Positions 1-64,000 of a DNA stretch of 64,000 nt are shown here, piece after piece (the stretch's first letter is position 1; the number at the start of each line of letters is the position of its first letter). A model generated the notes under the pieces. It was not told the DNA's origin. It worked only from the letters and a program-made list of their open reading frames with translations, and searched no databases. The position numbers and the translations under genes were made by a program. The stretch is from Synechococcus sp. BSA11S (GTDB lineage Bacteria; Cyanobacteriota; Cyanobacteriia; PCC-6307; Cyanobiaceae): positions 1-64,000 of the forward strand of contig NZ_VNWP01000002.1 of NCBI RefSeq assembly GCF_014224355.1. The letters are read 5' to 3'.

Positions 1-98
1 GCGCAGGCCCTGCTCGGGGGTTGCGCTGAAGCGCCGCCCATCCCAGGCGGGATCGGCGGTGAGGGCCTGGCGCAGGCTGAGCAGGAAAAGGCGGGTTT
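1..98 (-). pseudogene. Fragment of a probable MetX-like (homoserine O-acetyltransferase family) gene
   Basis: On the minus strand this stretch has one open frame of about 32 codons, including the short pieces ADPAWDG and PEQGLR. The spacing 'ADPxW-GG-x(4-6)-P-x-GL' resembles the region before the 'GLxxAR' segment of homoserine O-acetyltransferases (alpha/beta hydrolase fold, methionine biosynthesis). The frame runs off the window at base 1, and on its 5' side it enters a run of 16 G bases where coding sense is lost. It is therefore either a truncated gene or the damaged edge of an assembly. The family assignment rests on a short stretch and is tentative. Confidence 0.25.
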
Positions 99-204
99 GG
101 GGGGGGGGGGGGGGCGGGGCGCCGAGGGAGCAAAAACCCCCCCCCCCCCCCCGCCCCCGGGGCGGCCCGGGGGGGGGCCGCCCGGGCCCCCCCCCCCCCC
201 CCCC
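99..204. repeat. Extreme homopolymer block (poly-G and poly-C tracts)
   Basis: There are G runs at 99-114 (16 bases) and 169-177 (9 bases), and C runs at 137-152 (16 bases) and 187-204 (18 bases), with only short mixed sequence between them. The first G run could pair completely with the first C run (stem of 16, loop of 22), and the second pair could also fold. Nothing else in the window looks like this. A sequencing or assembly artefact at a contig join is the simplest reading. A true G-quadruplex or hairpin block is the alternative. Confidence 0.85.
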
Positions 205-234
205 GTCGGCATGCCCCTCTGCTGGCCTCCCCCT

Positions 235-1638
235 ATGAATCCCGATCCAGGGGGGGGAAAAAACCCCAAATGGAAACCGGCCCCCGCCGATGAAACCAGC
301 CCGATGGACGGACCCCTGGAGGAGCCCGAGGAAGGTGGCGAACCCCCGGAACCCGAAGAACCATCCGGCTTGCCTGACCCATCGGCTGGGGCACCCGACG
401 TCGGCGACCCGGACACTCCGGAGAGCGCAGAGCCTTTGCCGGCGGGAGAAGGCGGGGACACGCTGACGCTCCCGGAAGACCGTGACTGGAGGTGGTGGCT
501 GAAGTACTGGTGGCTTCTGCCTCTGATCCTGTTCCTGATGGGATTCATCGCCCTGCTCATGAAGATCCTGAAGGTGTTCGGCGACTTCGCGGGCCTGGTC
601 GAACTACTCCAGAAGTTCTGGAATGCCCTGCGTGACTTTCTGCGCGGTTCCACCGATACGCCGCCGGGCGGCGACGGGCCGGAAGACGTGACACCAGAAG
701 AGCCCGAAGGTAATGAAAACGATGAAGCCTGCGAGCTGGTCTCTCAACCGAGGATCATCCTTGGGGAAGATGGATGGGTCCTTCTGAATCCAGAGAACGA
801 TCAGGATTGGGGCCGCCTCGTACACGAGTTCAAGATTCGGGCTGACTTCGCGCAGCACTGCAAGTGCTGCGAATACCAGCAGGAGATCAAGGGCTACTTT
901 CGGGAACGCCAAAGCAATGGCGAATGGAAAGACCGCGAGCTTCTCCTTCCTAGGGGCAAGACCCTGAGCCCAACTCGTTTCGAGATCGATGGGAAACGGC
1001 AACCGGATTTCGAGTACGGAAGGCGCCGCCGGCAGGGCAACAGGGAAGAGGACAAGTACCTACCTGAGCGAGACGATGGGTGTGAGTACCAGGGGTACGA
1101 CCTTCCGGGATTGGGCTTGGAGGTGGGGGTTCAAGTTGACATCGATCTGACGTTCAGGGGGCGGGTCATCGATCGCTGCAGAGACCGCATCCTGTGGGAG
1201 TACACCTGGCGTTTGCAGACCAGGGGATACATCGAGCGGGAACCGCCGACGTCCCCTGGTGGTCGTGGGCTCCTCGTTTATCGAGAGGGTGAACTGCCCG
1301 GCAGCACGACCACTGGAACCCCTACTGGCGGAACTACGACCACACCTGGCGCCGGCAGCACGCCGACCGGAGGAACCACGGCTGGAGGTCCGACAGTAAC
1401 GAATGGGGGGTTGCCCGAGAACCTCCCCTGGAGGAGCTCAGTGAGCGACGACGATCCCTGTCAGGCCGTCAAGGTGCAGAGGATGGGCGGTCTCCTCATC
1501 TCATGCAGAGGTCGATGCATGACCGGAGGGCCTTGTCGCCTGGAGAAGCGCCCAGCGTGGAGTTCGCAGAACTGGCGCCTCGTTCCCGGCAGCCTGGAGG
1601 TCGCCACTCCGGGGTTCGAATACCGATGCCGGTGCTAG
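235..1638 (+). CDS. Membrane-anchored, proline- and cysteine-rich hypothetical protein
   Basis: The frame is open from base 97, but its first 46 codons only translate the homopolymer block, so I place the start at the ATG at 235 (ATG 211 is an alternative); this gives 467 residues. In order: an acidic, proline-rich cytosolic-type N-terminus of about 90 residues, a Trp-rich hydrophobic segment around residues 90-112 (WWLKYWWLLPLILFLMGF) that looks like one membrane span, an acidic linker, a mixed domain with paired cysteines (HCKCCEY, then CEY and RCR), a Gly/Thr-rich linker near bases 1300-1400, and a final Cys-rich segment (SCRGRC, GGPCR, YRCRC). No known domain is recognised. The cysteine spacing suggests disulfides in an extracytoplasmic domain, which is inference. 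There is no partner gene in sense orientation nearby. Confidence 0.6.
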   Translation: MNPDPGGGKNPKWKPAPADETSPMDGPLEEPEEGGEPPEPEEPSGLPDPSAGAPDVGDPDTPESAEPLPAGEGGDTLTLPEDRDWRWWLKYWWLLPLILFLMGFIALLMKILKVFGDFAGLVELLQKFWNALRDFLRGSTDTPPGGDGPEDVTPEEPEGNENDEACELVSQPRIILGEDGWVLLNPENDQDWGRLVHEFKIRADFAQHCKCCEYQQEIKGYFRERQSNGEWKDRELLLPRGKTLSPTRFEIDGKRQPDFEYGRRRRQGNREEDKYLPERDDGCEYQGYDLPGLGLEVGVQVDIDLTFRGRVIDRCRDRILWEYTWRLQTRGYIEREPPTSPGGRGLLVYREGELPGSTTTGTPTGGTTTTPGAGSTPTGGTTAGGPTVTNGGLPENLPWRSSVSDDDPCQAVKVQRMGGLLISCRGRCMTGGPCRLEKRPAWSSQNWRLVPGSLEVATPGFEYRCRC

Positions 1639-1709
1639 GTCTTTGTTGCACGAACCCAACACCCCGTAACCAGCCAACAAAATCCCCACCTGTCGGCAGG
1701 GCGTCAGAA

Positions 1710-2270
1710 TCAACGGCCTTTTCCTTCAGCGAACTGCGCTGATGACTGGCAGCTTGCTAGCTCTAAGGCGTTTCTTCGGAGGCGGTACCTGCGGATATAG
1801 GCGAGGGCAGGGGCGAAACCGAACAGGGCGGAGAGAGGCAGCGGCGCTGGAATTGGGACTACTCCCTGTACGACAGCCCATGTACGGTTAGAATTCGCAT
1901 TTAAACCTGGGACAAACTCAGCTATGTCTGCATAGTTGACTGTTTGTTGACCGCCACTTCCAAAGGTAGCATAAGCAAAGTATGGGGCGTTCGTTGGTGA
2001 GTTATTTGGGTTTGTACTGGTGGTGAAAAAAGGATCATTTCGGTTCGCGCCACTATTCCAAGCGTTAAAGGCTAAATCACCTGCAAGGTTGGCATTGCCC
2101 CAAAATGGCTGAACCTCCAAAAGGGGCTGAAGGTTCTTAAAGCTATCAGTTTGTGTAGTTAATTCGTAACTTACACCGCTAACAGTAACGACGAGAGCGC
2201 GAGAGGCTTCAGGCGTAACCAGTATTAATCCAAAAGCGGCCAGTGAAGGGGCTAAGATTTTTTTAATCAC
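1710..2270 (-). CDS. PEP-CTERM-type exported protein
   Basis: The protein has 186 residues from the GTG at 2270. A longer frame from ATG 2285 exists, but a perfect AAGGAG (2282-2277) lies 6 bases before the GTG and inside the longer version, which favours GTG. It has an N-terminal signal peptide (hydrophobic core around LAAFGLILV, then an EASRA-type cleavage region), a polar Asn/Ser/Thr-rich body typical of surface proteins, and near the C-terminus a PAPLPL segment, a hydrophobic stretch and the basic cluster RRYRLRR. That is the cyanobacterial PEP-CTERM sorting signal, processed by exosortase. About 20 unusual residues follow the basic cluster. The gene is visibly richer in A+T than its neighbours, which suggests transfer. 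No exosortase gene is in the window. Confidence 0.75.
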   Translation of the reverse strand: MIKKILAPSLAAFGLILVTPEASRALVVTVSGVSYELTTQTDSFKNLQPLLEVQPFWGNANLAGDLAFNAWNSGANRNDPFFTTSTNPNNSPTNAPYFAYATFGSGGQQTVNYADIAEFVPGLNANSNRTWAVVQGVVPIPAPLPLSALFGFAPALAYIRRYRLRRNALELASCQSSAQFAEGKGR

Positions 2271-2296
2271 TGAATTCTCCTTCATTAAAGCAGATG

Positions 2297-2302
2297 ATTA
2301 TA
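2297..2302 (-). promoter_or_regulatory. Consensus -10 box (TATAAT) for the PEP-CTERM gene
   Basis: TATAAT on the minus strand lies 27 bases upstream of the GTG start at 2270. No convincing -35 box sits 16-18 bases further upstream. Confidence 0.5.
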
Positions 2303-2303
2303 C

Positions 2304-2672
2304 ACTCCTGCAGACCAGGATCGAGTCTTGACTGTCACATACGAGTCTTGTTTGTACCCAGTTGTGCCTGGTTGCGGTCACGTCTAGCACCTAGGTGCCG
2401 AACGTCCCGAAGGGTCATGTGACTCAGATCCCTGGCGCCTACCCCTTCTTGATCCGGCGTAGTGACCTGCCGGTTCACCGTGGCGACTCGTGATCAGATT
2501 CTCAGACTGTTTCCGACAGGGGGCCTTGCCAGCTGCTTGATCACGCCAGCGAACATGCAGAGTCAGTTGTCTGTGAAGAGTTCGGATAGCCCCTTGACTA
2601 AGGAATCAAGAGTCACCCTGCCAGTCGCCGTCAGGCGTGTTAGCGCTCTATGCACAGCAGGCTCCTAGCAAA
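2304..2672. other. Gene-poor stretch with short repeats
   Basis: About 370 bases without a convincing gene. An open frame at 2462-2668 on the plus strand has no protein-like features and I reject it. Visible structure: the 8-base direct repeat GAGTCTTG at 2323 and 2343, and a perfect 12-base palindrome GCACCTAGGTGC at 2387-2398. GTCAC/GTGAC arms lie outside the palindrome. Confidence 0.5.
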
Positions 2673-2699
2673 AGCCCCCACCCGTAACGGGCAGGGGCT
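2673..2699 (-). terminator. Rho-independent terminator after the 82-aa gene
   Basis: Hairpin AGCCCC-tg-CCCG / CGGG-tg-GGGGCT around a TTA loop. On the minus strand it is followed by TTTT, so it ends transcription coming from the gene at 2718-2966. Confidence 0.75.
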
Positions 2700-2717
2700 C
2701 AGCAGCAACACCGCCGC

Positions 2718-2966
2718 CTACCTCATTTTCAACTGCTCAACAATGTTGAGAAGGTAAACCTCCAGCACTTCAGGGATTTTGTCGATTGCAGTCAACACAT
2801 ACTGCGGTGTACCAGTTTCAAATGCAATCGCCTTGAGGTGAGTGACAGCAGCTTCTGCTGCTGCAGCAGTGCGTTCGTGGGCAGCGGCGCTGCGTTCCAG
2901 GGCTACGACCTGTCGCTCCTCAAGGGATGCAGATTCGATGACGCTGGAGTAGTTGGATGATTGCAT
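2718..2966 (-). CDS. Small coiled-coil hypothetical protein
   Basis: 82 residues from ATG 2966. Residues 15-50 are rich in Ala and Glu with heptad character (ERSAAAHERTAAAAEAAV), and a second amphipathic helix near the end contains VLEVYLLNIVEQL. There is no signal peptide or membrane span and no known domain. A good terminator follows immediately at 2673-2699, which supports the gene being real. No clear ribosome-binding site is seen. An overlapping frame upstream (2903-3244) is listed separately. Confidence 0.55.
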   Translation of the reverse strand: MQSSNYSSVIESASLEERQVVALERSAAAHERTAAAAEAAVTHLKAIAFETGTPQYVLTAIDKIPEVLEVYLLNIVEQLKMR

Positions 2967-3193
2967 GGTTCGTTGTTTTTGATGGTTGAAAGTCTATCAG
3001 TACGGGTTATGTTTTCAAGCATGTCCAGGGCATCTTTCAGTCCCATCAGTTCGCTACTCAGGTCGCCGCCTTGGCAGTAGTGCTTCAGCGCAGCGGTGGG
3101 GTTGAGCCTGAAGGCGGCATCACGCTGGCTGATGTGATGCGGGTGATGGGCAAAGACGCGAGTGCCGATGAAATCGAGCTGGTCATCAAGCAT
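2903..3193 (-). CDS. Doubtful hypothetical protein overlapping the 82-aa gene
   Basis: An open minus-strand frame with a possible start at ATG 3193. It has GC-rich third codon positions and a plausible segment (GLKDALDMLEN), but its last 64 bases overlap the 82-aa gene in another frame. The opposite strand is also open (about 3071-3256, with ADEIELVIKH). I cannot decide between the strands. The stretch may be a remnant. Confidence 0.25.
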   Translation of the reverse strand: MLDDQLDFIGTRVFAHHPHHISQRDAAFRLNPTAALKHYCQGGDLSSELMGLKDALDMLENITRTDRLSTIKNNEPCNHPTTPASSNLHPLRSDRS

Positions 3194-3250
3194 TCGCGGG
3201 CTCCGTTTGGGGTGGGGTTGAGTCTGGAGCAAAAGGCGGACCACGGCTGC

Positions 3251-3686
3251 TCATGACAGCATCGCCACCACCAAAAGCAGCAGCAGCAGGAACAGGAGGA
3301 GCAGTGCCGCCGCAGCGGGCAGCAGGGGCGCCGGCAGGGTGCTTGGAGCCGATGGTGCAGGGCGATGCCTCACAGGGGCAGGGCGGCGGCGCTGGCGGGA
3401 GATTTCGCGGTGAGCGGCACGCCTGATGCGCCAGGCGTAGCTGCTGCCGAGGCTTCCACGTCTCATGCCGCCGCCGCCTGCCCTTCCAGGGCGGCGGTGT
3501 GCTCACATGTTCGCATTGGAGAGCAGGCAGTTTGAGTTCTCCCCAGCGGCAACGCCAGCGGCTGGAGAGCAGTCGCCAGCCCCGCTGCCGCAGCAGACGC
3601 CAGGCCCGTTGCTCCGCCCAGGCCCCGGGGAGGGCGCTGCGGCTTCTGGTGCGTTGCGTATTGCTCAGGGCCATGGGGAGCGTCAC
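3251..3686 (-). pseudogene. Decayed YraN/UPF0102-family gene
   Basis: The minus frame starting near 3671 opens with the family's N-terminal core: [12 protein letters not shown], then GWRLL, then WRCRWGEL. This matches the 'GExxAxxxLxxxGyxIlxxnwRxxxGEIDLI' pattern of YraN (predicted nuclease-fold, often near DNA-processing genes). After WGEL the expected acidic residue and VEVKxR segment are missing. The frame continues as Pro/Arg-rich sequence, while another frame ends in a hydrophobic run (3251-3466). Normal YraN has about 120 residues with a conserved second half, so this copy looks frameshifted and degenerate. Confidence 0.5.
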
Positions 3687-3725
3687 CCGGTTTTCCTAGG
3701 GTTCCCTTGCTGTCCCTTCCCTGCC

Positions 3726-4235
3726 ATGGCTGCCCCGCTGCGTTCGCTGGTCTCAGGCCTGCTGGCCTGGATGGGCGGGGGGCTTCTGGCGATCCTGCTG
3801 CTGCTGCAGCCGGCGGCTCCGGCCATGGCGGCGATGGACTACGCCAAGCAGGTGCTGATCGGCGCTGATTTCCACGACGGCGACCTGCGCGGGGTCACCT
3901 TCAACCTCACCAATCTGCGCGACGCCAACCTCTCAGGGGCGGACATGCGCAACGCCAGCCTGTTCGGCGCCAAACTCCAGGACGCCGACATGCACGGCGT
4001 AGATCTGCGGGAGGCCACCCTGGATTCGGCGGTGCTGGAGGGCACCGACCTGCGCGATGCCGTGCTGGAAGATGCCTTCGCGTTCAACACCAAGTTCGTC
4101 AACGTGGCCATCGAGGGGGCCGATTTCACCAACGTGCCCCTGCGCTCCGATGTGCTCACATCCCTGTGTGCCATCGCCAGCGGCACCAATCCCGTCACGG
4201 GCCGCGACACCCGCGACACCCTCAGCTGTCCCTGA
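3726..4235 (+). CDS. Pentapeptide-repeat protein, probable thylakoid-lumen protein
   Basis: 169 residues from ATG 3726. The frame is open further upstream (to 3465), but the ATG is followed at once by a signal peptide: basic start, hydrophobic run [10 protein letters not shown], and an AMA-A cleavage site near residue 38. The mature part has about 15 A(D/N)Lxx-type pentapeptides ([33 protein letters not shown]), which fold as a right-handed quadrilateral beta-helix. The tail carries two cysteines (LCAIASG, LSCP), as in the lumenal pentapeptide proteins of cyanobacteria and chloroplasts, whose role is unknown. The next gene begins 19 bases after the stop. Confidence 0.85.
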
Positions 4236-4254
4236 CCCCGTTGTTCAAGCTGCC

Positions 4255-4689
4255 ATGAGCTTCGACGCCCACAGCCTCGAGCGCCTGCGCGAGCTCGGTC
4301 GCCAGCTGCCCCAGCCCCTGCCGGCACCGGAACCGACGCCATCCGCCGGCGCCAAGCCCAGGGCCAGCGAAAAACGCCACACGGTGGAGCTGGAGCGCGA
4401 CCCGGAGCAGCTCTTCAGAGAGCTGATGAAAGTCAGCCCCGACGGCACCGTTCCGCCCCACCTGATGGACCGTCTGCGCAGCCTCGAGGAGAGCCGGTTG
4501 GCGCAGCAGGCCAGGGAGCGGCGCGCTCCTTCTTCTGGGCAGTCCGCTGCCCCAGCCGCCGAGGCCACCCGCCGCCCGGGGCCTGGACGCAGCACCACTC
4601 CGCGGGCCGATCCCCGGCTGGCGGCGGAGCACCCCGACCTCTACACCGCCTTCCACTCCCTGCTGCTCGAGGACGAGGAAGACGATTGA
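4255..4689 (+). CDS. Conserved hypothetical protein, acidic and disordered
   Basis: 144 residues from ATG 4255. It is hydrophilic and Pro/Arg/Glu-rich, with one better ordered part around residues 40-80 (ERDPEQLFRELMKV, PPHLMDRLR) and an acidic end (LLLEDEEDD). It has no signal peptide or membrane segment and no named domain that I recognise. It follows the pentapeptide gene by 19 bases and precedes the ABC operon by 63, so co-transcription is possible. Function unknown. Confidence 0.65.
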   Translation: MSFDAHSLERLRELGRQLPQPLPAPEPTPSAGAKPRASEKRHTVELERDPEQLFRELMKVSPDGTVPPHLMDRLRSLEESRLAQQARERRAPSSGQSAAPAAEATRRPGPGRSTTPRADPRLAAEHPDLYTAFHSLLLEDEEDD

Positions 4690-4752
4690 GGGGCCGCGGA
4701 GGATCTCCCATCGCTTCAGCCCAGGGCGCTTCGGCTCAGGGGGTGGGCTGAG

Positions 4753-5736
4753 ATGTCGATCATCCATGCCCGTGGGCTTGGCAAGAGCTTCCGGGTGGCC
4801 GACAAGCAACCGGGCCTGGGCGGCACCCTGCGCCATTTCGTGGCCCGGCGCCACAAGGACATTCCAGCCGTGCGGGACGTCAGCTTCAGCATCGAGCCCG
4901 GTGAGGTGGTGGGCTTCCTGGGGGCCAACGGCGCCGGAAAGACCACCACGCTCAAGATGCTCACCGGGCTGATCGAGCCCAGTGCCGGAGCGGTGGCGGT
5001 GGCCGGCTTCATGCCCTTTCGCCGCCAGGCGGCCTTCCTGCGCACGATCACGCTGGTGATGGGGCAGAAGCAGCAGTTGATCTGGGATCTGCCTCCGCTG
5101 GATTCCCTGCGGGTCAATGCGGCGGTCTATGGCATCGGCGAAGCCGAGGCGCGCCGGCGCATCCATGAACTGGCCGAGATGCTGGAGCTGGGAGAGGAGC
5201 TGCGCCGGCCCGTGCGCAAGCTCTCCCTCGGCCAGCGCATGAAGGCCGAGTTGCTGGCGGCTCTGCTGCATCGCCCCGCCGTTCTCTTCCTCGATGAACC
5301 CACCCTCGGGCTGGATGTGAATGCCCAGGCACGAGTGCGTGAGTTCCTCGCTGACTACAACCGCCGCACGGGTGCCACCGTGCTGCTCACCAGCCACTAC
5401 ATGGGCGACATCACCGCCCTCTGCCAGCGGGTGCTGCTGATCCACCGGGGCCGACTCTTCTACGACGGCAGCCTGCAGGAGCTGACCCAGCGGCTCGCCC
5501 CCTACCGGGAGGTCTGCTGCGATCTGGGGGAGGTCTATCCACCTCAGGCTTTCGCTGGTTTCGGCGAAATCGAATCCCTGGCGGGTCACCGGGTGCGGCT
5601 GCTGGTGTCCAGGGATCAGCTCACGGCCACCATCTCCCGGCTGCTGTCCACCTTTCCCGTGCTCGATCTGGAGGTGAACGATCCACCGGTGGAGGAGATC
5701 ATCGGCCGCCTGTTCCGCGAGGGGGCGGTGGGATGA
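4753..5736 (+). CDS. ABC transporter ATP-binding protein (ABC-2 exporter type)
   Basis: 327 residues. It carries the full ATPase set: Walker A GANGAGKT near residues 58-65, signature LSLGQ near 157, Walker B VLFLDEP near 178, D-loop GLD, and the switch histidine in LTSHYMGD. The N-terminal extension before Walker A (about 25 residues longer than usual) and the C-terminal domain are typical of ATPases that pair with the DUF990-like ABC-2 permeases encoded next. It overlaps the following permease by 4 bases (ATGA). It energises export of an unknown substrate across the inner membrane. Confidence 0.9.
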   Translation: MSIIHARGLGKSFRVADKQPGLGGTLRHFVARRHKDIPAVRDVSFSIEPGEVVGFLGANGAGKTTTLKMLTGLIEPSAGAVAVAGFMPFRRQAAFLRTITLVMGQKQQLIWDLPPLDSLRVNAAVYGIGEAEARRRIHELAEMLELGEELRRPVRKLSLGQRMKAELLAALLHRPAVLFLDEPTLGLDVNAQARVREFLADYNRRTGATVLLTSHYMGDITALCQRVLLIHRGRLFYDGSLQELTQRLAPYREVCCDLGEVYPPQAFAGFGEIESLAGHRVRLLVSRDQLTATISRLLSTFPVLDLEVNDPPVEEIIGRLFREGAVG

Positions 5737-6521
5737 AACGGACCCTGCGCCTGGCGCGGGTGCTGCTCTCGGTGCAGTACGCCTACATGCTCGAGTACCG
5801 CGCCGAGATTGCCCTCTGGGCCCTCTCCGGGCTGTTGCCCCTGATCATGCTGGCCCTCTGGAGCGGTGCGGGGGCAGCCGGGGAACTCAGCCTCAGCCCG
5901 GCGGCCCTGAACCGTTACTTCCTGGCGGCCTTCGTGGTGCGTCAGTTCACCGTGGTGTGGGTGATCCATGTCTTCGAGGAAGATGCCCTGCAGGGACGCC
6001 TGTCCCCTTACCTGCTGCAACCGCTGCACCCCTTCTGGCGCTACCTGGCCGCCCACATCGCTGAGCAGGCCACCCGGGTGCCCTTCGTGCTGGCGATCGT
6101 GCTGGTGGTCTGGCTGCTGGGCGCAGGCACCAGTGGCTGGCCTCCTCCCTCCAGCTTGCTGCTGGGCCTGCTGGTGACCCAGCTGGCCTTTCTGCTGCGC
6201 TTCCTGCTGCAGTCGGTGATCACCATGGCCTGCTTCTGGAGCGAGCGGGCGGCGGCCCTGGATCGGCTGCTGTTGATTCCCTACCTGTTCCTCTCCGGAC
6301 TGGTGGCCCCCCTGGAGGCTTTCCCCCCCGGTCTGCGCCGCCTGGCGGGGGCCACCCCATTCCCTTCGATGGTGTCGTTCCCGGCGCGGCTGCTCTCCGG
6401 TGGCGAGGTGGATCTGCTGGGGGGCCTGGCGACCATGGCCGCCTGGATGGGCCTTCTGCTGCCCCTCTACCTGCTGCTCTGGCGAGCCGGATTGCGGCGC
6501 TATGCGGCCATGGGGGCCTGA
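5733..6521 (+). CDS. ABC-2 family transporter permease (first subunit)
   Basis: 262 residues with about six hydrophobic segments. Near the N-terminus it has the 'YRAE...LW' entry (YRAEIALWALSGLLPL) seen in DUF990/ABC2_membrane_6 proteins. ATG overlaps the ATPase stop, and its own stop shares one base with the start of the second permease, so the three genes form one translationally coupled operon. Likely forms a heterodimeric membrane pore with the next product. Substrate unknown. Confidence 0.85.
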   Translation: MKRTLRLARVLLSVQYAYMLEYRAEIALWALSGLLPLIMLALWSGAGAAGELSLSPAALNRYFLAAFVVRQFTVVWVIHVFEEDALQGRLSPYLLQPLHPFWRYLAAHIAEQATRVPFVLAIVLVVWLLGAGTSGWPPPSSLLLGLLVTQLAFLLRFLLQSVITMACFWSERAAALDRLLLIPYLFLSGLVAPLEAFPPGLRRLAGATPFPSMVSFPARLLSGGEVDLLGGLATMAAWMGLLLPLYLLLWRAGLRRYAAMGA

Positions 6522-7309
6522 TGGCCCGCTACCTGCGCACTCTGCGGGCGTTCTGGACGTCGGCACTGGCAGCGGAACTGGAGTATCCGGCCAACGCGCT
6601 GATCGAACTGCTCTCCGTGCTGGGCAACCTGGCGGGAAGCCTGGTGCTGCTCGCGCTCTTCTACGGCCGCGGCCATGGCCTCGGCGGATGGAGCTGGAAC
6701 GAGGCCCTGGTGGTGCTCGGGATGTACACGCTGCTGGATGGCGTCACCAGCACCCTGCTGCAGCCCAACCTTGGGGAGATCGTGAACCATGTGCGCACCG
6801 GCAGCCTCGATTTCGTGCTGCTCAAGCCGATCGACAGTCAGTTCTGGCTGTCGGCCCGCACGTTTTCCCCCTGGGGCCTGCCGGGGCTGTTGGCGGGGGT
6901 GGTGCTGATCGTGGTGGCGGCTGGTCGGGCAGGCGCTGCCCCGGCGCCCATCACCGTGCTGGGGACTGCCGGGCTGTTGCTGTGCAGCGCCCTGATCCTC
7001 TACAGCCTCTGGTTCGTGCTGGCGGCCACCAGCATCTGGTTCGTGAAAGTGTGGAATGCCACTGAGGTGCTGCGCAGCACCCTGGTGGCGGGCCGCTTCC
7101 CCGTCAGCGCCTACCCCCCCCTGCTGCGCACCCTGTTCACCCTGGTGCTGCCGGTGGCGTTCCTCACCACCGTGCCGGCGGAAGCCATCCTCGGCCGGGC
7201 CACCCTCCCCTGGGTGCTGGCCAGCCTGGGGATGGCGACCCTCTCCCTGGGCCTCAGCCGTGGGTTGTGGCGCCATGCCCTGCGCTACTACACCTCGGCG
7301 TCCAGTTGA
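6521..7309 (+). CDS. ABC-2 family transporter permease (second subunit)
   Basis: 262 residues, the same length as the preceding permease and related in layout: an amphipathic N-terminal helix (LRTLRAFWTSALAAELEYPAN) followed by six predicted membrane segments. The motif NPxxF-like 'GSLDFVLLKPIDSQF' in the middle is shared with DUF990-type permeases. It is the last gene of the three-gene exporter operon. The next gene begins about 80 bases downstream. Confidence 0.85.
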   Translation: MARYLRTLRAFWTSALAAELEYPANALIELLSVLGNLAGSLVLLALFYGRGHGLGGWSWNEALVVLGMYTLLDGVTSTLLQPNLGEIVNHVRTGSLDFVLLKPIDSQFWLSARTFSPWGLPGLLAGVVLIVVAAGRAGAAPAPITVLGTAGLLLCSALILYSLWFVLAATSIWFVKVWNATEVLRSTLVAGRFPVSAYPPLLRTLFTLVLPVAFLTTVPAEAILGRATLPWVLASLGMATLSLGLSRGLWRHALRYYTSASS

Positions 7310-7388
7310 CAGCGATGGCGACGCCGCAAGCGTCAAGCTGAGGCATGGCCGTGCTGCGGCCTGCCCCTGGCTTCGGACGTCGACACAC

Positions 7389-8105
7389 GTGGCACAGCAA
7401 CGAGAGATTGATGACTCGCGCCATCCGGAGAGGCACCGCACCGACCGGGTGGGCTGGCTGCGGGCGGCGGTACTCGGGGCCAACGACGGCATCGTCTCCA
7501 CCGCCAGCCTGCTGGTGGGGGTGGCGGCGGCCGAGGCCGACCACGGCGCGATCATGCTGGCTGGGGCGGCCGGACTGGTGGCCGGAGCGATGTCGATGGC
7601 TGCCGGGGAGTATGTCTCGGTCAGCTCCCAGGCCGACACCGAGCGAGCCGACCTGGCCCGGGAGCGCCAGGAACTCGCCGATGATGCTGTCGCCGAACTG
7701 GCCGAGCTCACCGGCATCTACGTGAATCGGGGCCTCGAGCCCTCCCTGGCCCAGGAGGTGGCGTTGCAGCTCACCCGCCACGATGCCCTTGGTGCCCATG
7801 CCCGCGATGAGCTGGGCATCACCGCCAGCCTCAAGGCACGCCCGGTTCAGGCCGCCCTCACGTCGGCGGCCATGTTCTCGATCGGGGCGGCGTTGCCTCT
7901 GGCCACGGCCTCCCTGCTGCCTGCCTCCCGGATCGCGGCGGTGGTCTCGCTCACCTCGTTGCTTTTCCTGGGGGTCCTGGGTGGCCTCTCCGCCCGGGCC
8001 GGTGGCGCCCAGGTGCGCACCGCCGTTGTCCGGGTTACCGTCTGGGGGGCGATGGCGATGGCGGCCACAGCCCTGATCGGTGTCCTGCTCGGGGTCGCCC
8101 CCTGA
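7389..8105 (+). CDS. VIT1/CCC1-family iron/manganese transporter
   Basis: 238 residues if the GTG at 7389 is used. The frame is open upstream into the preceding gene, but homology begins at DRVGWLRAAVLGANDGIVSTASLLVGV, the first membrane helix of the vacuolar iron transporter family. MAAGEYVSVSSQ closes helix 2. The cytoplasmic, Glu-rich metal-binding domain (ERQELADDAVAELAELTGIY) follows, and three more helices end the protein. In bacteria these proteins export or sequester Fe2+ or Mn2+. The start codon is uncertain. Confidence 0.85.
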   Translation: MAQQREIDDSRHPERHRTDRVGWLRAAVLGANDGIVSTASLLVGVAAAEADHGAIMLAGAAGLVAGAMSMAAGEYVSVSSQADTERADLARERQELADDAVAELAELTGIYVNRGLEPSLAQEVALQLTRHDALGAHARDELGITASLKARPVQAALTSAAMFSIGAALPLATASLLPASRIAAVVSLTSLLFLGVLGGLSARAGGAQVRTAVVRVTVWGAMAMAATALIGVLLGVAP

Positions 8106-8167
8106 ACGGACCAGATCGGCCCGAACACCGATAACGTCCTGGCTGCGACAAGCCGCCAGCTCCCGCC

Positions 8168-9175
8168 ATGCCCGCTCCCCTCCGTCGATGGTGTGTTTTG
8201 GGTCTGACCGGACTGCCGGTGCTGTTGATCCTGGCGGTGGCGGCGTCCGGACCACGGCTGCCGGGTCCCGCCCGGGCGGCTGTGGCCGCCCCACCACCGC
8301 CAGCCCCGGCCACGGTTCCGCTGCCGCCTGAGCCGGGCCTGCCCCAGACGGCCGAGGGTCGTCACTATCCGGAGGTGCCCGGCGATCCCCAAGCCGTGGC
8401 TGAGTTGCTGGTGTCGCTCGAAGAAGCCCTGCGCTCCTCCGACACCCCTGCTGACGCATTGCCTGCCCTTGGCCATCAACACCAGGTGATCCTGCGGGTG
8501 CTCGCCGTCAGGGAGGGCCTGGCCAATCAGGTTCGGCCCCTTCTGAGTGCGCGCTGGCAAACGGTGCTCGACCATCACCTGGGGGCCCGACGGGCGTTCC
8601 TGTCGATGCGCCGTGGCCGCAAGGGCAGCGCCACCCTGCCGGCCTGGCGGATCGTGGCACCTGAACCGGCGGAGAATCTGCTGGGCTATTACCGCAGCGC
8701 GGCGGCGGCCACCGGCATCGACTGGGAAGTGCTGGCGGCCGTCAACCTGGTGGAGACCGGAATGGGGCGCATCGACGGTGTTTCGGTGGCTGACGCCCGC
8801 GGGCCGATGCAGTTCCTTCCCACCACCTGGGCGGAGCCTGGCATCGGCAAGGGGGACATCCGCGATCCCCACGATTCGATCCATGCCGCGGCTCGCTACC
8901 TCGTGCGTCGGGGGGGCTTGAAAGACATTCGCAAGGGGCTCTGGGGCTACAACAACAGCGACTATTACGGCAAGGCCGTTCTCCATTACGCGGCCCTGCT
9001 GCGTGACGATCCGGCCGCCTACACGGCCCTGTACCACTGGGAGATCCACTTCGCTTCCTCGGCCGGTGACCTCTGGCTGCCCGTGGGTTATGCCCAGACC
9101 AGACCGATCCCGGTGGCCCTGTATCTGCAGCGCTTCCCCGCCAGCGCGCCGCCGCCGGCCAACCGTGGCGTCTGA
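8168..9175 (+). CDS. Lytic transglycosylase (SLT domain), exported
   Basis: 335 residues. An N-terminal signal peptide/anchor (LTGLPVLLILAVAA) and a Pro/Ala-rich linker lead to a helical region and then an SLT lysozyme-like domain from about residue 165. The catalytic Glu lies in NLVETGMGRI (near residue 196), followed by GPMQFLPTTW and the AARYL and GYN segments of the fold. It cleaves the MurNAc-GlcNAc bond to give 1,6-anhydroMurNAc ends. Other peptidoglycan-processing genes (murQ, an amidase, a lysozyme-fold protein) occur farther along but not in the same operon. Confidence 0.85.
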   Translation: MPAPLRRWCVLGLTGLPVLLILAVAASGPRLPGPARAAVAAPPPPAPATVPLPPEPGLPQTAEGRHYPEVPGDPQAVAELLVSLEEALRSSDTPADALPALGHQHQVILRVLAVREGLANQVRPLLSARWQTVLDHHLGARRAFLSMRRGRKGSATLPAWRIVAPEPAENLLGYYRSAAAATGIDWEVLAAVNLVETGMGRIDGVSVADARGPMQFLPTTWAEPGIGKGDIRDPHDSIHAAARYLVRRGGLKDIRKGLWGYNNSDYYGKAVLHYAALLRDDPAAYTALYHWEIHFASSAGDLWLPVGYAQTRPIPVALYLQRFPASAPPPANRGV

Positions 9176-9192
9176 GGCCCTGGGCCACCGGC

Positions 9193-9447
9193 ATGAAGGA
9201 GCTTGTCGGCTGGGAGCCGGCCCGGTCCGCCGGCATCACACTGGTGCAGGTGATCCCAGGCAAAGCGATGGAAGAGGGGGGGAGCACGATCACGGCATCA
9301 GGACGCTCCGAGTCCCTCGCGGTGTCCTTGGGGAGTCTGGCGGCACTGGTCGTCTGCCTCCTGGTCCTGGGGCTTGGGGTGGGTCAGATCACCACGGTGA
9401 TGCCGACTCTGGCGGGTGTGTCCACCGCCGCAGCTGGCCGCCCTTGA
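9193..9447 (+). CDS. Possible small membrane protein
   Basis: 84 residues from ATG 9193, with one strong hydrophobic stretch (SLAALVVCLLVLGLGVG) in the second half. No family is recognised. The sequence is GC-rich in all frames, so chance openness is possible. It lies between the transglycosylase and the next small gene, both in the same orientation. Confidence 0.35.
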   Translation: MKELVGWEPARSAGITLVQVIPGKAMEEGGSTITASGRSESLAVSLGSLAALVVCLLVLGLGVGQITTVMPTLAGVSTAAAGRP

Positions 9448-9493
9448 GCAGCTGCCGGGGTTGTGGTGTTCGCCGGTGTTCTGGGCCGGCTCC

Positions 9494-9775
9494 ATGAGTG
9501 CCCGTCTGGTGCTCGGCCCTGTGCACGTCAGCCCGCAGGTGCGGGAATGGCTGGATCTGGAAACGCTGCAACGTCTGGTGGCTCGCCACCGCCGGGGCGA
9601 CTGGGGCCAGGTGGATGCCCGCGATGCCAGGGCCAACACGCTCGCGGCTTATCACCAATGCGGCCGGTTGCGCAGTGTTTATCACCTTGGGCAGGGGCTG
9701 TGCGTCTGGGTGATCACCGACCATCTCGGTACCGACAGCCTCCAGACCACCGTGCTGATCCCCGCTGACGAGTGA
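9494..9775 (+). CDS. Small protein of a family often mislabelled 'restriction subunit M'
   Basis: 93 residues from ATG 9494 (open upstream to 9416). It follows the pattern of a widespread roughly 90-aa family: 'LxxLVxRHxxGDWG', then 'DxxxNxxA', 'GxRLxSVYxL', 'GxxVWVITD', and an ending 'TTVLIPxD'. Members are often found on plasmids and integrative elements and are frequently annotated, without basis, as type I restriction subunits. Function unknown; probably a small cytosolic protein. No restriction or modification genes are nearby. A perfect hairpin (9776-9795) directly follows the stop. Confidence 0.65.
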   Translation: MSARLVLGPVHVSPQVREWLDLETLQRLVARHRRGDWGQVDARDARANTLAAYHQCGRLRSVYHLGQGLCVWVITDHLGTDSLQTTVLIPADE

Positions 9776-9795
9776 GCCCCAGCCAGAGCTGGGGC
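9776..9795 (+). terminator. Hairpin after the 93-aa gene
   Basis: Perfect 8-base stem GCCCCAGC/GCTGGGGC with a CAGA loop, starting right after the stop codon. No T-tract follows, so it may be a weak terminator or an mRNA-stabilising hairpin. Confidence 0.5.
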
Positions 9796-9844
9796 GCTGC
9801 TACGGTTCCGCCCACCTGGCCCCTGGGGAACTCCTGCCGCTGCG

Positions 9845-10978
9845 ATGACTGATCCGGCGCAGCCCAGGGGCGACGATTTCCCGGCACTCAGGGCGATTGC
9901 GGAGCGCTTTGAGCTCGGCGGTCCGATCAGCGGCATCGAACCCCTGGGGCAGGGCAACGTCAACGACACCTATCTGGTGCGCCTGGGCGACACCGCCCGT
10001 CCCGCCGCCGTGCTTCAGCGGGTGAACACCCAGGTGTTCACCCGTCCCGAACTGGTGATGGGCAACCTGGTGACCTTCAGTGACCATGTGGCCCGGCGGA
10101 TGCGCGAACCGCCCAGGGAGCTGGCAGGCCGCCGCTGGGAGGTGCCGCGGGTGTTTCCGGCCCGTGCGGATGGACGCCCCTGGGTGTGGGAGGGCTCGAA
10201 TTTCTGGCGAGCCCTGGGCTATGTGCAGGGGGCCCAGTCGCTGGAGCGGATCGGGCACAGCGGCCACGCCCGCGAAATCGGTTTCGCTCTGGGCATGTTC
10301 CACCGGCTGATCAGTGATCTGCCCGTGGAACACTTGGCCGACACTCTGGAGGGTTTTCATATCACCCCCTCCTATCTGCGCCACTTTGATCAGGTGCTGG
10401 GCCAGCTCAGCTCCCATGGCGATCCCGAGCTGGACGATTGCCTGGCCTTCGTGGAGCAGCGACGCTCCCTGGTGCCGGTGCTGGAGCAGGCCAAGGCCAG
10501 TGGAGAGCTTCGCCAGCGTCCGATTCACGGGGATCCGAAGATCAACAATGTGATGCTTGATCTCCAGGCTGATCGGGCCGTTGCCCTGGTCGATCTCGAC
10601 ACCGTCAAGCCAGGCCTGGTGCACTACGACATCGGCGACTGTCTGCGCTCGGCCTGCAATCCCCTGGGTGAAGAGGCCGACGACTGGCGCTCGGTGCATT
10701 TTGATGTGGGTCTCTGCGACCTGCTGCTGAAGGGGTACGGCAGTGTGGCCAGCTCTTTCCTCACCGACGCCGACTACAGGCACATCCCTGCCGCCATCCG
10801 TCTGATCAGCTTCGAACTCGGACTGCGCTTCCTCACCGATCACCTGGCCGGGGACGTCTATTTCAAGACCCGCCATCGCGGCCATAATCTGCGCCGGGCT
10901 CGGGTGCAGTTCAAGCTGACGCAGAGTATCGAGGAGCAGGACGCTGCGATTCAGGCCGTTGTGGCGGCGATGCGATGA
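9845..10978 (+). CDS. APH-fold phosphotransferase, NahK-like sugar kinase
   Basis: 377 residues. The kinase core is clear: a glycine-type loop near residue 35 (PLGQGNVNDTY), the catalytic HGDPKINNVM near residue 228, and the metal-binding LVDLDTVKPG near 252. The segment VLQRVNTQVFTRPELVM matches the 'LQRINxxVF' motif of N-acetylhexosamine 1-kinase (NahK)-type members rather than homoserine or aminoglycoside kinases. Predicted to phosphorylate a small sugar or amino sugar; the substrate is not established. It overlaps the next gene by 4 bases (ATGA). Confidence 0.75.
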   Translation: MTDPAQPRGDDFPALRAIAERFELGGPISGIEPLGQGNVNDTYLVRLGDTARPAAVLQRVNTQVFTRPELVMGNLVTFSDHVARRMREPPRELAGRRWEVPRVFPARADGRPWVWEGSNFWRALGYVQGAQSLERIGHSGHAREIGFALGMFHRLISDLPVEHLADTLEGFHITPSYLRHFDQVLGQLSSHGDPELDDCLAFVEQRRSLVPVLEQAKASGELRQRPIHGDPKINNVMLDLQADRAVALVDLDTVKPGLVHYDIGDCLRSACNPLGEEADDWRSVHFDVGLCDLLLKGYGSVASSFLTDADYRHIPAAIRLISFELGLRFLTDHLAGDVYFKTRHRGHNLRRARVQFKLTQSIEEQDAAIQAVVAAMR

Positions 10979-11550
10979 AGACTCCCGGCAGCGAACCCAC
11001 CGCTGAGCACGCTGAGATGCCCTGGCGGTCCTTTGTCCTTCAACCCTTCGATCCAGAGGCTGGCCTGGCGCTGACGGGGCGGATCCGACGTGGGAGGGAG
11101 ATCCTGGAGCTGCATCTGCGTCTGAGCGGCGACCTCGCCTCGGTGGTGGTGCCTGAGCCCTCACCCCGGCCTGAGCGCCGCGATGATCTCTGGCGAAGCA
11201 CCTGCTTCGAGCTGTTCCTGGGCGCAGAGGCGGAGCCGGTGTACCGGGAAGTGAACCTCGCCCCCAGTGGCCACTGGAATGTGTATCGCTTCAGCGGCTA
11301 CCGCCGGGGGATGGAGCCAGAGCCCTCTCTGCAGGACCTGCCCTTCGGGTTCAGGCGGAAGCCCGCAGCGCTTGAGCTGGCGCTGGCCTGGATGTTGCCC
11401 GACGACCTTCAAGCCGCGGGTTCAGCCCTTGAAGCCGGGGTCTGTGTGGTGATTGAGCGGCGCCAGGGGCGGCTCAGCCACTGGGCTGTGACCCATCCTG
11501 GTGATCAGCCTGACTTCCACCGCAGGGATGGCCTGGTGCTGCGCCTCTGA
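10975..11550 (+). CDS. DOMON-like domain protein
   Basis: 191 residues. A single beta-rich domain contains the pieces RRDDLWRSTCFELFLG, VNLAPSGHWNVYRFSGYR and a closing THWAV-like HWAVTHPGDQPDFH, all typical of the stand-alone DOMON-like family (possible sugar- or haem-binding fold). No signal peptide, so cytosolic. Translationally coupled to the sugar-kinase-like gene, suggesting that the two act on the same ligand, which is inference. Confidence 0.75.
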   Translation: MKTPGSEPTAEHAEMPWRSFVLQPFDPEAGLALTGRIRRGREILELHLRLSGDLASVVVPEPSPRPERRDDLWRSTCFELFLGAEAEPVYREVNLAPSGHWNVYRFSGYRRGMEPEPSLQDLPFGFRRKPAALELALAWMLPDDLQAAGSALEAGVCVVIERRQGRLSHWAVTHPGDQPDFHRRDGLVLRL

Positions 11551-11727
11551 GGGGAACAACGCCTGCCGTGGTGGGGTGGAAGAGCCCGGAGTGAACCACC
11601 ACCCCGAGCTCCTGCCCGAAGGCATCGTCATCGTGACATGCCGATCCAACTGCATCTTTGCATCGGATCCCCGCAACGTCTCCGCCGGCGCAACCGGATC
11701 ACCGCTGCAGTCGGCTGGGGTTGCCCC

Positions 11728-11943
11728 TCAGCTGTACTCGCCCGGCATGTCCTGCTTGGTGATCGTCACCCTGCCGATGCGCTGGCCGGAGGAACGCAAC
11801 ACTTCGTCCCCGGAGACGTCGAAGCCCAGGGACGCGGCGATCCTGGCCACGTCATCGGCGGTCGATGCGCTCAGCACCAGGCGCCTGAGTTCACCATCGT
11901 CCTGCACCCGTGCAAGAAAGGCCCTGAGTTGGTCCTGGGACAT
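11728..11943 (-). CDS. Nif11-like leader-peptide family protein
   Basis: 71 residues. The first 45 follow the Nif11 domain: MSQDQLRAFLARVQDDGEL, then a helix with DDVARIAASLGFDVSGDEV. In RiPP systems such as prochlorosins, Nif11-type leaders guide modification of a C-terminal core. Here the tail (after about residue 50) has no cysteine and no Gly-Gly cleavage motif, only a few Ser/Thr and a charged end, so it is not an obvious lanthipeptide precursor. No LanM-type enzyme lies in the window. Immediately upstream on the same strand is a decayed 2OG-Fe(II) hydroxylase. Confidence 0.7.
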   Translation of the reverse strand: MSQDQLRAFLARVQDDGELRRLVLSASTADDVARIAASLGFDVSGDEVLRSSGQRIGRVTITKQDMPGEYS

Positions 11944-11997
11944 GGCAGAGCGGGGATCGGGACTGGTGCTTCAGCATGGCCCCCCCGGGTGTGCGGG

Positions 11998-12387
11998 TCA
12001 CTCCCCCCACTGGCGCAGCAGGTTGGTACAGCTGAGGCTGACCAGATCGAAGACCTCATCTTTGCCATCGCGCTGGAAGATCGCCCGCCGCGCTGTGTCG
12101 AGCTCGAACAACAGCTCCCGCTGGTCGTCCCGGCGCACCCGGCTCTGGATCCAGCCCATCGCCGCCAGGCGCACTCCTTCCCGCACCGGCTCCACCCGGT
12201 GCAACCGGGTGTTTGGGCACCCCCGGGCATGGCCGAGACGCCCAGCCCAAGCTCCACGGAGATGGAGAAGCCGTCGATGAGCAGCCCCGAGAGCGAGAAG
12301 TCGGGAGATCACGACGGCATGAAGCCCGATGAAGGGGGTGAGGGCGGCGAGGGAGGCTGATGCGGCGCAAGCGGAGTCAAGCCGCAT
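11998..12387 (-). pseudogene. Decayed PKHD-type (PiuC/YbiX-like) 2OG-Fe(II) hydroxylase
   Basis: The last 65 residues of this frame match the C-terminal third of PKHD-type hydroxylases: TRLHRVEPVREGVRL (distal iron-binding His and 2OG-binding Arg region), GWIQSRVRRDDQRELLF, and the final helix FDLVSLSCTNLLRQW. The expected upstream part (first iron-ligand HxD, FTLFLS, GGEL, LPAG) is not present in this frame. Possible traces are in other frames (for instance LLIDGFSISVELG). A normal member has about 220 residues, so this is a truncated, frameshifted relic. Confidence 0.6.
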
Positions 12388-12396
12388 CCCGAGCCC

Positions 12397-13566
12397 TCAG
12401 CCCTGTTCCGCTCCGCTGGATCTGAGCAGCTCTCGGATCCGTTCAGCACCCACGTCGTTGCGGATCTCTACCCGGCCGATGGCGCTGGGCAGCACGAAAC
12501 GCACCTGCCCATCCTTCACTTTTTTATCACTCTGGAGGGTGCGCAGCACCGCCTCCGGGTCAAGGGAAGGCAGCCGCATGGGCAGGCCGGCCCTGGCGAT
12601 CACGGCGCACTGCCGCTGCTGATCGGCGTCGCTCCAGAGGCCCATCGCCGCGGCCAGCTCGCCGGCTGCCACCATCCCCAGCGCCACCGCCTCCCCGTGG
12701 AGGTAGGTGCCGTATCCGCACAGGGTTTCCACCACATGGCCGAGGGTGTGACCGTAGTTGAGGATGGCGCGCAGTCCACCTTCCCGCTCATCGGCGGCCA
12801 CCACGCGGGCCTTGGCTGCCGCGGATCGCTCCAGCAGCGTCTGCAGCAGGGTTTCGCCCACCCCCTCCAGGCTGGAGAGGTCGCCGGCGGCTTCCAGCTC
12901 GGCGAACAGCTCCGGATCGCCGATCACGCCGTACTTGATCACCTCGGCCATGCCAGCGCGGAAGTCCCGCTCCGGCAGTGTGACCAGGGTGCTCGGATCG
13001 ATCAGCACCAGGCTGGGCTGGTGGAAGGCTCCGATCAGGTTCTTCCCACCGGGATGATTCACGCCTGTCTTGCCGCCGATGGAGGCATCCACCATCGCCA
13101 GCAACGTGGTGGGCACCTGCACCACGGCAATGCCCCGCAGCCAGGTGGCGGCGGCGAATCCCGCCATGTCCCCCACCACGCCGCCGCCGAGGGCCACGAT
13201 CAGGGAGCCCCGCTCCAGCCGGCTGGCCTGGGCCGCGTCATGGATCAGGGCCACGCTGGCGGGAGTCTTCTGGTCTTCCCCGGCCTCGAGCACCAGCAGG
13301 CCGGGATCCAGCTCGGCCATACGCAGACTCTCCAGGGTCTTGCCGCCATAAAAGCCCTCCACCACCGGGTTGGTCACCACCAGCACCTTGGTGCCCGCCG
13401 CCACTCCACGGGAGCGGATTAGCGGGCCGAGCTGATCGAGGCTGCCATCGCCGATCACCACGGGGTAGGGATGGCTGCTCAGGGTCACCTCGATCGTGTG
13501 GAGGCGCAGGCCGGCAACGGTCTCGCTGGCGGGCCCGCTGGGCTCGATCGAAAGCGTGGGGATCAT
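12397..13566 (-). CDS. aroB: 3-dehydroquinate synthase
   Basis: 389 residues from ATG 13566. Converts DAHP to 3-dehydroquinate in the shikimate pathway, using NAD+ and a divalent metal. Visible landmarks: [23 protein letters not shown], the NAD-binding stretch [21 protein letters not shown], the substrate loop [20 protein letters not shown] and the metal-ligand region [12 protein letters not shown] with HGEAVALGM. Length is usual or slightly long. recQ ends 35 bases upstream on the same strand, so co-transcription is likely. Confidence 0.95.
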
Positions 13567-13600
13567 CGCTGGGCCCGACCCGACTGACTGATGCCTCAGG

Positions 13601-15496
13601 CTAGGCCTGGGCTTCCATCTCCCCATGGCCCTGGATCACCGCCAGCACCGCCGCGCCGTAACGCTCCAGCTTGGCCGCGCCGATGCCGCTCACCTGCTCC
13701 AGTTCCGCCAGCTCCCCGGGTCGCCTGGCCGCCAGCTCCACCAGCGTGCGGTCGTGGAACACCACATAGGGGGGCACGCCCTGATCACGGGCCTGTCCCC
13801 GGCGCCAGTCCTTGAGGGCCGCGACCAGGCCGGGATCGGCCGCCAGTTCAGCTGTTCCGCCTGCCCTCGGGGCCTGAGGCTGCCGTCCGCTGCGGCTTCG
13901 ATCCGCGGCCTGCTTCCGCTCCAGGCGTGGCGGGGTGGCGGGCAGCTCCAGGGTCAGCTCCCCCCGCAGCAGGGACCGCACGCGGGCTTCTTCTCCCCAG
14001 CGCAGACCGCCGCGGCCGTCGGGCACCGGCTCAAGCCATCCCTGGCTGGTGAGCTGCCGCAGCAGTGTGCGCCACTGGTCGCGGTCCAGCTCTTTGCCGA
14101 TGCCGTACACACTCAGGCTCTGGTGGCCCAGGGAGCGCACCCGGGCAGTGTCGGCCCCCAGCAGCACATCCGTGAGGTGGGCCGCCCCGAAGCGCTGGCC
14201 AGTGCGGTAGACGGCCGAGAGCGCCATCTGGGCCGCCACGGTCCGGTCTTCCAGCACCTGGGGCTCGAGGCAGCGGTCGCAGTTGCCGCAGGGCTCGGCC
14301 AGGGTTTCGCCCAGATGGGCCAGCAGCAACTGGCGGCGGCACCCCGGCGCTTCGGTGAAGCCCACCAGGGCGTCGAGCTTGCCGTGCTCGATCCGCTTCT
14401 GGCCGGCCTCGGCATCAGACTCCTCGATGAAACGACGCAGCTGGGGCACATCCCCTGGCCCATGCACCATCCAGGCGGTGGCCGGCAGACCGTCCCGGCC
14501 CGCACGGCCGGTTTCCTGGTAGTAGGCCTCCAGGCTCTTGGGCAGATCCAGATGGGCGACGAAGCGCACGTCCGGTTTGTCGATGCCCATGCCGAAGGCG
14601 ATCGTGGCCACCACCACCACGCCATTGTCGTTGCGGAAGCGGCTGAGGGCGCCGGAGCGCTGGCCGGCATCCATCCCGGCGTGGTAGGCCACGGCGTCGT
14701 GGCCGGCATCGCGCAGCAGGGCGGCGAAGCGGTCCACACGGCTGCGGGAACGGGCATACACGATCCCCGCTTCAGCGCGGAAGTCCTGCAGGAATGCCAG
14801 CAGCTGCTCCCTGGACTCCTGTTTCGGCCGCAGCAGGTAGCGGATGTTGGGGCGGTCGAAGCTGGCCAGGAACACCCGTCCCTGCTCGAGGGCCAGGCGC
14901 TCGATGATCTCTCCGCGGGTGCGGGGATCGGCGGTGGCGGTCAGGGCCAGCCGGGGAACCTGCGGGAACTGCTGGGCCAGGGTCTTCAGCTGCAGGTACT
15001 CGGGGCGGAAGTCGTGGCCCCACTGCGAGACGCAGTGGGCCTCGTCGATGGCGAACAGGGCCAGGGGCCTCTCCTGCAGCCGCTCGAGCAGATCGCCGGC
15101 GAGCAAGCGCTCAGGTGAGACGTAGAGTAGATCCAGTCCGCCCTGGTGGAGAGAGCGCCAGAGGGCGCTGGCGGCCTCGCCGGTGAGGCCGGAGTGCAGG
15201 GCGGCCGCCCGCACCCCGGCCTGGCGCAGGGCCTGCACCTGGTCATCCATCAGCGCGATCAGGGGGGAGACCACCACCGCCAGGCCCTCCAGGCAGAGGG
15301 CCGGCACCTGATAGCAGAGCGATTTGCCTCCGCCTGTGGGCATCAGCACCAGGCCTGATCCTCCGGCGATCACATGGCGCACGATCGCCTCCTGGGGACC
15401 ACGGAAGTGGTCGTAGCCGAACACCTCACGCAGCACCTGCAGCGGGTCGCTGCCGCTGAAGCTGCTCTGCACGGCCGTGGTCCCGTCAAGGTTCAT
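13601..15496 (-). CDS. recQ: ATP-dependent DNA helicase RecQ
   Basis: 631 residues. Superfamily-2 3'-5' DNA helicase. Walker A PTGGGKS at about residues 53-59, DEAH box in [19 protein letters not shown] near 155, motif [12 protein letters not shown], then the RecQ zinc-binding cysteines ([12 protein letters not shown]...CGNCDRC), a winged-helix region and a C-terminal HRDC domain ([12 protein letters not shown]...). Its start lies only 14 bases from the divergent sugar permease, so their promoters must overlap the coding regions. Confidence 0.95.
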
Positions 15497-15510
15497 CCCA
15501 CAATGGCGCC

Positions 15511-16434
15511 ATGGATGGTTCCCGCTCTTCCGCCCCTCCGGTCCGCCGGTCTCCCGCCTGGTTGGGACGCAGCGCCACGGCCTGGGGCTTTCTCAGCCCG
15601 GCTCTGCTGCTGCTGAGCGTCTCGGTGCTGATTCCGGCCGCGATGGCCCTGGTGATCAGCTTCACCGCCACCGGCCTCGACGTGAGCGAGCCGTTGCGCT
15701 TCGTCGGTCTGGCCAACATCCGCCGCCTGCTGGCCGACCCGGTCTTCCTGCAGGTGCTGATCACCACCTTCCTCTATCTGATCGGCGTGGTGCCTCCGAT
15801 CGTGCTGGGGTCCCTCACCCTGGCCGTGCTGGTGAACCGCCAGCTGCCTGGGATCCACCTGTTCCGCGCCGCCTTTTACACCCCGGTGCTGGTGTCGATC
15901 GTGGTGGCGGCCATCGCCTTCCGCTGGCTGTACGCCGAGAATGGCCTGGTCAACGGCTGGCTGGCGGCCTGGCTGGGGGATGCTTTCACGCCGATCGGCT
16001 TTCTCACCACCCCCTGGCTGGCCCTGCCCGCCGTGATGCTTGTGACCCTCTGGAAGGGCCTCGGCTATTACATGGTGATCTTTCTCTCGGGCCTGCAGGG
16101 CATTGCTCCGGAGCTCTATGAAGCCGCTGCCCTCGATGGCAGTGAGGGCTGGAGGCGCCATCTCGACATCACCCTGCCCCTGCTCAGGCCCTACCTCACT
16201 CTGGTGGGGGTGATTTCCGCGATCGCCGCCACCAAGGTGTTCGAGGAGGTGTATCTGATGACCCAGGGGGGGCCGGCGGAGTCCACCCGCACCCTCGTTT
16301 ACTACGTCTACGACCAGGCCTTTTCCGAGCTGGAGATCAGCTATGCCTGCACGGTGGGTCTTGCCCTGTTCCTGATCGTGCTGATCTTCAGCCTGCTGCG
16401 CTTCCTGGCGGTGGGGGACAAGAGTTTCAGCTGA
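15511..16434 (+). CDS. Carbohydrate ABC transporter permease (MalF/UgpA type)
   Basis: 307 residues with six membrane segments. The EAA loop EAAALDGSEGWRRHLDITLPLLRP near residues 211-233 is the docking site for the ATPase. The 'SLTLAVLVNRQLPGIHLFRAAFYTPVLVS' part is typical of the first permease of sugar importers (MalF/UgpA). The partner permease, binding protein and ATPase are not adjacent. In cyanobacteria such subunits can serve glucosylglycerol or sucrose uptake; the substrate here is unknown. Confidence 0.85.
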   Translation: MDGSRSSAPPVRRSPAWLGRSATAWGFLSPALLLLSVSVLIPAAMALVISFTATGLDVSEPLRFVGLANIRRLLADPVFLQVLITTFLYLIGVVPPIVLGSLTLAVLVNRQLPGIHLFRAAFYTPVLVSIVVAAIAFRWLYAENGLVNGWLAAWLGDAFTPIGFLTTPWLALPAVMLVTLWKGLGYYMVIFLSGLQGIAPELYEAAALDGSEGWRRHLDITLPLLRPYLTLVGVISAIAATKVFEEVYLMTQGGPAESTRTLVYYVYDQAFSELEISYACTVGLALFLIVLIFSLLRFLAVGDKSFS

Positions 16435-16518
16435 GGGCGTCCACGCCGCTGGTCAGGGGAGTGGCAAGCTGCTCAATCGGCACGCGGCCCCTGTGGGGTG
16501 TCGTCCTGGAGGTGAGGG

Positions 16519-17769
16519 ATGAGCGGCAGTATCGGGGTGGTGGGGGGCGGCCAGCTCGCCTGGATGCTGGCTGCGGCAGCTCGGGAGCAGGGCATTGAGC
16601 TCCACGTCCAGACCCCCGCTCTCACCGATCCCGCCGCCCGGCTGGCCAGCAGTGTGGTGCGTGCCCCTCTTGATGATCTGGAGGCCACCCGCCGCCTGGC
16701 CGAGAAGGCCTCGGCGATCAGTTTCGAGAACGAATGGCTCGATCTCGACGCCCTCGCCCCGCTCGAGCAGCAGGGTGTGGTGTTCATCCCCCGCCTGGAG
16801 TCCCTGGCGGATCTGGTCTGCAAACGTCAGCAGCGACTGCTGCTGGAGCGGTTGCGCCTGCCGTCGCCCCGCTGGTTTCCACTCGAGCAGGTGCTGATCC
16901 CCCCGGCACCGGCTGAGGAGGATGAAGCGATGCAGGCCGAGGCCGATCAGGACGCCGGCGGAGAGCAGGAGCCGGAGCCACCCCTGACGCCGCAGTTGCC
17001 GGCGGGGTTTGACTTCCCGCTGATGGCCAAGGCGGCGAGGGGGGGCTACGACGGCCGCGGTACCCGGGTGATCCGCAGTCAGCAGGAGCTGGAGGCCCTG
17101 ATCGAGTCGGTGGATCCTGGCCTCTGGCTGTTGGAGGACCTGGTGGCCTTCGAGCAGGAGCTGGCCATGGTGGCCTGTCGCGACCACCAAGGCGCGGTGC
17201 AGTGCTATCCCCTGGTGGAGACCCACCAGCACGATCAGGTCTGCGACTGGGTGCTGGCCCCTGCCGCCGCCAACCAGGCGGTGCAGGCCCGGGCCCGCAA
17301 TGTGGCGGCCTCGCTGCTGGCCGCCCTTGAGTATGTGGGAGTGCTCTCGATCGAGTTCTTCTACGGACCTTCAGGGCTGCTGATCAACGAGCTGGCGCCA
17401 AGGACCCACAACTCCGGCCATTACACGATCGAGGCGACCCGCACCAGTCAGTTCGCCCAGCAGGTGCGCCTCGTTTCAGGGCAACCCCTGGGGGACATCA
17501 CCATGGAGCTGAACGGCGCGCTGATGGTGAACCTGCTGGGCTTCGAGACCTCCACCGCGGCCTACGCCAGGCAACGCCAGGCTCTGGAGGCTCTGCCCGA
17601 TGCCAGCCTGCACTGGTACGGCAAGCGTCTGGCCAGGCCTGGGCGCAAGCTGGGCCACATCACCCTGGTGCTCAAGGCCACGGACGCAGCCGAGCGGGCC
17701 CTTGAGGCAGAAATCCGTCTGGCTGAGGTGCGCGCGATCTGGCCGCTGCCACCGGAGCGGACCCCTTAG
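16519..17769 (+). CDS. purK: 5-(carboxyamino)imidazole ribonucleotide synthase
   Basis: 416 residues, ATP-grasp. Converts AIR, bicarbonate and ATP to N5-CAIR in purine synthesis. Landmarks: GVVGGGQLAWML at the start, FENEWLDLDAL, the ATP-binding MAKAARGGYDGRGT, and the C-terminal INELAPRTHNSGHYTIEA. A strong GGAGG (16508-16512) lies 6 bases before the ATG. Odd: an acidic, Gln/Pro-rich insertion of about 35 residues (around residues 132-166, with EEDEAMQAEADQDAGGEQE) between the preATP-grasp part and the ATP-binding loop, longer than in typical PurK. Confidence 0.93.
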   Translation: MSGSIGVVGGGQLAWMLAAAAREQGIELHVQTPALTDPAARLASSVVRAPLDDLEATRRLAEKASAISFENEWLDLDALAPLEQQGVVFIPRLESLADLVCKRQQRLLLERLRLPSPRWFPLEQVLIPPAPAEEDEAMQAEADQDAGGEQEPEPPLTPQLPAGFDFPLMAKAARGGYDGRGTRVIRSQQELEALIESVDPGLWLLEDLVAFEQELAMVACRDHQGAVQCYPLVETHQHDQVCDWVLAPAAANQAVQARARNVAASLLAALEYVGVLSIEFFYGPSGLLINELAPRTHNSGHYTIEATRTSQFAQQVRLVSGQPLGDITMELNGALMVNLLGFETSTAAYARQRQALEALPDASLHWYGKRLARPGRKLGHITLVLKATDAAERALEAEIRLAEVRAIWPLPPERTP

Positions 17770-17960
17770 AGTTTGCAAGGACTGCTGTGTTGGTGACTGC
17801 CTTTCACAGTTTCTGATCTGACTCCCTCTTCGACGTGGGTGGTCTGTCGTGACGGTGACGTACACCGGCCTCGTTGCCGGAAACGAAACCCCACTTTGAC
17901 TGCCCCTCTGGTACTACCAGGTCGAACACTGGGGCAAGACGGCACAGCGGTTCACCCTTT

Positions 17961-18242
17961 TCATCCCTTCCGGCAGAGGCGATCCAGACACTCCTGGAGT
18001 TGGTCTCTCGGCCAGGACGTGACCACGAACACTTCCTGGGCGGTGCTGCCGCGCCTGGCCAGCAGCTTGAACCCTCCGTTGATCGGGATCGACACCCGCA
18101 GCCGCAGGCGCGGGCTGTGCCCCTTCACCCGGCTGATCACGGCCGGGGTGATGGTGTCGATGCCTTCCTCCCGGGCCAGCACCTTGAGTACGGGGATCAG
18201 GCCCTCCAGGTAGGTGCTGTGGGTGATCACAACCCGACCCAT
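17961..18242 (-). CDS. DUF2103 protein, predicted metal-binding
   Basis: 93 residues from ATG 18242. It begins MGRVVITHSTYLEGLIPVL, then RVKGHSPRLRLRVS and GGFKLLARRGSTAQEVFVV, the core of the DUF2103 family of cyanobacteria and archaea, described as predicted metal-binding. Cytosolic, no membrane segments. Stands alone; the upstream neighbour is divergent. Function unknown. Confidence 0.8.
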   Translation of the reverse strand: MGRVVITHSTYLEGLIPVLKVLAREEGIDTITPAVISRVKGHSPRLRLRVSIPINGGFKLLARRGSTAQEVFVVTSWPRDQLQECLDRLCRKG

Positions 18243-18309
18243 GGGTATTTCTCCCCAATGGTCAACTGTAGGTGGGCTGGCTAAGACAAGAGGGCCTCGC
18301 CGAGCCTCG

Positions 18310-18540
18310 GTGGACCTGACACGCACATCGCTCAGCCTCGAGCTCAGCCGGCAACTCGGCGAGGCCGTTGAGGTGCTCACCATGGCCCAGCCCCTGCGCC
18401 GGCAGGTGAGCGGCCTGGCGGTCTGCTCCGGGCGGCTGTTCAGCTACGTGCTCGACAGAAGGGCTCTGAGCCTGCAGGTGCGCAACCTGCTGATGTTCAC
18501 CGTCCGTCCGCAGGAGGAGGCGCTGCCGGGGCTGGCCTGA
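18310..18540 (+). CDS. Hypothetical protein, 76 aa
   Basis: Starts at GTG 18310 (an ATG-type start is lacking in this region of the frame). It is a short soluble protein with two predicted helices (LSLELSRQLGEAVEVLTMAQ and ALSLQVRNLLMF). Divergent from the DUF2103 gene with 67 bases between starts. Convergent with clpS, whose end is 27 bases away. No known family. Confidence 0.45.
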   Translation: MDLTRTSLSLELSRQLGEAVEVLTMAQPLRRQVSGLAVCSGRLFSYVLDRRALSLQVRNLLMFTVRPQEEALPGLA

Positions 18541-18567
18541 GCCTTGGGTGGGCCTGAGCGTCCCGAA

Positions 18568-18858
18568 TCACTCCCGCTCGAGCGGGGCCATCGTCAGGCC
18601 CTCCTGGCCCAGTTGCTGGTGGTGCAGCTCGGCCTGCTCCTGGGGCCCACTCCAGACCACCGCGGAACCCCCGCGATCGATCTGATGGGCCAGCTCCCAG
18701 GCGCGGTCGGGTCCCATGCCCGGCAGGTAGCGCACCAGGCAGTTCACCACGTGCTGGAACGTGTTGACGTCGTCGTCGAGCACCACGACCCTGAAGTGGG
18801 GATAGGGCTGGCGAAGGCGGATTCCCGCCGGGATCGTCTGGGCTCCCGGGGTTGCCAT
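18568..18858 (-). CDS. clpS: ATP-dependent Clp protease adaptor ClpS
   Basis: 96 residues. Delivers N-degron substrates to the ClpC/ClpA chaperone. Core motifs are visible: FRVVVLDDDVNTFQHVV (substrate-pocket Asp/Asn and Phe), CLVRYLPGM, then AWELAHQIDRGGSAVVWSG and the helix with QAELHHQQL. Length is normal. The monocistronic gene is divergent from petN. Confidence 0.92.
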   Translation of the reverse strand: MATPGAQTIPAGIRLRQPYPHFRVVVLDDDVNTFQHVVNCLVRYLPGMGPDRAWELAHQIDRGGSAVVWSGPQEQAELHHQQLGQEGLTMAPLERE

Positions 18859-18925
18859 CGTTGTTCTGCGGCTGGTGGCGACTCACACTAGGTAAACTCT
18901 CGATAACCGTTGCTGGGGCGCCCCC

Positions 18926-19027
18926 ATGCTCATCACCCTCGCCTGGGCTTCCCTGGCTGCCCTCTTCAGTTTTTCGATCGCCATGGTCGTCTGGGGTCGC
19001 AACGGCGACGGCACGATCAACTTCTGA
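18926..19027 (+). CDS. petN: Cytochrome b6f complex subunit PetN
   Basis: 33 residues from ATG 18926, so short that ordinary gene callers skip it. One membrane helix ([19 protein letters not shown]) is followed by WGRNGDG, the diagnostic PetN ending. PetN is a one-helix subunit at the edge of the cytochrome b6f complex in the thylakoid membrane. It is divergent from clpS with 67 bases between starts, and another small membrane protein follows 27 bases downstream. Confidence 0.92.
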
Positions 19028-19054
19028 TCCACCAAGGGATCGCTTCTCACCCGG

Positions 19055-19228
19055 ATGCCTGAACTCCCACTCACCAGCACCAATGTCCTGGCGCTGACCG
19101 CCTCTGTGCTGCTGGTCTTCGTCACGGGAGGAGTGATCTATCTCTCAGCGGTCGAGTGGCGTGATCGTCGCCGAGCCAGCCGTGGCTCACGCCCGGCATC
19201 CGGTCGTCTCTCCTCCGGTCGGCGGTGA
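19055..19228 (+). CDS. Small one-helix membrane protein downstream of petN
   Basis: 57 residues from ATG 19055 to TGA 19228. One clear membrane helix (NVLALTASVLLVFVTGGVIYLS) is followed by a strongly basic tail (VEWRDRRRASRGSRP). It begins 27 bases after petN in the same orientation, so it is probably co-transcribed. No family assigned from sequence alone. The placement suggests a thylakoid-associated small protein, which is inference. Confidence 0.65.
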   Translation: MPELPLTSTNVLALTASVLLVFVTGGVIYLSAVEWRDRRRASRGSRPASGRLSSGRR

Positions 19229-19359
19229 CGCGGGCGAGGCCCGCCTGCATCCATGGCCCCCTGGTTCGTGAATCACCCGCCGAGCTGGCTGAAGCCCGCT
19301 CCAGATGACTCCTGGGCACGGTGGCGCACCACGCTGTCTGTCATGCCCTCCCCCCACTG

Positions 19360-20847
19360 ATGACCCTCTCCCTGCCCCGTTGGAAGGGTGGTCTGCCCTG
19401 GCCTCCTCGGCTTGGGCCTCTGCCGATCACCTCGGCCGTGATCGCTCTGCTGGTGCTCGCCCCGGCCAGCCAGCTCCACCGTTTTCCCCGCTCGAACGCC
19501 GAGGGGCTGGAGCGGGTGGTGGCGATGGCCACGCTGGTTCAGAGCTTTCAGTCGACTGATGTGCGGCCGGTGCCCCTCCTGTGGCAGGAGCGTCTTGGAG
19601 CTGAGCCGGCCGCCAGGCTCTGGGCCCGCCAGCGGGGACCCTGGTGGCAGTTCTGGGGCCGGGAAGGGTCCGCCCACCTGGTGGTGCCGGCCCGGCTGTT
19701 CGGCCCTCAGGCCAGCATGGCCCTGCCGGAGGGGGCCCTGCGGGTGGACGATCTGGTGGTGATCGCTCCCGATCCCCTCTCCGAGCAGACCCTCCAGCAG
19801 CAACTGACCCGCACCTCCCGCCCGCCCCGCGGCCTGGAGCAACGCTGCGTGAACCTGTTGCGAAGTCGCCAGGCCGTGGTCTGGACCAAGCTGGCCCTGG
19901 CCCAGATCTCGGGTGACCTCGCCCCGCTTCTGCAGGGATTCCAGCAGGGCTGTCTCACAGTCAGCGCCGAGGCTGATGGCCTCTACTGGCAGGGAGAGGC
20001 CAGTGCCAAGCCAGATTCGGTGGTAGCGGCATCGCCGCAGCCTCCTGAGCCGGCCCGCAGCCGGGAGCCCCTGCCGGAGAATCTGCTGCTGGAGGTGGCC
20101 GGGGCACGGCTTGATCAGTTGCTGGAGGCCCTGCTCAGCAACGCCGTGATCCGGCAGCCGCTGATGGATCGCTATGGCCTTGACCAGACGGCCCTGGAGC
20201 GATTGAAGGGCACCCCGTTCCTGCTGAGGCTCAGGCCCCAGTCCAAGGGCCCCTTTCTGGCCTCTCTGGAATTGCAACTGGCGGTGGGCGAGGACCGCTC
20301 AGGCTGGACAGGTTGGCTGGCGACGCTGCGCCAGGCCCTGGAGAGCCAGGGTCTGAGCGATCAGCGCTCCAGCACCGGCAAGTCCGGGGCGAGCGCCGTG
20401 CAGGCGAAGCTGCCCAGCAGCCTCTGGCTGCGCGAAGACGGCACTCCATTGGGCGGCTGGCGCTGGGTGGTGCCGGCATCCGGTGGTGCCCCTGAGCTGC
20501 TGTTCGTGCTCGGCGCCGGGCTTCCGGGGGGAGAGCGCTTCCCAGCGGCCATGGCTCCGGCGGGTGGGGGGCTCAGTCTGCGGGCCAGGCCTTCAGCCCT
20601 CTCCGAGCTTGGCTTGCTGCCCCCGGATCTGCCCGCGGTGGCCAGGCGCTCCAGCCAACTGGAGATGGTCTCCGCTCCGGCGGGAGCGTCCAGATCAGGG
20701 GCCGGCAGCTCCCAGGGCAGCGGGTCCGGGCTGTCGTGGCTGTGGGGTTCCTTGCGTCTGGAGCTCTCCCCGGCGAGCCCGCCAAGGATCTCCCCACTGA
20801 ACCCAGCACCGAAGGCGAAGGATCCCCCTCAGCCGGGCGAGCGCTGA
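19360..20847 (+). CDS. Conserved hypothetical protein with N-terminal membrane anchor
   Basis: 495 residues from ATG 19360. A hydrophobic segment near residues 20-40 (LPITSAVIALLVLAPAS) acts as signal or anchor. The rest is a large soluble Trp- and Leu-rich region with no motif I can name (for example QTDVRPVPLLWQERLG-type sequence and WWQFWGREGSAHLVVPARLFG), ending in a Ser/Pro-rich tail. It looks like the periplasmic or lumenal proteins of unknown function seen in Synechococcus genomes. It ends 25 bases from the converging thf1 gene. Confidence 0.6.
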   Translation: MTLSLPRWKGGLPWPPRLGPLPITSAVIALLVLAPASQLHRFPRSNAEGLERVVAMATLVQSFQSTDVRPVPLLWQERLGAEPAARLWARQRGPWWQFWGREGSAHLVVPARLFGPQASMALPEGALRVDDLVVIAPDPLSEQTLQQQLTRTSRPPRGLEQRCVNLLRSRQAVVWTKLALAQISGDLAPLLQGFQQGCLTVSAEADGLYWQGEASAKPDSVVAASPQPPEPARSREPLPENLLLEVAGARLDQLLEALLSNAVIRQPLMDRYGLDQTALERLKGTPFLLRLRPQSKGPFLASLELQLAVGEDRSGWTGWLATLRQALESQGLSDQRSSTGKSGASAVQAKLPSSLWLREDGTPLGGWRWVVPASGGAPELLFVLGAGLPGGERFPAAMAPAGGGLSLRARPSALSELGLLPPDLPAVARRSSQLEMVSAPAGASRSGAGSSQGSGSGLSWLWGSLRLELSPASPPRISPLNPAPKAKDPPQPGER

Positions 20848-20872
20848 GCAGGCCCCTGTCGGTGTCGGATCC

Positions 20873-21643
20873 TCAGCCCCCCTGGGGGGCAGTGGGAGGG
20901 GTGGCCTCAGCCGAGGTTCCGGATTCGCCTTGGCTCTCCCCGGTGGGGTTGGCGGTGGCGGGGGGCGCCAGTTTCTCCTGAGCCTGACGCTCCCGGCGGC
21001 GGCGTTCCGCCGCAAGGGTCTCCTCCATCAGCTCGACGGCCTGGGCCATCTTCTCCAGAGTGCTCGCGTAGAGGTTGAGGTCCTTGTCGACCCGTTCCTT
21101 CATCAGACCCATGGACTCACCGATCTGATGGGCGGCCTCCCTGAGGGCCTGGGGTTCCACGGCTTCGGCGCCACGGGCTCGCTGCAGCAAACTGAGCAGC
21201 CCCACGGCGAACAGGCGTGAGTAGTGGAAATCGGGCCTGTCGATACCGGCCAGCACCCCGGCGATCAGCTCAGGGGCCCCCTCGCCCCGCTGGGCCAGCC
21301 ATTGCTTCACTTCCTCGAGGCTGTGCTCTCCCACCGCTGCCACGGCGGCGTCATGCTGGGCGCGAATCCGCTCGGCATCGAAGCCCGAGGAGGCGCAGAG
21401 GGCCGCAAACAGGGGCTCACGCTGCTGCTCCGGCCTGTAGCCCTTGGCGAAACCATCAAAGACCTGGGTGAGCCCCACCGCGAACAGCGGGTCGCTGCGG
21501 AATCCGCTCTGCCGGCTGAGCAGATGCAGCTCGACGAGAAGCTCATCGACCATGCGCCGGTACAGAGGACCGATCACATAGGGAAAGGCTGCGTGGAAGG
21601 CACGCTTGCTGTCAGCAACGGTGAGGCAGGCGCTCACACTCAT
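20873..21643 (-). CDS. thf1: Thf1/Psb29, photosystem II biogenesis protein
   Basis: 256 residues from ATG 21643 (a GTG lies two codons upstream). Helical protein with the family signature TVADSKRAFHAAFPYVIGPLYRRMVDELLVELHLL at the N-terminus, then VGLTQVFDGFAKGY, DFHYSRLFAVGLLSLL, and a C-terminal coiled coil (ETLAAERRRRERQAQEKL). Known Thf1 proteins bind and stabilise the FtsH complex and affect photosystem II repair. Divergent from clpP with about 100 bases between; ftsH lies 1 kb further on, in keeping with that role. Confidence 0.93.
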   Translation of the reverse strand: MSVSACLTVADSKRAFHAAFPYVIGPLYRRMVDELLVELHLLSRQSGFRSDPLFAVGLTQVFDGFAKGYRPEQQREPLFAALCASSGFDAERIRAQHDAAVAAVGEHSLEEVKQWLAQRGEGAPELIAGVLAGIDRPDFHYSRLFAVGLLSLLQRARGAEAVEPQALREAAHQIGESMGLMKERVDKDLNLYASTLEKMAQAVELMEETLAAERRRRERQAQEKLAPPATANPTGESQGESGTSAEATPPTAPQGG

Positions 21644-21744
21644 CCGCACGAATGCCTGGACATTAGCGCTGCACCCCCCCGGGGCGATCGGGCGCCGCGA
21701 GCACCGACCTCGGTAGGATCGCCGCAGTTGCTCTGCCGCCGCCG

Positions 21745-22335
21745 ATGATCCCGATCGTGATTGAGGATTCTGGCCGGGGTGAACGCGCCTTTGATATCTA
21801 CTCCAGGCTCCTGCGTGAGCGGATCATTTTTCTGGGCGAGACCGTGACTGCAGAGTCTGCCAACCGGGTCGTGGCGCAACTCCTCTTTCTGGAGGCGGAG
21901 GATCCGGAGAAGGATATTTTTCTCTACATTAATTCCCCCGGAGGATCCGTCTACGACGGCCTCGGCATCTTCGACACGATGCAGCACATCAAGCCGGATG
22001 TGCAGACGGTCTGCGTGGGCCTGGCCGCCAGCATGGGAGCTTTTCTGCTCACCGCAGGTACCAAGGGCAAGCGCAGCAGCCTGCATCATTCCAGGATCAT
22101 GATTCACCAGCCCCTTGGTGGTGCCCGCGGCCAGGCCAGCGACATCCGCATTCAGGCGGATGAAATTCTCTTCCTCAAGGACAAACTGAACCGCGAACTC
22201 GCCGAGCGTACCGGCCAACCCCTGGATCGCATTCAGCTGGACACTGACAGAGACTTCTTCATGTCGCCTGCAGAGGCCGTGAGCTACGGACTGATCGACA
22301 AGGTGATTGAAAAGCGTCCAGTCCGGCCGCTCTGA
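21745..22335 (+). CDS. clpP: ATP-dependent Clp protease proteolytic subunit
   Basis: 196 residues. Serine peptidase of the ClpP family. Catalytic Ser in AASMGAF (near residue 96), His in [10 protein letters not shown] (near 121) and Asp in [10 protein letters not shown]. The helix [21 protein letters not shown] links the rings. Cyanobacteria carry several clpP genes; which paralogue this is cannot be told without alignment. It is divergent from thf1. Confidence 0.93.
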
Positions 22336-22359
22336 GTGATTCAGCCTTGCTGATCACTC
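22334..22359. terminator. Hairpin between convergent clpP and a 71-aa gene
   Basis: GAGTGAT-t-CAGC / GCTG-ATCACTC with a CTT loop and one bulged T. It overlaps the clpP stop and the end of the convergent gene and can serve both directions. There is no long T-tract. Confidence 0.5.
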
Positions 22360-22569
22360 TTCACTTGAGATCTGCAGGCCGTTCTTGCTGCCTTCTAGTT
22401 CTTTCCAGAGTTTGCGGATCTCATCGTAAGCCTGATCCTGGTTGAGTTTGCCGTTGCTCTGCAGACCAACGATCAGGCCAACGCGATCAGCAAAACGCTC
22501 CAGATTCTGGTGAAAAGCCAGCCGTTGCGGACTCCAGTCGTCGCCGCGATAGGCACTGAACGACTCCAT
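22354..22569 (-). CDS. Small conserved hypothetical protein
   Basis: 71 residues from ATG 22569 (open to a GTG at 22611). Helical, soluble: YRGDDWSPQRLAFHQNLERFADRVGLIVGLQSNGKLNQDQAYDEIRKLWKEL in two parts. The pattern fits a short cyanobacterial family of unknown function. Lies between clpP (convergent) and ftsH (same strand, upstream direction reversed), about 90 bases from the end of ftsH, so it may be read from the ftsH transcript. Confidence 0.65.
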   Translation of the reverse strand: MESFSAYRGDDWSPQRLAFHQNLERFADRVGLIVGLQSNGKLNQDQAYDEIRKLWKELEGSKNGLQISSEE

Positions 22570-22697
22570 CGGAGAGCGGGTGCTGCTCAAAATCTGGATG
22601 CGCAATGACACAGGTTAAGCAAAGACCTCAACCGTGCGGGGCAAGGTTTGGTTAAGAACCTGACCCGCGCCCTCCGGGGCCGGCGGGCTGCACAAGC

Positions 22698-24623
22698 TCA
22701 GGAAGCGGGCAGCAGGGGCGAGAAGCGGTCCTTCTCGGGAATGGTCGTGAATTCGGCCACCACGGCGCGGAACTCATCGCCATCGAGAGTTTCCTTCTCG
22801 ATCAGCATCTCCACCAGTCGATCCATGCAGTCACGATGGCTGGAGACCAACTGCTGGGTGTCGCGGTAGCAGAGGTCCACGATGCTGCGGACCTGCTCGT
22901 CGATGCGCCGTGAGATGGAGTCGGAGACATCGCTGCGGGTCATCAGATCGCGGCCGAGGAACACCTCCTGATTGCCGGCCTCCAGGGACACAGGCCCCAG
23001 ATCGCTCATGCCGAACCGTGTCACCATCTGGCGGGCCATGCTGGCCACCTGCTGGATGTCGCCTCCGGCGCCCGTGGTGACTTCGGCGTGGCCAAAGACC
23101 ACGTCTTCAGCCACACGGCCACCAAGAGCTCCCATGATGCGGGCCTTGAGCTGGGCGCGACTGACCAGCATCTGCTCCTCGTCGGGGGCGAACCAGGTGA
23201 GACCCTGGGCCTGACCGCGAGGAACCAGGGTGACCTTCTGAACAGGGTCATGGTCCTTGACGAGGGTGCCGACAAGGGCATGGCCCACTTCGTGGTACGC
23301 GATCAGCCGCTTGCTGCGACCGTCGGTGAGGGGTTTGCCCTCCATGCCGGCGATCACCCGATCCACGGCATCATCGATCTCAGCGAGGCTGGTGGCCTCC
23401 TTGCGGCGGCGGGCGGTGAGGATGGCCGCCTCATTGAGCAGGTTGGCCAGATCGGCGCCAGTGAACCCCGGGGTGCGCCGGGCGATGGCCTCGAGGGACA
23501 CATCCTCGGCCAGCTTCTTGTTGCGGGAGTGAACTTTGAGAATCGAGAGCCGTCCCTTGATGTCCGGCGCGTCGACGCTCACCTGGCGGTCGAAACGGCC
23601 AGGACGCATCAGCGCCGAATCGAGTACGTCGGGGCGGTTGGTGGCGGCGATGATGATGATGCCGCTGTTGCCCTCGAAACCATCCATCTCGGTGAGCAGC
23701 TGGTTGAGGGTCTGCTCCCGCTCGTCATTGCCCCCACCGATGCCGGCACCCCGCTGACGTCCCACCGCATCGATTTCATCGATGAAGATCAGGCAGGGGC
23801 TGTTTTCCTTGGCCCGCTTGAACAGGTCGCGCACGCGGCTGGCGCCGACGCCCACGAACATCTCCACGAATTCAGAGCCCGAGAGGGAGAAGAAGGGCAC
23901 GCCGGCTTCACCGGCGATCGCCTTGGCCAGCAGGGTCTTGCCGGTACCGGGAGGACCCACCAGGAGCACGCCCTTCGGAATCTTGGCGCCCACGGAGGTG
24001 AAGCGTTCCGGTTGCTTCAGGAAGGTGACCACTTCCTCGAGATCCTCCTTGGCCTCCTCCACCCCGGCCACGTCGTCGAACATCACGCCGGTTTCAGCCT
24101 CCATGGCGAAACGGGCCTTGGTCTTGCCGAACTGCATGGCCTGACCAGGTCCGCCGGGCATGGAGGACGATCGGCGCGCCAGGAAGATCAGGGATCCGAT
24201 CAGCAGCAGGGGGAAGAGCAGGTTGCCGAGGATTCCCAGAGCCGGAGGGGTGGTGCGAGGGGGGTGGATGTCGAAGCTGATCCCCTGCGACTTGAGGTTG
24301 TTGATCAACTCGGGTGCCAGGCCAGGGAGATCGACCCGCAGCCGTTGCACGCGGTTGTCCAGGTCGGGATCCACCGCCTCGATCACGGCACTGCGGCCCC
24401 CATCGAAGATATCCACCGCTGTGACCCGCCCCGCCTCGATGTAGTCGAGGAAGCGGCCGTAGCTCATGCGGGCCACGGCCGCATTGCGCGGGGCCACGGC
24501 GCCGGTGCGACCCTCAGGTGTGAACCGGCTGGCGCCGCCGTTCCCCAGCACCTGCCAGCCAAGGAACAGGGCCACTCCGATCGGGAGCAGCCAGAGAGCG
24601 AACAGACGCCAGCGCTGATTCAT
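22698..24623 (-). CDS. ftsH: ATP-dependent zinc metalloprotease FtsH
   Basis: 641 residues from ATG 24623. Two membrane segments ([17 protein letters not shown] at the start and [17 protein letters not shown] near residue 150) flank a lumenal domain. The AAA+ module carries Walker A GPPGTGKT (near residue 217) and the second region [13 protein letters not shown] with arginine fingers in RPGRFDRQ. The zinc site HEVGH is near residue 440. Degrades damaged thylakoid proteins such as D1. The neighbouring Thf1 is a known FtsH stabiliser. Confidence 0.95.
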
Positions 24624-24744
24624 GGCTGAGGGAATTTTTAACAAGTGTAAAGCGCGCAATCCTCAGCCGAGGGTTCCCGGCCGCCGCGCCATGGCTTTCA
24701 GCTTGTCATGGTTACCTTCAGCCGCGAGCTTCGGTGACAGAGCT

Positions 24745-25044
24745 TCAGCTGATGCTCAGCCAGGCAGGGTCGTCGCTTTCCTGGATGGTGTCGAGATCGG
24801 GGGGCTCGATCAGCAGGTCGGCGCTCGGCAGTGTTTCCAGCAGTTCAGGTCCCCCCAGGCCGTGGGTCCAGATTTCCAGTTCCGCTCCCTTGGGGGCCTG
24901 GAAACTCAGCAGTTCAAAGGGGAAGATCACCCGCTCGAGGTAGAAGTCGCCGGGCCCGCAGGAACGCAGGATCACCATACGGTCGCTGGAATTGCGATAA
25001 CCGCAGGAGAGCAGGGCCAAGGGAGGAGTTTCGTCGGGATTCAA
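24745..25044 (-). CDS. DUF1830 protein
   Basis: 99 residues from a TTG at 25044. It follows the DUF1830 core: CGYRNSSDRMVILR, then FYLERVIFPFELLSFQAPKGAELEIWTH. This cyanobacterial family is small, soluble and uncharacterised. The last third is acidic (DLLIEPPDLDTIQESDD). It stands alone, between ftsH and the MacB-type permease. Confidence 0.8.
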   Translation of the reverse strand: MNPDETPPLALLSCGYRNSSDRMVILRSCGPGDFYLERVIFPFELLSFQAPKGAELEIWTHGLGGPELLETLPSADLLIEPPDLDTIQESDDPAWLSIS

Positions 25045-25162
25045 CCATCAAGCCACCATCCCCCCAGGTCTTTGGTCACGGTCAGCACCGTTCAGCTTTC
25101 TTAAGGTTTTCTTGATGAGCCACCGGGGCCGGCACCCTGGTGGTTCCGCAGGATCCGTGTCA

Positions 25163-26392
25163 TCAGAGGCTGCGCAGGGCGACGATCGGATCCAGGCGCG
25201 AGGCCCGGCGTGCCGGCACCACCCCGAAGAACAGCCCGATCGATCCGGACAGTCCCACCGTGAACAGCACGCTGCTGCTGTCAATGCCCGCCGGCAGGGG
25301 CGTGAAGCGGCTGACGGCCGCCACCGTTCCCAGGCCCACAGCACTGCCGATCAGCCCCCCCAGGCTGGCGAGCACCAGCGATTCCACCAGGAACTGCAGC
25401 AGCACATCACCACTGCGGGCACCCACGGCCTTGCGCAGGCCGATCTCCTGGGTGCGCTCGCTCACCGACACCAACATGATGTTCATGATGCCGATGCCGC
25501 CCACCAGCAGAGAAACCCCGCCGATCGCCCCCAGCATCAAGGTGAGTCCCCCGGTGATCGTGCCCACGATCGAGAGGGCGTCCTGCTGGGAGCGCACGGC
25601 GAAATCGTCTTCTCTGAGGATGCGATGCCGGCGGCGCAGCAGGTTGGTGATCTGAAATTTGGCCGCGCTGGTGCTCGCTTCGTCGCGGGCTTCAGCGCTG
25701 ATGAAGGTGAGCACGACCCCATAGGTGGGATCCCGGCCGCTCAGCTTGCTCACCATCGTTGAGAGGGGGATGTAGGCGGCTTCGTCCTGGTTGGTGCCGA
25801 AGGCGGCACCTTTGGCGGCCATCACACCGACCACCTCGAAGGACTGATCGCGGATGCGCAGGGTCTGGCCGATGGCGGAGCCGGAGGGCAGCAGCTTCTG
25901 CTTGAGATCAGGGCCGATCACTGCCACGTTGCGGGCCCCATTGATGTCGTCCTCGCTGAAGAATCGGCCCCGGGCGATCTCGAAGCGACGCACCGGCAGG
26001 AACTCGGGCGTGATCCCCGAAACAGAAGCGTTCGAGCTGTTTCCCCCCGACTGCACCACCTCGTTGATCGTGATCTGGGGAGCCACACGGCGCACGCTCG
26101 GCACCTGCTCGGCGATCGCCTCGGCGTCCTCCAGCACAAGGGTGCGCGGATTCTGGATTCCCTGACGGCGGGTGTCGTTGTTACCGGGCACCACGAACAG
26201 GACGTTGGCCCCCAGGGTGTTGAGCTGGCCCTCCGCCAGGTTCTGGGCCCCTTTGCCCACCCCCACCAGGGTGATCACCGAGGCGTTGCCGATCACGATC
26301 CCCAGCATGGTCAGCAGGCTGCGCAGCCTGTTGGCCTTGAGGGTGTTGAGGGCCATCCCCACGGTTTCCGCCATGGGCAGTTTCGAGGCCAT
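25163..26392 (-). CDS. MacB/FtsX-type ABC transporter permease
   Basis: 409 residues from ATG 26392. N-terminal amphipathic helix and first membrane span (LRSLLTMLGIVIGNASVITLVGVGKG), a large extracytoplasmic MacB core domain, then three C-terminal spans in the FtsX domain (MLGAIGGVSLLVGGIGIMNIMLVSVSERTQEIGLRKAVGA), ending LDPIVALRSL. It lacks its own ATPase and no partner ATPase is adjacent. Such permeases export lipids, peptides or macrolides. Begins about 100 bases downstream of pyk. Confidence 0.88.
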   Translation of the reverse strand: MASKLPMAETVGMALNTLKANRLRSLLTMLGIVIGNASVITLVGVGKGAQNLAEGQLNTLGANVLFVVPGNNDTRRQGIQNPRTLVLEDAEAIAEQVPSVRRVAPQITINEVVQSGGNSSNASVSGITPEFLPVRRFEIARGRFFSEDDINGARNVAVIGPDLKQKLLPSGSAIGQTLRIRDQSFEVVGVMAAKGAAFGTNQDEAAYIPLSTMVSKLSGRDPTYGVVLTFISAEARDEASTSAAKFQITNLLRRRHRILREDDFAVRSQQDALSIVGTITGGLTLMLGAIGGVSLLVGGIGIMNIMLVSVSERTQEIGLRKAVGARSGDVLLQFLVESLVLASLGGLIGSAVGLGTVAAVSRFTPLPAGIDSSSVLFTVGLSGSIGLFFGVVPARRASRLDPIVALRSL

Positions 26393-26440
26393 GGCCACCA
26401 GCAGAGTTCAGATCCGCATCATGGCCAGCAGTGGCTGCTG

Positions 26441-26461
26441 CCGGCGGGATTGACCCGCCGG
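26441..26461 (-). terminator. Strong hairpin after pyk
   Basis: Perfect 8-base stem CCGGCGGG/CCCGCCGG with an ATTGA/TCAAT loop, 36 bases past the end of pyk and before the MacB-type gene. No clear T-run. Confidence 0.45.
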
Positions 26462-26496
26462 CCCCGGAGATTCAGGCCGATAACGAGAACTCTGTC

Positions 26497-28284
26497 TCAG
26501 AGGATCGTTTCGCTGCGGTCAGCCTGGGTGTGGTTGCGGGCACCGCGGTGCACGATCCCTTCGCGCACCTCCAGGGTCACGAATTCGCCAAGGCGCAGGT
26601 CGGACGTGGCGTTGGCCACGCCCACGATCACGGGAACCCCCAGCCGCTGCGCGATCACCGCAGCATGGCTGTCACAGCCGGCTTCTTCGGCGATCACCCC
26701 CTTGGACTTGCGGATGGCATCGAGGTAGGCGGCGGTGGTTTCGCGCACCACCAGGATCTCTCCGGTCTCCAGCCGAGCCGCTTCCTCGGCGTTGGTGGCC
26801 ACGCGCACCCGGCCGCTCACCGAGCCGTTGCCGATGCCGAGGCCCCGGCCCAGCACCGCCGAGACGATGCCCACCTTGACCAGGTCAGTGGAGCCGCTCA
26901 CTCCGGAGAGGGTGCCTGCGGTCTGAACCACCAGATCGCCCTCCCTGAGCAGGCCCCTCTCCTGGGCCACGCCCATGGCCAGAGTGAAGGTGCTGGTGGT
27001 CGACTTCTGGTGGCCGATCAGCAGGGGGTTCACCCCCCAGACCAGCTGCAACTGGCGGGCGACCTGCACCTCGCTGGTGATCGCCAGGATCGTGGTGGAG
27101 GGGCGGAACTTGCTGACGTTCCGTGCCGTGGCCCCGCTCTTGGTTAACGGGAGGATCGCGGCGGCCTGCAGCTGGCGGGCGATCGTGCTCACCGCCTGGC
27201 TGATCGCATTGGGGATGGTGGAGGCGATGTGGCTGTCCACGACCCTGCGGGGATAGTCGCGCTCGATCCGACGGGCGATGCGCGCCATGGTCTCCACCGC
27301 CTCCACGGGGTAGTCACCCACGGCGGTTTCGTTGGAGAGCATGACGGCGTCGGTGCCATCGAGGATGGCATTGGCCACGTCACTCACCTCGGCCCGGGTG
27401 GGGCGCGGGCAGCTGGCCATGCTGTCAAGCATCTGGGTGGCGGTGATGATCGGGATCCCCAGGGTGTTGGCCTTGCGGATCAGCTCCTTCTGGAGCAAGG
27501 GCACCTCCTCGGCGGGCATCTCCACCCCCAGGTCGCCCCGGGCCACCATCACGCCGTCGCAGAGTGGCAGGATCGCATCGATCTGGTCGATCGCCTCGAA
27601 CTTCTCGATCTTGGCGATCACAGGTGTGCTGTGCCCCTGGCTGCTGATCAGCTCGCGGATCTCCTGCATGTCGGAGGGGTTGCGCACGAAGCTGAGGGCC
27701 ACCCAGTCGACCCCCTGCTGCAGGCCGAAGCTGAGGTCCTCCCTGTCCTTGGTGGTGAGGGCCCGGATCGAGAGCTGCACGTCGGGGAAATTCACCCCCT
27801 TGTTGTTGGAGAGCACCCCGCCAACCACAACGGTGCAGTGCAGGGTCTGCTCGGGAATGTCCACCGAGCGGACCACCATCTCGACCCGGCCGTCGTCGAG
27901 CAGGATGCGGCTGCCTGCTGTGACCTCATCGGCCAGGCGGTCGTAGGTGATGGTGGCGATGCTCTGGTTGCAGCTCACCGGCCGGGATGTGAGGGCGAAG
28001 TGGTCGCCGTTGGCCAGGGTGATCGGACCGCCTTCGAAGCGGCCCAGGCGGATCTTGGGACCCTGCAGATCCTGGAGGATGCCCACATGGATGCCCAGCT
28101 CATGGGCCACCTGACGGATCGTGGCGATCCGTGCGGCATGTTCGGAATGGTCCCCGTGGGAAAAATTGAGCCGAAACGTGGTGGCCCCGGCCTGGATCAG
28201 GTCCCGCAGTCGCTGGGGGGACTCCGTGGCTGGACCGATGGTGGCCACGATCTTGGTGCGACGCGACAGATCGGGCTGCGCCAT
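26497..28284 (-). CDS. pyk: Pyruvate kinase with C-terminal PEP-utilising domain
   Basis: 595 residues. Makes pyruvate and ATP from PEP and ADP. The catalytic barrel shows KIVATIGPAT, FRLNFSHGDH, LQDLQGPKIRLG, and the active-site KIEKFEAIDQID with GVMVARGDLGVEM. The last 110 residues form a phosphohistidine-type domain (GSVSGRVRVATNAEEA... DSHAAVIAQRLGVPVIVG), the extra domain of long bacterial and cyanobacterial pyruvate kinases. MazG-like lies divergently 74 bases away. Confidence 0.95.
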   Translation of the reverse strand: MAQPDLSRRTKIVATIGPATESPQRLRDLIQAGATTFRLNFSHGDHSEHAARIATIRQVAHELGIHVGILQDLQGPKIRLGRFEGGPITLANGDHFALTSRPVSCNQSIATITYDRLADEVTAGSRILLDDGRVEMVVRSVDIPEQTLHCTVVVGGVLSNNKGVNFPDVQLSIRALTTKDREDLSFGLQQGVDWVALSFVRNPSDMQEIRELISSQGHSTPVIAKIEKFEAIDQIDAILPLCDGVMVARGDLGVEMPAEEVPLLQKELIRKANTLGIPIITATQMLDSMASCPRPTRAEVSDVANAILDGTDAVMLSNETAVGDYPVEAVETMARIARRIERDYPRRVVDSHIASTIPNAISQAVSTIARQLQAAAILPLTKSGATARNVSKFRPSTTILAITSEVQVARQLQLVWGVNPLLIGHQKSTTSTFTLAMGVAQERGLLREGDLVVQTAGTLSGVSGSTDLVKVGIVSAVLGRGLGIGNGSVSGRVRVATNAEEAARLETGEILVVRETTAAYLDAIRKSKGVIAEEAGCDSHAAVIAQRLGVPVIVGVANATSDLRLGEFVTLEVREGIVHRGARNHTQADRSETIL

Positions 28285-28358
28285 CGGAAAGGCCGAAGGT
28301 TCAGGCGGAAACTACCATCCGGTCCCGCCCCGCTCCTGCCACCGATGGTGCCGAACCC

Positions 28359-28688
28359 ATGGATCTGAACCAGTACCAGCGCCAGGCACGCACCACGGCC
28401 CGTTACCCCCAGGTGGGCTCCAATCCCATCTATCCCACCCTTGGGCTCTGCGGTGAGGCCGGTGAAGTGGCCGACAAGGTCAAGAAGGTGCTGCGCGATC
28501 GGGGCGGGGTGTTCGAGCCTCCGCTGGTGGCGGATCTGGCCCTCGAACTGGGTGATGTTCTCTGGTACGTCGCCCAGCTGGCCAGTGAACTGGGGCTTGA
28601 TCTGGAGGCCGTTGCCCGGGGCAACCTGGCCAAGCTGGCCGCCCGGGCCGAACGCAACACTCTCGGAGGCAGCGGCGATCACCGCTGA
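28359..28688 (+). CDS. MazG-like nucleotide pyrophosphohydrolase
   Basis: 109 residues. All-alpha NTP-PPase fold: LCGEAGEVADKVKKVLRDRGG carries the first metal-binding EAGEV motif, and LALELGDVLWYVAQLA carries the second (ELGDVLWY). It resembles the short MazG-like family that hydrolyses dCTP or other NTPs. The next gene follows about 50 bases on. Substrate unknown. Confidence 0.85.
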   Translation: MDLNQYQRQARTTARYPQVGSNPIYPTLGLCGEAGEVADKVKKVLRDRGGVFEPPLVADLALELGDVLWYVAQLASELGLDLEAVARGNLAKLAARAERNTLGGSGDHR

Positions 28689-28739
28689 GGGCCGGCCTTG
28701 AAGCCATTCTCTTCAGATCCCCCTCGCCTGGCCCAACGG

Positions 28740-29279
28740 ATGCCCCTTGCGAAGAATGCCCTGAGACCACCCTCCCCCAGGCCCGCTTCAGGGGGCCGGG
28801 TCCGGAGCCTGCCCAAGGTGCTGGCCCTGGCGCTGGCCCTGCTGCTGCTGATGGTCCCGGCGGCACCAGCCTGGGCGCTGGACCTGGCCGTCAGTGAGAT
28901 CCGCCTGGAGCCCTGCCCGGCGGATGATCCCGGAGCCCAGCCAGAGTTGAAACGTCCGAGTGGGGCCCGTTGCTATGCCCTGCGTGGCACGGTCAGCAAC
29001 CCGCGCTCCCAGCCGGTGATCGACGCGGATCTGTTCGCCGTGATCAGTGACCGCAGCGGTGAGCCGGTGCTTCAGAACCGCACCCGGGTTGGTTCGATCG
29101 GCGATGTCCCCCCGGGCAACTCCAGCTTCGCCCTGCGCCTGGCGGTGCCGGCAGGCACCCCCGGTCCCCTGAGGGTCAGCCATGCCAAGGCCAGAGGCTT
29201 CAACGCCCCGGTGCGGGTGCGTGCCGGCTCAGGCGATGAGCTGCTGCCGCTGGAGCAGGCCCTGCTCGATCCGGGCTGA
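28740..29279 (+). CDS. Exported hypothetical protein
   Basis: 179 residues from ATG 28740 (a TTG at 28698 would add 14). Positively charged start, strong hydrophobic core (VLALALALLLLMVPAAP) and AWA-LD cleavage site near residue 46. The mature part is beta-rich with two cysteines (EPCPADD, ARCYALRG), and resembles the small domains that modulate extracellular proteins (GTVSNPRSQPVIDADLFAVISD). No named family. Periplasmic or lumenal. Confidence 0.65.
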   Translation: MPLAKNALRPPSPRPASGGRVRSLPKVLALALALLLLMVPAAPAWALDLAVSEIRLEPCPADDPGAQPELKRPSGARCYALRGTVSNPRSQPVIDADLFAVISDRSGEPVLQNRTRVGSIGDVPPGNSSFALRLAVPAGTPGPLRVSHAKARGFNAPVRVRAGSGDELLPLEQALLDPG

Positions 29280-29298
29280 GCGGCCCCAGGAGGTCCGC

Positions 29299-29589
29299 TC
29301 AGTAGCCGAAACCACCCATCAGGGAACCGCTGAGGTTGCCCAGCAGCCCCTGCACGAGGCTGAGGGTGATGAAGGCGATGATCGCCGAGAGATCAAGACC
29401 TCCCAGGGGCGGAATCAGGCCGCGAAAGGCGTTGAGGTAAGGGTCGGTGATCGAGCTCACCGTGCTCAGGACAGGGTTGCTCCAGTCGAGGTTGGGGAAC
29501 CAGCTCAGCAGCACCCTGACCAGCAGCACGAGGCTGTAGATGCTGAGGGTCTGCGCCAGCACGGCCAGGATCTGGCTCAGGATCGACAT
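29299..29589 (-). CDS. YggT family membrane protein (YlmG-like)
   Basis: 96 residues from ATG 29589. Two membrane spans: ILAVLAQTLSIYSLVLLVRVLLSWFP and LSAIIAFITLSLVQGLL, with the family signature SWFPxLDWSNP and DPYLNAFRGLIPPLGGLDLS between them. In cyanobacteria and chloroplasts these YlmG proteins affect nucleoid distribution and thylakoid assembly. scpB ends about 30 bases upstream on the same strand, so the two may be co-transcribed. Confidence 0.88.
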   Translation of the reverse strand: MSILSQILAVLAQTLSIYSLVLLVRVLLSWFPNLDWSNPVLSTVSSITDPYLNAFRGLIPPLGGLDLSAIIAFITLSLVQGLLGNLSGSLMGGFGY

Positions 29590-29619
29590 GGACAAGGCCT
29601 GAAGTGACGTCATCCGACT

Positions 29620-30162
29620 CTATGCAGCTTCGTTGCCCCCTGTCCTGTCCTGGATGGCTGGAGGGGTCTCCTGCAGCCGGGTGACGGCGAAGGTGCGGTG
29701 GAACTTGTCGCTGAGGCTGATCCAGAAGGAGCGGCCGTCGCTCTGTCGCCGCCGCTCGATGAAGTCCTGGGCCAGCAGCTCCTTGATGTGGTCGTAGGCG
29801 CCAGATCCGCGCAGCTCCACCAGATCCGACTGCAGGATGCGCCGCTTGAGGGCCACGGTGGCCAGGGTGCGCAAGGTACCGGTGGAAAGGTCCACCGGCA
29901 GCAGCGTCTGGACCAGATCGGAATGGCTGTCGCGCAGCTGCAGGCTGAAGCGCTGACCCTCCTGGCGGATTTCCAGAGCCGTGTCCCGGTGGGCATAGTC
30001 GGCCATCAGGGTGATCAGGGCCAGCTCCACCTCGCCCCGCTCGATCGGATCGCTCAGTCCGGCCGAAGCGATCTCGGCCAGCTCGCCCAGGCTGAGCGGG
30101 CGGCCCTTGAGGTAAAGGATGGCCTCAAGCCGGGCCGGCAGAGACAGGGATTCGCTGGACAT
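29620..30162 (-). CDS. scpB: Segregation and condensation protein B
   Basis: 180 residues. Two winged-helix domains typical of ScpB: LPARLEAILYLKGRPLSLGELAEIA, then ALEIRQEGQRFSLQLR, and LRTLATVALKRRILQSDLVELRGSGAYDHIKELL. Binds the kleisin ScpA in the SMC complex that condenses and segregates chromosomes. scpA is not in the window. YggT follows. Confidence 0.9.
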   Translation of the reverse strand: MSSESLSLPARLEAILYLKGRPLSLGELAEIASAGLSDPIERGEVELALITLMADYAHRDTALEIRQEGQRFSLQLRDSHSDLVQTLLPVDLSTGTLRTLATVALKRRILQSDLVELRGSGAYDHIKELLAQDFIERRRQSDGRSFWISLSDKFHRTFAVTRLQETPPAIQDRTGGNEAA

Positions 30163-30216
30163 GCTCGCCGCCGCCCATCGTTGGTCGCACGGTACCGCAG
30201 CTGACCAGGGGGAGCC

Positions 30217-31779
30217 TCAGGCCAGGGCCGGCACCGGCTGGCTGGCGGGGCCGAGGAACAGCCGATAGGCCGGGTTCCCGGTCTCGTCCCAGTGGCGGTA
30301 CCCCAGGCCGGAGAGGAAGCGGTCCCACTCCTCGGAATCCCGCTCCTCCACCTGAACCCCCACCACGATGCGGCCCACGTCGGCCCCCTGGTTGCGGTAG
30401 TGGAAGATGCTGATCGACCAGTTGGCGTGGAGGGCGTTGACGAAGGCCATCAGGGCGCCAGGCCGTTCGGGAAACTCGAAGCGATAGAGCAGTTCCCGAG
30501 GCAGGGCAGCCCCGGCGCGGCAGGCCGCCTCCGGCAGGCGCCCGCCCACCATGTGACGCAGGTGCAGCTTGGCCAGTTCGTTGTCGCTGAGGTCGAGGCA
30601 GGGGAAGCCACCCTGGCTGAGCTTGCTGATCAGAGCCTCGGTGTCCCGGCGCCCGTCGATCTGAACTCCCAGGAAAATGTGAGCCAGGCGGTGGTCCGCC
30701 ATGCGGTAGCTGAACTCGGTCAGGCTGCGGGAGCCCAGCAGCTCACAGAGCTGGCGCAGGCTGCCGGGTCGCTCGGGAATCTCCACCGCCAGCATTGCTT
30801 CACGCTCTTCCCCCAGCTCCGCCCGCTCGGCCACGAAGCGCAGCCGATCGAAGTTCATGTTGGCGCCGCAGGCCACGGCCACCAGGGTGCGTCGCTTCAG
30901 TCCGCGCCGCTGCACGTCGGCCTTCATGCCGGCCACCGCCAGGGCTCCTGCCGGCTCGAGGATCGAGCGCGTGTCCTCAAACACGTCCTTGATCGCCGCG
31001 CAGATCTCATCGGTGTCCACCGTGACCATGGCGTCCACATAGCGCCGGGCCAGTTCAAAGGTGTGCACGCCCACCTGGCGCACCGCCACCCCATCGGCGA
31101 ACAGCCCCACCTGCTCCAGGCTCACCCGCCGGCCCGCCGCCAGGGAGCGGGTCATGGCATCGGCATCCACCGGCTCGACGCCGATCACCTCCACCTCGGG
31201 CCAGACGTTCTTGATGAAGGCGGCGATGCCTGCGATCAGGCCACCACCGCCCACAGCCACATAGATGACATCGGGTGGAGCCGAGCACTGGCGGAGGATC
31301 TCCAGGCCCACCGTGCCCTGGCCGGCGATCACCTCCGGATCGTCGAAGGGATGGATGAAGGTGAGGCCCCGCTCCTGCTCCAGGACCCTGGCCTGGTGGC
31401 AGGCCTCGTCGTAGGTGTCTCCGTGCAGCACCACCTCGGCCCCGCGGGCGGCCACGGCCCGCACTTTCATGGCGGGGGTGGTGAGCGGCATCACGATCAC
31501 CGCGTGACAGCCCAGCCGATCTGCTGCAAGAGCCACCCCCTGGGCATGGTTGCCGGCGCTGGCGGCGATCACCCCCCGCTGCAGCTCGTCGGCCCCGAGC
31601 TGGGCCATGCGGTTGTAGGCGCCGCGCAGCTTGAAGGAGAACACCGGCTGCAGGTCCTCACGCTTGAGCAGCACGGTGTTGTCCAGCCGCCGCGAGAGGT
31701 TGGGGGCCGGATCCAGCGGCGACTCGATCGCCACGTCGTAGACCCTGGCCCGCAGGATGCGCTGCACTGTGTCGTCCAT
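30217..31779 (-). CDS. ilvA: Threonine ammonia-lyase, biosynthetic
   Basis: 520 residues from ATG 31779 (the frame opens 20 codons earlier without support). PLP-dependent: Lys50 in SFKLRGAYN is the Schiff-base lysine, followed by AASAGNHAQGVA and the phosphate-binding VAVGGGGLIAG near 180. Two C-terminal ACT-like regulatory domains follow (EIPERPGSLRQLCELLG and EFPERPGALMAFVNAL), the long, isoleucine-inhibited form. It converts threonine to 2-oxobutanoate, the first step to isoleucine. dxs is divergent 107 bases away. Confidence 0.95.
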   Translation of the reverse strand: MDDTVQRILRARVYDVAIESPLDPAPNLSRRLDNTVLLKREDLQPVFSFKLRGAYNRMAQLGADELQRGVIAASAGNHAQGVALAADRLGCHAVIVMPLTTPAMKVRAVAARGAEVVLHGDTYDEACHQARVLEQERGLTFIHPFDDPEVIAGQGTVGLEILRQCSAPPDVIYVAVGGGGLIAGIAAFIKNVWPEVEVIGVEPVDADAMTRSLAAGRRVSLEQVGLFADGVAVRQVGVHTFELARRYVDAMVTVDTDEICAAIKDVFEDTRSILEPAGALAVAGMKADVQRRGLKRRTLVAVACGANMNFDRLRFVAERAELGEEREAMLAVEIPERPGSLRQLCELLGSRSLTEFSYRMADHRLAHIFLGVQIDGRRDTEALISKLSQGGFPCLDLSDNELAKLHLRHMVGGRLPEAACRAGAALPRELLYRFEFPERPGALMAFVNALHANWSISIFHYRNQGADVGRIVVGVQVEERDSEEWDRFLSGLGYRHWDETGNPAYRLFLGPASQPVPALA

Positions 31780-31886
31780 CTCCCCAGTGTGCCGGGCCTC
31801 TGGAGGGTCGGCTTCAGGAAAGGTGACTGTTGCCCCCACTCCTTTGGAGGCAGGACCTAGATTGAATTCTCAGATCTGATCAGGGT

Positions 31887-33797
31887 ATGCATCTCAGCGA
31901 GCTGAGCCATCCCAACCAGTTGCATGGCCTCAGCATCGGCGAGCTTGAAGCCATCGCTCGTCAGATTCGTGAGAAGCATCTGGAGGTGGTGTCCACCAGC
32001 GGAGGCCACCTCGGCCCGGGCCTGGGCGTGGTGGAACTCACCCTGGCCCTCTACCAGACCCTCGACCTGGAGCTGGACCGGGTGGTGTGGGACGTGGGTC
32101 ACCAGGCCTATCCCCACAAGCTGATCACCGGGCGGTATCACCAGTTCCATACCCTGCGCCAGCAGGGCGGTGTGGCCGGTTATCTCAAGCGCAGCGAGTG
32201 CCGCTTCGACCACTTCGGTGCAGGTCACGCCTCCACCAGCATCTCGGCGGCCCTGGGCATGGCCCTGGCCCGCGACCGCCGTGGCGAGGAGTTCAAGTGC
32301 GTGGCGGTGATTGGCGATGGCGCCCTCACCGGTGGCATGGCCCTCGAGGCGATCAACCACGCTGGGCACCTGCCCCGGACCCCGCTGCTGGTGGTGCTGA
32401 ACGACAACGACATGTCGATCTCGCCGCCGGTGGGAGCCCTCTCCACCTATCTCAACCGCATGCGGCTGAGCCCGCCGCTGCAGTTCCTCTCCGGCAGCGC
32501 TGAGGAGGCCTTCAAGCACCTCCCTTTCATGCATGGCGAGCTGCCTCCCGAGCTGGAGCGGCTCAAGGAGAGCATGCGCCGGCTGGCGGTGCCCAAGGTG
32601 GGCGCGGTGTTCGAGGAGCTGGGCTTCACCTACATGGGCCCGATCGACGGCCACGACATTTCCGAGATGGTGCGCACCTTCACCGCCGCCCACCGCTGCG
32701 AGGGGCCGGTGCTGGTGCATGTGGCCACCACCAAGGGCAAGGGTTATCCCTATGCGGAGGCCGATCAGGTGGCCTACCACGCCCAGTCGGCCTTCGACCT
32801 CAAGACCGGCAAGGCCTTTCCCTCCAGCAAGCCGAAACCCCCCAGCTACAGCAAGGTGTTCGGGCAGACCCTGGTGCGGATCTGTGAACAGGATCCCACC
32901 GTGGTTGGGATCACCGCGGCCATGGCCACCGGAACTGGCCTCGATCTGCTTGAGAAAGCTCTGCCCAAGCAGTATTTCGATGTCGGCATCGCCGAGCAGC
33001 ATGCGGTCACCATGGCGGCCGGGATGGCCACGGCCGGGCTCAAGCCGGTGGTGGCCATTTACAGCACCTTCCTCCAGCGTGCCTACGACCAGCTGATCCA
33101 CGACGTGGGCATCCAGAAACTGCCCGTGACCTTCGTGCTGGATCGGGCGGGCATCGTTGGTGCCGATGGGCCCACCCACCAGGGCCAGTACGACATCAGT
33201 TATCTGCGGGCCGTGCCGAATTTCACGGTGATGGCCCCCAAGGATGAGGCCGAGCTGCAGCGCATGCTCGTCACCTCGATCGGCCATGACGGGCCCTGCG
33301 CGATTCGCATCCCACGGGGCGAAGGGGAGGGGGTGCCCCTGATGGAAGAAGGCTGGGAGCCCCTTCAGATCGGCCGCGGCGAGCAGCTGGCCGATGGCGA
33401 TGATCTGCTGATCGTGGCCTATGGCGCCATGGTGGCACCAGCGATGGCCACCGCCGGTCTGCTGCAGGAGCAGGGCATCCGGGCCGCTGTGGTCAACGCC
33501 CGCTTCCTGCGCCCCCTGGATGAAAGCCTGATTCTGCCCCTGGCCCGCCGCATCGGCCGGGTGGTGACCATGGAAGAAGGTGCACTGCCCGGGGGATTCG
33601 GCGCGGCGGTGGTGGAATGCTTCAACGACCACGAGGTGATGGTTCCCGTGTTCCGGATCGGCATCCCCGATCAGTTGGTGGACCACGCCAGCCCCACGCA
33701 AAGCAAGAAGGCCCTGGGCCTCACTCCGCCCCAGATGGCCGAGCGCATCCTTCAGCGCTTTGCCCTCGGCGTCCGCCGTCAGCCGGTGGTGGTCTGA
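31887..33797 (+). CDS. dxs: 1-deoxy-D-xylulose-5-phosphate synthase
   Basis: 636 residues, the usual length. Thiamine-diphosphate enzyme joining pyruvate and glyceraldehyde 3-phosphate, the entry step of the MEP isoprenoid pathway (carotenoids, phytol, quinones). Visible: [16 protein letters not shown]-like [16 protein letters not shown], the ThDP-binding [17 protein letters not shown] near 153, the glutamate region [16 protein letters not shown] near 370, and the C-terminal transketolase-like domain. Terminator shared with psaK follows. Confidence 0.95.
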
Positions 33798-33843
33798 ACC
33801 ACTGTCTCAAGACACTCGCTCAGATGATCTGAGGCTCAGCAAA

Positions 33844-33867
33844 AAGGGCGGGTGATGGCCCGCCCTT
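33844..33867 (-). terminator. Terminator between dxs and psaK
   Basis: Perfect 9-base stem AAGGGCGGG/CCCGCCCTT with a 6-base loop. On the minus strand it is followed by TTTTT after psaK (T's continuing the stem), making it a good psaK terminator; it also lies downstream of dxs on the plus strand. Confidence 0.75.
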
Positions 33868-33906
33868 GAACACTCTCTGACTGGGTGAGGGTGTGGCCGC
33901 CTGTGC

Positions 33907-34164
33907 TCAGAGCACGCCGCGTGAGGCCAGACCCTGGATGGCACCGATGCCGAAGATGTGCCCCAGGCTGGTGGTGGCCAGCAGCGAGGCGTGGCTCAGG
34001 CCGCCGAAGAACTGGGCGTTGGGCAGTTGGGCACCTTCGGAGGGGTACTTGATGGTGGCCTTGCCGATGCCGATGGCGATCACATTGCACACGATCATCA
34101 CCAACGCCACCTTCGGCGACCAGGTCAGCGAGGCGGGCGCCATGGCGAGAAGAGGAGCGATCAT
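33907..34164 (-). CDS. psaK: Photosystem I reaction centre subunit PsaK
   Basis: 85 residues. Two membrane helices (SPKVALVMIVCNVIAIGIGKATI and LATTSLGHIFGIGAIQGLA) joined by a cytoplasmic loop with KYPSEGAQLPNAQFFGGLSHASLL. The GHxxGxGxxxGL ending is typical of PsaK. A peripheral subunit of photosystem I, important for trimer interaction and energy transfer from antennae. Monocistronic, with its own terminator. Confidence 0.92.
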   Translation of the reverse strand: MIAPLLAMAPASLTWSPKVALVMIVCNVIAIGIGKATIKYPSEGAQLPNAQFFGGLSHASLLATTSLGHIFGIGAIQGLASRGVL

Positions 34165-34233
34165 GGTCGATCAAAAACTGACGCCCCATCCTCTGGGGGA
34201 ACCGCTGGGTGTTCACCGACGCTTAAGACTTGT

Positions 34234-34593
34234 TCACTGCTCAGGCCCGGATGACGGCTCGGCTCCGCGGCTGAACCCCCAGAGCACCAGCAGGTTGGCC
34301 AAGGTCAGGAAGGACTCGGCCCCTCCGTGCAGCAGATCGACATCGGCCAGCTGCTGGCCGAAGCGTTGCTCCGCCACCACTGCGGCAACGATGGTGACGG
34401 CCACGAACACCAGCGTGAACTGGAAGCCCCGCAGGGCCAGTGGGGGGAAGCGATCGCTGCGTCGGGCCCAGCGCAGGAAGGCCAGATAGGGCAGCAGGGA
34501 GAGCACGAACAGGGGACCAGGGTCGACCGATGCCAGGGACGCCAGCCAGCCCATGGAGGACCCGCCGCTGCTGCCGAACAACAACGGGCTCAT
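34234..34593 (-). CDS. DUF3593 membrane protein
   Basis: 119 residues with three predicted membrane segments (DPGPLFVLSLLPYLAFLRWAR, TLVFVAVTIVAAVVAEQRFG, ESFLTLANLLVLWGF). Matches DUF3593 of cyanobacteria and plastids. Its ATG overlaps the stop of the DUF2499 gene by 4 bases (ATGA), so the two are translationally coupled and probably form one membrane unit. Function unknown. Confidence 0.85.
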   Translation of the reverse strand: MSPLLFGSSGGSSMGWLASLASVDPGPLFVLSLLPYLAFLRWARRSDRFPPLALRGFQFTLVFVAVTIVAAVVAEQRFGQQLADVDLLHGGAESFLTLANLLVLWGFSRGAEPSSGPEQ

Positions 34594-34889
34594 GGCCGGC
34601 TCCCCTCAGGCAGCAGCCTCCAGGCCGCCGCGGCCAGGGCCACGTTCCCCAGCAGGGTGGTGCCGGCCTGGAAGACCACCAGACCCTGAAGCTCCAGGGG
34701 GTTGTCGAACAGATGCCAGGTGCAGGCCGCCATTGCACTCACCAGGGCCGGCAGCATGGCCAGGGCAAGCCAGCGCCATTCCGCTTCTCCGCGGCGCTCT
34801 CCCCAGTGGATCACGGCGGCCATCGCCAGCATCCACTCCAGCACCGAGGCCACATGGATCCACCAGGTGGGCAGTGAAAGGGCATGCAT
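34590..34889 (-). CDS. DUF2499 membrane protein
   Basis: 99 residues from ATG 34889, with three membrane segments (LPTWWIHVASVLEWMLAMAAVIHWG, WLALAMLPALVSAMAACTWHLFDN, LVVFQAGTTLLGNVALAAAAW). The pieces THWxHVxSVxEW and CTWHxxxNxxxL are the DUF2499 signature. DUF2499 and DUF3593 are paired in most cyanobacteria and in plants. Function unknown, likely thylakoid or envelope. Confidence 0.87.
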   Translation of the reverse strand: MHALSLPTWWIHVASVLEWMLAMAAVIHWGERRGEAEWRWLALAMLPALVSAMAACTWHLFDNPLELQGLVVFQAGTTLLGNVALAAAAWRLLPEGSRP

Positions 34890-34994
34890 GGCGCCCGGCA
34901 CACACGTGGAGCCGTAATTTACGGACTTCCGAGGCTGACCTGCGGCCAGGTGCTGGCCAGGCCAAAGGCTCCGGGGGAGCAGATCCAACAAAAA

Positions 34995-35019
34995 ACCCTG
35001 CCCGCAAGACGGACAGGGT
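34995..35019 (-). terminator. Terminator after hli
   Basis: ACCCTG-tcc / CAGGGT stem followed on the minus strand by six T's (34995-34990). It ends the hli transcript, 24 bases past its stop. Confidence 0.75.
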
Positions 35020-35042
35020 TGATGAAATTCAGGTTGGCTGGT

Positions 35043-35186
35043 TCAGCCCAGGCCGATCTGGCTGAGGATGCCCTGGCCGGTGAGCAGTTCGGTGGCCAGG
35101 CCGATCACGAAGCCGAGCATGGCCAGACGGCCATTCCAGGTTTCAGCGAAGGAGACGAAGCCGAAGCGGGAATCGGAGGTGGTCAT
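35043..35186 (-). CDS. hli: High-light-inducible protein (Hlip/Scp)
   Basis: 47 residues from ATG 35186. One chlorophyll-binding helix of the LHC superfamily, with ETWNGRLAMLGFVIG (the ExxNxRxAMxG motif that binds chlorophyll and forms the dimer). Protects photosystem II assembly intermediates by non-photochemical quenching. The open frame continues upstream but only this part is coding. A direct-repeat HLR1-like box lies upstream (35211-35228) and a terminator downstream, so this is a short monocistronic unit. Confidence 0.93.
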   Translation of the reverse strand: MTTSDSRFGFVSFAETWNGRLAMLGFVIGLATELLTGQGILSQIGLG

Positions 35187-35210
35187 CACTTGTAAAGCAG
35201 TGTTGCGCAA

Positions 35211-35228
35211 ACTGTAACAGCAAGTAAC
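35211..35228 (-). promoter_or_regulatory. HLR1-like direct repeat upstream of hli (probable RpaB site)
   Basis: On the minus strand two 8-base units, GTTACTTG and GTTACAGT, are spaced by 2 bases (10-base period), as in the HLR1 element consensus (G/T)TTACA(T/A)(T/A)-N2-(G/T)TTACA(T/A)(T/A). The match is good in the GTTAC cores and weaker at the ends. The response regulator RpaB binds such boxes in high-light genes. The site lies 25 bases upstream of the hli start. Confidence 0.6.
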
Positions 35229-35255
35229 CGGCTTGGCCACGTTCTCGGTGAGTTC

Positions 35256-36395
35256 GTGCCAGTGCCTGCCGCCACGGGCTGCTCCCCTAACGTCTCTGAA
35301 GATCGCAGCGGGTGTCTGGTGGAGCCAGCCCAGAAGGGGGTTCATCCGCTGCTCTGCGGGTACTACGGCGAGCACAACCTGGGAGACGATGCCCTGCTCG
35401 CCGCCTTGCTGGCTCAGTTGCCCGAGGGGTGTGAGCCCATCGTCACCGCGTTCGATCAGGGTGAAGTGCAGCAGCGCCTGGGGGTGCGCACCTGCCCCAG
35501 GCGCGAGTTCAAGGCGGTGCGCCGAGCTCTGGGCAGTTGTGATGCCCTCGTCCTCGGAGGCGGCAGCCTGCTTCAGGACGCCACCAGCTTCCGCAGCCTT
35601 CTGTACTACGCTGCTCTGATCGTTTCGGCTCGGCTTCAGGACAAGCCGGTGCTGCTCTGGGGCCAGGGGCTCGGCCCCCTGCGGCGTCGGCGCAGCCGCC
35701 TGCTGGTGCGGCGATTGCTGGCTCTGGTGCAGGCCAGCAGCTGGCGTGATCCCCAGTCAGCAGCTCTCGCCGCAGCCTGGGGACATGGGGGCCTGCTGGG
35801 CAGTGATCCCGTCTGGTCGCTGACACCGCAGCCCTGGCACGGTCGCCAGGGTCCGCTGGTGCTCTGCTGGAGGCCCACATCACTGCTCCAGGGCGAAGAC
35901 TGGAAGCCCCTGCTTGAAGCCCTGGACGCCGTGGCGGCGGCGGCGGACCGGGAGGTGATCTGGCTGCCGTTTCACCGCGATCAGGACCGTGGGTTGCTCG
36001 CCCAGCTTGCGAGCCAGGCTCTGCTGCCCCAGCGGCTGGCCTTGCGCAGCCGGGAAGTGCAGGTGGCCACTCCCGGGGAGGCGATGGCCATCTTCAGCAA
36101 GGCCGGCCTGGTGCTCTCGATGCGGCTGCATGGGCTGATCGTGGCGGCTCTTGCCGGTGCCCCCCTGGTGGCGCTCAGCTATGACCCGAAGGTGAGCGCT
36201 GCAGCCACAGCCCTGGCCTGCCCCTGCCTCGAACTGGATCAGTCCAAGACCCACGCGGCCCTCGAGCAGTGGCACGGGCTGGCCCAGACCTGGAGGCTGC
36301 AGCTGGATCAGCCGCCCCAGCCGCTGGTGGTGGAGCGGTTGCGCCGGGCCAGCGCTGTGCATGGTGATCTGCTGGGCCGCTGGCTGGGCCGCTGA
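35256..36395 (+). CDS. csaB: Polysaccharide pyruvyl transferase CsaB
   Basis: 379 residues from a GTG at 35256 (a GTG at 35319 is another choice). It begins with LLCGYYGEHNLGDDALLAALL, then LGGGSLLQDATSFRSLLYYA and VLLWGQGLGPLRR, and ends with the conserved LSMRLHGLIVAALAGAPLVALSYDPKV, where the MRxH histidine belongs to the active site. Transfers pyruvate from PEP to a cell-wall polysaccharide for anchoring of SLH-domain surface-layer proteins, probably at the outer envelope in cyanobacteria. Confidence 0.9.
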   Translation: MPVPAATGCSPNVSEDRSGCLVEPAQKGVHPLLCGYYGEHNLGDDALLAALLAQLPEGCEPIVTAFDQGEVQQRLGVRTCPRREFKAVRRALGSCDALVLGGGSLLQDATSFRSLLYYAALIVSARLQDKPVLLWGQGLGPLRRRRSRLLVRRLLALVQASSWRDPQSAALAAAWGHGGLLGSDPVWSLTPQPWHGRQGPLVLCWRPTSLLQGEDWKPLLEALDAVAAAADREVIWLPFHRDQDRGLLAQLASQALLPQRLALRSREVQVATPGEAMAIFSKAGLVLSMRLHGLIVAALAGAPLVALSYDPKVSAAATALACPCLELDQSKTHAALEQWHGLAQTWRLQLDQPPQPLVVERLRRASAVHGDLLGRWLGR

Positions 36396-36503
36396 GCGGG
36401 CTCTGTTCAGCGCAGAGACTGCCCAGAGTGAACAACGCTGCCGCGAAGTGGAAACCTGCTCCAGGCATTCACGGGATGACCGGCTTCTGGAGCCTTCGGG
36501 CGC

Positions 36504-37082
36504 TCAGAGCTGAAGGCTGATCAGTTGATCAAGCACCTCTCGGCTGTGGCCAAGGGGGCGAACGGCCACCCAGCGGGCCCTCAGCACTCCTTCAGGGTCG
36601 ATCAGGAAGGTGTGCCGCTGGGAAAAGGGGGCGATCCAGGATCCGTAGCGCCGGCTCACGACCCCGCCGGGATCGGAGAGCAGGGGGAACACCAGCCCTT
36701 CGCTGTCGCAGAAGGAGGCATGGGCCTCGAGATCATCGGCGCTGATGCCCACGACATCACAGTGAAGCTCCTGGAACTCTCCAAGATCCCTCTGGAAGCC
36801 TCGCGCCTCCAGGGTGCAGCCCCCGGTGAAATCCTTGGGATAGAAATAGAGGGCCAGCCAGCGACCATGCAGGTCACTGAGCCCGAGGCTGCCTGAGGGA
36901 TCCAGTCCGGGGCCGAAACCGGGCAGACGGAACTCGGGGGCCGGCTCACCGAGAGAGGGGAGACTGCCGCCAAGGGCCCGGGCCTTGCGCGGCCAGGAGA
37001 GCAGAGCAGCTCCTAGGCCTGACAGGGCCATGGCCGCGCGGGCGTGAACGATCGCTCCTTCCAGGAGTTGGCGACGGTTCAC
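36504..37082 (-). CDS. Peroxiredoxin (Bcp/PrxQ family) with probable Tat signal
   Basis: 192 residues from a GTG at 37082, 23 bases after rpmB ends. The frame opens further upstream, but only inside rpmB. The N-terminus reads NRRQLLEG, then a hydrophobic run (AMALSGLGAALLSW) and ARA-LG, fitting a twin-arginine signal, so a lumenal or periplasmic enzyme. The peroxidatic Cys is in FYPKDFTGGCTLEARGF. The resolving Cys expected five residues later (EACGF) is Arg here; other cysteines are in ELHCDVV and FCDSEG. Reduces peroxides. Confidence 0.85.
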   Translation of the reverse strand: MNRRQLLEGAIVHARAAMALSGLGAALLSWPRKARALGGSLPSLGEPAPEFRLPGFGPGLDPSGSLGLSDLHGRWLALYFYPKDFTGGCTLEARGFQRDLGEFQELHCDVVGISADDLEAHASFCDSEGLVFPLLSDPGGVVSRRYGSWIAPFSQRHTFLIDPEGVLRARWVAVRPLGHSREVLDQLISLQL

Positions 37083-37104
37083 TGGGCGCAGACTCGGAGG
37101 GAGC

Positions 37105-37341
37105 TCAGAGTTTGGCCAGGTTGATGCCCAGTTCGCGGGCGTAGGCGCCAAGGCCTTTTTTCTGGATGGTGCGCAGGGTGCGGGTGGCGACCCGCAGCTT
37201 CACCCAACGGTTGCCTTCAGCCCACCAGAGACGGCGTTCCTGCAGGTTGACCTGTTGAAGTTTCTTGGTGCGCACGTGGGAATGGCTGACAGCCATGCCG
37301 TTGTTGGCGCGCTTGCCGGTGAGCTGACAAACCCGGGACAT
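37105..37341 (-). CDS. rpmB: 50S ribosomal protein L28
   Basis: 78 residues from ATG 37341. It has the family pattern [34 protein letters not shown], then [29 protein letters not shown]. Bacterial L28 has 60-80 residues. The peroxiredoxin gene follows at 23 bases, and htpG lies downstream in the other order (its end is at 37441). Confidence 0.95.
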
Positions 37342-37440
37342 GAATCCAGCCGATACGCAGGGAACAGGCAACCACCAGAAATCCGGGATGTTGCCAAGAA
37401 ATCATCTTAACAAAGGGGGCGTGGCCCCCATCCAGCGCAT

Positions 37441-39336
37441 TCAGCCGAGGCCCTTCTCCATCAGCCGGCCCATCAGGTCGGCGCTGCGCTGCTGGAAACC
37501 GGCCAGTTGGTTCGGCTCCAGGCCCCCCACCGCCAGGCGGGCCAGTTCATAGATGTGGCAGCTGATCTCCTCGGCCAGTTGCTGGCTGGGGGAGCTTGTG
37601 CCCACACCCGTGAGCACGGCGCCACTGGAGAGTTTCTGCAGGCCAGCCACCAGGGGGTGACGGCGGTTGACCACCAGCACATGGTGGTCAGGCAGTCCGG
37701 GCAGGCGCTGCTCCATCAGGGCGCCGATGTCGTTGAGGCGGCGCATCTGCTCCGGCAGCAGGATCAGGGCCGCCGGCGTGTTCTCCCCCTTGAGCGCCTG
37801 GACCTGGATGGTCACCTTCTCGTTGGCCAGGGCACCCCTGAACAGCTCCCGTAACTTCTCGGAGCTGTCGGTGCCGTCAGCATCACTCAAGCTGCTGTCC
37901 TGCTCCTGGATGCTGGCATCGAGTTCCGCGTCCACCCGCTGGAATTTCAGCTCCCCGTGGCGGTCCTCCAGCCAGGGGATGAACTGGGCATCGATCAGGG
38001 TGTCGGCCAGAAGCACCTCGGCCCCCTGCCCCTGCCAGAGGGCCAGCGGCCCGGCCTGGGCGGCTTCATCGGTGCAGTAGAGGATGCGCTGCTCCTCCGC
38101 GCTGCTCAGGCGGCTGCGGTAGCCGGAGAGGGTGGTGTAGGCCTTCTCGCCGACCGCGATCGGGTCGGGTTCCGCTGCGGCCGCGGTGGTGCCGAACAGG
38201 ATCAGCTCGGCCACCTGATCGGCGAACTTCTCATCCTCCATGGCGCCGATCTTGATGAAGGGAGCGATCCCTTCCCAGATCTCGGCATAACGGGCTGGCT
38301 CATCGCGGTGCAGTTCCTTGAGCCGGTCGCCCACTTTCTTGGCAACGAAGCCACCGATCGAGCGCACCCTGCGGTCCGTCTGCAGGGCACTGCGGCTCAC
38401 GTTCAGGGGGATGTCGGGGGAATCGATCACGCCGCGCAGTGGCAGCAGGTAGCGGGGCACCACCTCCTTGATCGAGTCGCTCACGAAGACCTGATTGCAG
38501 TAGAGGCGGATCTCGCCTTTCTCCCAGTCGGCCCGGCCGGTGATCTTCGGGAAGTAGAGGATGCCCTGCAGGGTGTAGGGGTAGTCGGTGTTGAGGTGCA
38601 CCCAGAGCAGGGGGTCACCCTGGAAGGGGTAGAAGTAGCGATAGAGCTGGATGTAGTCGTCGTCGCTGAGGTCGCGGGCACTCTTGCGCCAGGGCGCCTC
38701 CCGTTTGTTCACGGTTTCGCCCTCCAGCTGCACCTCCACGGGCATGAAGTCGCAGTAGGTGGTGATCAAGGTGCGTAGGCGGGCGGGCTCGATGTACTCG
38801 AGCTCCTCCTCCATCAGGTGCAGGATCACGTCGGTGCCGGGTTCGCTGCGCTCGGCGGCCTCGAGGCTGAAGTTGGGGGAGCCGTCGCAGCTCCAGCGCA
38901 CGGCCTCGGACCCTTCGCGGGCACTGAGGGTCACCAGTTCCACCTGGCTCGCCACCATGAAGCTGGAGTAGAACCCAAGGCCGAAATGGCCGATGATCGC
39001 CTCCTCTTCGCGCTTGTACTTCTCGAGAAAGTCTTCGGCGCTGGAGAAAGCCACCTGGTTGATGTAGCGCTTCACCTCCTCGGCGCTCATGCCGATGCCG
39101 TTGTCGGAAATGGTGAGGGTCTTGGCCTCGCGGTCGATGCGGATCTGGATCCTGCCCTCGTCGCCCTCGCTGCAGTCGCCGGCCATGGCGGCCATGCGGC
39201 GCTTGCTGATGGCATCCACCCCGTTGCTCACCAGTTCCCGCAGGAACACCTCATGACCGCTGTAGACGGCTTTCTTGATGATCGGGAAAATGTTTTCGGT
39301 ATGGATCTGGATCTGGCCCTGTTCGGCTTGAAGCAC
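37441..39336 (-). CDS. htpG: Molecular chaperone HtpG (Hsp90)
   Basis: 631 residues from a GTG at 39336; the frame opens to ATG 39456, but the first 40 codons lack homology-like sequence. The N-terminal ATPase domain has IQIHTENIFPIIKKAVYSGHEVFLRELVSNGVDA, DNGIGM and GHFGLGFYSSFMV. The middle domain and the C-terminal dimerisation domain follow. Folds and protects proteins under heat and oxidative stress. Start uncertain. It lies just downstream of the LexA-controlled small gene, so read-through could put htpG partly under SOS control. Confidence 0.93.
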   Translation of the reverse strand: MLQAEQGQIQIHTENIFPIIKKAVYSGHEVFLRELVSNGVDAISKRRMAAMAGDCSEGDEGRIQIRIDREAKTLTISDNGIGMSAEEVKRYINQVAFSSAEDFLEKYKREEEAIIGHFGLGFYSSFMVASQVELVTLSAREGSEAVRWSCDGSPNFSLEAAERSEPGTDVILHLMEEELEYIEPARLRTLITTYCDFMPVEVQLEGETVNKREAPWRKSARDLSDDDYIQLYRYFYPFQGDPLLWVHLNTDYPYTLQGILYFPKITGRADWEKGEIRLYCNQVFVSDSIKEVVPRYLLPLRGVIDSPDIPLNVSRSALQTDRRVRSIGGFVAKKVGDRLKELHRDEPARYAEIWEGIAPFIKIGAMEDEKFADQVAELILFGTTAAAAEPDPIAVGEKAYTTLSGYRSRLSSAEEQRILYCTDEAAQAGPLALWQGQGAEVLLADTLIDAQFIPWLEDRHGELKFQRVDAELDASIQEQDSSLSDADGTDSSEKLRELFRGALANEKVTIQVQALKGENTPAALILLPEQMRRLNDIGALMEQRLPGLPDHHVLVVNRRHPLVAGLQKLSSGAVLTGVGTSSPSQQLAEEISCHIYELARLAVGGLEPNQLAGFQQRSADLMGRLMEKGLG

Positions 39337-39424
39337 AGTCCCACTGGCAACGTCGTGCCGTTCAGGATCGATCCCGGCAGGGGGTCCCGCCAAGGGGGCG
39401 CCATGGGCAGGAAACCGTCCCCCA

Positions 39425-39613
39425 CTAGGGCAGGAGGCCCCCGGCGAACAGCTCACCCTGGATCAGCCTCTCCCAGGGGGGCGGCTGCACGGCGGCTTTG
39501 GTGACCCGGGTGGTGTGGCGGCGTGGGTTGGGTCTGCGCGGCGGCGTCTCGCTGAGCCAGGGCTCATCCGCAGCGCGAAAGACGGCATAGGGGGAAGCGA
39601 CGGTCAAGGGCAC
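39425..39613 (-). CDS. Possible SOS-regulated small protein
   Basis: 62 residues from a GTG at 39613 (a TTG at 39622 would add three). Pro/Arg-rich and soluble, ending in WERLIQGELFAGGLLP. No family is recognised, and the length is near the limit for a real gene. Support comes from position: directly upstream is a good promoter with a LexA-type operator across its -10 (see 39622-39659). With transcription starting around 39624, the mRNA leader would be about 10 bases. htpG begins about 90 bases downstream. Possibly a cell-division or repair inhibitor, which is speculation. Confidence 0.45.
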   Translation of the reverse strand: MPLTVASPYAVFRAADEPWLSETPPRRPNPRRHTTRVTKAAVQPPPWERLIQGELFAGGLLP

Positions 39614-39621
39614 CTGTGGCA

Positions 39622-39635
39622 AGTACAGGTGTACT
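39622..39635 (-). promoter_or_regulatory. LexA (SOS) box
   Basis: AGTACACCTGTACT is an exact match to the cyanobacterial LexA consensus RGTAC-N3-DGTWCB, and is a 5-base inverted repeat (AGTAC/GTACT) around ACCT. It overlaps the -10 element of the promoter at 39631-39659, as expected for a repressor site. Confidence 0.65.
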
Positions 39636-39659
39636 AGCTCGGTCCGGGTTCGCTGTCAA
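39631..39659 (-). promoter_or_regulatory. Sigma-70-type promoter overlapping the LexA box
   Basis: On the minus strand, -35 TTGACA (39659-39654, perfect consensus), a spacer of 17 bases, and -10 TAGTAC (39636-39631). It drives the small gene at 39613 and perhaps htpG. The upstream 39660-39907 stretch has no gene that I can support. Confidence 0.6.
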
Positions 39660-39907
39660 CGTCGGTCTGGTCGCTGGTCGCCGTGTGTCAGGGCGATGGT
39701 GCCGGGGGGACGGCTGAACCAGTTTCTTTCTCGCTGTGGGGGATTCCCGGCTCAGAGCCTGCTCAGAACTTGCCCAGTTCACGGCGCAGCCTCAAGGTCC
39801 CCCGGCTGCCGTTGCCCCTGGGGGTCTGAGCCGGGCAGCCTGCCTGGGCCGGGGCGAGGCCTGAAGCAGCCAGTCCAGGCCATCGGAACAGTTTCGCCGG
39901 CTGAAAC

Positions 39908-40138
39908 CTACTGGAAGCCGCCCTTCTGCAATCCTGGCTTCTCCTCAGGCAGGATCGCGCCGCTCACCGGACACACCTGCAGGCAGATGCCGCAGTCGAT
40001 GCAGGTGTCGAAATCGATCCAGTAGAAGGATGTGCCCTTCGCATTGGCACCCTGACCCGGGTGGATGCAGGCCACCGGGCAGGCATCCACGCAATCCGCC
40101 ACCCCCTCACAGATGTCGGTGACGATGCTGTGGGCCAT
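39908..40138 (-). CDS. Bacterial-type 2[4Fe-4S] ferredoxin
   Basis: 76 residues. First cluster region: CEGVADCVDACPVACI (the spacing between the first cysteines is extended, as in the family with one longer loop). Second cluster: CIDCGICLQVCPV (classical CxxCxxCxxxCP). Not PsaC, which has CIGCTQCVRACP and a longer chain. A low-potential electron carrier conserved in cyanobacteria; partner unknown. Confidence 0.88.
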   Translation of the reverse strand: MAHSIVTDICEGVADCVDACPVACIHPGQGANAKGTSFYWIDFDTCIDCGICLQVCPVSGAILPEEKPGLQKGGFQ

Positions 40139-40215
40139 GGCTGCTGAAAGCTGCGAATGTGGATCCTAGAAATTCGCCGCGTCAGGGCGCTGCCGGCTGA
40201 ACCTGACGCGGCCGT

Positions 40216-41391
40216 TCAGTGGAGCCACTCCAGGGCCGAGCAGCCCCGGCGCTGGGCGGCCGCTTCGGCCTGATCCCTGCTGGGACAGGCATCGGGGAGC
40301 AGTTCTGCGCTCTGGCCCTTGTCGTGCAGGCGGGCGAGGCAGTCCAGGGCCCTGGCCAGGCTGGAGTGGTTGCCGTAGGCCACCAGCACCGGCCGGCCGG
40401 CCGGATCGCGGCTGCCGGGCCTGAGCAGCAGATCCCGGATGTCCTCGATCGAGAAGCCGAAGCCCACCCCGGCCGCCTCGGTCGCCTCTGCTCCGAAACG
40501 ACCCACCAGGGCGTCGTAGCGGCCGCCGCTGGCAATCTCCACCGGTGCCTCGGCTCCCAGGCAGACCAGCTTGAGCACGATGCCGTCGTAGAGGTCGAAA
40601 TGGGGCTGGAAACTGGGATCGAGCTGCAGGCTGATGCCCAGCCGTGCGGCCGTGGGGGCCACGATCTCCAGGGAGCCAGCCAGCTCGTCGATCAGGGGGC
40701 TCTCCCCCAGATGGCGTCGCAGCTGGGGGAGCACCACCGTCGGCTCTCCGCGCAGGCGCAGCAGCGCCTGCAGCCGATCGATCTGGGCCTGGGGCAGGGG
40801 CAGACGGGCGATCGCCAGGGGATCGAACCCCGAGAGGGCCTGGCGCGCCCTGGGGCGATGGGCGGCGGGCAGGTCCTCGAGCAGGGCGGAGAGAACGCCG
40901 TGGTGGCCCACCAGCAACCTGGGTTGATGGCTGGCCTGGAGGCCGAGGGTTTCGCTGCAGGCGAGCAGCAGGGCCATCAGTTCGGCGTCTGCGGCGGCGG
41001 AGCGGACCCCCAGCAGCTCGACGCCGCTCTGGAGACGCTCGCTCAGACGCTGGCCGCCGCCATCACCTGTGAAGGTGCGGAAGGTGCTGCCCTCGGCCCA
41101 CAGCCGCAGCGGACGGGGCCGATCAGCCAGGCGCGTGCAGGCGGCCCGGGCGATCGAGGCCGTCAATTCCGGCCGAAGCCCGAGGGGCTCCTCGGCGATC
41201 AGCCGGGCCACGTCGCGCTCGGCGATGCCGCCACCGGCTTCGAGGGTGTCGAGGCGCTCCACCATCGGCGGCGCCACCTCCCGGTACCCCCACAGCCGGT
41301 ACACCGCCGCCAGGCGCTGGCAGAGCTGGCGGTTGCGGTCCACCTGTCGCGGGTGCAGATCCCTGGCGCCGGCGGCGGGTTGCAGGGCCAT
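40216..41391 (-). CDS. hisZ: ATP phosphoribosyltransferase regulatory subunit HisZ
   Basis: 391 residues. A class II aminoacyl-tRNA synthetase-like (HisRS) fold without tRNA binding: starts GARDLHPRQVDRNRQLCQRL, has LRPELTASIARAA and ASGGRYDALVGRFG. HisZ joins the short form of HisG to catalyse the first step of histidine synthesis. An IMPase-family gene lies just upstream on the same strand, which fits a role in histidine synthesis there too. Confidence 0.93.
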   Translation of the reverse strand: MALQPAAGARDLHPRQVDRNRQLCQRLAAVYRLWGYREVAPPMVERLDTLEAGGGIAERDVARLIAEEPLGLRPELTASIARAACTRLADRPRPLRLWAEGSTFRTFTGDGGGQRLSERLQSGVELLGVRSAAADAELMALLLACSETLGLQASHQPRLLVGHHGVLSALLEDLPAAHRPRARQALSGFDPLAIARLPLPQAQIDRLQALLRLRGEPTVVLPQLRRHLGESPLIDELAGSLEIVAPTAARLGISLQLDPSFQPHFDLYDGIVLKLVCLGAEAPVEIASGGRYDALVGRFGAEATEAAGVGFGFSIEDIRDLLLRPGSRDPAGRPVLVAYGNHSSLARALDCLARLHDKGQSAELLPDACPSRDQAEAAAQRRGCSALEWLH

Positions 41392-41472
41392 GGGCGCAGA
41401 GCAGCTGGTGGAAGGGAGTTCCTGGATCCTATGGACCGGCCGTACGGGGGCCGGATGGGGCTGGCCGGGGGT

Positions 41473-42348
41473 TCAGGGGTCGAGCTCCGGGGCTCCGTAC
41501 AGGTGGCCGGGCAGGGGCCTGCAGTGGGCGAGCCCATCGATCAGGGCCGCCTGAACCCCAGGCGTGCAGGCGATCAGCCGACCTTCAGCCAGGTCAGCGG
41601 TGCTGCCGTCGTATCGGCTGACCACCCCGCCCGCCTGCTCGACGAGCACCACACCTGCGGCCAGATCCCAGGGGGAGAGGCCCCGCTCCCAGTAGCCGTC
41701 GAGCCGGCCGGCGGCCACGAAGGCCAGATCCACCGCTGCCGCCCCGCCGCGGCGCACACCGCGGCTGCGGTGGGTGAACCAGCAGAACTCGGTGTAATTG
41801 GTGTCGGGCTGGCTCTGGCGGTCGTAGGCGAATCCCGTGACCAGCAGGGACGCCGCCAGGTCGCGGCAGCCGCTCACCCGCAAGGGGCGGTCGTTGCACC
41901 AGGCCCCCAGCCCGGGAGCAGCCCAGAAGAGTTCATCGAGGACCGGAACGCTGATGGCCCCCAGCAGGGGAGTGCCCCGCCAGGTGAGCCCGATCGATGT
42001 GGCGAAGAAGGGATAACCGTGGGCGTAGTTGGTGGTGCCATCGAGGGGGTCCACGCACCACTCCAGATCCGATCCGGTGTTGCGACGTCCACTTTCCTCC
42101 GCCAGCACCCCCAGTTCCGGGGTGTGGGCCTCAAGCACCGCCAGCACCGCCTGCTCCGCCGCCAGATCGGCCTCCGTGACCAGATCACCGGCGCGTCCCT
42201 TCTCGCGGATCTGCTCCAGCTGGCCGAAGTGATGGGCGAGCACCCCGGCGCCGGCCGTGGCGGCTTCTCTGGCCACGGCGGCGAGGCGCTCGAGCTCGGC
42301 GCTGTTCAGGGCTGACTCGATCAGGGCCTGCTCGGAGAGGCTGCTCAC
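41473..42348 (-). CDS. Inositol-monophosphatase family protein, possible histidinol-phosphatase
   Basis: 291 residues from GTG 42348 (TTG 42396 adds 16 and overlaps the ferredoxin end). Metal-binding and phosphatase motifs: VTEADLAAEQAVLAVL, LAEESG, and WCVDPLDGTTNYAHGYPFFATSIGL, with a second site SPWDLAAGVVLVEQAGG. Li+-sensitive phosphatases of this family act on inositol phosphate, sugars, PAP or histidinol phosphate. Being upstream of hisZ, HisN-like activity is attractive but not shown. Confidence 0.85.
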   Translation of the reverse strand: MSSLSEQALIESALNSAELERLAAVAREAATAGAGVLAHHFGQLEQIREKGRAGDLVTEADLAAEQAVLAVLEAHTPELGVLAEESGRRNTGSDLEWCVDPLDGTTNYAHGYPFFATSIGLTWRGTPLLGAISVPVLDELFWAAPGLGAWCNDRPLRVSGCRDLAASLLVTGFAYDRQSQPDTNYTEFCWFTHRSRGVRRGGAAAVDLAFVAAGRLDGYWERGLSPWDLAAGVVLVEQAGGVVSRYDGSTADLAEGRLIACTPGVQAALIDGLAHCRPLPGHLYGAPELDP

Positions 42349-42382
42349 GGGCTTCGGAAACGGCAGAGTTGGGCTGGCTTCA

Positions 42383-42751
42383 TCATTCCTCGTCAAGCGG
42401 GAGACCAGGCTTCACCTTTCCGCGGCCGAAGTAGCGGCCGAACTGCAGCTCATACACCTCGTCCTCCTCCTGGGTCTCCACCTCCAGCGGACCGGTGGCC
42501 CTGGCTACGCAGAGGAGGCCATAGCCCCGCCGTCGCAGCTCCTGGGAGAGCCCAAGAGCTTCCTGCTGATCGATGTCGCCTGAGATCACGCGCACGGCAC
42601 AGGTGGTGCAGCAGCCATTGCGACAGCTGAAGGGCAGGGGTTCCCCCTGGGCCTCGAAGCTGCGCAGGATGTACTCCCCTTCGGGGACCTCCAATCGGAT
42701 CACCCGATGTTCCTGACGCCAGTGCACCGTGATTGGGAAGCTTCGTGTCAT
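42383..42751 (-). CDS. 2Fe-2S ferredoxin (plant type)
   Basis: 122 residues. The cluster ligands are in SCRNGCCTTCAVRVISG (C-x4-C-x-x-C pattern with one extra Cys) and, near residue 84, GLLCVAR. The N-terminal ubiquitin-like fold ITVHWRQEHRVIRLEVPEGEYILRSFEAQG precedes. Length is slightly more than PetF (about 98), with an acidic C-terminal tail. Its end overlaps or abuts the IMPase gene. An electron carrier of unknown partner. Confidence 0.9.
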   Translation of the reverse strand: MTRSFPITVHWRQEHRVIRLEVPEGEYILRSFEAQGEPLPFSCRNGCCTTCAVRVISGDIDQQEALGLSQELRRRGYGLLCVARATGPLEVETQEEDEVYELQFGRYFGRGKVKPGLPLDEE

Positions 42752-42812
42752 TGGACGGGGTAGGACCCTCTGGGCTGACTGCTACATTGCCACCTGCCCC
42801 ATGACAGCCCCT

Positions 42813-42899
42813 GGAGAGGTGGCCGAGTGGTCGAAGGCGCAGCACTGGAAATGCTGTATAGGGGCAACTCTATCGAGGGTTCGAATCCCTCCCTCTCCG
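42813..42899 (+). tRNA. tRNA-Ser (anticodon GGA)
   Basis: 87 bases without the CCA end. Acceptor GGAGAGG pairs with CCTCTCC, with discriminator G at 42899. D-arm GCCGAGTGGTCGAAGGC, anticodon loop CTGGAAA in stem CAGCA/TGCTG (reads UCC/UCU serine codons), a long class II variable arm, and T-arm GAGGGTTCGAATCCCTC. A terminator follows at 42913. Confidence 0.97.
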
Positions 42900-42912
42900 C
42901 TTCCAACCAACG

Positions 42913-42938
42913 AGCCGGCTTCAACAGCCGGCTTTTTT
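42913..42938 (+). terminator. Rho-independent terminator after tRNA-Ser
   Basis: Perfect 7-base stem AGCCGGC/GCCGGCT with a TTCAACA loop, followed by TTTTT. Confidence 0.9.
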
Positions 42939-43039
42939 CTTGATGGTTTGGCCTGCTGGTGGGGGAAGCCCTATGGCACAGGTGAACGCACCGCAGCACC
43001 GGGTGATGCGGCCCGAGAGATCCATCGCTGCCCTGCTCC

Positions 43040-43858
43040 TCAGCCGAAGCGGCCGGTGACGTAATCCTGGGTGGCCTGTTGCACCGGGGCGTTGAAGATG
43101 CGCTCGGTGTCGTTGAATTCCACCAGGTAGCCCACCTTGCCGCTGCCGCCTTCCACGGCTTCGGCATTGAAGAAGGACGTGTAGTCCGAAACCCGTACCG
43201 CCTGCTGCATGTTGTGGGTGACGATCACGATGGTGAAGCTCTTCTTGAGCTCATGCATCATCTCCTCGATCTTGAGCGTGGAGATCGGGTCGAGGGCCGA
43301 GCAGGGTTCATCCATCAGGATCACCTCAGGCTCCACGGCGATGGCCCGGGCGATGCAGAGCCTCTGCTGCTGGCCTCCGGAGAGGGCGTTTCCGCTCTCC
43401 TTGAGCTTGTCCTTGGTTTCGTCCCAGATGGCGGCCTTGCGCAGGGAGCGCTCCACCAATTCATCCATGTCTCCCTTGAAGCCATTGATCCGGGCTCCGA
43501 AGGCAATGTTCTCGTAGATGCTCTTGGGGAAGGGGTTGGGTTTCTGGAACACCATGCCGATGCGGCGGCGCACCTCCACAGGGTCCACCTCACGGGCGTA
43601 GATGTCCTGGCCGTCGAACACCACCCGTCCGCGCAGGCTGCAGCCCTCGATCAGATCGTTCATGCGGTTGAGAGCCCGCAGCACCGTCGATTTACCGCAA
43701 CCGGACGGGCCGATGAAGGCGGTGACCCTGTTGCGGGGGATGTCCATGTAGACATCGCGCACGGCCTCGAAGCTTCCATAGCTGATGGTGACATTCTCCA
43801 GGCTGAGGCAGCTGGGAAGGGTGCCGCTGGTGCTCGGTTGGTTGAGGGTGCTGGTCAT
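43040..43858 (-). CDS. pstB: Phosphate ABC transporter ATP-binding protein
   Basis: 272 residues from ATG 43858. Walker A GPSGCGKS near residue 50, the PstB-typical [10 protein letters not shown] right after it, Q-loop [19 protein letters not shown], signature [16 protein letters not shown], Walker [15 protein letters not shown]. Powers high-affinity phosphate import. Third gene of the pstC-pstA-pstB row; the stop is followed by tRNA-Ser on the other strand. Confidence 0.96.
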
Positions 43859-43898
43859 GGCAGAGTTGGGAAGGGATGGGTGGTATCCGCGCCTGGGG

Positions 43899-44792
43899 CT
43901 AGCTGGAGGTGAACCGTCGTATCCAGCGGGCCAGGAGATTGGCGCCAAGAATAAGGATCACCAGAACGAAGGAGGCGGCCCAGGCCAGGGCGTTCTGAGC
44001 TTCGTAGGGCATGATCGCGAAGTTGAAGATCAACACCGACATCGAGGCGATCGGGTTGAACAACCCCTCGGGCCAGAAGGGTGAAAAGAGGGCGGTGAAG
44101 ATCAGGGGAGCCGTTTCGCCGGCGGCTCGGGCGATGGCCAGCACTACGCCGGTGGCCATCGGGGTGAAGGCGCTGGGTAGCGTGATCCTTGTGATCGTGA
44201 CGAATTTCGAGGCGCCGACGCCGATGGCCCCCCAGCTGAGCTCCTGGGGCACAAGCTTGAGCGCCTCGTCGGTGGTTTTGATCACCGTTGGCAGCATCAA
44301 CACCGCCAGGGCGATGCCACCGGCCATGGCGGTGTACGACTGGCCGAAGAACAGACGGGTGGCCACGATGGCGCTGTACACGAAGACCCCGCAGATGATT
44401 GAGGGCACTCCGGCCAGGATGTCGTTGCCGAGCCGGATGAACTGGGAGAACCAGCCCCTGCGGGCATACTCCGCCAGGTAGATCCCTCCACCCACGCCCA
44501 CGGGTATGGCGATCATGGAGCCCACGAGGGTGACCAGGAAGGTGCCGATGATGGCGTTGGCGATTCCCCCGCCTTCCAGGCCCGGGGCCGGTGGCAGTTG
44601 GGTGAACAGGCTGATGCTGATCAGCTTGCCCCCCTGGATCAGCACATAGATCAGCACCAGGACGAGGGGCAGCACCGCGATCAGACTGAACAGCGCGGCG
44701 ATCGCGGTGAAGAGTCTGTCGGTTCGGTTGCGCTTCAGCCCCGGGTTGAAGCGCAGTGAGCGTGATGGAAGGGTGGCTGTGCTGAGGGTCAT
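43899..44792 (-). CDS. pstA: Phosphate ABC transporter permease PstA
   Basis: 297 residues with six membrane helices. The family landmark [20 protein letters not shown] and the motif [24 protein letters not shown] (EAA-type loop that meets PstB) are clear, along with [15 protein letters not shown]. Sits 10 bases after pstC and 40 before pstB; co-transcribed. Confidence 0.95.
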
Positions 44793-44802
44793 GGCGGGCT
44801 GC

Positions 44803-45765
44803 TCAGTTGTAGCTCAGGCTGAATCTGCGAACGATCCACTGGGCAAGGATGTTCACGGCAAAGGTCATCAGCATCAGGATCAGAGCTGCATAGAGAAGGG
44901 CTGAGACCTGAATGCCATCGGCCTCACCGAACTGGTTGGCAAGCATGGCCGAGATGGTGTTTCCCGGGGCCAGCAGTGACCAGCTGAAGTTCATCGAGTT
45001 GCCGATGATCATGGTCACAGCCATGGTTTCGCCCATGGCCCGGCCCAGGGCCAGCATCACCCCGCCGATGATCGAGGAGATGGCCGCCGGCAGGATCACA
45101 TTGAAGATGGCGATCCAGCGGGTGCTGCCCACGCCGTAGGCCCCCTGGCGCAGCTCCTGGGGGACCTGATTGAGAGCATCGCGGGAAATGGCTGTGATGA
45201 TCGGCAGGATCATCACCACGAGGATCAATATCGCCGGCGCCATGCCGGGTCCTTTGGGCACGGTTGAGAACAGGGGGAACCAGCCTAGGCTTTGGTGAAG
45301 GAAATTCAGGAATGGCCTGAGCAACGGCTCCATCACGAAGATGGCCCACAGACCCAGCACCACCGAGGGAATCGCCGCCAGCAATTCCACCATCACGCCG
45401 ATCACCTCCCGCCAGGTGCGCGGGATCAGGTTTTCGGTGATGAAAATGGCTGTGCCTACCCCCAGGGGCACGGCAATGAACAGGGCCAACAGGGATGACA
45501 CCAAGGTGCCGTAGATCGCGGTGAATGCCCCGTACTGATTGTTGACGGGATTCCAGCCCGAGGTGACAAGAAAGGAGAGACCGAAGCTGGCCATCGCCTC
45601 CTGGGCACCGTTGAACACCGTGAGGAAGATGCCCAGCAGCACCACGGCCACCAGGGAGGCCAGCAGGATCGTGAGCAGCCTGAATCCGCCGTCGATGCTG
45701 CGCTCGGACCATGGGCGGCGTCGCAGAGTGAACTGATCCTGACCCGTTTCCGATCGCATCACCAT
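44803..45765 (-). CDS. pstC: Phosphate ABC transporter permease PstC
   Basis: 320 residues, six membrane helices. Landmarks: VTSGWNPVNNQYGAFTAIYGTLVSSLLALFIAVPLGVGTAIF, RTWREVIGVMVELLAAIPSVVLGLWA, the loop QELRQGAYGVGSTRWIAIFNVILPAA, and LGRAMGETMAVTMIIGN. First gene of the operon. No pstS or phoU gene is adjacent, so the binding protein must be encoded elsewhere. dnaK is divergent with 185 bases between. Confidence 0.95.
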   Translation of the reverse strand: MVMRSETGQDQFTLRRRPWSERSIDGGFRLLTILLASLVAVVLLGIFLTVFNGAQEAMASFGLSFLVTSGWNPVNNQYGAFTAIYGTLVSSLLALFIAVPLGVGTAIFITENLIPRTWREVIGVMVELLAAIPSVVLGLWAIFVMEPLLRPFLNFLHQSLGWFPLFSTVPKGPGMAPAILILVVMILPIITAISRDALNQVPQELRQGAYGVGSTRWIAIFNVILPAAISSIIGGVMLALGRAMGETMAVTMIIGNSMNFSWSLLAPGNTISAMLANQFGEADGIQVSALLYAALILMLMTFAVNILAQWIVRRFSLSYN

Positions 45766-45950
45766 GGGGGCCGTAAGGAAAGTCGGGAGGCCGGCTCTTA
45801 CCTCCTGGGTCCAGAACTTAGGTCTCGCCCGAGGCCCACGACCACTAAGAACGCTTTAACACTCATGCGTTTCCGACCTTTCCGGGGGAGTGCCTCGCCA
45901 CGGACCCACGGCCAGGAAGCCGGTAGTTTGGGGCTTCAGTTTGAGGCTGC

Positions 45951-48104
45951 ATGGGCCGGATCGTTGGCATTGACCTCGGTACCACCAACTCGGTGGTGGC
46001 GCTGCTGGAGGGCGGCCGTCCCCAGGTGATCGCCAACGCGGAAGGTGGCCGCACGACGCCGTCAGTGGTGGGTTTCAGCCGCGACCAGGAGCTGCTGGTG
46101 GGGCAGCTCGCCCGTCGCCAGCTGGTCCTCAATCCGCGCAACACCTTCTCCAACCTCAAACGGTTCATCGGCCGCAGCTGGGACGAACTCGATGAGGGCA
46201 GCCTCGCGGTTCCCTACACCGTGCGGGCCAACGACCAGGGCAACGTGCGCATCCTCTGCCCGGTCACCGAGCGTGAATACGCCCCCGAGGAGTTGCTGGC
46301 CAGCATTCTGCGCAAGCTGGTTGACGACGCCGCCACCTACCTCGGGGAGGAGGTGGAAGCGGCGGTGATCACCGTTCCCGCCTATTTCAATGATGCCCAG
46401 CGTCAGGCCACCCGGGATGCCGGCCGCCTGGCGGGGCTCACGGTGGAGCGGATCCTGAACGAGCCCACCGCCGCGGCCCTGGCCTATGGGTTCGATCGCA
46501 GTGCCGTCAAGCGCGTGCTGGTGTTCGACCTGGGCGGCGGCACCTTTGATGTGTCGGTGCTGCGCATTGCGAACGGTGTCTTCGACGTGAAGGCCACCAG
46601 TGGTGACACCCAGCTGGGTGGCAACGACTGGGACCGGCGCATCGTCGACTGGCTCGCCGACGCCTTCGAGGCCAGGCATCAGATCGACCTGCGCCGGGAT
46701 CGCCAGGCCCTCCAACGGCTCAGCGAGGCCGCAGAGAAGGCCAAGCAGGAACTCTCCGGTGTCACCACCACCCCCATCTCACTGCCCTTCATCGCCACCG
46801 GGCCTGACGGTCCCCTCCACATCGAAACCAGCCTGGAGCGGCGCACCTTCGAGTCCCTCTGCCCTGATCTGCTCGATCGCTTGTTGCGGCCCGTGCAGCG
46901 TGCCCTGCGGGATTCCGGCCTCACCGCCGACGACATCGACGACGTGGTGCTGGTGGGCGGCAGCACCCGCATGCCGATGGTTCAGGAGATGGTGCGTACC
47001 TTGATCCCTCTCGAACCCTGCCAGTCGGTCAATCCCGATGAGGTGGTGGCCATCGGCGCGGCGGTGCAGGCCGGCATCCTCACGGGCGATCTGCGCGATC
47101 TGATGCTCAACGATGTCACCCCCCTCTCCCTCGGTCTGGAAACCATCGGCGGGGTGATGAAGGTGCTGATCCCCCGCAACACCCCCATACCTGTGCGCCG
47201 CTCGGATGTGTTCAGCACCTCCGAGGCCAACCAGTCGGCGGTGGAGATCCATGTGCTCCAGGGGGAGCGCCAGATGGCGCCCGACAACAAATCACTGGGG
47301 CGCTTCCGGCTTTCGGGAATTCCGCCGGCACCCCGGGGGGTTCCCCAGGTGCAGGTCTCCCTGGACATCGACGCCAACGGCCTGCTGCAGGTGTCGGCCA
47401 CCGACCGCACCACCGGCCGCCAGCAGAGCGTCAGTATTCAGGGCGGCTCCAACCTCAGCGAACAGGAGATCCAGGCGCTGCTGGAGGAGGCGGAGCGCAA
47501 GGCCGCCGACGACCGGCGCAAGCGGGTGGCCGTCGATCGGCTCAACCGGGCTCAGACCCTTGTGGCCCAGGCGGAGCGCCGCCTGCGGGATGCCGCCCTC
47601 GAGCTCGGCCCCTATGGCGCTGAGCGACAGCAGCGCTCGGTGGAGATGGCCCTGCAGGAGGTGCAGGTGCTGCTCGATGATGCCGATCCGGCGGAACTCG
47701 ACCTGGCCGTCAGTCAGCTGCAGGAGGCCCTCTATGGCCTCAACCGCCGTCTGATCAGCGAACGCAAGTCGGAATCAGGTCCGTTGCAGGGCCTCAAGAA
47801 CACCCTGGGGTCGATCAAGGACGACCTGTTCTCAGATGAGGACGACTGGGACGAATGGGACCGCTCCCGCCCCGGACCCAACGAGCGCTGGGGAGGGGAT
47901 CCCTGGAGTCCACCCTCCCGTTATGGCGGTTACCAGGAGGATGGTTATTCCTCATACGAGAACCCTCGCCTGGAGCCCTCCAGACTGGAGAGCCCACGGC
48001 TGGAGCGTTCGCGGCTGGAGAGTCCGCCCCCTGACCGTTACCAGCCTTCGGCCAGGCCGGCACCCTTGCGCCCCAGGTCGGATGATCCCTGGGCTGAGGA
48101 CTGA
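45951..48104 (+). CDS. dnaK: Hsp70 chaperone DnaK with repetitive C-terminal tail
   Basis: 717 residues. ATPase domain: GIDLGTTNSVVALLEGG at the start, VFDLGGGTFDVSVL, and VLVGGSTRMPMVQEM. The substrate domain has DVTPLSLGLETIGGVM. After residue about 610 comes a linker and a long charged tail with four copies of a 15-base, 5-residue repeat (47967-48026; SRLES/PRLER-type). Cyanobacteria have several DnaK paralogues with tails of varying length. dnaJ starts 6 bases after the stop, so they form an operon. Confidence 0.93.
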   Translation: MGRIVGIDLGTTNSVVALLEGGRPQVIANAEGGRTTPSVVGFSRDQELLVGQLARRQLVLNPRNTFSNLKRFIGRSWDELDEGSLAVPYTVRANDQGNVRILCPVTEREYAPEELLASILRKLVDDAATYLGEEVEAAVITVPAYFNDAQRQATRDAGRLAGLTVERILNEPTAAALAYGFDRSAVKRVLVFDLGGGTFDVSVLRIANGVFDVKATSGDTQLGGNDWDRRIVDWLADAFEARHQIDLRRDRQALQRLSEAAEKAKQELSGVTTTPISLPFIATGPDGPLHIETSLERRTFESLCPDLLDRLLRPVQRALRDSGLTADDIDDVVLVGGSTRMPMVQEMVRTLIPLEPCQSVNPDEVVAIGAAVQAGILTGDLRDLMLNDVTPLSLGLETIGGVMKVLIPRNTPIPVRRSDVFSTSEANQSAVEIHVLQGERQMAPDNKSLGRFRLSGIPPAPRGVPQVQVSLDIDANGLLQVSATDRTTGRQQSVSIQGGSNLSEQEIQALLEEAERKAADDRRKRVAVDRLNRAQTLVAQAERRLRDAALELGPYGAERQQRSVEMALQEVQVLLDDADPAELDLAVSQLQEALYGLNRRLISERKSESGPLQGLKNTLGSIKDDLFSDEDDWDEWDRSRPGPNERWGGDPWSPPSRYGGYQEDGYSSYENPRLEPSRLESPRLERSRLESPPPDRYQPSARPAPLRPRSDDPWAED
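47967..48026 (+). repeat. Four tandem 15-base repeats in the dnaK tail
   Basis: Unit of the form cgNctggagNNNtcN in phase with the reading frame, coding for RLE-PS, RLE-SP, RLE-RS, RLE-SP. The copies differ mainly in the third and fourth codons. Confidence 0.8.
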
Positions 48105-48109
48105 GGGCC

Positions 48110-49081
48110 GTGAGCCGTAGCCCCACCGCCACGGTCGGAGACGACCACTGGGCGGTCCTCGGGCTGAGCCCGGGGGCCGACGCCGCGGCCCTCAAGCGCG
48201 GATTTCGCGAGCAGGCCCGCCGCTGGCATCCGGATCTCAACGGCAACGACCCCGTGGCGGAGGAGCGCTTCAAGCGGGTCAACGAGGCCTATGCCGTTCT
48301 CTCTGATCCACGCCGGCGCCAGGCCTGGGAGTCGGGACGCGACCCCGGTTCCCTGCGGACCGAGCGCGCTGATCCATTCGCCAGCGGTTTCCCTGAGTTC
48401 GATGACTACCTCGATGTCCTGTTCGGGCGTCCATCGCGGCAGCAGGACCGCCGCGAGCCTGATCCGGAGCTGGATCCCGACCTCGATCCCGACCTGGATC
48501 CCGATCCCCGGCGGCCTGACTCGCGCGAGCAGCCTGAGGGACCCGGGTTCGAGGTGACCCACGCTCCACCGCCGCCATCACCGGTGCGGGCCACCAGCGA
48601 CCTTGAGACCGAGGTGGATCTCAGCCCCGAGCAGGCCCTCGCCGGCACCCGGCTGGAGCTGGAACTTCCAGGTGGTCTGGCGGTGGAGGTCTGGACACCT
48701 CCCCTGGCCGGGGATGGCTGGCGTCTGCGCCTGGCCGGTGTCGCCCCCGGCGGTTCCGACCATTTCCTGCAGCTGAGGGTGCGTCGCGCCGATGGACTGC
48801 GCATCGATGGCCTGCGGGTGCTCTACACCCTGGAGCTGTCGCCGGCCGAAGCGGCCCTGGGCTGCAAGGTTGTCGTGCCCACCCTCGAGGGGCGGGTGCA
48901 GCTCACGGTGCCCCCCGGCTCATCCAGCGGCCGGCTGCTGCGCCTGCGAGGTCTGGGCCTGAGCCAGGGTGAGCGGCGGGGTGATCAACTGGTGGAGCTG
49001 CGCATCGTGCTGCCCGAGCAGCTCAGCGATGCCGAAGTGGCCCTGTACCGCCGGCTGGAGGAATTGTCCCGGGATGCTTGA
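48110..49081 (+). CDS. DnaJ-type (Hsp40) co-chaperone
   Basis: 323 residues from a GTG at 48110. N-terminal J domain with the obligatory HPD in RRWHPDLNGNDPVAEERF and NEAYAVLSDPRRRQAW. Next is an acidic repeat (DPELDPDLDPDLDPD, near bases 48460-48510), then a DnaJ C-terminal substrate domain of the CbpA type (VLYTLELSPAEAALGCKVVVPTLEGRVQLTVPPGSSSGRLLRL), without zinc fingers. Partner for the adjoining DnaK. Confidence 0.9.
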   Translation: MSRSPTATVGDDHWAVLGLSPGADAAALKRGFREQARRWHPDLNGNDPVAEERFKRVNEAYAVLSDPRRRQAWESGRDPGSLRTERADPFASGFPEFDDYLDVLFGRPSRQQDRREPDPELDPDLDPDLDPDPRRPDSREQPEGPGFEVTHAPPPPSPVRATSDLETEVDLSPEQALAGTRLELELPGGLAVEVWTPPLAGDGWRLRLAGVAPGGSDHFLQLRVRRADGLRIDGLRVLYTLELSPAEAALGCKVVVPTLEGRVQLTVPPGSSSGRLLRLRGLGLSQGERRGDQLVELRIVLPEQLSDAEVALYRRLEELSRDA

Positions 49082-49142
49082 GGGGCGCTTGGGAGCACGC
49101 GACAATCAATGGCACACTCACCGCTTGGGATTGGTTCGCTTC

Positions 49143-49559
49143 ATGCCCGTCCATGTGCTGCTGTTCGAAGCCGGCACCGACAACGAAGGCATTCACTCCC
49201 TCGAGCTGAATGGCCGCACAGTGGTGCTGCTGTTCGAGGAGCGGGATGACGCCGAGCGCTATGCGGGTCTGCTCGAGGCCCAGGACTTTCCGGTTCCCAG
49301 CGTGGAGGCGATCGAGCGGGAGGAAATGGAGCTGTTCTGCGGACAGGCGGGCTATGAAGCCCGGTTCGTGCCCTCCGGCTTCCTGCCCAGCTCGGCGGAG
49401 GAGCGCCTGCTGATCGCCCCTCCGGAGCGGAACATGGATCTGACCCACTGGCGGGAGGAATCCCAACCCCCTGGGGCGCCCCAGGAGCCCGGCCGTGAGG
49501 GAAGTCCCGAAAGTGCCGAGCTGGAAGCCTTCCGCCGCCGCCTGGAGGGTCTGCTGTGA
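49143..49559 (+). CDS. DUF3110 protein
   Basis: 138 residues from ATG 49143. The N-terminal 100 match DUF3110, a cyanobacterial and plastid family: MPVHVLLFEAGTDNEGIHSLELNGRTVVLLFEERDDAERYAGLLEAQDFPVPSVEAI and so on. The C-terminal part is charged. Its stop overlaps the start of murQ (GTGA), so the two are translated together. Function unknown. Confidence 0.87.
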   Translation: MPVHVLLFEAGTDNEGIHSLELNGRTVVLLFEERDDAERYAGLLEAQDFPVPSVEAIEREEMELFCGQAGYEARFVPSGFLPSSAEERLLIAPPERNMDLTHWREESQPPGAPQEPGREGSPESAELEAFRRRLEGLL

Positions 49560-50512
49560 CCCCTCCTGAACCGAGCCCCGGCCTGCCTGTCTCCGCTGCC
49601 CCCGATCGGGGCCACCTGCTCACCGAGCAGGCCAATCCCGCCAGCGCCCGCCTCGATCAGCTCAGCTCCGGCGAACTGGTTGATCTGTTCTGCCGGGAGG
49701 ATGAAAAGGCCTTGCTGGCGATGGAGGCGGCGGCTCCGGCCCTGGCCGAGGCGGTGGAGGCGATCAGCGCCCGCCTGCGCGCCGGCGGGCGTCTCTTTTA
49801 CCTGGGTGCCGGCACCTCCGGCCGGCTGGGTGTGCTCGATGCGGCCGAGTGTCCCCCCACCTTCTGCACCCCCCCGGAGCTGGTGCAGGGTGTGCTGGCC
49901 GGTGGAGCCCCGGCCCTGCTGCGCAGTTCCGAAGGCCTCGAGGATCTGCGCGAAGCCGGCCGCCATGATCTGATCGAACGGGGTTTCTCCTCTGCCGACG
50001 CCCTGGTGGGCATCGCCGCCGGCGGCACCACCCCCTATGTGCTGGGCGGCCTGGAGCATGCCTGCGCCATCGGAGCCCTGGCGATCGCCATGGCCTGTGT
50101 GCCCAGCGAGCAGGCGCCGATGCCCTGCGCCATCGACATCCGCCTGGTCACCGGAGCGGAGCTGCTCACCGGCTCCACCCGTCTGAAGGCCGGCACGGCC
50201 ACCAAGATGGCCCTGAACATCCTCTCCACCGGGGTGATGGTGCGCCTGGGCAAGGTGTTCGGCAACCGGATGGTGGATGTGGCCGTCACCAACAGCAAGC
50301 TGGAGGACCGCGCCCTGCGCATCCTTCGGGACCTGGCCGGGGTGGACCGGGAGCAGGGCTACGCCCTGCTGGCCCAGGCCGGCGGTTCGGTCAAACGCGC
50401 CCTGGTGATGGCTGCCGCCGGGCTGAGCGCCGAGAAGGCCGATGAGGCCCTGAGCGCCCATGACGGCCAGGTGCGGCAGGCTCTGGAGCAGCTCGGTGCT
50501 CCGCTGGCGTGA
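49556..50512 (+). CDS. murQ: N-acetylmuramic acid 6-phosphate etherase
   Basis: 318 residues from a GTG overlapping the previous stop. Cleaves the lactyl ether of MurNAc 6-phosphate to give GlcNAc 6-phosphate and D-lactate in cell-wall recycling. Landmarks: LTEQANPASARLDQL, FYLGAGTSGRLGVLDAAECPPTF, VGIAAGGTTPYVLGGLEHA, and TGAELLTGSTRLKAGTATKMALN. mtnP lies directly convergent, its stop adjacent to this one. Confidence 0.94.
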   Translation: MTPPEPSPGLPVSAAPDRGHLLTEQANPASARLDQLSSGELVDLFCREDEKALLAMEAAAPALAEAVEAISARLRAGGRLFYLGAGTSGRLGVLDAAECPPTFCTPPELVQGVLAGGAPALLRSSEGLEDLREAGRHDLIERGFSSADALVGIAAGGTTPYVLGGLEHACAIGALAIAMACVPSEQAPMPCAIDIRLVTGAELLTGSTRLKAGTATKMALNILSTGVMVRLGKVFGNRMVDVAVTNSKLEDRALRILRDLAGVDREQGYALLAQAGGSVKRALVMAAAGLSAEKADEALSAHDGQVRQALEQLGAPLA

Positions 50513-51457
50513 TCAGCCCTGCGGCGTCGGGGCCGTCTCGAAGGGGCCCCAATAGGGGGAGGTGAACAGGTCGAGCTTGCGGCGGGTGGCTGCAGGCACC
50601 TGTTCCACAGGAGTCATCAGGGCATCGCGAAGGGCGCTGTGGGAGCTGCTGGCGGGCCGCTGGGCATCGATCCGCTCGGCCGCCACCGCCACGATCTGCT
50701 GGGCCAGTGCTGCGTTGGCGCGCAGGTTCTCGATCACCAGGTCCACGGTGACCGAGGCGTGATCTGCGTGCCAGCAGTCGTAGTCGGTGACCATGGCGAG
50801 GGTGGCGTAGGCGATCTCGGCCTCCCGGGCGAGGCGGGCCTCGCTGTGGTTGGTCATGCCGATCACCGAGCAGCCCCAGCTGCGGTAGAGGTTCGATTCC
50901 GCCCGGGTGGAGAAGGCGGGGCCTTCCATGCAGAGGTAGGTGCCGCGGCGGTGCAGCTGGCGCCCTGCTGGCATCAGGCTTTCGGCCACATCGGCCAGCA
51001 GCCTGCTCAGGCTCGGGCAGAACGGATCGGCGATGCCCACATGGGCCACGGCTCCGTCGCCGAAGAAGCTCACGGGCCTGGCATGGGTGCGGTCGATGAA
51101 CTGATCCGGCACCACCATGTCGAGGGGGCGCAGGGGATCCTGCAGGGAGCCCACGGCCGAGCAGGAGAGGATCCAGCGCACCCCCAGGGAGCGCAGGGCC
51201 CAGAGGTTGGCCCGGTAGGGCACTTCCGTGGGCAGGTGGGTGTGGTGACGGCCGTGGCGGGCCAGAAAGACCACCTCCAGCGTCCCGATGCGGCCCAGCC
51301 GCAGGGTGTCCGATGGCGGGCCGAAGGGGGTGTCCACCGTCAGTTCGCGGACGTCCTCCAGCCCGTCGATGGCATAGAGCCCGCTGCCACCGAGCACCCC
51401 GAGGCGGGCGCAGCCCAGGTCGAGGCCCGGGCTCGAAGTGGGGGCATTGGGGCTCAT
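50513..51457 (-). CDS. mtnP: S-methyl-5'-thioadenosine phosphorylase
   Basis: 314 residues. Splits methylthioadenosine with phosphate in methionine salvage. Visible: LGVLGGSGLYAIDGLE, FLARHGRHHTHLPTEVPYRANLWALRSLGV, SCSAVGSLQDPLRPLDMVVPDQFIDRT, and CMEGPAFSTRAESNLYRSWGCSVIGMTNHSEARLAREAEI. Stops next to murQ with no intervening base. Confidence 0.93.
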   Translation of the reverse strand: MSPNAPTSSPGLDLGCARLGVLGGSGLYAIDGLEDVRELTVDTPFGPPSDTLRLGRIGTLEVVFLARHGRHHTHLPTEVPYRANLWALRSLGVRWILSCSAVGSLQDPLRPLDMVVPDQFIDRTHARPVSFFGDGAVAHVGIADPFCPSLSRLLADVAESLMPAGRQLHRRGTYLCMEGPAFSTRAESNLYRSWGCSVIGMTNHSEARLAREAEIAYATLAMVTDYDCWHADHASVTVDLVIENLRANAALAQQIVAVAAERIDAQRPASSSHSALRDALMTPVEQVPAATRRKLDLFTSPYWGPFETAPTPQG

Positions 51458-51546
51458 GGGCGTGACTGACCGAGGGGAAAGCCCCGTGCAGGACCGGGAA
51501 CCGTTCTACCCGAGAGTGGATACAGTCCGCCTTTGCTCTGACTCCC

Positions 51547-51987
51547 ATGACCAAAGCCCTGATGGAGACCGAGGCGGGCACGGTGGAACTCGAACTGTTC
51601 GACGCCGACGCCCCCGGCAGCGTCGCGAACTTCGTCAAGCTGGCGGAATCGGGGTTCTATGACGGGCTGGCGTTTCACCGGGTCATCGATGGGTTCATGG
51701 CCCAGGGGGGCTGTCCCAACACCCGCCCCGGTGCCAGTGGGATGCCGGGAACCGGTGGTCCCGGCTACATGATTCCCTGCGAGATCAACAGCCGCAAGCA
51801 TCAGGCCGGAACCCTCTCGATGGCCCATGCCGGCAAGAACACCGGTGGCAGCCAGTTCTTCCTCTGCCATGACGCCCAGCCCCATCTCGACGGGGTCCAC
51901 ACCGTCTTCGGTCAGGCCTCGGATGTGGACGTGGTGCGGGCGATCCGCAAAGGCACACGCATCACGAAGGTGACGATCCTGCCCTGA
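51547..51987 (+). CDS. Peptidyl-prolyl cis-trans isomerase, cyclophilin type
   Basis: 146 residues, cytosolic (no signal). Active-site pieces: [21 protein letters not shown] with catalytic Arg and Phe, then [21 protein letters not shown] and [10 protein letters not shown]. PpiB-like size. Convergent with ribBA, 5 bases apart. Confidence 0.92.
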
Positions 51988-51992
51988 AGGGC

Positions 51993-53657
51993 TCAGCCCC
52001 ACTGCACGAAGGCGCCGGGTGTCGTGGCCAGCTGAGGGCTCTCCTGACTGAGCTCCTGCAGAGGGCGGCGCTCGGGCTCCAGGGTGGCGCTGGGGTGGGC
52101 GCTGCGCTGGGCATCGGGAGCCAGCAGAAGGCTCACCGAGCGCGAGCCAGACCAGCCGGCCATCAGCTTCAGGGCTGAGACCAGATCGGCCTTGCGCAGC
52201 TCCCGATCCCGCCCCGGTGGCTGGGCCAGCAACAGCGACAGCTGCGGCTGGCCCAGCAGGGCCAGCAGCCGGGGATGCTCCTCCCGCCGCAGTTCCAGCT
52301 CCCGCTCACCCGCCCAGCGGCGCAGCTGGGGCCAGTGGTCGGCTTCCGCCTGCTCGGGTGCCAGGCTCGCGCCGCTCCAGGAGAGCACGGCTGTGGGCCC
52401 GCCCGCTCCGGTGCTCTCCCGGTCCGGGGCACCCTGCATCAGATGACCGAGTTTGGTCTGTTTGGTGAGCAGGTAGGCGGCATTGTGCTGGCCTGGATCC
52501 ATCACCAGCGGTACCCGGTCTTCCACCTGCAGCCCGTAGCCCCCCAGGCCAGCGATCTTGCGCGGATTGTTGGTGATCAGGCGCAGATGGTGAACCCCCA
52601 GATCACTCAGGATCTGAGCCCCGACGCCGTAATTGCGCAGGTCGGCCGCGAAGCCGAGCCGCTCATTGGCCTCGACGGTGTCGAGGCCGCCATCCTGGAG
52701 GCTGTAGGCCCTGAGCTTGTTGATCAGTCCGATGCCCCGTCCCTCCTGACGCAGGTAGACGACCACCCCCTCTCCGGCAGCCTCGATCATGCGCAGAGCC
52801 GCCTCCAGCTGGGGCCTGCAGTCGCAGCGGAGCGAGCCGAAGGCATCGCCGGTGAGGCATTCCGAGTGCACCCGCACCAGAACAGGTCCGCTGGCCCGCT
52901 CGGGTCGGCCCTTGACGATCGCCACATGCTCGCTGCCGTCGAGCTCATTGCGATAACCGATGGCCCTGAACTCCCCGAAGGCGCTGGGCATCAGAGCTTC
53001 GGCCTGGCGACGCACGAAGCGTTCGGTCTCGAGCCTGTAGCTGATCAGGTCGGCGATGCTGATCAGACGCAGACCGTGGCGACGGGCATAGAGGGCCAGC
53101 TGAGGCAGCCGGGCCATCGAGCCATCCTGGTTCTGGATCTCGCAGATCACCCCCGCGGGGTAAAGCCCGGAGAGCCGCGCCAGATCGACGGCCGCCTCGG
53201 TGTGCCCGGCCCGCTTGAGAACCCCTCCCTGGCGTGCACGCAGGGGGAAGATGTGGCCCGGACGGCGCAGGTCCGACGGCCGGCTGGCGGGATGGATCGC
53301 CACCTGAATGGTGCGGGCCCGATCGTCGGCGGAAATGCCCGTGCTCACCCCGTTCTCGGGACCGGCATCGACGCTGACGGTGAAGGCGGTCTGGTTGCTG
53401 TCGGTGTTGCGGTCGACCATCAGCGGCAGCTCGAGAGCGTCCAGACGCTCGCCCTCCATCGCCAGGCAGATCAGACCGCGGGCCTCGGTGGCCATGAAGT
53501 TGATCTGCTCGGGCGTGGCGAACTGGGCCGCGCAGATCAGATCCCCTTCGTTTTCACGGTTTTCATCATCGACGACAACAATCATCTCGCCGTTGCGAAT
53601 GCCGGCGAGGGCATCGGCGATCGAATCGAAGCGGATCGGATCGTGGCCCGGATCCAG
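51993..53657 (-). CDS. ribBA: Bifunctional DHBP synthase / GTP cyclohydrolase II
   Basis: Riboflavin pathway, two enzymes in one chain. RibB domain: [15 protein letters not shown] acidic substrate site, [31 protein letters not shown], and [11 protein letters not shown]. RibA domain: zinc cysteines in [14 protein letters not shown], and [13 protein letters not shown] tail of about 130 residues follows, Leu/Arg-rich. The first ATG (53585) lies inside the conserved RibB fold. The frame continues 5' with the expected segment [16 protein letters not shown] but has no ATG, GTG or TTG; I use the CTG at 53657, one of two CTG codons before the in-frame stop. Start unresolved. Confidence 0.9.
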
Positions 53658-53808
53658 ACTTGGGGGAGCGTCAGCGGTGCTGGCGAGGGGAGCGGAAGGC
53701 TCGGAGCGAACAGTCAGAACATCTGGACCGGGTGGTCAGCATTCTCTATCAGTTAGGGGCACAACGTGACGGGGTGCCCGGTACGATCGGCGCCCCAGAC
53801 ACCACTGC

Positions 53809-54885
53809 ATGGTCAGCCCCACAGCAGCCCGGCGCGTCGCGGTGATCGGCGCCAGCGGCTATGGCGGCCTTCAGACCCTGCGCCTTCTTCAGGATCACCC
53901 CGCGTTTGTGGTCAGTTATCTGGGGGGAGAGCGAAGTGCTGGCCACCCCTGGAGCGAACTGGTGCCCTTCCTGCCCCTTGAGGGCAATCCGGTGGTGCGG
54001 ACGCCCGATCCCGACGCGATCGCCGCGGAGGCCGACTTCGCGGTGCTCAGTCTCCCCAATGGACTCGCCTCCCAGCTGGTGCCGGCCCTGCTCGAGCGTG
54101 GGGTGAAGGTGGTCGATCTCTCCGCCGACTACCGCTACCGCTCCCTGGCCCGGTGGAAGGAGGTGTACTCCAGCGAGGCGGAACGGTTCGAACGCCACGA
54201 TGAGGCCCTCTGCAGCGAGGCGGTCTACGGCCTCGTGGAGTGGGAGGAGGAGCGGCTCGCCGCGGCGCGGCTGGTGGCGGCTCCAGGCTGCTTCCCCACC
54301 GCCAGCCTGCTTCCCCTGCTGCCCTTTCTCAAGCAGGGTCTGATCGATCCCAGCGGCATCATCATCGATGCCAAGACGGGGACCTCCGGCGGCGGCCGCG
54401 CCGCCAAGGAGAACCTGCTGCTGGCTGAGGCGGCTGAGGCCGTGGCTCCCTACGGCGTGGTGGGCCATCGCCACACCAGCGAAATCGAGCAGATCGCCGG
54501 TCGCCTGGCTGGACAACCCATTCAGCTGCAGTTCACGCCGCATCTGATGCCGATGGTGCGGGGACTGCTGGCCACCGTTTACGGACGGCTGCGGGATCCG
54601 GGCCTGACCGCCGACGACTGCACCACCGTGCTGCAGGCGGCCTACCGGCACAGCCCCTGCGTGGAGGTCCTGCCGGTGGGCACCTATCCCTCCACCAAGT
54701 GGACGCGCCAGACCAACCGCGCCCTGCTCTCGGTGCAGGTTGACCTGCGGACCGGGCAGCTGATCCTGATGAGTGCCGTTGACAACCTGGTCAAAGGTCA
54801 GGCCGGCCAGGGGATCCAGTGCCTCAATGTGATGGCCGGACTGCCGGCGCCGACGGGCCTGCCGCTCCTGCCTTTCTATCCCTGA
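53809..54885 (+). CDS. argC: N-acetyl-gamma-glutamyl-phosphate reductase
   Basis: 358 residues, NADP-dependent, arginine synthesis step 3. RVAVIGASGYGGLQTLRLLQDHP is the nucleotide-binding start. The catalytic Cys is in VAAPGCFPTASLLPL, with DAKTGTSGGGRAA and RHTSEIEQI following. Its last 62 bases overlap the convergent purN end. Confidence 0.95.
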   Translation: MVSPTAARRVAVIGASGYGGLQTLRLLQDHPAFVVSYLGGERSAGHPWSELVPFLPLEGNPVVRTPDPDAIAAEADFAVLSLPNGLASQLVPALLERGVKVVDLSADYRYRSLARWKEVYSSEAERFERHDEALCSEAVYGLVEWEEERLAAARLVAAPGCFPTASLLPLLPFLKQGLIDPSGIIIDAKTGTSGGGRAAKENLLLAEAAEAVAPYGVVGHRHTSEIEQIAGRLAGQPIQLQFTPHLMPMVRGLLATVYGRLRDPGLTADDCTTVLQAAYRHSPCVEVLPVGTYPSTKWTRQTNRALLSVQVDLRTGQLILMSAVDNLVKGQAGQGIQCLNVMAGLPAPTGLPLLPFYP

Positions 54886-55555
54886 GCCGCTCAGCGGCAA
54901 GGGCCACGGCCAGCGGCAGCAGACGATGCTCCTGCGTATGGATCCGGGCTGCCAGAGTCATCCTGTCGTCCTCGTTGAGCACGGGGACGGTGGCCTGGGC
55001 CAGGATCGGACCCCCATCGAGGTCTTCGGTCACCAGGTGGGCTGTGCAGCCGCTCAGGGTCACCCCGGCGGCGAGGGCCTGCCCCACGGCATCAAGACCC
55101 CGGAAGCTCGGCAGCAGCGAGGGGTGAATGTTGATCAGGCGTGAGGGGAAGGCGCCGATCAGCCGCGGAGTGACGATCCGCATCCAGCCGGCCATCACCA
55201 CCAGATCCACCCCGGCGGCTGTGAAGGTCTCGATCAGGACGCCATCCAGATCTTCCCGGCGACGGTGCAGGCGGTGATCGGCCACGGTGCAGGGGATGTT
55301 CAGCCTCTCGGCCCGGCGCTGGGCGCCGCAGCCGGGATTGTTCACCACCAGCTGGAGCACTCGGCCCCGCAGGGGCCCCTGGCGGCAGGCCGTCACCAGC
55401 GCCTCGAAGTTGGAGCCCTCGCCGGAGGCCATCACCCCAAGCCGCAGCTCGTGTGGTTGCAGGGGCCAGGGCTGTGCCAACGGCCACTGGACACAACCGG
55501 GCGGATCGCTAGGGTCTGGCGAAGCGGGCACTGGCGTCTTGTCCCATCTCTCCAT
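54824..55555 (-). CDS. purN: Phosphoribosylglycinamide formyltransferase
   Basis: 243 residues from ATG 55555; the first 40 residues look disordered and the family fold starts at GVMASGEGSNFEALVTACRQG. Landmarks: VNNPGCGAQRRAE, VVMAGWMRIVTPRLIGAFPSRLINIHPSLLPSFRG, and GCTAHLVTEDLDGGPILAQATV (catalytic His and Asp). Formyl transfer from 10-formyl-THF to GAR in purine synthesis. It ends inside argC on the opposite strand. Confidence 0.93.
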   Translation of the reverse strand: MERWDKTPVPASPDPSDPPGCVQWPLAQPWPLQPHELRLGVMASGEGSNFEALVTACRQGPLRGRVLQLVVNNPGCGAQRRAERLNIPCTVADHRLHRRREDLDGVLIETFTAAGVDLVVMAGWMRIVTPRLIGAFPSRLINIHPSLLPSFRGLDAVGQALAAGVTLSGCTAHLVTEDLDGGPILAQATVPVLNEDDRMTLAARIHTQEHRLLPLAVALAAERLRDRKAGAAGPSAPAVRPSH

Positions 55556-55565
55556 CTTGCCAACC

Positions 55566-55883
55566 GTGATCCAGGATCTGGATCAGTTGGCTGCATCACT
55601 GGCTGATCTCGGCCGTGAACCGATCCGTGGCGGCCTGCTCGAAGGCTTCTCCGGGGAGCGCACACCTGTGGATCTGATGGTGCGCTTCGCGGGCGAGCAC
55701 TGGATCGGTTGGCGCCGTCAGAGCGATGGCAGCCTCGCCTTGCTCGGAGATCTCCAGCGTCTGAGCCGCTCCCGTTCCCTGCAGACCTTCCTCGGACACC
55801 TCACCCGTCGCTACGCCGCGCGGGTGGCGCTGCAGGAGGCGGCCCGTCAGCTGCCGATGGCCACGATCGAGCTGGTGTCCTGA
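55566..55883 (+). CDS. DUF1257/Ycf35-like protein
   Basis: 105 residues from a GTG at 55566. It opens with a predicted helix IQDLDQLAASLADLG, then VDLMVRFAGEHWIGWRRQSDGSLALLGD, and closes with FLGHLTRRYAARVALQEAARQL, the layout of the Ycf35/DUF1257 family in cyanobacteria and algal plastids. Assignment by pattern, not alignment. Function unknown. The M61 peptidase gene begins 8 bases after the stop. Confidence 0.6.
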   Translation: MIQDLDQLAASLADLGREPIRGGLLEGFSGERTPVDLMVRFAGEHWIGWRRQSDGSLALLGDLQRLSRSRSLQTFLGHLTRRYAARVALQEAARQLPMATIELVS

Positions 55884-55891
55884 ACCCCCAG

Positions 55892-57655
55892 GTGGTTGAC
55901 CTTTCGCTGGATCTGAGCCAACCCCACAGCCATCTGGTTCATGTCAGCCTCCGCTGCACACCAGCCACACAGGTGCTCAGGCTCAGGCTCCCCGCCTGGA
56001 CTCCAGGGTCCTACCTGATCCGCGACTACGTCCGTCACCTCGAAGCGCTGATGGTGCGTCAGGGAGCGGACCAGGTGCAGGCAATCCGCACCGACCCGGC
56101 CGGATGGCGGCTGGAGCTGCCCTGCCTGGATCCCCTGGAGCTCCACTACGACGTGCTGGTCGCTGATCTGAGCGTGCGCACCTGCCACCTCGATGGCGAC
56201 CACGGCTTCCTGGCCCTTGCGGGCCTGGTGCTCCAGGTGGAGGGAGAGCGCTGGGCCGCGCACCGGCTGAGCCTGCGGCTGCCTTCGGGCTGGGAGGCCT
56301 TCGTGCCCCTGCCGCGGCAGGCTGATGGAAGCTGGCTGGCGGCTGACTTCGATCAGCTGGTGGACACCCCGGTGGAGGCGGGCCCGCACCGGGCCCATCA
56401 CTTCAACGTGGCCGGCGTGCCGCACCGCTGGGTCTGCTGGGACGCCACCGCCCCCCGCCAGTCGGCTGGCTCAGAGCCTTCAGGCTCAGCTGGGGATCCG
56501 CCAGACAGCCTGCTCAGGGCTCATCCGACCCTGCTTCAGGACGTGGCGGCGGTGTGTGAGGCCTGCTGTCGGTTGATGGGGGAGCCCAGGCCAGCGGCGC
56601 CGGAGTATCTGTTCGTGCTGCATCTGCTTGATCAGGGCTACGGCGGTCTTGAGCACGACACCTCGACGGTGCTGCAGTTCGGTCGTCAGGCCCTGCTCAA
56701 GCCCGAGGGCTATCGCCAGCTGCTGCAACTGGTGGCCCACGAATATCTGCATCAGTGGAATGTCCGGCGCCTGAGGCCAGCATCCCTGAGCCCGATCGAT
56801 TACGACCGATCTGTGATCGTGCCTGGACTCTGGTTTGCCGAAGGGGTCACCAGCTATTTCGATCAGCTTCTCCCCCAGCTGGCTGGAGTGACGAGCGAAG
56901 ACGAGGTCGTGCACGACCTTGGCACCGATCTCAGCCGTTACCTGCTCACTCCTGGGCGTCTGCATGGCCAGAGCCTGCGCCAGAGCGCCGAGGAGGCCTG
57001 GGTGAAGCTCTACCGGCGTGAGGCCAACAGTGATGACAACCAGATCAGTTACTACCTCAAGGGGGCCATTCTTTCTCTGGTTCTTGATCTGGAATTGCGT
57101 CGTTCGGGATCATCCCTGTCCCAGGTGCTGCGCGACCTCTGGGCCCGCCTGGGACGCTGGAGACGGGGCTACCGGGAGCGGGATCTGATCGAGGCCTTCG
57201 CCGCCCGCTCCTCCCGGCTGGCCGATCTTCTCCCCACCTGGCTGGAGGGCTGCGAGGATCCGGATCTACCGTCCTACCTCCAGGATGTGGGCCTGAAGCT
57301 GGAGCCACAGCTGGCCTCGGCTCCCCATCCGGGCCTGAAGGCTGCCATCAAAGGCAGTGCCCTTGAAGTCGTTCGGGTGGAGCGCCATGGGCCTGCCCAG
57401 CAGGCCGGCCTGCTGGTCGGTGATGAGTTGATCGCTCTTGAGGGCCTGCGACTGCGCAAGCCAGAGGATCTCGCCCCGATCCTGGTGGCCCAGCAGCCCC
57501 AGGTGCTCACCATTTGCAGGCGGGGGTGTCTGCGCAGCCTGACGATCACCGCCGCAGCCCCGGCGATCGAGCGTTGGCGGCTGCTGGTGGACCCCCAGGC
57601 CAGCTCTGAAGCTCAGGAGCGACGGCGTCAGTGGCTGGCTCTGGTGCCATGTTGA
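55892..57655 (+). CDS. M61 glycyl aminopeptidase-like protein with PDZ domain
   Basis: 587 residues from a GTG at 55892; the frame continues upstream through the previous gene without support. N-terminal beta domain (VVDLSLDLSQPHSHLVHVSLRC, RLRLPAWTPGSYLIRDYVRHL), then the metallopeptidase core with HEYLHQWNVRRLRP (HExxH-like, zinc) and the zinc Glu in WFAEGVTSYFDQLL. The C-terminal PDZ domain is LEVVRVERHGPAQQAGLLVGDELIALEGL. No signal peptide, so cytosolic. The amidase gene overlaps its last 7 bases. Confidence 0.88.
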   Translation: MVDLSLDLSQPHSHLVHVSLRCTPATQVLRLRLPAWTPGSYLIRDYVRHLEALMVRQGADQVQAIRTDPAGWRLELPCLDPLELHYDVLVADLSVRTCHLDGDHGFLALAGLVLQVEGERWAAHRLSLRLPSGWEAFVPLPRQADGSWLAADFDQLVDTPVEAGPHRAHHFNVAGVPHRWVCWDATAPRQSAGSEPSGSAGDPPDSLLRAHPTLLQDVAAVCEACCRLMGEPRPAAPEYLFVLHLLDQGYGGLEHDTSTVLQFGRQALLKPEGYRQLLQLVAHEYLHQWNVRRLRPASLSPIDYDRSVIVPGLWFAEGVTSYFDQLLPQLAGVTSEDEVVHDLGTDLSRYLLTPGRLHGQSLRQSAEEAWVKLYRREANSDDNQISYYLKGAILSLVLDLELRRSGSSLSQVLRDLWARLGRWRRGYRERDLIEAFAARSSRLADLLPTWLEGCEDPDLPSYLQDVGLKLEPQLASAPHPGLKAAIKGSALEVVRVERHGPAQQAGLLVGDELIALEGLRLRKPEDLAPILVAQQPQVLTICRRGCLRSLTITAAAPAIERWRLLVDPQASSEAQERRRQWLALVPC

Positions 57656-58545
57656 ACAACCTGATGGAGCGACTGCGCGCCAACCCTCTCGCCCTGGGAC
57701 TGGTGGGGGCCGGGGCCGTGCTGGGCCTGGGGGGCCTGGGCTGGTTGGCCCGCGAGGTGACTGCTCGCTCCGAGACCGCCAGCCGTCCCTCCCTGCTGCA
57801 GCTGCTCGAGCAGGTCACCCAGCCCGCCACCACGCCGCGCCAGCCACAGCCCCGACGGCCTGCGCCACTGCCGCCGCCGCGGCCGGCCTGGGTCAGTCCC
57901 CTGGGCCGCGAGTGCCTCGACCGTGATCCACGTCTGCGCCAGCGCCTGGAGGCTGAGCTGGCGGCCTTGCCCGCTCGCCGCCAGCGCATTCCCATCGACC
58001 CCAGCAACTACGGGGTCCGTTTCGAGCGTGACGCCTTCGGCCATGCGATTGACCCCACACCTCAGGTGGTGGTGCTTCATGAAACCGTCTATGGAGTGGG
58101 CTCAGCCCTTCGCACCTTCCAGACCCCCCACCCCAGGGACGAGGACCAGGTGAGTTACCACACCCTGATCGGGGGCGATGGCCAGGTGATCGATGTTCTC
58201 GATCCCGAACAGCGGGCCTTCGGGGCGGGCAATTCGGCCTTCAACGGACGGTGGGTCGTGACCAATCCGCGCGTGGGGGGCTCGGTGAACAATTTCGCGT
58301 TGCACATCAGCCTGGAAACCCCCCTCGACGGGGAAGACAACGACCCTGGCCACAGCGGGTACAGCGCGAGGCAATATGACGCCCTGGCCCTGGTGCTCAC
58401 TGACTGGATGCGGCGCTTCGCGATTCCTGCGGCTCACATCACCACCCACCGTCAGGTGGATCTCGGCGGTGAGCGGGCGGATCCGCGCAGCTTCGACTGG
58501 CAGGCCCTCAAAAGAAGACTCGGGGCCCTCTCTCAGCTCTGCTGA
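57649..58545 (+). CDS. N-acetylmuramoyl-L-alanine amidase (Amidase_2), exported
   Basis: 298 residues from ATG 57649. Signal/anchor at the start (ALGLVGAGAVLGLGGLGWLA), a Pro/Arg-rich linker, then an AmpD/PGRP-type zinc domain: VVVLHETVYGVGSALRTF (first His), YHTLIGGDGQVIDVL, NFALHISLETP (second His) and ITTHRQVDLGGERADPRSFDW. Cuts the bond between MurNAc and L-Ala in peptidoglycan. Overlaps the M61 gene by 7 bases. Confidence 0.88.
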   Translation: MLNNLMERLRANPLALGLVGAGAVLGLGGLGWLAREVTARSETASRPSLLQLLEQVTQPATTPRQPQPRRPAPLPPPRPAWVSPLGRECLDRDPRLRQRLEAELAALPARRQRIPIDPSNYGVRFERDAFGHAIDPTPQVVVLHETVYGVGSALRTFQTPHPRDEDQVSYHTLIGGDGQVIDVLDPEQRAFGAGNSAFNGRWVVTNPRVGGSVNNFALHISLETPLDGEDNDPGHSGYSARQYDALALVLTDWMRRFAIPAAHITTHRQVDLGGERADPRSFDWQALKRRLGALSQLC

Positions 58546-58560
58546 GGACGGAGCAGAGGG

Positions 58561-59448
58561 TTAGATCAGCGGTGAGAGCTGGGGTTTGCGCTCGGAGTAG
58601 ATCAGCGCATGCAGTTCCGGATCCTGCATGTAGCTCAGGATCCGGGCGGGGTAATCGAGCTTGCCGTTGTGGAGGTAAGCCAGGGTGGCCAGCGCCTTGG
58701 CATCCCGGGGACTGCGGCTGGCCTGGAGGGTGCGGCCAGCTGGAAAGCCCAGGTCCCGGCTGAGACGCGCAAACTTGCCCACCAGCAGGGTCACGTTGCG
58801 GTTGGGGTCGAGCAGTTCCAGCCGCGCTGTCTGGATCTGGTCCGCGCTGGGATCGGGGGGGAGCAGACCCTGATGAATCAGCTCGCCGATGCCGAGCTGG
58901 GCGGGGCCATGGGTGCTGAACAACCCTGACTGAGCCGCCAGCGGCAGATCTTCTCCTGGTTTGGCGTGCTGAATCTCATCGAAGAGCACAGCCGCCACCA
59001 GCATCGGGTTGATGTGGTGGCGGCGGCTTTCCAGCAGGATGACGGGCCGCAGTTCCTCCAGCTTCTCCACCGTGCGGGCCCGCAGGGGGGTGAGCTGATC
59101 CAGTCCGTGGGTGAAGAGCTGGGCGAGAGGAGCCTGCGGTCCGTGCACACCGAAGCGGCGCTGCAGTTCCTTGAGTTCCTCAGGGGTGAAGTCAAGGGGA
59201 TCGGGGCGCTGGCCTTCGCTGGTGAAGGCTGCGGGATCGCTGCTGTCGGTGGTGAGGCTGGCGGTCAGCCCGGGTTCTGTGAGCAAACCTGCTGCTGGGA
59301 GCTCTCGCCGGGGGGAACCTGCTGAAAGGCTCAGCAGTGCAACAGTGGCGGCGCAGCCAACAGCCCAGCGCCTCGACCCGCTCCAGGGGGAGGGCGACGT
59401 GATCGCAGGGCGCGTCGACAAGGAGATACTGGGATTCATACCGTTCAT
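58561..59448 (-). CDS. Exported lysozyme-fold protein (DUF1402-like)
   Basis: 295 residues. N-terminal signal region (RRWAVGCAATVALLSLSAG), then a helical part (PLRARTVEKLEELRPVILLES) and a domain that resembles lysozyme-like folds: HHINPMLVAAVLFDEIQHAKPGEDLPL with a Glu in FDEIQ, then STHGPAQLGIGELIHQG, AKALATLAYLHNGKLDYPARILSYM. Similar to DUF1402-type proteins, which I judge by pattern. Convergent with the amidase gene, 15 bases apart. Confidence 0.65.
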   Translation of the reverse strand: MNGMNPSISLSTRPAITSPSPWSGSRRWAVGCAATVALLSLSAGSPRRELPAAGLLTEPGLTASLTTDSSDPAAFTSEGQRPDPLDFTPEELKELQRRFGVHGPQAPLAQLFTHGLDQLTPLRARTVEKLEELRPVILLESRRHHINPMLVAAVLFDEIQHAKPGEDLPLAAQSGLFSTHGPAQLGIGELIHQGLLPPDPSADQIQTARLELLDPNRNVTLLVGKFARLSRDLGFPAGRTLQASRSPRDAKALATLAYLHNGKLDYPARILSYMQDPELHALIYSERKPQLSPLI

Positions 59449-59621
59449 GAACAGTACCGGCTACCCCAGGGACGACCAGATCGGGGGGGGCGTTTGTGTT
59501 TTCGTCCATACCATGCGTGCCGATCCGGTTGGCTTCGGTGTGGCATGCCACCCCTGAGCTTCCTTGGGGGCCCTTCCACGGATAGGTTCAGCCTCGGCAG
59601 CCGATTCGTGAAACCGCGCGC

Positions 59622-61223
59622 ATGACGACGCTCCCGGATTACAGCATCCACGAGCCCCAGGTGCAGTGGCAGCGCTTCTGCGCTCTGCTCTGGTATCACG
59701 ACGACCTGGGCTGCTGGGTCGATGTCAGCCGCATGGCGCTCAACCAGGCGCACCTCGAGGCTCTTGAGCCTGGCTTTGATCGTGCCTTCGCAGCGATGCA
59801 GGCCCTGGAATCCGGGGCGATCGCCAACCCGGATGAGGGCCGCCAGGTGGGTCATTACTGGCTGCGCAGCCCTGAGCTGGCGCCCGATCCGGCGGCGGCG
59901 GCCCACATCCAGGCGGAGGTGGAGCGCATCGCCCACTTCGGCCAGCAGGTGATCAGTGGAGCCTGCTCGGCGCCGTCGGACACGCCCTTCACCGATGTGC
60001 TCTGGATCGGCATCGGTGGATCCGGGCTGGGTCCCCTGCTGATCCTGCGCGCCCTCGAGGAAGAGGGGGTGGGGCTGCCGTTTCACTTCTTCGACAACGT
60101 CGATCCCCAGGGGATGAGCCGCACCCTCTCGGCCCTGGGGGATCGGCTGCGTACCACCCTGGTGGTGGTGGTGAGCAAGTCGGGTGGCACGCCCGAGCCT
60201 CGCCTGGGCATGGAGCAGGCCCGCGCCCGCCTCGAGGCCCTCGGCGGGACCTGGGCTCAGCAGGCCGTTGCCGTCACGATGGTGGGCTCTCAGCTGGATC
60301 AGCGGGCCGAGGCGGAGGGCTGGCTGGCCCGCTTCGACATGTTCGACTGGGTGGGGGGACGCACCAGCATCACCAGCGCCGTGGGTCTGCTGCCTGCAGC
60401 CCTGATCGGTGCCGACCTCCGTGGCTTTCTCGAGGGGGCGGCCCGCATGGATGCGGCCACCCGTGTGGGGCGCCTGCGCGACAATCCCGCAGCGCTGATG
60501 GCCGCCGCCTGGCATGTGGCCGGCGGCGGAGCCGGACAGCGCGACATGGTGGTGCTTCCCTACCGCGACCGGCTCGAGGTGTTCAGCCGCTACCTGCAGC
60601 AGCTGGTGATGGAGTCGCTGGGCAAGCGGCTCGACCGCGATGGGCGCCAGGTGCACCAGGGCATCGCTGTCTACGGCAACAAGGGCTCCACCGATCAACA
60701 CGCCTACGTGCAGCAGCTCCGCGACGGTGTCGACAACTTCTTCGTCACCTTCATCGAAGCACTCGACGATCCAGCTGATCTGGCCCCCATTGGCGGGGAA
60801 TACCCGGGCGACTTCCTTGATGGATTTCTGCAGGGCACCCGCTCCGCCCTCAGCGAAGGGGGTCGCCAGAGCCTCTCGATCAGTCTGCGCCGCTTTGACG
60901 CCCGCGGCCTCGGGGCGCTGGTGGCTTTGTTCGAGCGGGCCGTCGGCCTCTATGCCGAGCTGGTGAACGTGAACGCCTATGACCAGCCAGGGGTGGAGGC
61001 GGGCAAGAAGGCCGCTGCCACGATCCTCGAGCTCCAGAGCCGGCTGGAGGCCCTGCTGGCTGACGGGCAGGCCCGCTCCCTGGAAACCATCCAGACGGAG
61101 CTGGAGCTGCCCAGCCCGGAAGCGGCGTTCTGGATCCTGCGCCACCTCTGCGGCAATGCCCGCGGCTATGGCGCCGAGGGCGATTGGAGCGATCCGTCGG
61201 GGCTCGCGTTCAAGAAGTTATGA
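59622..61223 (+). CDS. pgi: Glucose-6-phosphate isomerase
   Basis: 533 residues. Interconverts glucose 6-phosphate and fructose 6-phosphate. IGIGGSGLGPLLILRAL near residue 125, the phosphate-binding VVVSKSGGTPEPR, GGRTSITSAVGLLPAAL, and the C-terminal GSTDQHAYVQQLRDG. Length is intermediate between the long eukaryotic-type and the short archaeal type, as in cyanobacteria. Confidence 0.95.
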   Translation: MTTLPDYSIHEPQVQWQRFCALLWYHDDLGCWVDVSRMALNQAHLEALEPGFDRAFAAMQALESGAIANPDEGRQVGHYWLRSPELAPDPAAAAHIQAEVERIAHFGQQVISGACSAPSDTPFTDVLWIGIGGSGLGPLLILRALEEEGVGLPFHFFDNVDPQGMSRTLSALGDRLRTTLVVVVSKSGGTPEPRLGMEQARARLEALGGTWAQQAVAVTMVGSQLDQRAEAEGWLARFDMFDWVGGRTSITSAVGLLPAALIGADLRGFLEGAARMDAATRVGRLRDNPAALMAAAWHVAGGGAGQRDMVVLPYRDRLEVFSRYLQQLVMESLGKRLDRDGRQVHQGIAVYGNKGSTDQHAYVQQLRDGVDNFFVTFIEALDDPADLAPIGGEYPGDFLDGFLQGTRSALSEGGRQSLSISLRRFDARGLGALVALFERAVGLYAELVNVNAYDQPGVEAGKKAAATILELQSRLEALLADGQARSLETIQTELELPSPEAAFWILRHLCGNARGYGAEGDWSDPSGLAFKKL

Positions 61224-62393
<1,170 letters not shown>

Positions 62394-62405
62394 GGGAGAT
62401 CCCCC

Positions 62406-63254
62406 GTGCTCACACTCCTGAGTGAGAACCGCAGCTTTGCGGGTGCCCATCGGCGCTACCGGCACCAATCGGCAGCGCTCGCCTGTGAGATGACCCTGGC
62501 GGTGTACCTGCCTCCCCAGGCCCTGGCCGGCGGCTCCGTGCCGGCGCTGTACTGGCTCTCCGGGCTCACCTGCACCGATGAGAATTTCATGCAGAAGGCT
62601 GGCGCCCATCGCCTGGCCTCCAGCCTCGGCCTGGCCCTGATCGCTCCCGACACCAGCCCCCGTGGCGCTGAGGTGCCTGGAGATCCTGACGGAGCCTGGG
62701 ACTTCGGCCATGGGGCCGGCTTCTACCTCAATGCCAGCGAACCCCCCTGGGAGCGCCACTACCGCATGCACGATTACGTGGTGGAGGAGCTGCCGGCGCT
62801 GCTGGAGGCCCAGCTTCCCCTCAACGGGCTGCGCGGCATCAGTGGCCATTCGATGGGGGGGCATGGCGCCCTGGTCTCTGCCCTGCGCCACCCCGGCCGC
62901 TACCGCTCCGTTTCGGCCTTCGCACCGATTGCTCATCCGAGCTGCTGCCCCTGGGGGGAGAAGGCGTTCAGCCGTTACCTCGGCCCCGATCGCACCCACT
63001 GGAGTTCCTGGGACGCCTGCGAGCTGATCGCCTCGGCGCCGGAGCGGCTGCCGCTGCTGATCGACCAGGGACTCGACGATCCCTTCCTGGAGAGTCAGCT
63101 GCGACCCGATGACCTCGAGGCTGCCGCCCACGCCGCCGGCCACCCGCTCCAGCTGAGGCTCCAGCCGGGCTACGACCACAGCTACTTCTTCATCGCCAGC
63201 TTCATCGAGGACCACCTGCGGCACCACGCGGCGGCCCTGATTCCCCTGGGCTAG
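62406..63254 (+). CDS. frmB: S-formylglutathione hydrolase
   Basis: 282 residues from a GTG at 62406. Alpha/beta hydrolase: oxyanion-side [13 protein letters not shown], nucleophilic Ser in [14 protein letters not shown], Asp in [14 protein letters not shown] and His in [12 protein letters not shown]. Releases formate and glutathione, finishing formaldehyde detoxification. Its last 4 bases overlap the end of leuS. Confidence 0.93.
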
Positions 63255-64000
63255 GGCACCAGGTTCACGAGCTTGCCGGGCACCACGATCACGCGGCGGG
63301 GAGGCTGGCCTTCCAGCCACCTCAGGGCGATCTCACTCTCCAGGGCCAGCCGCTCCAGGGTGGCGGCATCGGCATCGGCCGGCACCTCCAGCTGGCCCCG
63401 CACCTTGCCTTTCACCTGGATCACCAGGGGGACCGTGTCCTGAATCAGGGCGGCGGGATCGGCCACGGGCCAGCGCTGGCGATGCACGCTGGCGGCTCCA
63501 CCCAGCCGCTGCCAGAGCTCTTCGGCCAGGTGGGGCGCGAAGGGGGCCAGCAGGATCACCAGGGCCCTGAGCGCTTCGATGGCCACGGGCTCGGCCGCGG
63601 CCTCCAGCTGAGCCGCCATGGCATTGCTGAGTTTCATCAGCTCCGAGACGGCGGTGTTGAACTGGTAACGCCCCGGGGCCAGGTCGTCGTCGATGGCGGC
63701 GATGGCGGTGTGCACGGCCCTTCGCAGCTCCTTCTCCCCTGGGGTGCTCGCCTCGGCGGGCCCAGCCGCGGCGGCCCTCAGGCTCAGTCCACGGGCCACC
63801 GCCCCGTCCACCAGCCGCCACAGCCGCTGCAGAAAGCGGAACTGACCTTCGACGTCAGCGTCGTCCCACTCCAGGTCCTTCTCGGGCGGTGCCTTGAACA
63901 GGATGAACATGCGGGCGGTGTCGGCTCCATAACGGTCGATCACCACGGAGGGGTCGACGCCGTTGTGCTTCGACTTGGACATCTTCTCGAAGAAGGTGTC
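63251..64000 (-). CDS. leuS: Leucyl-tRNA synthetase, 3' part (continues past window end)
   Basis: The last 249 residues plus stop are present. Begins with [17 protein letters not shown] (KMSKS loop of class I synthetases), then [21 protein letters not shown], the anticodon-binding helical domain ([36 protein letters not shown]), and the C-terminal [18 protein letters not shown] domain. Overlaps frmB by 4 bases. The 5' two-thirds (HIGH motif and editing domain) lie outside. Confidence 0.95.

Follow-up and report, generated by a model that had tools for sequence, protein, structure and literature searches.

Does the short open frame between a LexA-type promoter and htpG in Synechococcus sp. BSA11S encode a protein, and if so, what would such a protein do? 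The window, that is, the whole stretch of 64,000 nucleotides analyzed here, carries this locus on its minus strand (Table 1). The promoter described in the initial annotation, TTGACA and TAGTAC with a 17-base spacer, was seen again in the window sequence, and the match to the cyanobacterial LexA consensus that overlaps the −10 element was also found again and holds on both strands. The description of the promoter as strong is unsupported, because the −10 element agrees with TATAAT at only three of six positions and a sigma-70 scan lists no promoter in 39200–39800.

In 100 shuffles of the window, the LexA consensus gave 0.09 matches on average, and no shuffle had two. The broad consensus is uninformative genome-wide, because its reversed control outnumbers the real matches (54 versus 16). 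The core TAGTACNNNNGTAC occurs at three sites in the genome versus two for the reversed control; its weight therefore lies in the neighboring genes and not in the count. The three sites stand before recA (L272), before a presumably dprA-like gene (L281), and before the microprotein frame, both of the former genes being identified by eye from sequence. A LexA core box is also located immediately before the start of the dprA-like gene in 8/9 genomes of the same genus (L281/L036, G000:C1:310859-310872; L279, L285, L286, L288, and L290–L292). LexA is encoded once in the genome (one PF01726 match) and keeps the Ala–Gly bond, Ser, and Lys of cleavable LexA (VAAGGL, GDSM, and TLKH, by eye). These are named as the LexA cleavage residues in the available part of PMC2921402, which gives the LexA box as TAGTACA-N2-TGTACTA. 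The data support a LexA-type operator on the microprotein promoter, from which we infer LexA binding and induction by DNA damage.

Table 1. Features of the microprotein locus and their positions in the window
Feature	Position	Strand	Basis or remark
−35 element TTGACA	39654..39659	-	window sequence
−10 element TAGTAC, inside LexA box	39631..39636	-	3/6 matches to TATAAT
LexA box AGTACACCTGTACT (as on minus strand), near-perfect palindrome, 14 bases	39622..39635	.	consensus match and upstream palindromes of relatives
Shine-Dalgarno-like AGGTG before TTG 39607	39611..39615	-	by eye
Microprotein gene, 60 aa from TTG, stop TAG 39427-39425	39425..39607	-	open frame and relatives
N-terminal box SPYAVFRA	39572..39595	-	alignments of relatives
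C-terminal QGELF, predicted sliding-clamp-binding motif	39446..39460	-	alignments, DnaE likeness, PMC3919608 (part of text)
htpG, next gene downstream, 88-base gap	37441..39336	-	likely start GTG 39336, by eye from relatives

The 62-residue frame previously read from GTG 39613 is open as described, but the N-termini of its relatives favor a shorter, 60-residue protein. Translation probably starts at TTG 39607 rather than at GTG 39613, because the relatives begin with M-x-V-x-S-P-Y-A or similar and AGGTG precedes this codon; a further TTG at 39622 would give 65 residues. The sequence is rich in Pro and Arg and is not hydrophobic by eye. Structure prediction from a 28-row alignment gave neither helix nor strand (mean pLDDT 65 and pTM 0.20). 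The variable middle of the protein is thus predicted to be unstructured, and the protein as a whole is probably disordered.

The claim that the frame is of unknown family held in every library searched. Pfam gave no significant match, with single weak matches at E 0.037 and 0.094; no profile of NCBIfam matched the family significantly; none of PHROGs did so for five relatives, the window protein not being among them (best E 0.064); PADLOC gave no significant match; and no relative was found in the PDB. An Rfam miRNA match (E 0.046), sub-threshold and far below the gathering score, was taken as chance. In this sense, the family is new to the profile libraries searched (Pfam, NCBIfam, PHROGs, and PADLOC). 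Phage records held no relative by DNA, nor by the protein of one relative. Viral contigs gave no match to the combined DNA pattern described below, and a profile scan of viral contigs matched seven stretches, none of which was confirmed. The gene is not mentioned in the available parts of PMC2518516, PMC3898218, PMC5101192, and PMC9426592, and the accessible parts of the open-licence literature yielded no small clamp-binding protein of cyanobacteria linked to SOS or LexA. The gene may appear in the supplementary gene tables of PMC3091678.

The members of the family share an N-terminal SPYAxF(R/K)A box (N-box) and a C-terminal Q-x-x-L-F motif or a close variant. Ser5, Pro6, Tyr7, Ala8, and Phe10 of the N-box are invariant, Ala12 is kept at 90% or more in both alignments, and Trp17 is conserved in alignment A4. 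A search of 99 genomes, including its own, with the window protein gave five matches at E <0.01 besides the window; L002, L003, L004, and L006 are members, and L005 is not. The weaker matches L012 and L019 are also members. The other loci fetched in this first search (e.g., in G089, E 0.016, from other families) lack the N-box.

A strict DNA pattern of the N-box was found in 178 of 400 sampled genomes of the cyanobacterial family, which we take to be Cyanobiaceae, and its reversed pattern in five. A combined pattern of LexA core and N-box matched at least 120 stretches of named genome contigs. The 80 titles among the matches listed are mostly Prochlorococcus, and also include Synechococcus, Vulcanococcus, Cyanobium, and other cyanobacterial metagenome-assembled genomes (MAGs). 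A Pelagibacteraceae MAG among the titles carries a Prochlorococcus-like member; the match in a Bacteroidetes MAG is not a microprotein gene. Within the marine genus of G253, a profile built from 32 members detected the gene in 29/34 genomes, including 18 of the 19 near-complete ones. Of 291 genomes sampled across the class, 32 were positive, all within the family of the window and corresponding to 32/36 family genomes by row order; with at most 20 candidates scored per genome, no match at E 0.001 was obtained outside the cyanobacterial family.

The own genus is less uniform. A confirmed N-box gene is present in three of nine genomes (G000, G001, and G002), and G004–G008 gave no clear match. 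In G003, the copy is interrupted: ~1.7 kb separates the LexA promoter and the N-box start from the remainder of the frame. Apart from this copy, stops or random substitutions, which would have spoken against the gene, were not seen in the relatives. The gene is dispensable, because six of the nine genomes are without a confirmed member and five of these six have LexA. The interruption in G003 (L237 and L284; G003:C9, about 37265-39141) holds a long open frame of 465 codons. G001 and G002 have two copies of the N-box gene each, and L235, L236, L239, and L240 of the same genus are N-box genes with LexA promoters that are without the C-terminal motif.

The operator upstream of relatives was analyzed on 70 loci found by the N-box alone, to avoid selecting for the tested feature; 30 were delivered by the N-box scan, and 40 were picked from the printed list for diversity. 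After duplicates by the first 30 bases and loci too near an end were removed, 63 loci were scored. All 63 have a GTAC-N4-GTAC palindrome with at least seven of eight matches within 92 bases upstream, whereas none of the 63 control windows reaches seven and 16 reach six. Among the profile loci, 37 of 38 reach seven and the remaining one six, versus 0/38 in the controls. In 46 of the 63 N-box loci, TTGACN precedes the TA of the best box by 17 or 18 bases. In 16, the best box begins three bases behind TTGACN and a second, weaker box follows (by eye); one locus has no TTGACN. The corresponding numbers of the profile set are nine, 26, and three.

The presence of a LexA box predicts induction imperfectly: mitomycin C induced 15/27 and 10/46 of the genes previously predicted to have one in two marine Synechococcus, according to the part of PMC3744912 available. 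The same source lists a conserved hypothetical gene, sync1474/SYNW1405, as highly induced by mitomycin C together with recA, lexA, and umuC in these two strains, and it is a candidate relative of the microprotein gene from the literature search alone. In Prochlorococcus PCC9511, lexA expression is nearly equal with and without UV (PMC2921402, part of text).

The frame itself carries the mark of selection. Among 61 distinct, equally long sequences, which we take to be of the high-light Prochlorococcus type, the in-frame pN/pS is 0.37, versus 1.1 and 0.73 in the other two frames, both of which carry stops in 61/61 sequences. It falls to 0.20 over the first 15 codons and to 0.15 over the last 10. 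For two sets with QLAFA-type tails (12 and 37 sequences), the in-frame values are 0.63 and 0.51; the first 15 codons have lower values of 0.27 and 0.31, whereas the last 10 reach 0.84 and 0.60. In many QLAFA-type sequences (low-light-type Prochlorococcus and lineages with a DUF1651 overlap), a second frame overlaps the C-terminal end and also constrains it. Within the motifs, the codons for Ser, Pro, Tyr, Ala, Gly, and Leu vary at their third positions. These comparisons indicate that the frame is under purifying selection, which is strongest at the two ends in high-light-type Prochlorococcus. Conservation at the amino acid level, selection, and linkage to the LexA box together argue that the small frame is a real, unannotated protein gene. 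The same three observations refute a chance open frame behind a LexA site, a reading to which we give practically no credence, even with many short frames being open by chance in the GC-rich DNA of the window.

Two kinds of frame overlap the gene in other lineages. In a motif scan of 199 distinct frames, the window included, 14 are overlapped by a DUF1651 (PF07864) frame, 43 by a small Cys-rich frame, and 142 by neither. DUF1651 overlaps the microprotein gene in several lineages but is read in another frame and is another protein; Pfam confirmed the assignment for the two overlapping frames tested (E 8e-22 and 2e-27). At the window locus, the scan showed no overlap of this kind. DUF1651-like overlaps are present at L012, L019, L044, L045, L057, L063, L089, L143, L232, L305, L307–L309, and L313, and these frames would share a LexA-controlled transcript with the microprotein gene. 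In marine strains, DUF1651 genes are phage-responsive, according to the available part of PMC5490813. When read in the other frame, IQGDLF becomes DSGRPF, and VQLAFA becomes RSACVC. By eye, the other frame of L222 and L077 resembles a DUF1651 gene decayed by stops, and the Cys frame of L110 has a stop; the microprotein frame is intact in all three. In several lineages, the gene thus shares its DNA with a DUF1651 or Cys-rich gene read in another frame, which it sometimes outlives. We infer that the DUF1651 overlap is ancestral.

The small Cys-rich family, with the pattern EEWxYLD...CxTCxxF...C...LLTC...GEHLTxRC, occurs at L273 and L296 (same genus), at L079, L046, and other Prochlorococcus loci, and at L037 in the own genome. 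It has no significant match in Pfam or NCBIfam, and a LexA core box lies in front of it in G001 and G004. A two-gene module with the Cys-rich partner is unsupported, the Cys-rich gene being present in 31/32 genomes with more than one match in 22.

As previously described, htpG lies just behind the frame on the same strand. Among the loci fetched, the microprotein gene directly precedes htpG at five distinct places, all with freshwater-type members: the window, L002 (=L145), L116, L201, and L202. There, it lies 130–189 bases ahead of the conserved ENIFPIIKK motif of htpG; the distance is ~1 kb at L113. At the other loci read, its neighbors differ. Readthrough into htpG is possible in the window because no terminator-like site was found between the two genes. 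The suggested SOS effect on htpG is weakly supported: it is possible in the window, but the link is local to some lineages and is not a family trait. At the five places, a block conserved by eye, GGACGGTT...CCCAT...CCCCTTGGCG (39360-39425 in the window), precedes htpG and may serve as a promoter or operator of its own.

The C-terminus keeps QG(D/E)LF, or QL(A/V)F in Prochlorococcus. Motifs were counted in 69 distinct complete proteins from the 70 N-box loci, one being truncated. Sixty-three carry the motif (36 QxxLF and 27 QL[AVS]F), versus a mean of 0.7 and a maximum of seven in 500 shuffles. Of the remaining six, that of L202 has QLELW, three have QDDHF or QDNHF, and two have none. Among the 43 proteins whose genes showed no DUF1651 or Cys overlap, 40 have the motif, and 182 of the 199 distinct frames over all loci (box matching at least six of eight) have one of the listed forms. 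The N-box is kept and the clamp-type motif is absent in G001, G002, L204, and L205. In many members, further residues follow the QG[DEN]LF motif.

This tail resembles that of the replicase. DnaE contains SGQGNLF in six of seven genomes and SGQGNLL in one, and the L071 member carries exactly QGNLF. The QGNLF of the DnaE of the window genome aligns to GQLDLF and GQFDLF of the Pol III alpha chains 5fku and 7pu7, which we take to be those of Escherichia coli and Mycobacterium tuberculosis; the motif is absent at the aligned position in two solved Thermus-type chains (2hpi and 3e0d). A second QxxLF-like string, QMVLF, is present in 7/7 DnaE sequences, and QGNLF was chosen as the clamp site by its position. 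The clamp consensus is given as QL[S/D]LF, with positions 1, 4, and 5 mattering most and with Q and LF conserved in DnaE1, in the available part of PMC3919608. Because DnaE has QGNLF and the published consensus conserves Q and LF, the Synechococcus-type tail is, by sequence likeness, of the same kind as the clamp tail of the replicase. As in the clamp-binding class, the Q-x-x-L-F-type motif lies in a region predicted to be unstructured; the QL[AV]F form of Prochlorococcus agrees in part and is a weaker match to the clamp consensus. The clamp motifs of UmuC (L314–L320) vary: QKLLF in L319, QLHLL in L317, none obvious in L314, and LQxHLL-like strings in others.

Here, we propose a function for the microprotein based on these features. 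The earlier suggestion of an inhibitor or a repair accessory takes concrete shape in the C-terminal motif of clamp-binding type. LexA would repress a gene whose product is small and probably disordered. A variable linker rich in Pro, Arg, and Lys joins the two conserved linear motifs of this product, the SPYAxF(R/K)Ax(D/E)-W box at the N-terminus and the QxxLF clamp-type motif at the C-terminus. Upon DNA damage, RecA-stimulated cleavage of LexA would free the promoter, and the microprotein would accumulate. It may then fill the hydrophobic cleft of DnaN that is otherwise held by QGNLF of Pol III alpha, and this occupation of the clamp would slow or free the replicase at damaged forks. The microprotein would perhaps also bring a partner bound to the N-box to the clamp at the same time. 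Several observations speak against this proposal: the limited induction of predicted LexA-box genes, the nearly UV-independent lexA expression of PCC9511, the weaker match of QL[AV]F, the second frames that constrain some C-termini, the six own-genus genomes with no confirmed member, the N-box genes without the clamp-type motif, the further QMVLF string in DnaE, and the two Thermus-type chains in which the motif is absent. On balance, we lean slightly toward this LexA-repressed, clamp-binding competitor of Pol III.

The arrangement of one conserved motif at each end of a variable linker would also suit a translesion or repair adapter that binds the clamp to bring an N-box partner, such as UmuC or a nuclease, and does not block Pol III. 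In most of the seven UmuC proteins, the clamp motif is LQxHLL-like or not clear, so that an adapter could conceivably assist them. However, the N-box has no known partner, and QKLLF in L319 and QLHLL in L317 imply that UmuC need not depend on one; in addition, competition with Pol III is hard to avoid because the motif resembles that of DnaE. We regard such an adapter as unlikely, although worth keeping in mind. The Q motif may instead not be a clamp motif at all, and the protein, still under LexA control, may inhibit or tag another target, as a protease adapter or a modulator of RecA/LexA or cell division. SOS regulons often include small inhibitors, and the QLAFA and QLVFG ends could be C-terminal recognition tags, but the likeness of QG[DEN]LF to the DnaE clamp motif, the residues that follow it in many members, and the QLELW of one member speak against this reading, which we judge quite improbable.

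A leader or upstream frame that regulates translation of a downstream or overlapping gene (DUF1651, Cys-rich, or htpG) would account for the overlaps and for the position before htpG at five places. Most of the 199 frames, however, have neither overlap, both ends are conserved at the amino acid level, and the frame stays open where the overlapping one has stops (L222, L077, and L110). We consider a leader function very improbable.

The proposed competitor can be compared with known systems. The type I SOS toxins TisB and DinQ are short hydrophobic membrane peptides; the microprotein is Pro/Arg-rich and not hydrophobic, and no helix of four or more residues is predicted. In eukaryotes, p21 is small and damage-induced. 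p21 and p15PAF are PCNA ligands, and p21 peptides occupy the shared site (PMC9690074, part of text). They differ in using a PIP box and PCNA instead of a QxxLF-type motif and DnaN; the comparison is an analogy, and no homology is claimed. SocB of Caulobacter crescentus (type VI SocAB) binds the shared cleft of the clamp via a clamp motif and blocks replication elongation, and DNA damage is said to raise its level, in the available parts of PMC5812544 and PMC9690074. SocB provides a precedent for halting replication via the clamp, but, likened here by description only, it is kept low by ClpXP and the adapter SocA, whereas the microprotein gene has a LexA operator. ImuB of the ImuA–ImuB–DnaE2 mutasome, a damage-tolerance protein under LexA control, needs its clamp motif to function (PMC10421592, part of text); unlike the microprotein of ~60 residues with no predicted fold, it is a catalytically inactive Y-family polymerase.

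UV delays the S phase of Prochlorococcus PCC9511; in the available part of PMC2921402, a checkpoint or fork stalling is discussed, and the cause is left unsettled. The conserved microprotein, with its LexA operator and DnaE-like clamp motif, makes a direct, testable candidate for this delay. One may go further and regard the microprotein as a bacterial counterpart of p21 that, through a clamp motif of the replicase's type, displaces Pol III, holds replication after damage, and contributes to the delay, its clamp motif having arisen in an ancestor by overprinting of a DUF1651 gene (DSGRPF giving IQGDLF in the other frame); we consider this possible but doubtful. Because one frame of an overlapping pair can outlive the other, the birth of a linear motif by overprinting is open to study in this family. 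In many picocyanobacteria, that is, Prochlorococcus, Synechococcus, and their kin, the microprotein may pause or re-route replication after DNA damage. On the p21-like reading, a LexA-controlled microprotein of this kind would act widely among the most numerous photosynthetic cells of the oceans.
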